A DNA stretch of 20,733 nucleotides from an uncultured Duganella sp. (GTDB taxonomy: Bacteria > Pseudomonadota > Gammaproteobacteria > Burkholderiales > Burkholderiaceae), in NCBI GenBank assembly GCA_946482335.1, contig CAMLRG010000086.1, forward strand, positions 1 through 20,733. The letters are read 5' to 3'. Below are positions 1 through 20,733 of the stretch, piece after piece. Each line of letters opens with the position of its first letter. Position 1 is the stretch's first letter. A program made the translations under genes and the position numbers. Under the pieces are notes generated by a model. That model saw nothing but the letters and a program-made list of their open reading frames with translations, ran no database searches and had not been told where the DNA came from.

Positions 1-789
1 CAAGCGCTTATAGGAATAGATGCCATCGGCGCCGTCCTTGTTGCGCGCTTCGAGCCAGCCTTCGAAGCCATCGAGGGCGCGCTGGGTCCCCAGGTTCAGG
101 CCGGGCCGCGCATTGATGTGCTCCAGCAGGCGCGCCTTGTTGGGGTGGTTGACCAGGATGCCTTCGCTGGTCATGATGAACATGAAGCCGGTCTTGCCCG
201 GCCTCATATTGTTGAAGTGATGGAAGAAGTCGGAATTCAGCAAATCGATGCTGCCCACCAGCACCACCTGCACGTCGCCGCCACTGTCGACGATGGGATG
301 GGTCAGCACCACGACCGGCAAATTGGACACGCGGCCGCGCAGGGGCGGCGAAATGATGGCGCGCTTGAGCGCCATGGTTTGTTCGAAATAGGGTCGGTCG
401 GCGACGCTGGGGTTGCCCAGTTGCGGCGCGCGCAGGCTGGTCAGATAGGTTCCGTTGGCATCGAAGGCGGCCACGTTGGCAAATTCGGTGGCGGCCAGGG
501 CATGGCGCTCGATGGCCTGGCGGATCGCTTGTGGCGTGCGCTGGCCGGGCGGCACCGCTTCGGCAATCGACGCCAGCAGCATGCGCTTGACGACCAGTTG
601 TTCGTCGATATGGGCTGCCGCCACCGACAGCAGGCTGAATTGCTGCTGGCCGATGACGCCCTTCATGTCCTTTTCCGACATCGACAGCGCGAGCCAGGTC
701 AGCACGGTGGTGGTGGCCAGCACGAACAGGATCACCACGCAGGTCATGCGCGCGCGCAAGCTCTGTGGTAGCAGTCGGGAGGCAGCCAT
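1..789 (-). CDS. Cache-domain membrane sensor protein, C-terminal part outside window
   Basis: The reading frame is open from an ATG at 789 down to the window edge, giving 263 residues without a stop. A hydrophobic segment at about residues 15-37 is followed by an extracytoplasmic region resembling a double-Cache (dCache_1) ligand-sensing domain. Typical features are a long helix after the membrane segment, a central DRPYFEQ stretch and a later GKTGFMFIMTSEG stretch. This is the usual front half of diguanylate cyclases, histidine kinases or chemoreceptors. The output domain lies beyond the window, so which of these it is cannot be said. An in-frame stop just upstream (TAG, four bases before the ATG) makes 789 the furthest possible start. 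No good ribosome binding site is visible. The gene is divergent from the glycosyltransferase-like gene at 838. Confidence 0.85.
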   Translation of the reverse strand, partial: MAASRLLPQSLRARMTCVVILFVLATTTVLTWLALSMSEKDMKGVIGQQQFSLLSVAAAHIDEQLVVKRMLLASIAEAVPPGQRTPQAIRQAIERHALAATEFANVAAFDANGTYLTSLRAPQLGNPSVADRPYFEQTMALKRAIISPPLRGRVSNLPVVVLTHPIVDSGGDVQVVLVGSIDLLNSDFFHHFNNMRPGKTGFMFIMTSEGILVNHPNKARLLEHINARPGLNLGTQRALDGFEGWLEARNKDGADGIYSYKRL

Positions 790-801
790 GGTCTAGTATT
801 G

Positions 802-821
802 CACACCTGTTTCGCGGTGTG
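802..821. promoter_or_regulatory. Inverted repeat in the divergent intergenic region
   Basis: CACACC (802-807) and GGTGTG (816-821) form a perfect 6-bp inverted repeat with an 8-nt centre. It lies in the 48 bp between two divergent start codons (789 minus, 838 plus), so it may be an operator acting on both. A possible -10 box for the plus gene, TAAAAT at 825-830, would start transcription nearly at the ATG. No matching -35 box is spaced correctly. Inference only. Confidence 0.3.
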
Positions 822-837
822 TTCTAAAATCGAAGCC

Positions 838-2034
838 ATGGCAACGCATTTTCACCTCGCATGGGAGCTGGGCGGCGACAGCGCGCACGCCGCGCGGCTG
901 CGGCTGTTGGCCCAGGCCTTGCAGGCGCGTGGCCACACGGTCAGCCTGGCGGTGCGCGACCTGGAGCAGGCGCGGCGCCTGCTCGGCGACCTCGATGCGA
1001 TGCTGCTGCAAGCGCCGGTGTGGCTGCACGGCGCACCGCAGCACCCCGCCAGCCTGGCCGAAGTCATGCTGGGCGCCGGCTACCGCGATGCCCACGCGCT
1101 GGACGGACTGGTGCGCGGCTGGCGCGCCCTGTTCGAATTGCTGAAACCGGATGTGGTGGCGGCCGACTTCGCGCCGACCGCCTTGCTGGCGGCGCGCACC
1201 CTGGACATCCCCGCGGCGGCGATGGGCGCGGCTTTTTCCTTGCCACCCGCCGGTCAGCCCTTGCAGAACCTGCGGGCCTGGGAAGGGGCCGATTTGCCGC
1301 GCCTGGCCGCGGCCGAGCTGCACGTGCTGAAGGTGATGAATGCAGTGCTGGTGCACCATGGCGGCGTCCCCTATGTGCAGGCGGCCGATGGCTTGCTGGG
1401 CCGCCAGCATTTCCTGTGCGCCTGGCCCGAGCTCGACCCCTATGGCCGCGCGGCAGAAAGCGAGCAATGGTTCGGCCCCGGCTTCGTGGCGCCGGCCGGC
1501 GAAGCGCCGCAATGGCCGCCCGGCCAGGGACACCAGGTGTTCGTCTACCTGCGCCAGGAACATCCGGCCCATGCCGCCGTGCTGCATGCGCTGGTGATGG
1601 AGGGGTGCCGGGTGCTGTGCTACCAGCCGGAGGTGGCCGCCGGCGCCGTGCCGCCGGTGCATGCCAGCAGCCTGGTGTATGCGCGCGGTCCGGTGGACCT
1701 GGGGGCGGCGCTGGCGGCGGCGCGCATCTGCGTCAGCCAGGGCGGGGAGGGCACATTGGCGCATGCCCTGCAGGCCGGCGTGCCGCTACTGCTGTTGCCG
1801 ACCCAGCTCGAACGCTATCTGCTGGCGCAGCGGCTGGAAGCGGCCGGGGTGGCCGTCAACGGCGGGCGCTTGCCGGCGGCCGTCGATTGGCGCGGGGTGG
1901 TGCGCAGCCTGTTGATGGATGGCCGCACCCTGCTGGCGGCACGCGGCGCGGCCAGCCGCTATGCCGGCTTTACGCCGGCACAGATGGCCGAACGCCTGGC
2001 GGCGCGCCTGGAACTGCTGGCGGCCAATGCCTAG
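838..2034 (+). CDS. GT-B-fold glycosyltransferase-like protein
   Basis: A 398-residue protein. The N-terminus has the Rossmann-like start of GT1-type transferases (ALQARGHTVSLAVRD, residues about 25-39). The C-terminal half has the equivalent of the nucleotide-sugar donor loop at about residues 300-325, with QGGEGT followed by GVPLLLLPTQLE. That resembles the HGGxGT...GVPxxxxP pattern of UDP-glycosyltransferases and MurG-like enzymes, although the usual His is a Gln here (Q301). No signal peptide or membrane segment is evident, so it is probably cytoplasmic. Donor and acceptor cannot be predicted. The ATG at 838 is preferred over a TTG at 799 because the extra residues do not look like family sequence. 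Its stop overlaps that of the convergent small gene at 2031-2207. Confidence 0.75.
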   Translation: MATHFHLAWELGGDSAHAARLRLLAQALQARGHTVSLAVRDLEQARRLLGDLDAMLLQAPVWLHGAPQHPASLAEVMLGAGYRDAHALDGLVRGWRALFELLKPDVVAADFAPTALLAARTLDIPAAAMGAAFSLPPAGQPLQNLRAWEGADLPRLAAAELHVLKVMNAVLVHHGGVPYVQAADGLLGRQHFLCAWPELDPYGRAAESEQWFGPGFVAPAGEAPQWPPGQGHQVFVYLRQEHPAHAAVLHALVMEGCRVLCYQPEVAAGAVPPVHASSLVYARGPVDLGAALAAARICVSQGGEGTLAHALQAGVPLLLLPTQLERYLLAQRLEAAGVAVNGGRLPAAVDWRGVVRSLLMDGRTLLAARGAASRYAGFTPAQMAERLAARLELLAANA

Positions 2035-2207
2035 TGCGGCGGCGGCTGGCGCTGGGCGCAATACTGGCGCCAGGCCAATTCCTCCAGCGCGGCGACCGCG
2101 TCGCGCAATCCGTCGAAGCGCGGGTCGGTAAAACTGCGCGCAAACCGTTCATGAAATGCGGCCCGTTCGCCTTCCGTGGGCGTGGGGGTGGTACGTGGCT
2201 GCTCCAT
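2031..2207 (-). CDS. Small protein of unknown function (58 aa)
   Basis: The ATG at 2207 is preceded at a good distance by GGAG (in TTGGAGATCAGG), so this start is better than a longer one at 2270. The product is a small acidic, helix-prone protein containing FARSFTDPRFDGL and AALEELAWRQY and ending in QRQPPPH. It has no signal peptide or membrane segment. I do not recognise a named family. The gene converges on the glycosyltransferase-like gene, and the two stop codons share the tetranucleotide CTAG at 2031-2034. It is divergent from the phc-type operon, with about 200 bp between the starts. Confidence 0.6.
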   Translation of the reverse strand: MEQPRTTPTPTEGERAAFHERFARSFTDPRFDGLRDAVAALEELAWRQYCAQRQPPPH

Positions 2208-2348
2208 CCTGATCTCCAATGCTTGGGGACAGTTTGATCGCAGGCAATGTTCGCGTCTGTGCGGCAGCACACCTTCCGCAGGACGTCCAGGTAAGTTTTG
2301 TCATTTGAGCAAGATGCGCGCACCCTGCAAATTCTCATAGGAGAAACA

Positions 2349-2377
2349 TTGCGAAATGCTTCACAAATCAGTACACT
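2349..2377 (+). promoter_or_regulatory. Predicted sigma-70-type promoter of the phc-like operon
   Basis: TTGCGA (2349-2354) and TACACT (2372-2377) are separated by 17 bp, and each matches the consensus hexamers at 4 of 6 positions. The surrounding 2330-2412 segment is clearly more A+T-rich than the genes. Transcription would begin near 2384, leaving a leader of about 30 nt before the GTG at 2413. This is by-eye pattern matching only. Confidence 0.45.
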
Positions 2378-2412
2378 CAATTTAATTACGGCAACCATTT
2401 AGTTCCGAAAAA

Positions 2413-3801
2413 GTGTATTCACAGGCGCAAATCGATCCGGTCGTCAGTTTCCTGAACACGCAAGGTGAAGCAGTCCGCGGCACCATCGTGACGCTCCAGC
2501 GCAAATCGCTGGTGATGGAAGTCTATAACCCCTATTCCATTGTCCAGGTCAGCGAAGTGTTAAACGAGCTGACGGTACGCATGGGCACGGCCAGCGCCTA
2601 CATCGGCAAGGCGGTGGTGATCAGCATGGTCAACACCGGCTTGACCGCGGTGGTGTCCGTGACCCTGATTGACGAATGGCGCGAGCTGAGCGAAGTGGTG
2701 CTGCTGCCCGGCGCCGTGGGGCGCGAGGCGAGCAAGTTCGTGCTCGACTGGGATGACCGCTTCCGCATCCGGCGCGACTACCAGATTGCCGTCAACGAAT
2801 CGCGCGCCTACCTGGCCGAGGTGGCGCGCTGGGTCGAGCAGGTCGACATGTCCGATTCGCTGCCCAAGGAAGGCGGGCGCTTGCGCGCCGACGTGTTCTA
2901 CGAGCTGGCCGAACCGCTGATCCTGCGCGTGCGCCGCTATTTCGACGACTTGAACAAGGAAGCCGGGATGGTCGAGCAGGAAGCGGCCGCCGCCCACCGT
3001 GCCTTTGCCCAGGGTGCGCTGCATCCGCTGATCCTGCGCGCCCCGTTCGTGTTCCGTACCTTCAGCAAGCCGCTGGGCTACGCCGGCGACTATGAGATGG
3101 TGAACCAGATCCTGGGCGATCCGCGCCAGGGGCCGAGCACCTACTTCCAGATCGTCAATGCCGCCTTCCTGCAGACGGCGGTGGCGGTGGCGCACCGCAA
3201 CCGGATCGATATCCTGGTCGATTTCCTGAAGCGCCATGCCGACGCGGCGCGCCGTACCGGGCGTCCTTTCCGCGTGCTGAACGTGGGCTGCGGCCCGGCC
3301 CAGGAAATCCAGCGCTTCCTGCGCGAGTACGACGAGCCGCACTGGCTGTCGTTCGAACTGGTCGACTTCAGCGAGGAAACGCTGGCCTGGACGCGCGGCC
3401 AGTTGAGCGCGATCGGCGCCGGGCTGGCGCGCCAGCCCGACATCCGCTTCGTGCAGGATTCCGTGCATAACCTGCTGAAGCGCCGCACCGACGGGCCGCA
3501 AGTGGGGGCCGATTTCGATGTGGTGTACTGCGCCGGCCTGTTCGACTACCTGTCCGACAAGGTGTGCAGCCGCCTCCTCAGTTATTTCGCTTCCTGCATG
3601 CGCAGCGGCGGGCGCCTGCTGGTGACCAACGTCCACAGCAGCAACCCGGAACGCCCGGGCATGGAACATTTGCTGGAGTGGTACCTGATCTACCGCGATG
3701 AAGCCAAGATGGACCAGCTGCTGCCGCCGCAGTCGCGTGAGCGCACCACCTATGTCGATGCGACCGGCGTCAATGTATTTGCCGAAGCGTCGCTGCCATG
3801 A
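2413..3801 (+). CDS. phcB: PhcB-like SAM-dependent methyltransferase (3-hydroxy fatty acid methyl ester signal synthase)
   Basis: A 462-residue protein starting at GTG. Residues about 15-90 look like a PilZ-like beta-barrel (RGTIVTLQRKSLVMEVYNP) but lack a clear RxxxR c-di-GMP motif. The middle carries the family-typical LGYAGDYEMVNQIL (221-234). A class I methyltransferase core follows, with VLNVGCGPA (288-296) as the SAM-binding motif I and LVDFSEETL (316-324) as motif II. This matches the family annotated as extracellular factor 3-hydroxypalmitic acid methyl ester biosynthesis protein, in which PhcB methylates a 3-hydroxy fatty acid to make the Ralstonia quorum-sensing signal. The following genes are PhcS/R/Q-like, which strongly supports the call. 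Whether the acyl chain is C14, C16 or other cannot be told. The start has a weak ribosome binding site, and no other start exists after the in-frame stop at 2383. The stop overlaps the next ATG (ATGA). Confidence 0.85.
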   Translation: MYSQAQIDPVVSFLNTQGEAVRGTIVTLQRKSLVMEVYNPYSIVQVSEVLNELTVRMGTASAYIGKAVVISMVNTGLTAVVSVTLIDEWRELSEVVLLPGAVGREASKFVLDWDDRFRIRRDYQIAVNESRAYLAEVARWVEQVDMSDSLPKEGGRLRADVFYELAEPLILRVRRYFDDLNKEAGMVEQEAAAAHRAFAQGALHPLILRAPFVFRTFSKPLGYAGDYEMVNQILGDPRQGPSTYFQIVNAAFLQTAVAVAHRNRIDILVDFLKRHADAARRTGRPFRVLNVGCGPAQEIQRFLREYDEPHWLSFELVDFSEETLAWTRGQLSAIGAGLARQPDIRFVQDSVHNLLKRRTDGPQVGADFDVVYCAGLFDYLSDKVCSRLLSYFASCMRSGGRLLVTNVHSSNPERPGMEHLLEWYLIYRDEAKMDQLLPPQSRERTTYVDATGVNVFAEASLP

Positions 3802-5174
3802 CTGGCCCGGCACCGTTTGTGGCACCGCCGTTCGTGGCCCCGCACCTGCACAAGGCCTATGAAGCCGATTTGCGCGCCTACCGGCTGCGCTTCAGCCGTG
3901 GCGGGGCGTGGACGGCGATCGCCCTGGTGCTGCTGGGCATCGGGCTCGATTACAGCCTGTACCGCGAGCACCTGACCGAGTTTGCGCTGGCGCGGGTGCT
4001 GGTGTCGTTCGGGATCCTGGCCATCATCGGCCTGATGCGCCGGCCATGGGGGGCGCAGCACGTGGAAGCCATGAGCTTCACCTGGCTGATGCTGCCGCAA
4101 GTGATGATCGCCTGGATGATCGCCAGCACCGAAGGCGCCGGATCGATCTATTATGCGGGCCTGAACCTGGGCGTGTTCGCCTCGGCCATCGCATTTGCTT
4201 TCCGCATGTGGCAAAACCTGACGCTGGGCCTGCTGACCTACATGCTGTATGCGGCGGCCTGCTGGGTGCATGCGGGCAGCGACAGCATGAGCGGCGCTTT
4301 CGCCGTCAATTCGCTGCTGCTGGCCTTCAGCGCCATTGCCAGCGCCGTGTGCACCTATTACAACGAGCAGGCACGCCTCAACCTGTTCCAGCTCAAGGCC
4401 GAACTGGCCGACAAGAACGCCCAGCTGGAAGCCAACAACCGCAGCCTGGCCGAAATCAAGGGCCAGATGCTGCAGCAGGAAAAGATGGCCGCCCTCGGCA
4501 CCCTGGCCGCCGGCTTGCTGCACGAGGTGAACAATCCGGTCAACTTCTGCATGATGGCGATCGATATCGCGCTGGAAGAGCCGGGCGCCAAGAGCAGCGA
4601 AGTGCTGTACGAATGCCTGACCGACGCCAAGTCGGGCATGCAGCGCGTGCAGTACATCGTGTCGGATTTGAAGACCTTCGCCTACCGCAAGTCCGGTACC
4701 GACCACGAGAGCGCCCAATTCCTGTTCGAGCGCGCGCTGGAATCGTCGGTGCGCCTGGTGGGCCATGAAATCAAGGGCATCAAGGTCCAGCGCCACCTGC
4801 AGCCAGACACCCTGGTGCGCGGCGACGAAGCGGCCATCATCGGGGTGCTGATCAACCTGTTGAGCAATGCCGCCCTGGCCATGCGCAAGGGCGCCACCAG
4901 CGGGCCGACCATCGACATCTACGCCGAAGCGCGCGGCGAGCGCCTGAAGGTCACGGTGCGCGACAATGGCCCGGGCATCGCGCCGGAAAACATCGGCCGC
5001 GTGTTCGAGCCCTTCTTCACCACGCGCGAAGTGGGGCAGGGCCTGGGCCTGGGCTTGAGCATCTGCTACAGCGTGATCCAGCGCCATGGCGGCTTGCTGG
5101 CGGTCGAGAGCGTGCCGGGCGAATGGACACAGTTCAGTTTCGATTTGCCGCGCGTCACGGGAGGCGAGAAATGA
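3798..5174 (+). CDS. phcS: PhcS-like membrane sensor histidine kinase
   Basis: A 458-residue protein. Six hydrophobic segments lie at about residues 37-51, 64-80, 93-110, 117-135, 138-157 and 168-187, with little sequence between them, so the ligand is probably sensed within the membrane. A coiled-coil-like linker (190-228) leads to the phosphoacceptor box AGLLHEVNNPVNF with H242. The N box (LINLLSNAALAM), G1 (DNGPGIAP) and G2 (GLGLGLS) of the ATPase domain are all present, so an active kinase is expected. In Ralstonia, PhcS senses the methyl ester made by PhcB and signals through PhcR/PhcQ to the regulator PhcA. The same role is inferred here from gene order and architecture. It overlaps both neighbours by ATGA, implying translational coupling. 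Confidence 0.85.
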   Translation: MTGPAPFVAPPFVAPHLHKAYEADLRAYRLRFSRGGAWTAIALVLLGIGLDYSLYREHLTEFALARVLVSFGILAIIGLMRRPWGAQHVEAMSFTWLMLPQVMIAWMIASTEGAGSIYYAGLNLGVFASAIAFAFRMWQNLTLGLLTYMLYAAACWVHAGSDSMSGAFAVNSLLLAFSAIASAVCTYYNEQARLNLFQLKAELADKNAQLEANNRSLAEIKGQMLQQEKMAALGTLAAGLLHEVNNPVNFCMMAIDIALEEPGAKSSEVLYECLTDAKSGMQRVQYIVSDLKTFAYRKSGTDHESAQFLFERALESSVRLVGHEIKGIKVQRHLQPDTLVRGDEAAIIGVLINLLSNAALAMRKGATSGPTIDIYAEARGERLKVTVRDNGPGIAPENIGRVFEPFFTTREVGQGLGLGLSICYSVIQRHGGLLAVESVPGEWTQFSFDLPRVTGGEK

Positions 5175-6289
5175 GCGAACGCCCACAGCCCGCCACGGTG
5201 CTGTACGTCGACGACGAAGAGTTGGCGCGCAAGTATTTCGCGCGCGCGGTGGAGGGCGACTACACCGTGCTGACCGCGCCCGGCGTGGACGAGGCCTTGG
5301 AAATCCTGCGCCAGCCGGACAGCGAGGTCGACGTGCTGGTGACCGATTACCGCATGCCGGGCCGGGTCGGCGGCGAACTGCTGCGCCAGGTGGAACGCGA
5401 CTATCCGCACCTGGTGCGCATCCTGGTGACCGCCTACGCCGACAAGGAAGTGCTGCTGGAGACCATCAATGGCGGCGACATTTTCCGCATCCTGGAAAAG
5501 CCGCTGGACACCGGCACCGTGCGCGACGCCTTGCGCCTGGCCAGCCTCAATGCGCGCGAACGCGCGATGCGCCGCCAGAGCCTGCTGGCGATCGAGGAAA
5601 CCGTGGCCTTCCTGGCGCACGAACTGAATACGCCGCTGGCCACCATCGCCAATTTCGCGCGCAACATCCAGCGCCGCGTCAATGGCCAGGGGCCGGACAA
5701 TGGCTTGCCGCTGAAAGCCGATATCGGCAATGCCGCGGCGCACATGAACGACAATGCGCGCTACTGCCTGTCGGTGCTGTCCTCGTTCGTCGAATCGGTC
5801 AAGCGCGCCAGCGTGGTGCCGGCGGCGCGCCTGGCCAACGGCAGCGCGCAGCAAATGGTGACGGCGCTGCTGGGCGTATATCCGCTGACGCCGCAGCAGC
5901 GCAACATCATCGAAGTGGCGGTGCAGGGCGACTTTACCGTGCGCGCCTCGCCCAACTGTGTGGCGCTGGTGCTGGCTTCGCTGCTGAGCAATGCGCTGCG
6001 CGCGCTGCAAGAGCATCCTGAGCCCCGGATCAGGATCACCGTGGGCGTGGCAGACCGCCCCTACATCATCGTGGAAGACAACGGCCCGGGCATTGCGCCG
6101 GCGCTGCTGAACCGCCTGCTGCTGGACCCCGTGTCCATGCATGGCAGCGAGGGCGGCAGCGGCTGGGGGCTGATCTTCTGCAACCGCGTGATGCAATCGT
6201 TCGGCGGCCACCTGCGGGTGCAGTCGGAACAGGGTTGCTCCACGACCGTCACCATGAATTTCCCGGATTTAGAGAAGGAACCAGCATGA
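5171..6289 (+). CDS. phcR: PhcR-like response regulator with C-terminal histidine-kinase-like domain
   Basis: A 372-residue protein. The receiver domain spans residues about 8-125, with acidic pocket D14/D15, phosphoacceptor D59 (VTDYRMPG), T88 and K110-P111. A kinase-like module follows, with H150 in the box FLAHELNTPL, an N box (ASLLSNALRAL), G1 (DNGPGIAP) and G2 (GSGWGLIF). A receiver placed in front of a kinase is the unusual layout described for PhcR. The ATG at 5171 overlaps the phcS stop and follows GGGAGGCGAG, a good ribosome binding site. The ATP-lid region looks short, so whether it autophosphorylates or acts as a regulated phosphatase or sink is open. The stop overlaps the next start. 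Confidence 0.85.
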   Translation: MSERPQPATVLYVDDEELARKYFARAVEGDYTVLTAPGVDEALEILRQPDSEVDVLVTDYRMPGRVGGELLRQVERDYPHLVRILVTAYADKEVLLETINGGDIFRILEKPLDTGTVRDALRLASLNARERAMRRQSLLAIEETVAFLAHELNTPLATIANFARNIQRRVNGQGPDNGLPLKADIGNAAAHMNDNARYCLSVLSSFVESVKRASVVPAARLANGSAQQMVTALLGVYPLTPQQRNIIEVAVQGDFTVRASPNCVALVLASLLSNALRALQEHPEPRIRITVGVADRPYIIVEDNGPGIAPALLNRLLLDPVSMHGSEGGSGWGLIFCNRVMQSFGGHLRVQSEQGCSTTVTMNFPDLEKEPA

Positions 6290-7281
6290 CAGAAAAAGAA
6301 ACGGCACGAAGCGCCCCGGCGATCCTGTACGTCGACGATGAGGCGACCGCCCTGAAATACTTCCAGCGGGCCCTCGGTTCGCTGGCGCCGGTCTACGTGG
6401 CCGAGTCGGTGGAAGAGGGCAAGCGCATGCTCGACGAGCATGCGGAAGAAATCGCCGTGCTGGTGTCGGACCAGCGCATGCCCGGCGCCTATGGCAATGA
6501 ATTGCTGTTCTATGCCTGGGACCGCTACCCGCACATCGTGCGCATCCTGACCACGGCCTATTCGGAACTGGAGCATACGGTCGACGCGGTCAACCAGGGC
6601 CAGATCCACCGCTACATCCAGAAGCCGTGGGATATCGCCGCGCTGCGCATGGAATTGAAGCAGGCGCTGGCCCTGGCCAAGCTGCAGAAGGAGCATTCGC
6701 AGCTGCTGCGCGAAAAGCTGCTGGTGCGCCAGAAGCAGGCCGTGGCCAGCCGCATCGGCACCCTGTACACGCTGGCGGCCAGCCTGTCGGCCGCGGGCCC
6801 CTCCTGCGTGCCGGTGGAAAGCTACCTGGCCGGCGCCCTCAGCGCCGGCATGACGCCGCCGGAACCGGACTGGCTGATGCTGGACCATTCGGACTTGATC
6901 AGTTCGGAAGCGTTCCGCAGCGCTGCCTTCGGCTGCGCCGTGCGCGACCACCTGCTGGAGCTGGAGCGCCGCTATGCCGACGCCCAGCCGTCGCATGCCC
7001 TGGCGCTGCTGGCGGAAACCTTCGGCCCGACCTTCCGCGCCATCGATGCGAGCCAGGCGCTGTTCCTGCAGGCATCGCAGCTGACGGAATTCCTGGAAAC
7101 CCCGACCAGTGCGCCGGTGTCGTCGCAGCACGCGTTCTGGCTGGCTTGCCTGTTGTGGATGGGCAAGCGCGGCGCCTCGCTGCAGATGGCCAGCAGCGCC
7201 CAGGGCGTCGAATGCCGCCTGGTGCAGGCCGACGCCGCCCTGACCCCGTCGCAGCTGGCGGCCTGGGTCGAGCAATTCTGA
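6286..7281 (+). CDS. phcQ: PhcQ-like response regulator with uncharacterised C-terminal domain
   Basis: A 331-residue protein. The N-terminal receiver (about 12-130) has the acidic pair D17/D18, phosphoacceptor D62 (VSDQRMPG), T89/T90 and K113-P114, all consistent with function. A helical stretch follows (about 121-160). The remaining roughly 170 residues show no DNA-binding, GGDEF or intact kinase motifs that I recognise. They might be a degenerate ATPase-like or helical output domain. Position as fourth gene of the cluster and receiver similarity to the preceding PhcR-like protein support PhcQ. The ribosome binding site GAGAAGGA lies before the ATG, which overlaps the phcR stop. The sequence after the stop holds a 6-bp GC hairpin (CGGGCG/CGCCCG, about 7281-7305) without a T-run, so termination there is uncertain. 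Confidence 0.75.
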   Translation: MTEKETARSAPAILYVDDEATALKYFQRALGSLAPVYVAESVEEGKRMLDEHAEEIAVLVSDQRMPGAYGNELLFYAWDRYPHIVRILTTAYSELEHTVDAVNQGQIHRYIQKPWDIAALRMELKQALALAKLQKEHSQLLREKLLVRQKQAVASRIGTLYTLAASLSAAGPSCVPVESYLAGALSAGMTPPEPDWLMLDHSDLISSEAFRSAAFGCAVRDHLLELERRYADAQPSHALALLAETFGPTFRAIDASQALFLQASQLTEFLETPTSAPVSSQHAFWLACLLWMGKRGASLQMASSAQGVECRLVQADAALTPSQLAAWVEQF

Positions 7282-7376
7282 CGGGCGGGCCCCAGGCGCC
7301 CGGGCCGCTGGCGTGCGCTCGGCGCCGGCCGGCTTCGCTAGCATGGCTGCAGGACCGATGCAAAAGGAGGTGCACC

Positions 7377-7559
7377 ATGCCACGCGGAGCCAGCCCGAAA
7401 CGGGAACGGGAATACAAGGAACTCAAGCAGGAGTTCAAGCAGGAAGGACGCTATCGCGGCCGCGAAGAGGAAGTGGCGGCGCGCATCGTCAACAAGCAAC
7501 GCCGCGAACACGGCGAAACCAAGGCGCAAAAGTCGCGCGCCGGGCGTAAAGTGCATTAA
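7377..7559 (+). CDS. Small charged conserved protein (60 aa)
   Basis: A near-perfect ribosome binding site, AGGAGGT at 7365-7371, sits 5 nt before the ATG. The protein begins MPRGASPKRE and continues with highly charged, helix-prone sequence (QEFKQEGRYRGREEEVAARIVNKQRREHGE). It resembles a widespread family of short proteins starting MPRGxSPKRE and containing an AAR-VNK stretch. These are sometimes loosely labelled plasmid stabilisation protein, but no firm function is known to me. High charge and the absence of membrane segments suggest a soluble, perhaps nucleic-acid-associated, protein. It lies 95 nt after phcQ and is probably expressed on its own or by read-through. Confidence 0.75.
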   Translation: MPRGASPKREREYKELKQEFKQEGRYRGREEEVAARIVNKQRREHGETKAQKSRAGRKVH

Positions 7560-7600
7560 GCAATGCACTTCGAGAAAGACTTTCTGGCAAGTTTTTGAGG

Positions 7601-7652
7601 GAGAGTCGGTTATACTCTCAGGCATCGGAATACCGGAGCCGCCATGCCTGAG
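7601..7652 (+). promoter_or_regulatory. Overlapping hairpins and possible -10 box before the hybrid kinase gene
   Basis: GAGAGT (7601-7606) pairs with ACTCTC (7614-7619). CTCAGGCAT (7617-7625) is a perfect 9-bp inverted match to ATGCCTGAG (7644-7652), which contains the start codon. The ribosome binding site (GGAG, 7635-7638) lies in the 18-nt loop. The two stems share three bases and cannot both form. TATACT at 7611-7616 also looks like a -10 box, but no -35 box is well placed. If that promoter is used, transcription starts inside the second stem and the hairpin would not be complete in the RNA. Confidence 0.35.
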
Positions 7653-10600
7653 GAAGCCTCGTCCGCACCGCATCGCTGGCCCAGCCTGGGCGCCGGGCTG
7701 GCCGGGTTGCTGGCCACTGTCGCACTGCTGCTCACTGTGCTCGTGCTGCTGCTGATGGAGCGGCACGTGGGCCCCGCACTCAAGCGCAGCCTGGGCGTCG
7801 GCCTGGCGCAGCGCGCCGCCGCCACGGCCGGGCAGCTCGACGTGGCGATGTTCGAACGCTACCGTGAAGTGCAATTGCTGGCCGCCCGGCTGGCATGGCC
7901 GGCCGACAGCGGCGCCGCGTCCACGCTGCGCCGCCAGCTCGATGAGGTCCAGCGCAGCTATCCGCTGTATGCCTGGCTCGGCCTGGCCGACCGCGGCGGC
8001 CAGGTGCGCGCTGCCAGCGGCGGCCTGCTGGAAGGCGCCAGCGTGGCGCAACAGGCGTGGTGGCGCGATGCGCCGCGCGGCGTCTACCTGCACGATGTGC
8101 ATCCCGATCCCGGTCTGGGGCGCCTGTTGCCCGGCGGCCGGCCGCTGCAGGTGGTCGACCTGGCCTTCCCACTCTACGATGCCGGCGGCCACGCGACGGG
8201 CGTGCTGGCGGCGCAGCTGAACTGGCACTGGGTGCGCCAGGTGACGGCGCACGACACCCTGGTGCTGGCGCGCAGCGGCACCGTGCTGGCGGGCCCCGAC
8301 GCCTGGCTGGGCAAGACGCTGGACAGTGCCAGTGTGCGCGAGGCCGCGCGCCAGGCGGCGGGCCATGTCGAGGAGATCGGCGACGATGGCAAGGCTTACC
8401 TGGTGGGTTTTGCCCGCACGCGCGGTTACGATGGCTATCCCGGGCTGGGCTGGAGCGTGCTGGTGCGGCAGGATGCCGCCAGCGCGCTGGCGCCGCTGCG
8501 CCGGCTGCAAACCCTGGCGGCCCTGGCGGGCGCCGGGCTGGCCGTGCTGCTCGGCGCGGCCGGCTGGTTTGGCGCGCGCCGCCTGACGCAGCCGGTGCTG
8601 CGGGCGGCGCAGGCGCTGCGCGCCGCCGGGGCTGCCGACGCCGCCGCGCTGCCGCCGGCACTGCCGCCACCGGCCGCCTGGCGCGAGCTGCGCAGCCTGT
8701 ATGCCGCTTGCCAGGCGCTGTTGCAGCGCGAACATGCCCAGCGCCAGCAACTGGCCCGCGACCAGGCGGCTGGGCAGCAGCGCCTGGCGGCGCGCGGCGC
8801 GGCATTGGAAGCAGCCGCGGGCGCCAACGCCGCGCAACTGGAAGCGGTGCTGCACGCGGCGCGGGAAGCGGTCCTGATCGTCACCCTGGACGGCGTGGTC
8901 GTCGACTGGAACCGGCGCGCCGGCGAAATCTTTGGCTGGGAACGCGCGGCGGCGCTCGGCATGGCGCTCGAGCAGCTGCTGCACACGGGACCTGGCTTGC
9001 TGGCCGGCCTGGCCGACGGCAGCATCGGCCAGCCGGTGGCCTTGGCCGGCTGGCGGCGCGGCGGTGCCCGCTTCGATGCCGAGCTGTCGCTGGTGCGCTA
9101 TCCGGTCGAGGCGGGCGCGGACGCGGCGCGCTACGCGCTGTGCGTGACCGACGTGACGGAAAGCCGGCGCAGCGAAGAAGCGGCGGCCGCCCAACTGTCG
9201 GCGCTGGCCAGCGCCCAGCTGGAACTGGCGGAAAAGGAGCGCTTCCTGCGCACGGTGGCCGACCACAATCCCGCCGCCATCGCGTATGTCGACCGCGACG
9301 AAATCTTCAGTTTTGCCAACCGCAGTTGCCAGGGCTGGCTGGGCGTCGACCCGGCCAGCATGATCGGGCGCAGCGTCGAAGAGGTACTGGGCGAGGCGCA
9401 GTACGCCCAGTCGGAACGGCACGTGGGCGCCGCGCTGCGCGGCGAGCGCGTGCACTTCGAGTCCGACGTTGCCGGCACGGCCGGCACGCGCCACTTCATG
9501 ACCGACTATATCCCCGACACCGATGTGCAAGGGGCGGTGTGCGGCTTCCATATCGTGGCGCTCGATATCACGGCGCGGCGGCGCGCCGAATTGCAGCAGC
9601 AGGAAGCCAGCCGCGCCAAGAGCGCCTTCCTGGCCAATATGAGCCACGAGATCCGCACCCCGATGAATGCCGTGCTGGGCATCGGCCAGCTGCTCGAGCG
9701 CACGCCGCTGAACGCCGAGCAGCGCGAGTACGTGCGCCTGATCCGCGCCTCGGGCAGCGCCTTGCTGGCGGTGGTCAACGATATCCTCGATTTGTCGAAG
9801 ATTGAAGCGGGCAAGCTGGCGGTGGTGGCGGCGCCGTTCCAGCTCGACGAGCTGGCCGCATCGGTGGCGGCCGCGATGCAGGCGGCCAGCGTCGGCAAGC
9901 GGCTGGACTTGCTGCTGACGCAGGATCCCGACATGCCGCAAGCGCTGGTGGGCGATGTGCAGCGCCTGCGGCAGGTGGCGCTGAACCTGGTCGGCAATGC
10001 CATCAAGTTCACCGCCGAAGGCGAGGTGCGCGTGCACCTGGGCACCAGCGGGCCGGGCAGTGCGGTGGAAATCCTGCAGCTCACCGTCAGCGACAGCGGC
10101 ATCGGCATGAGCAGCGAACAATTGGGCCGCCTGTTCAATCCCTTCGAGCAAGCCGACACCTCCACCGCGCGCCGCTTTGGCGGCACCGGACTGGGCTTGT
10201 CGATCTCGCAGCAGTTGGTGCAGTTGATGGGCGGCGCCATCACGGTCAGCAGCGAAGCGGGCCGCGGCAGCGAATTCGTGGTCTCGGTACCGCTGCAATT
10301 GGCGCAGCGCCAGCGTGCCGACGCGGCGGACGATGGCGCACTGGCCGGCCTGCGCGTGCTGCTGGTGGACGACCATGTGCCGACCCTGCATTACCTGGAA
10401 GCCCAGTTGGCGCGCTGGGGCTGTGCGGTCGAGGCGTGCGCCGCCATCCCGGCGGCAACGGCGGCGCGCTGGGAGGTGGCGCTGGTGGACTCGGTCCTGC
10501 TGGACGCGCAAGCCGGCGCGCCGGCGCCGGCGCTGTGCGGCGCGGCGTGCGTGGTGGCGCTGAACCGCAGCCTGGACCGGCAGCCGGGCGCCGGCGAGTC

Positions 10601-11630
10601 CGCGGCGCTGGCCAAGCCGGTGCTGCCGGCGGTGCTGCGCGAACTGCTGCGCAGCTTGCGCGGGCAAGGCGCGCCGGGCGCCGCGCCGCCAGCCGGGGCG
10701 GCAGCGGGTGCGCTGGCCGCGGTCCCGCCGGCGCTGCCGGTGGCCGGCAGCGCGGCGCTGCGCGGCGCCCGCATCCTCTTGGTGGAGGATAACCCGACCA
10801 ACCAGCTCGTGACGAGCAGCATGCTGGAGCCGTTCGGCGCCGTGGTGACGGTGGCCGCGCACGGCCAGCAGGCGCTGGACTTGCTGCGTGCCGGCCCGGC
10901 CGCCTTCGACCTGGTGCTGATGGATGTGCAGATGCCGGTGATGGATGGTTTCGAGGCGACGCGCGCGCTGCGGCGGCAGCTGGGCTTGCGCCTGCCGGTA
11001 CTGGCGATGAGTGCCGGCGTGCTCGATACGGAACAGGCCCTTTGCCGTGAATGCGGCATGGACGGCTTCATCCCCAAGCCAGTGGACCAGGCCTACCTGC
11101 TGGCCACCATGGCCGCCCACCTGGGCCGCACCGCGGGCGCGGGCGCAAAGGCCGGTGACGCAGCCGGCGACGCAAAAGAGCTGCCGGCGCTGGACCTGCA
11201 GCCCGGCGTGTTCGCGGTGCGCAAGCTGTTGTCCATGATAGGCAACGGGCCGCAGCGGCAGGATATCGTGCACCTGGTGGGACGTGTGGTGCGCCAGTCG
11301 CAGGCGGAATTCGAGGCGGCGCGCGCGCGGTGGCAGGCGGGCGATGCGACCGGCGCCGCCGCCGCGCTGCATGCGTTGCGCGGCGGCGTGGGCAGCCTCG
11401 GTGCGCGCCAGTTCGCCGACGCCACGCTGGTGCTGGAACAAGCGCTGCGCAGCGGCGACAGCGCCGCCGCCGCCAGCCAGTTCGCCGCGGCCCAGGCGGC
11501 GTTGTCGGCAACGCTGGCGGCAGCGGCGCGCTGGCTGCAGGCCGAACAGGCGATGCCGGACGCCGGCGTGCAGCAGGATTTGCAGACCGCGATGCACACC
11601 CTGGCCGATATGCTGCATGAGCGCCGATGA
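7644..11630 (+). CDS. Hybrid sensor histidine kinase (Cache-PAS-PAS-HK-REC-REC-HPt)
   Basis: A 1328-residue inner-membrane phosphorelay protein. Order of parts: membrane helix about 15-38; periplasmic Cache-like domain about 40-285; second helix about 287-307; HAMP-like and coiled region; PAS about 398-505; PAS about 532-645; kinase with H668 (MSHEIRTPMNAVLG); ATPase domain with N781 (LNLVGNAIKF), DSGIGM and GGTGLGLS; divergent receiver about 900-1010 with D949; canonical receiver about 1041-1160 with LLVEDNPTNQ and D1094 (LMDVQMPVMDGF); and a C-terminal HPt domain with H1243 (LHALRGGVGSLGA). All elements of a His-Asp-His relay are present. The final partner is not in the window. Position next to the phc-like operon suggests, but does not show, input into the same network. 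The stop is followed by a GC hairpin. Confidence 0.88.
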   Translation: MPEEASSAPHRWPSLGAGLAGLLATVALLLTVLVLLLMERHVGPALKRSLGVGLAQRAAATAGQLDVAMFERYREVQLLAARLAWPADSGAASTLRRQLDEVQRSYPLYAWLGLADRGGQVRAASGGLLEGASVAQQAWWRDAPRGVYLHDVHPDPGLGRLLPGGRPLQVVDLAFPLYDAGGHATGVLAAQLNWHWVRQVTAHDTLVLARSGTVLAGPDAWLGKTLDSASVREAARQAAGHVEEIGDDGKAYLVGFARTRGYDGYPGLGWSVLVRQDAASALAPLRRLQTLAALAGAGLAVLLGAAGWFGARRLTQPVLRAAQALRAAGAADAAALPPALPPPAAWRELRSLYAACQALLQREHAQRQQLARDQAAGQQRLAARGAALEAAAGANAAQLEAVLHAAREAVLIVTLDGVVVDWNRRAGEIFGWERAAALGMALEQLLHTGPGLLAGLADGSIGQPVALAGWRRGGARFDAELSLVRYPVEAGADAARYALCVTDVTESRRSEEAAAAQLSALASAQLELAEKERFLRTVADHNPAAIAYVDRDEIFSFANRSCQGWLGVDPASMIGRSVEEVLGEAQYAQSERHVGAALRGERVHFESDVAGTAGTRHFMTDYIPDTDVQGAVCGFHIVALDITARRRAELQQQEASRAKSAFLANMSHEIRTPMNAVLGIGQLLERTPLNAEQREYVRLIRASGSALLAVVNDILDLSKIEAGKLAVVAAPFQLDELAASVAAAMQAASVGKRLDLLLTQDPDMPQALVGDVQRLRQVALNLVGNAIKFTAEGEVRVHLGTSGPGSAVEILQLTVSDSGIGMSSEQLGRLFNPFEQADTSTARRFGGTGLGLSISQQLVQLMGGAITVSSEAGRGSEFVVSVPLQLAQRQRADAADDGALAGLRVLLVDDHVPTLHYLEAQLARWGCAVEACAAIPAATAARWEVALVDSVLLDAQAGAPAPALCGAACVVALNRSLDRQPGAGESAALAKPVLPAVLRELLRSLRGQGAPGAAPPAGAAAGALAAVPPALPVAGSAALRGARILLVEDNPTNQLVTSSMLEPFGAVVTVAAHGQQALDLLRAGPAAFDLVLMDVQMPVMDGFEATRALRRQLGLRLPVLAMSAGVLDTEQALCRECGMDGFIPKPVDQAYLLATMAAHLGRTAGAGAKAGDAAGDAKELPALDLQPGVFAVRKLLSMIGNGPQRQDIVHLVGRVVRQSQAEFEAARARWQAGDATGAAAALHALRGGVGSLGARQFADATLVLEQALRSGDSAAAASQFAAAQAALSATLAAAARWLQAEQAMPDAGVQQDLQTAMHTLADMLHERR

Positions 11631-11643
11631 CAGGCTGCACGCC

Positions 11644-11673
11644 CGTCGCTTGAGCGGCGCTTGCCGCGCGACG
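11644..11673 (+). terminator. GC-rich hairpin after the hybrid kinase gene
   Basis: CGTCGC (11644-11649) pairs with GCGACG (11668-11673). Inside it, GCGGC (11654-11658) pairs with GCCGC (11663-11667) around a GCTT loop, leaving a 4-nt bulge on one side. It begins 13 nt after the stop codon. No T-run follows, so it may stabilise the RNA end or assist termination rather than be a classical intrinsic terminator. Confidence 0.35.
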
Positions 11674-11680
11674 CCGGACG

Positions 11681-11720
11681 TCGCAACGGGATCGCAACGG
11701 TACCCGCGCCGTGCTAACAT
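11681..11720 (+). promoter_or_regulatory. Possible protease promoter with an 11-bp-phased direct repeat
   Basis: TCGCAACGG occurs twice, at 11681-11689 and 11692-11700, an exact 9-bp direct repeat with a period of 11 bp. TAACAT at 11715-11720 could be a -10 box. With a 17-bp spacer the -35 position falls on TCGCAA of the second repeat, a poor consensus match. A weak or activator-dependent promoter with a regulator bound at the repeats is therefore plausible. Inference from pattern only. Confidence 0.35.
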
Positions 11721-11752
11721 GGCCGCACCGCTTATTTCAGAAGTTGCGCACC

Positions 11753-13465
11753 ATGAGTCTCGTTTCCGGCAATATTGCAATTGATGCTTTGATTTACAGC
11801 AGCTGGAAGTCCACCCCGGGCACGCCGCTCTCCCTGACCTACAGTTTCCTGCTCGCGCCGCCCGCCGATGCCAGTGCCGATGACCGCGACGGCTTCGCGC
11901 CGATGACGGCCACGCAGCGCCAGGGTGCGCGCGATGCGCTCAAGCTGTGGTCCGACGTGGCCAACCTGACATTTACTGAGGTGTCAGGCAACGGCAACCT
12001 GCAGTTCGGCACCAACCACCAGACCAACAGCAGCGGCTATGCCTACTTGCCGACGGCCGGCATCGACACCACCCAGATGTACCTGGACAAGGATGCCAGC
12101 TACAACCAGAATTACACGCCGGGCACGTATGGCCCGAGCGTGATGCAGCACGAGATCGGCCACATGCTGGGATTGAAACATCCTGGCAATTACGACAGCA
12201 GCGGCGGCACGGCCGACGGCCCCTTCCTGCCGGCCGACCAGGACAATGGCGACTATACGCAAATGTCGTACACGCCGCCCACCATCTATGCGAGCACCGG
12301 GCGCTACGCCGCCACGCCGATGCTGTACGACGTGCTGGCCATCCAGCACCTGTACGGCGCCAACATGGGCTTCCGCACGGGCGACGACGTGTACAGTTTC
12401 GCCAGCGCCGAGGCGCCGCGCTGCATCTGGGACGCGGGCGGCACCAATACCTTCGACTTTTCCGCCTGCACGGCGCGCGTCACCATCGACCTGCGCCCGG
12501 GCAGCTTCAGTTCCACCGGGCCGGGCTACCACAACATCGCGCTGGCGTTCGGGGTGACGGTGACGCGCGCCATGGCGGGCAATTACGGCTCGCAGATCTA
12601 TGTCAGCGCGGCCGGCAGCGCGATCACCGGCGGGGCCGGCGCGGACAAGGTCTATCTGGGCAGCGGCAGCGACACGGTGGTGGCGGGCGCCGGCGACGAT
12701 TCGGTGGTGTTCAGCAAGACCTTCGCCAGTTACAGCGTGCAGCGCGGCGTGTCGGGTGTGACGGTGGTGGGCGAGGGCATCGACAAGCTGGAAGGGGTGG
12801 AAACCCTGGTGTTCAGCGACCGCAGTGTGAACGTGGCCGATTTGCCGGTGCAGTCGGCGGTCCTCGGTTCGTCCGGGAATGACCGCATCGTGGCGGCGGC
12901 CGGCAGCGAAACCATCGATGGCGGCGGCGGCCGCGACACCGTGGTGCTGGCCGGCGCGCGCGCCGGCTTCACCGTGCAGGCCGGTGGCGGCGGCTTCACC
13001 GTGGCCGACAACGCCGGCAATGGCGGCACCGACCTGCTGCTGAACGTGGAAAAACTGCATTTTACCGACCAGGACTTGTCGTTCGAGATCAATGGGCCGG
13101 CCGGCCAGGCTTACCGCCTGTACCAGGCCACCTTCGACCGCGTGCCGGACCTGGCGGGCCTGGGTTTCTGGGTCGGCGCCATGGAAGGCGGCGTGACGCT
13201 GGAAGCGGCGGCGGCCAGCTTCATCCAGAGTGCGGAATTCATCGCCACCTATGGCGGCGTGAGCAACCGTTCCTTCGCCAGCCTGCTGTACCAGCACACG
13301 CTGCACCGGGCGCCGGACAGCGCGGGCCTGGACTGGTGGACCGCGCGGCTGGACGACGGCGCGGCGCGCAGCTCGGTGCTGGCAGCGTTTTCGGAGTCGC
13401 CGGAGAACCAGGCGCAGGTGATCGGCGCCATCCAGAACGGTATCGCCTTCATCCCTTACGGCTGA
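11753..13465 (+). CDS. Serralysin-like M10 metalloprotease with RTX-like repeats and DUF4214-type C-terminus
   Basis: A 570-residue protein starting MSLVSG. The zinc site HEIGHMLGLKHP has H133, E134, H137 and H143, with a Met-turn M171 (QMSYT), which is the metzincin signature. Glycine/aspartate-rich nonapeptide-like calcium-binding repeats follow (GGAGADKVY, LGSGSDTVV, AGAGDDSVV at about 302-328, and GSSGNDRIV and GGGGRDTVV later). The last 115 or so residues (about 453-565) resemble DUF4214, with two repeated units each containing LYQ-T-R-PD-AGL-(F/D)W. There is no N-terminal signal peptide, so secretion by a type I system using a C-terminal signal is expected. No such transporter genes are in the window, and no inhibitor gene is adjacent. 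Predicted role: secreted protein degradation. Confidence 0.88.
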   Translation: MSLVSGNIAIDALIYSSWKSTPGTPLSLTYSFLLAPPADASADDRDGFAPMTATQRQGARDALKLWSDVANLTFTEVSGNGNLQFGTNHQTNSSGYAYLPTAGIDTTQMYLDKDASYNQNYTPGTYGPSVMQHEIGHMLGLKHPGNYDSSGGTADGPFLPADQDNGDYTQMSYTPPTIYASTGRYAATPMLYDVLAIQHLYGANMGFRTGDDVYSFASAEAPRCIWDAGGTNTFDFSACTARVTIDLRPGSFSSTGPGYHNIALAFGVTVTRAMAGNYGSQIYVSAAGSAITGGAGADKVYLGSGSDTVVAGAGDDSVVFSKTFASYSVQRGVSGVTVVGEGIDKLEGVETLVFSDRSVNVADLPVQSAVLGSSGNDRIVAAAGSETIDGGGGRDTVVLAGARAGFTVQAGGGGFTVADNAGNGGTDLLLNVEKLHFTDQDLSFEINGPAGQAYRLYQATFDRVPDLAGLGFWVGAMEGGVTLEAAAASFIQSAEFIATYGGVSNRSFASLLYQHTLHRAPDSAGLDWWTARLDDGAARSSVLAAFSESPENQAQVIGAIQNGIAFIPYG

Positions 13466-13468
13466 TGG

Positions 13469-13485
13469 GCCACGCCCGGCGTGGC
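13469..13485. terminator. Hairpin between convergent genes, possibly bidirectional terminator
   Basis: GCCACGC (13469-13475) and GCGTGGC (13479-13485) form a perfect 7-bp stem with a 3-nt loop. It lies between the stop of the protease gene and the stop of the convergent diguanylate cyclase gene, only 27 nt apart. There is no T-run on either strand, so termination strength is uncertain, but the position fits a shared terminator. Confidence 0.5.
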
Positions 13486-13492
13486 GCACCCG

Positions 13493-14485
13493 CTACGGCG
13501 TGCCGGGCAGGCTGATGCGGTTGCGGCCCATGTGCTTGGCACGATACAGCGCGGCATCGGCCGTGGCCACCAATTGCGCCGGCTGGTGGTCGTGCGAGGC
13601 GATCGCCGTGGCGGCACCGATGCTGACCGTGACGTAGCGCTTGGCGGTGCCCAGGTTGGGCAGGCGCAAGGCTTCGACCCGGCAGCGGATCCGTTCGGCC
13701 ACGATGGCGGCCCCTTTCAGCGACTGGTTGGGCAGGATCACCGCAAACTCTTCGCCGCCATAGCGCGCCACCAGGTCGTTGGCCCGCATTTCGCTTGCCA
13801 CCGCGGTAGCGATGCGTTTCAGGCAATCGTCGCCGCCGACATGGCCGTAGGCGTCGTTGTATTGCTTGAAATTGTCGACGTCGACCATCAGCAGCGACAG
13901 CGGCTGTTGCTGGCGCAAGGCGCGCTGCCATTCGGCGTGCAGGGTGTGGTCGAAGCAGCGGCGGTTGGCCAGGCCGGTCAGGCCGTCGCGCGTGGCCAAT
14001 TGTTCGAGCGCGATCTGGGCCTGTTTTTCCTCCGTCAGGTCGCGCAAGGTTTCCACCACGGCCACCAGTTGGCCATCGCTGTCATAGATCGGGCTGGCAT
14101 CGGCGGCCAGGTAGCGGCGGCCGCTGGTGCGTGGCATTTCGCACCAGTTTTCCGCGCACAGATTGTCCTGTCCGCCGGACGGCGTGCGCGATTGGCCGTC
14201 GTACAGGTCGAGGATCTCGCCGGTGCGCCCGGCAATGACCAGGTCGGCCAGGGTCGGGCGCTGCACGGCATAAAAGGCGCACCAATGGCCGCTGGTGCCC
14301 AGCAGCTCGTGCGCGGCGACCCCGGTCAAGCGTTCGCAAGCACGGTTCCAGATGATCACGCGGCCCTGTGCATCGAGGACGAAGGTGGGAATGACCAGCA
14401 GCTCCATCAGTTTGAGGGCGAAACCTTGCGGCTGGTCGGGGGAGGGTGTTTCCATCAGATGCTGGATCTTGAGGAGACTATTCAT
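13493..14485 (-). CDS. PAS-domain diguanylate cyclase
   Basis: A 330-residue protein without membrane segments. An N-terminal PAS-type sensor domain (about 25-150, ending VVETLRDLTEEK) is joined to a GGDEF domain (about 160-325). The active-site motif is GGEEF (243-247), and the allosteric inhibition site RxxD is intact (R234-D237, exactly five residues before GGEEF). Product-inhibited synthesis of cyclic di-GMP from two GTP is therefore expected. A PAS stretch with two cysteines (NLCAENWCEM, 108-117) might bind a ligand or cofactor, but that is speculative. The ATG at 14485 is preceded by an AAGGGG-like ribosome binding site about 10 nt away. A later ATG (residue 11) lacks one. The gene is divergent from queE. 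Confidence 0.9.
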   Translation of the reverse strand: MNSLLKIQHLMETPSPDQPQGFALKLMELLVIPTFVLDAQGRVIIWNRACERLTGVAAHELLGTSGHWCAFYAVQRPTLADLVIAGRTGEILDLYDGQSRTPSGGQDNLCAENWCEMPRTSGRRYLAADASPIYDSDGQLVAVVETLRDLTEEKQAQIALEQLATRDGLTGLANRRCFDHTLHAEWQRALRQQQPLSLLMVDVDNFKQYNDAYGHVGGDDCLKRIATAVASEMRANDLVARYGGEEFAVILPNQSLKGAAIVAERIRCRVEALRLPNLGTAKRYVTVSIGAATAIASHDHQPAQLVATADAALYRAKHMGRNRISLPGTP

Positions 14486-14575
14486 TTGGCGGCTGCCCCT
14501 TATTGTTAACGGCGTCTGGAATTTGATTGTGCCGCTGCCGCAAGGGGCAAATGTTGACTAAGCGCAAAGGCATTT

Positions 14576-14598
14576 CGTTTCGCGAAACGCGTTATAAT
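14576..14598 (+). promoter_or_regulatory. queE promoter with a 14-bp palindrome beside the -10 box
   Basis: TATAAT at 14593-14598 is a perfect -10 hexamer. Just upstream, CGTTTCGCGAAACG (14576-14589) is a perfect palindrome, placed where a repressor would block RNA polymerase. The nearest good -35-like hexamer, TTGACT at 14554-14559, is 33 bp away, too far for direct use. The start of transcription would be near 14605, about 22 nt before the GTG of queE, too short for a preQ1 riboswitch. Confidence 0.5.
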
Positions 14599-14626
14599 GT
14601 AGGGTTGCCGACCACTGGATGTAGCT

Positions 14627-15259
14627 GTGACCTATAGCATCAAGGAAATTTTCTATACCCTGCAGGGCGAAGGCGCCCATGCCGGGCGTCCCGCCGTGTT
14701 CTGCCGTTTTGCCGGATGCAACCTGTGGACCGGGCGCGAGCAGGACCGTGCCGGCGCGGTGTGCCAATTCTGCGATACCGATTTCGTCGGCACCGATGGC
14801 GAGCGCGGTGGCAAATTTGCCACGCCGGTCGCCCTGGCAGCGGAAATCAACAGCCTGTGGCCGGCTGGCGCCGGCCACAAATACGTGGTGTTTACCGGCG
14901 GCGAACCGTTGTTGCAGCTCGATGCACCGCTGATCGACGCCGTGCACGCGCAAGGCTTCACGATTGCGATCGAGACCAATGGCACCATGGCAGTGCCGCC
15001 GGGAGTGGACTGGGTGTGCGTCAGTCCGAAGATGGGGGCGCCGCTGGTGGTCACGCAGGGCAATGAAATCAAGGTCGTGATCCCGCAAAAGGACCAGGAC
15101 CTGGCCGCCTATGAAGGCCTGGATTTCGAGAACTTTTTCGTGCAGCCGATGGATGGCCCGCTGGCGGCCTTCAACACCACGCTGGCGATCGAAACCTGCA
15201 AGCGCAATCCGAAATGGAAGCTGAGCCTGCAAACCCATAAATTGTTGAACATACCTTAA
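14627..15259 (+). CDS. queE: 7-carboxy-7-deazaguanine synthase
   Basis: A 210-residue radical SAM enzyme starting at GTG. It converts 6-carboxy-tetrahydropterin to 7-carboxy-7-deazaguanine in queuosine biosynthesis. The family start IKEIFYTLQGEG is clear at residues 5-16. The iron-sulfur cysteines follow the modified spacing CX14CX2C (GCNLWTG...VCQFC) known for the Burkholderia-type QueE, not the ordinary CX3CX2C. FTGGEPLLQ and the late FFVQPMDGP stretch also match the family. The gene is followed 14 nt later by queD, which makes its substrate. No strong ribosome binding site is seen before the GTG. An upstream ATG is closed at once by TAG (ATGTAG), so the GTG start is favoured. Confidence 0.93.
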   Translation: MTYSIKEIFYTLQGEGAHAGRPAVFCRFAGCNLWTGREQDRAGAVCQFCDTDFVGTDGERGGKFATPVALAAEINSLWPAGAGHKYVVFTGGEPLLQLDAPLIDAVHAQGFTIAIETNGTMAVPPGVDWVCVSPKMGAPLVVTQGNEIKVVIPQKDQDLAAYEGLDFENFFVQPMDGPLAAFNTTLAIETCKRNPKWKLSLQTHKLLNIP

Positions 15260-15273
15260 GCCGTCCCGACCCG

Positions 15274-16228
<955 letters not shown>

Positions 16229-16268
16229 AGCGCGCACCCGCCCAGCCGCGCCGGTGCTATGCTGAGCT

Positions 16269-17165
16269 ATGGCCAGCGTTGATATAAACGGTATTACGAT
16301 TACCTACGAGTCCAGCGGCGACCCGGCCGGCCCGGCCGTGCTGCTCAATATGGGCTTGGCCCTGCAACTGATTTCCTGGCCGTGCGAATTTGTCGACGGG
16401 CTGGTGCAGCGCGGCTACCGCGTCATCCGCTACGACAACCGCGATGCCGGCCTGTCTTCCCAGTTCGACCACCTCGGCGCGCCGAACCTGTGGCTGGCTT
16501 ACCTGCGCCACCTGCTCGGCTGGCAACAGCGTGCCGCCTATACCCTGTACGATATGGCGGGCGACGCGGTCGGCCTGCTCGACGCACTGGGCGTGGCGGC
16601 GGCCCATATCGTGGGCGTCTCGATGGGCGGCATGGTGTCGCAGATCATGGCGGCCCGTTATCCCGCCCGCACCCTGAGCCTGACTTCGATCATGTCGAGC
16701 AGCGGCCGGCCCGGCCTGCCGGGGCCGACGCCGGCGGCGCGCCGCATCCTGTTGCGCCGCACGGCCAGCGCCCACCACCGGGCGCGTGTGGTGGAGCAGA
16801 TGGTCGACACCTTCCGCACCATCGGCAGCCCGGCTTACCCGATGCCGGAAGCCTTGCTGCGCCGGATGGCGGGCGAGGCGGTGGCGCGCAACGTCAACGG
16901 CGATGGCGTGGCGCGCCAGCTGGTGGCCATTGCCGCGTCGGGCGACCGCAGCGCCCTGCTGCGCAAGATCCGCTGCCCGGCCCTGGTGATCCACGGCGAG
17001 GCCGACCCGCTGGTGCCGTGCGCCTGCGGCATCGACACCGCGCGCCAGATCCCGGGCGCACGCCTGGAGCTGATACCGGGCATGGGACACGACATGCCGC
17101 CGGCCCTGGTGGGGCGCTTGCTCGCCTTGCTGGATCAGCACCTGCGCGGTAAGATGGCCGGGTGA
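16269..17165 (+). CDS. Alpha/beta-hydrolase
   Basis: A 298-residue alpha/beta-hydrolase-fold protein. The nucleophile elbow GVSMGG places S118, the acid is D246 (HGEADPLVP) and the base is H274 (GMGHDMP), so the catalytic triad is complete. The oxyanion region near NMGLALQLISW (27-37) and the YDNRDAGLSSQFD stretch resemble the RdmC/aclacinomycin methylesterase-like and haloperoxidase-like subgroup. Substrate cannot be told. It begins 40 nt after tadA. TATGCT at 16259-16264 could be a weak -10 box giving a nearly leaderless message. Its stop overlaps the next gene in GTGA. Confidence 0.85.
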   Translation: MASVDINGITITYESSGDPAGPAVLLNMGLALQLISWPCEFVDGLVQRGYRVIRYDNRDAGLSSQFDHLGAPNLWLAYLRHLLGWQQRAAYTLYDMAGDAVGLLDALGVAAAHIVGVSMGGMVSQIMAARYPARTLSLTSIMSSSGRPGLPGPTPAARRILLRRTASAHHRARVVEQMVDTFRTIGSPAYPMPEALLRRMAGEAVARNVNGDGVARQLVAIAASGDRSALLRKIRCPALVIHGEADPLVPCACGIDTARQIPGARLELIPGMGHDMPPALVGRLLALLDQHLRGKMAG

Positions 17166-18067
17166 AAAATATCGGAATTGCCATTGCCGCACCCGGCGGC
17201 TACGCCCTCGATGACGCCGCGCTGGCACGCGGGATCGCCCGCCTGGAAGAGCAGGGCTGCATCGTCCACAATTACTACGATTCCGGCCGCAAATTCCTGC
17301 GCTTCGCCGGCACGGACGAGGGCCGCCTGTCCCAGCTCAATGCCGCCGCCGCCGACCCCGATTGCCAGGTGGTGGTCGCGCTGCGCGGCCAGTATGGCAT
17401 CAGCCGCATCCTGCCGCGCATCGATTTCCGTGCGATGGCCGACAGCGGCAAGCTGTTCACGGGTTATAGCGATATCACGGCTTTCCATATGGGGTTGTTC
17501 CAGGCCACGGGCCGCATCAGCTTTGCCGGCCCGATGATGTGCGATGACTTCATCCGCGAAGAGCCGGTCGATTACACGCTGCGGCAATTCTGGGATTGCC
17601 TGCGCGGGCCGGAGCACCGTGTGCGCGGCACGGCGGCCGGCAATCCCGCTGTCGACGTGCAGGGCACGCTGTGGGGTGGCAACCTGGCGATGGTCAACCA
17701 CTTGCTCGGAACGCCTTTCTGGCCGCGGATCGATGGCGGCATCCTGTTCCTGGAAGATATCGCAGAGCATCCTTACCGGATCGAGCGCATGCTATTGCAG
17801 CTGCATTACGCCGGCGTGCTGGAACGCCAGCGCGCCATCGTGCTGGGCGATTTTTCCGGCTACCGCCTGTCGCCCAACGACAATGGCTATGACTTCGACG
17901 CGATGCTGGCCTTCATCCGCGCGACCGTTCCGGTGCCGGTGCTGACCGGCTTGCCATTCGGGCACGTGAAGGAGCGCTGCACCTTGCCGTTCGGCGCCCA
18001 GGCGCACCTGGTGTCCGATGCGGGAGGCTTCGACCTGACCGTCAGCGCGTATCCGACCCTGCCATGA
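17162..18067 (+). CDS. ldcA: LD-carboxypeptidase (peptidase family S66)
   Basis: A 301-residue protein starting at GTG overlapping the previous stop. Family S66 LdcA enzymes remove the terminal D-alanine from murein tetrapeptides in the cytoplasm during cell-wall recycling. The nucleophile S103 sits in GYSDITAF, the acid E198 in FLEDIAEHPYRIERML, and the base H268 in GLPFGH. WGGNLAMV (171-178) and VALRGQYG (72-79) are further family marks. There is no signal peptide, matching a cytoplasmic enzyme. It overlaps the following oxidoreductase gene by ATGA, so the hydrolase, carboxypeptidase and oxidoreductase are translationally coupled. Confidence 0.88.
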   Translation: MKNIGIAIAAPGGYALDDAALARGIARLEEQGCIVHNYYDSGRKFLRFAGTDEGRLSQLNAAAADPDCQVVVALRGQYGISRILPRIDFRAMADSGKLFTGYSDITAFHMGLFQATGRISFAGPMMCDDFIREEPVDYTLRQFWDCLRGPEHRVRGTAAGNPAVDVQGTLWGGNLAMVNHLLGTPFWPRIDGGILFLEDIAEHPYRIERMLLQLHYAGVLERQRAIVLGDFSGYRLSPNDNGYDFDAMLAFIRATVPVPVLTGLPFGHVKERCTLPFGAQAHLVSDAGGFDLTVSAYPTLP

Positions 18068-19374
18068 ATGGCGCAGAGAGTTATTACCGCGCTACGGCGC
18101 CCGGGGAGGCGTATGCCCCATTGACCGGGCGTCACGAGGCGCGCGTTTGCATCATCGGGGCGGGCTTCGCCGGACTGGCGACGGCGGTGTCGCTGATGGA
18201 GCACGGCGAGCGCGATGTCGTCCTGCTCGAGGCCGAACGCGTCGGCCACGGCGCGTCCGGCCGCAATGGCGGCTTTGTTTTCGGTGGATATTCGCTGGAC
18301 GAACAGGCGTTGCTCGCCACTGTCGGGCCGGAGCAGGGCAGGCGGCTTTACGGGCTGACGCTGGGCGCGGTCGACCAGATCCGGCGCCGCATCGGCCAGT
18401 ACGGCATCGATTGCGACGCCACGCATGGCGGCATCTACCTGGCCAATTGGTTCGACGACCCGCGCGTACTGGACGCGCGGCAGCGTTTCATGCGCGAGCA
18501 CCTGGGCGTGGAATGGCAGCGCGTCACGCCGGCCGATTTCGCCGAACTGGCGCGCAGTGAGCGCTATTTCGGCGCGCTGTACGAAGAGAATGCCTTCCAT
18601 TTCCATCCGCTGAAATATGCCCAGGGGCTGGCGCGCGCCTTGCGCGATGGCGGAGTCCGGGTGCACGAGGGCAGCCGCGTGACGTCCATCGAAGCGCGCC
18701 CGGCCGCATTGGCCACGCACGCAACGCCGGCGCCGCCCCACGGCGGCGGCTGGCGCGTCGCCACCGTGGACGGTGAAGTATTGTGCGACCAGGTCGTGGT
18801 GTGCTGCGGCGGCTATATCGAACGCCTGTATCCCGCCCTGGCCGGCGCCATCCTGCCGATCGCCACTTACGTGATGGTGACCGAACCGCTGGATGGCCGC
18901 ATGCCGCAAGCCCTGGCGACCGACGCCGCGATCTACGACACGCGCTTCGCCTTCGACTATTACCGGCCTTTGCAGGACAGCCGCCTGCTGTGGGGCGGCC
19001 GCATTTCGATCCGTTCCCGCAGTGCGGAAGAGGTGGCGCGCCTGCTGTATGACGACATGCTGAAGGTCTACCCGCAACTGGCGGGCACCAGGGTCGATTA
19101 CGCCTGGAGCGGCTTGATGAGCTATGGCCGCCACAAGATGCCGCAGCTGGGCAAACTCCCGAATGGCGTCTGGTATGGCATGGGTTTCGGCGGCCATGGC
19201 GTCGGCCCCACCTCATTGGCTGGCGACGTGTTGTCCGCCGCCCTGATGGGCGAGCTGAGCAAGATCGACCAGTTCGCCGCCTGGGGCCTCCCCACCACCG
19301 GCGGTCCCGCCGGCCTGCTGGCCGCCCAGCTTACCTATTGGTACTACGAGTTGCGCGACTGGATGCGGCAGTAG
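18064..19374 (+). CDS. FAD-dependent oxidoreductase, DAO family (PuuB/OrdL-like)
   Basis: A 436-residue flavoprotein of the D-amino-acid-oxidase-like family. The dinucleotide-binding motif GAGFAG is at 32-37 with E56 ending the second strand. GHGASGRNGGF (61-71) and the C-terminal GFGGHGVGPT are characteristic of the gamma-glutamylputrescine oxidase/OrdL group. The internal MVTEPLDGRMP and LLWGGRIS stretches also fit. It likely oxidises an amine or N-substituted amino acid with release of an aldehyde and hydrogen peroxide. The exact substrate is not predictable, and no other putrescine-pathway genes are near. It is the last gene of the plus-strand series, and the lower-G+C islet begins directly after it. 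Confidence 0.82.
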   Translation: MNGAESYYRATAPGEAYAPLTGRHEARVCIIGAGFAGLATAVSLMEHGERDVVLLEAERVGHGASGRNGGFVFGGYSLDEQALLATVGPEQGRRLYGLTLGAVDQIRRRIGQYGIDCDATHGGIYLANWFDDPRVLDARQRFMREHLGVEWQRVTPADFAELARSERYFGALYEENAFHFHPLKYAQGLARALRDGGVRVHEGSRVTSIEARPAALATHATPAPPHGGGWRVATVDGEVLCDQVVVCCGGYIERLYPALAGAILPIATYVMVTEPLDGRMPQALATDAAIYDTRFAFDYYRPLQDSRLLWGGRISIRSRSAEEVARLLYDDMLKVYPQLAGTRVDYAWSGLMSYGRHKMPQLGKLPNGVWYGMGFGGHGVGPTSLAGDVLSAALMGELSKIDQFAAWGLPTTGGPAGLLAAQLTYWYYELRDWMRQ

Positions 19375-19400
19375 GGGCTATATGCCAATTTTCGGGAAAA

Positions 19401-19460
19401 GTCTCGTTCGGACTCGCCCAGTCTCTTTTGGTCTCATTTGAACTTTTCAGGTCTCGTTCG
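19401..19460 (+). repeat. 10-bp-phased GTCTC repeat array, upstream copy
   Basis: Consecutive 10-bp units start at 19401, 19411, 19421, 19431, 19441 and 19451. Four fit GTCTCNTTYG (GTCTCGTTCG, GTCTCTTTTG, GTCTCATTTG, GTCTCGTTCG). The units at 19411 (GACTCGCCCA) and 19441 (AACTTTTCAG) are degenerate. The period of one helical turn places every motif on the same DNA face. The array ends about 40 bp before the start codon of the following gene, where an operator would be expected. Confidence 0.7.
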
Positions 19461-19501
19461 AGTCAAAGCTGGTATGCCTTGTCGAGAGAAGGGGAAATAC
19501 C

Positions 19502-19969
19502 ATGAGACCGATCCTATTTAGCCTGCCTGCTTCGCTTGAAACTTATCAAGCGTTGGGAAACTTCATGTATGAACACGGCTTGAAGCAGGAAATGTACGTG
19601 CTGGTGGATTCCATCGTTAACGAATGGATGACCAGGTTCAAGGAACAGGAAAGCCATGCGTCGGCTTCTACACTCGACGGGTACCAATGGAAATGTCTAT
19701 TTCTGCCTGATGGCACCACTTTGCGTACGGTCTACAAGCGTAAGAGTTATCTGGCCCATGTGAAGGGTAGCGATCTGTGCTTTGAAGGGCGGAGCGTCTC
19801 GCCGCGTCAGTTTGCAAACGAGGTGGCGGACTGTGCGCGAAACGCTTGGCGAACCATATGGTTGCGCTTCCCGGACGAAGTCGAATGGAAACGAGCAATG
19901 CCCCTACGAAAGAAAGTGATGGAAAACGAGACCAAACGAGACCGCACAAGACCCAAAAGGACCCGATAA
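19502..19969 (+). CDS. Putative DNA-binding protein: RHH-like N-terminus and RAMA/DUF4357-like C-terminus
   Basis: A 155-residue protein with a good ribosome binding site (AAGGGG at 19489-19494, 7 nt before ATG). Residues about 3-45 (ILFSLPASLETYQALG, then GLKQEMYVLVDSIVNEWM) look like a ribbon-helix-helix domain: a short strand and two helices. Residues about 60-130 (LFLPDGTTLRTVYKRKSY, then FEGRSVSPRQFANEV, then ARNAWRTIWLRFP) resemble the small RAMA/DUF4357-type domains found with restriction-modification and other DNA-binding proteins. The C-terminal tail is very basic (KRDRTRPKRTR) and is encoded inside the downstream repeat array. Lower G+C than its neighbours suggests transfer. Function is inferred, and both domain calls are by eye. 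Confidence 0.6.
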   Translation: MRPILFSLPASLETYQALGNFMYEHGLKQEMYVLVDSIVNEWMTRFKEQESHASASTLDGYQWKCLFLPDGTTLRTVYKRKSYLAHVKGSDLCFEGRSVSPRQFANEVADCARNAWRTIWLRFPDEVEWKRAMPLRKKVMENETKRDRTRPKRTR

Positions 19970-19982
19970 GGCGGAACGGGAC
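19923..19982 (-). repeat. 10-bp-phased GAGAC repeat array, downstream inverted copy
   Basis: Six consecutive 10-bp units end at 19932, 19942, 19952, 19962, 19972 and 19982. Their last bases read GAGAC, GAGAC, AAGAC, AGGAC, AAGGC and GGGAC, and four of the five following units begin with C. On the minus strand the best units read GTCTCGTTTT and GTCTCGTTTG, matching the upstream array. The array overlaps the last 47 bases of the gene and runs past its stop, degrading outward. Confidence 0.7.
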
Positions 19983-20060
19983 CTTTTCTCGAAAACGAAT
20001 AAGAGCACCGGACACTCGCGGTTCGCCTGCGGAATTGCTGTTGGTTTGCTAACGTTTGAA

Positions 20061-20097
20061 CCCGAGCCCGGCGGGCCGCTCCTAGGCGGCCATCGGG
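20061..20097 (+). other. GC-rich two-level hairpin before the ybiT-like gene
   Basis: GGCCGC (20074-20079) pairs with GCGGCC (20086-20091) around a 6-nt loop. Outside it CCCGA (20061-20065) pairs with TCGGG (20093-20097). No T-run follows. It may terminate transcription arriving from the islet gene or be a regulatory site, since it sits just upstream of the promoter of the next gene. Confidence 0.35.
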
Positions 20098-20106
20098 TGG
20101 GCGCGG

Positions 20107-20112
20107 TATAAT
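20107..20112 (+). promoter_or_regulatory. Likely -10 box of the ybiT-like gene
   Basis: A perfect TATAAT lies 34 bp before the ATG at 20147, which would give a leader of about 27 nt. The -35 position (about 20084-20089, AGGCGG) matches the consensus poorly and falls inside the GC-rich hairpin. Confidence 0.45.
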
Positions 20113-20146
20113 GCCCGATTCGCTTGATTCCCACTTTTATTCCAGC

Positions 20147-20733
20147 ATGCTTTCTACCGCTAACATCACCATGCAGTTCGGCGCCAAGCCGCTGTTCGAG
20201 AACATTTCCGTCAAGTTTGGCGACGGCAACCGCTACGGCCTGATCGGGGCGAACGGTTGCGGCAAGTCCACGTTCATGAAGATCCTGGGTGGCGACCTCG
20301 AACCGTCGGCCGGCAACGTCAGCCTGGACGCCAACGAGCGCCTGGGCAAGCTGCGCCAGGACCAGTTCGCGTATGAAGAGATGCGCGTGCTGGACGTGGT
20401 CATGATGGGCCACACCGAGATGTGGGAAGCCATGCAAAAGCGTGACGCCATCTACGCCAACCCGGAAGCGACCGACGACGACTACATGGAAGCGGCCGAA
20501 CTGGAAGGCAAGGTCGCCGAATACGATGGCTACACCGCCGAAGCCCGCGCCGGCGAGCTGCTGCTGGGCGCCGGCATCGACATCAGCCTGCACCAGGGCC
20601 CGATGAGCGCCGTGGCGCCGGGCTGGAAGCTGCGCGTGCTGCTGGCCCAGGCCCTGTTCTCCAACCCGCACATCCTGCTGCTGGACGAACCGACCAACAA
20701 CCTGGACATCAACACCATCCGCTGGCTGGAAGA
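20147..20733 (+). CDS. ybiT: ABC-F family ATPase, YbiT type, 3' end outside window
   Basis: The first 195 codons are present and the gene runs off the right edge. The start [21 protein letters not shown] and what follows closely match E. coli YbiT as I remember it. The Walker A motif is GANGCGKST (34-42). The ABC signature is replaced by the YbiT-typical [18 protein letters not shown], followed by Walker [16 protein letters not shown] proteins lack membrane domains and act on ribosomes as translation factors, or in some members give antibiotic resistance. YbiT belongs to the housekeeping group. The ATG at 20147 corresponds to the E. coli start. No strong ribosome binding site is seen. Confidence 0.93.

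Follow-up and report, generated by a model that had tools for sequence, protein, structure and literature searches.

A ribbon-helix-helix plus RAMA-like gene family with phased decamer arrays: putative self-regulated operators carried as small units in Oxalobacteraceae and other bacteria

In this study, we ask what a small gene enclosed by two mirrored arrays of ten-base-pair units does, and how it came to occupy its place, in 20,733 nucleotides of DNA from an uncultured Duganella sp. (GenBank assembly GCA_946482335.1, contig CAMLRG010000086.1; this whole stretch is hereafter called the window). The islet lies between a dadA-like oxidoreductase gene on its 5′ side (stop at 19374) and an ABC-F-like ATPase gene on its 3′ side (start at 20147), both named by eye, and direct reading of the sequence gives six decamers in GTCTC phase 5′ of the gene and six inverted decamers at the gene end (Table 1). 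We think it rather likely, with a probability of about two in three, that the gene encodes a self-repressing regulator with an operator code of its own, carried as a small dispersing unit.

An earlier note on this DNA had described GTCTC-type units recurring every 10 bp upstream of the gene at six positions, four of them good matches, and this description is borne out. GTCTC is exact at 19401, 19421, 19431 and 19451, with GACTC and AACTT at the remaining two positions, and lag-10 identity over 40-nt windows reaches 23/40 in the upstream arm against a shuffle mean of 12.8 (P = 0.0006), a value attained at one other place, 8433, within the whole window. The downstream array, which the same note had as six inverted units decaying outward, is equally real (28/40 against a shuffle mean of 13.7, reached by 0 of 5000 shuffles), its units reading GAGAC at 19928 and 19938, AAGAC at 19948, AGGAC at 19958, AAGGC at 19968 and GGGAC at 19978, with a match that decays outward; its placement after the gene, however, needed correction: the gene extends into the right arm, which encodes residues 142–155 and contains the stop codon. 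Neither arm has raised identity at lags 8, 9, 11 or 12 in the same 40-nt windows and shuffles. The arms match each other in inverted orientation (23/30 against a shuffle mean of 16.5, P = 0.001), and a pair of 13-mers forms imperfect inverted ends of the islet. The lower G+C between the arrays is likewise confirmed, at 0.514 for 19501–20000 against 0.608 in each neighbouring 500-base bin. Rfam gave no family at the gathering threshold and a tRNA search found none. Elsewhere in the window, we noted by eye a row of genes resembling histidine kinases and response regulators (3798–11630), including a 1328-residue hybrid kinase, and at 11711–13465 a 584-residue protein with a zinc-protease-like motif and internal repeats of 27–30 bp, perhaps an RTX-like secreted protease.

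Table 1. Features of the islet, in positions of the window
Feature	Position	Strand	Basis
Outer arm of the imperfect inverted repeat bracketing the islet, 13 nt	19389..19401	+	pairs with 19983–19995
Upstream decamer array, six positions (19401, 19411, 19421, 19431, 19441, 19451) at 10-bp phase	19401..19462	+	sequence, lag-10 statistics, unit map
TTTGAACT, putative promoter-like −35 element within the array	19437..19444	+	alignment of 35 upstream regions
GTCAAA, candidate −10 region (consensus GTC.AA)	19462..19467	+	alignment
Gene for the 155-residue RHH plus RAMA-like protein	19502..19969	+	ORF; 39 proteins at E ≤ 0.001; structure model
RHH domain, residues 1–54	19502..19663	+	predicted structure
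RAMA/CcrM C-terminal-like domain, residues 62–143	19685..19930	+	predicted structure
Basic protein tail NETKRDRTRPKRTR encoded by the array, residues 142–155	19925..19966	+	translation; tail types in relatives
Downstream inverted decamer array, six positions, overlapping codons 142–155 and the stop codon	19924..19985	-	sequence, repeat search, statistics
Outer arm, downstream copy	19983..19995	-	repeat search, 92% complementary to 19389–19401

The product of the gene is probably a DNA-binding protein. That it joins a ribbon-helix-helix (RHH) domain to a domain like RAMA and the CcrM C-terminus, as had been proposed from the letters alone, is supported by two structure models: the predicted structure contains the strand-helix-helix fold of about 45–55 residues that is a feature of the RHH superfamily, together with the RAMA/CcrM C-terminal fold, so that the objection of a fold with no DNA-binding domain falls away. 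Foldseek by itself returned no match at E ≤ 0.001 for either model, and the statements on fold come from a second look with VIA. The fold matches listed include many antitoxins and also MatP-matS; ParR and MetJ structures are absent among those listed, an absence that is no sign that they differ. At the level of sequence profiles, the RHH matches are weak (ORF E73 and two CopG/Arc/MetJ-family chains, E 0.54–1.1, among six matches), the RHH Pfam model is absent from the Pfam matches of 32 members, and Pfam and NCBIfam yield neither a credible family nor a RAMA/CcrM C-terminal model at E ≤ 0.1 in 69 members. DUF2924, with a best E of 0.075 in two of the 69 members, was rejected along with other weak single matches to these collections.

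Thirty-nine of 54 candidate proteins pass E ≤ 0.001, and 268 stretches in genome contigs encode relatives. The best 80 of these were kept, mostly from Massilia, Duganella, Pseudoduganella and Rugamonas, with others from Janthinobacterium, Undibacterium, Nitrosospira, Roseateles and Stenotrophobium. One of them, L066, whose start codon was not found, was dropped, and the remaining 79 loci, with start codons otherwise set by rule, make up with the window the 80 regions analysed here. Two peptide patterns, GYQWK... and PAS...TYQ, served to collect the loci; members lacking these words are missed, so that the presence of the RAMA part among those collected is to some extent built in. The loci are also akin to one another, and the P values given below therefore overstate independence. 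The family has no curated Pfam or NCBIfam name, yet within one genus group 52 of 60 genomes carry it (E ≤ 1e-25, 0 to 12 matches each). Across the order it was found in at least two of 150 genomes at E ≤ 1e-20, the query genome included, a lower bound with at most 21 candidates scored per genome. Sixteen genomes hold 1 to 16 matches each at scattered places, some genes being counted twice, so that copy numbers are approximate. Relatives were absent from viral contigs and phage records, and plasmids gave one weak match at 28% identity. The best explanation of these sequences would be a family of single genes, centred on Oxalobacteraceae, each carrying its own putative operator.

The 479 ORFs that lie within about 4 kb to either side of the gene, at the 79 loci and in the window, include no recurrent partner. 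Neighbour groups found in at least three loci belong, by eye, either to a neighbourhood shared by related species or to common families such as ABC ATPases, TonB receptors and chemoreceptors, and the gene works alone or with something elsewhere. Judged by recurrence and not by name, neither an adjacent toxin nor a ParM-type motor gene stands out as a partner in these loci. The many antitoxins among the fold matches might recall an orphan antitoxin-like RHH gene whose toxin has been lost, but with no partner recurring beside the 79 loci, drawn from the 268 stretches, we hold this to be the least probable of all the readings weighed here.

Phased arrays recur in the relatives. By lag-p self-similarity upstream of the 79 loci and the window, with windows elsewhere in the same loci as controls, lag 10 exceeds z = 3 in 57% of the 80 upstream regions against 0.000 of 400 control windows, and pooling lags 10, 20 and 21 gives a signal in 60 of 80 regions and in 12 of 240 controls. 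With other lag sets the counts are 5, 14, 4 and 7 of 80, the corresponding controls being 20, 3, 21 and 1 of 240, and the set 11/22/23 is somewhat raised. The expectation that arrays always accompany homologues of the gene thus holds for 60 regions but fails for 20, among them L004, L016, L039, L042 and L071, which have no significant array by the pooled-lag measure. When 81 regions were scanned under looser settings, period 10 came out best in 41, period 21 in 13 and period 20 in 7. A period of 21 bp, that is two helical turns per unit, is best or strong in L005, L006, L008–L010, L012, L022–L024, L026, L038 and L043, and the long arrays of L022 and L026 are arranged head to head.

The sequence of the unit changes between subfamilies. 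It is GGTCTCRTTT in the window, CTCTTATT in L002 and L003, TGTCTCGTTT in L014, L029 and L037, ACTGAAT in L019, L021, L048 and L060, CTCTGAAA in L047 and L075, TCTAGAGCGA in L054, and CAnnnGAGCn in L011. The GTCTC decamer cannot serve as a hallmark: other subfamilies carry other sequences, and one distant subfamily carries nearly the same. Between the decamers of the window and the L014 group, whose proteins are distant, one or two positions differ, so that the code is not strictly private and distant members may cross-bind. Over 68 of the 80 regions, motif distance follows protein distance, with a Mantel r that is 0.43 when computed on the N-terminal strand, 0.46 on the helices and 0.50 on the RAMA part (P = 0.001 in each case); every partial correlation remains positive, and the decamer-reading domain is not singled out. 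Together, these sequences suggest that each protein may read a decamer address of its own, most likely for self-control. TTT at 10-bp phase in many decamers would also fit arrays that are intrinsically bent DNA, acting on the promoter through phased T-tracts and not as protein sites, but this is very improbable to us in view of phased arrays that lack T-tracts of three or more (those of L054 and L011), of arms that are inverted copies of each other and of the recurrence of positions other than T.

In the window clade, the tail encoded by the array hints at the decamer code, as a lead and not as a test. A text rule assigned 13 proteins to a GTCTC type and 13 to a CTCTT type (26 of 28 aligned proteins; P0038 and P0039 were dropped), the tail being checkable against the DNA for the window and L001–L003 only. 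Positions 76, 109, 111 and 112, all in the RAMA part, fully separate the two types, with a weaker separation at RHH positions 37 and 3 (0.88 and 0.83 of 1 bit); the association is confounded with descent because only two clades are compared. According to one report, CcrM and the RAMA domain of MPND contact DNA without base-specific contacts (PMC9963953), so that a RAMA domain would suit a clamp and not a reader; the positions that fully separate the two types, which all fall in the RAMA part, point the opposite way. Since these positions lie there, and motif distance tracks RAMA slightly better than the RHH strand, the RHH domain may not be the sole reader of the decamers.

In 35 aligned upstream regions (the window and 34 loci picked by eye), the longest well-conserved stretch is the promoter-like element of Table 1, followed about 16 nt on by GTC.AA and lying between arms of differing decamers; in the window, the fifth upstream decamer position overlaps its TTGAAC box. 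A simple sigma-70 promoter scan called no site in 19300–20200. In a distant branch (Nitrosospira, Roseateles and others; L018, L027 and L067 among the loci), the decamers traverse, by eye, a near-consensus TTGAC promoter. Inverted arms (P < 0.01) that lie wholly upstream and flank the putative promoter core occur in 29 of 80 regions against 1 of 78 in the control placement, and the gene itself lies between such arms in 6 of 80, namely the window, L001, L002, L003, L047 and L075 (200 shuffles for targets; 100 for the control, which covered the upstream layout only). The window has the rarer layout, with its second arm at the 3′ end of the gene, and promoter-flanking arms are commoner. A further element, GTATA-like and followed by a G-run and a CTCCTTCTGGCAAC-like stretch, was seen by eye 5′ of the arrays in members with different decamers (L019, L021, L041, L048, L060, L028, L044, L070 and L160).

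A self-regulated operator, one of two roles put forward in the earlier note, is the best supported because the arrays overlap the conserved promoter-like element in many members; this overlap stands as observed, and from it we infer binding and repression. In such a mechanism, the product would dimerise through its RHH domain, and RHH dimers would occupy adjacent decamers along the same helical face and read them, with the RAMA-like domain adding DNA contacts. The filled arms would then bend or loop the promoter-like TTGAAC element and turn the gene off. In most relatives with two significant arms these flank the putative promoter; as the second arm of the window clade is at the 3′ end of the gene, the loop would there enclose the gene. 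Because the decamers vary between subfamilies, binding by any one protein would be largely confined to its own copies and those of close kin. A working precedent for self-repression by the islet is provided by plasmid R1, where the two halves of parC are described as lying on either side of the promoter and ParR, an RHH protein, represses the promoter loop (PMC5016525).

Arrays standing genome-wide without the gene, named beforehand as an objection, were not found in 10 genomes save for relics, one solo array and isolated matches. Two-unit patterns with at most one mismatch were run against 8, 4 and 3 genomes, together 10 distinct ones, and produced 50 tandem-pattern places, an array being able to give several. 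Family genes, pseudogenes or relics account for 38 of these places and the solo array for 3, and the other 9 are isolated; the isolated matches number 4, 2 and 3 per pattern search, and the reversed-pattern controls gave 14, 3 and 0. Among the relics, L111 (2084–2452) and L113 (1604–1999) have an array beside a family gene that is truncated, cut in L111 after the RHH-like part; both keep the RHH-like part and have no RAMA part, and in L114 the array remains and the gene is gone. The solo array (L112:1996–2066) consists of six CTCTT units with no family gene and, over 61 bp, shares 90% identity with the right arm of the islet L003 in the same genome. By eye, its neighbours are a gene for an S46-type peptidase and a pnuC-like gene, the array lying upstream of the latter. 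It could be either a relic or a genuine second target.

It is improbable, in our judgement, that the arrays form a centromere-like or nucleoid-organising site, at which the protein would condense or position DNA as ParR or MatP does and self-repression would be secondary. The layout does resemble parC as set out in two reports (PMC5016525; PMC9426499), and MatP-matS is among the fold matches, but the three patterns gave no shared genome-wide site in the 10 genomes, the 1–16 matches per genome are scattered and differ in their decamers, and no neighbour recurs that could serve as a ParM-type partner.

With regard to dispersal, copies of one unit occur at unrelated sites within a genome in relatives other than the window's own copy. 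In one genome, L048 and L060 share 90% identity over a stretch that begins about 170 nt ahead of the start codon, ends 4 nt past the stop codon and goes no further. In G029, four of five fetched regions (L159–L162) share 846–900 bp at 89.9–93.0% identity with unrelated flanks, the fifth (L163) not matching, and a 24-mer from the left end of this unit occurs at four places, all at family genes, with the L160 copy missed. Inspection of the G029 copies by eye revealed neither a target-site duplication nor terminal inverted repeats, and their right end is ragged.

The site of the islet itself varies as well. A window-type islet follows dadA in the window, L001, L003 and G008 (where it is broken), the site being occupied in four of 11 genomes compared, and in G026 and G045 a different subfamily of the same gene family lies there. 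The comparison of empty sites that had been called for shows this: the gap between dadA and the ABC-F-like gene, filled in the window and L001, is empty in G021, where the one gene directly follows the other, at a site too diverged to reveal a duplication. The dadA gap of G002 was rejected as a clean empty site; it lacks the usual end of dadA and by eye resembles a deletion. In L126 and L125 a different subfamily occupies the post-dadA place that belongs to the window-type islet in other species, which could reflect a hotspot or old divergence in place. Orthologous copies are in some pairs more diverged than their neighbours (window/L001, 75% against 83–99%; L019/L041, 80% against 93–95%) and in others not (L028/L053, 98% against 90–99%; L047/L075, 93% against 81–95%).

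The second role named in the earlier note, a small mobile unit, gains support from scattered copies of array plus gene in relatives and from an occupied and an empty dadA site; terminal repeats and duplications were not seen by eye in G029, and the window islet has imperfect inverted ends. Taken further, the arrays would be the ends of a transposable unit and the protein an end-binding factor, served in trans by a recombinase of the host or of foreign origin. We regard this as possible though doubtful: the sharp edges of the G029 and L048/L060 copies, the 24-mer confined to family genes, the filled and empty dadA gap and a number of matches that varies from 0 to 12 per genome all speak for it, but in 29 of 80 regions the arrays lie inside the unit and around the promoter and not at both ends, several copies share one neighbourhood across related species, and the neighbour survey, judged by recurrence and not by the name transposase, gave no recurrent partner, to which the ragged right end and the lack of visible terminal repeats or duplications in G029 must be added. 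In the self-repressing regulator that we prefer, arrays and gene would spread together as a unit to new sites and later be lost, leaving relic arrays. A bolder version, which we consider unlikely, is a one-gene selfish unit whose protein would recognise only its own phased arrays, silence itself and spread with them, subfamilies escaping one another by changes of decamer so that up to about 12 mutually ignoring units could share a genome; its odds are reduced by the near likeness of the decamers of two distant subfamilies.

The pairing of one modelled fold with many decamers amounts to a natural set of protein–operator pairs, in which change of RHH-type DNA specificity can be tested by swapping pairs. 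Compact self-repressing modules with distinct addresses could also serve as genetic parts. In the open-licence literature, we found no description of an RHH–RAMA protein with such arrays.

Several known systems can be set beside the islet. As in MITEs and other non-autonomous units, the unit is short and its scattered copies are sharp-edged; unlike MITEs, it carries an intact gene, and its best-resolved copies have no visible terminal inverted repeats or target duplication. Self-repression from tandem sites is the general pattern of RHH repressors of the Arc/MetJ/CopG type, with which the islet shares its fold and, probably, self-repression from tandem sites, and from which it differs in its longer arrays, mirrored arms, fused RAMA-like domain and subfamily-varying decamer. 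In contrast to MPND RAMA and the CcrM C-terminal domain, the RAMA-like domain is here fused to RHH in a protein of no credible Pfam or NCBIfam family. The view that no described system has this layout could not be maintained, because the split parC bound by the RHH protein ParR has a similar operator layout (PMC5016525). The likeness to ParR/parC of type II plasmid partition (R1, pB171) extends to an RHH protein with tandem repeats of 10 or 11 bp, to tandem repeats that flank a promoter, here a putative one, and to a repeat sequence that varies between families, the ParR of pB171 binding 10-bp repeats (PMC9426499; see also PMC5016525). Unlike ParR/parC, the islet family sits in chromosomal contigs in several copies per genome, its arms are mutually inverted, it has a RAMA-like domain, the second arm is sometimes at the 3′ end of the gene, and no recurrent neighbour is fit for the part of ParM; as no motor gene recurs beside the family genes, we do not class the islet as ParMRC. 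By analogy, it is best read as a locus that would work like the split ParR/parC operator, without ParM.
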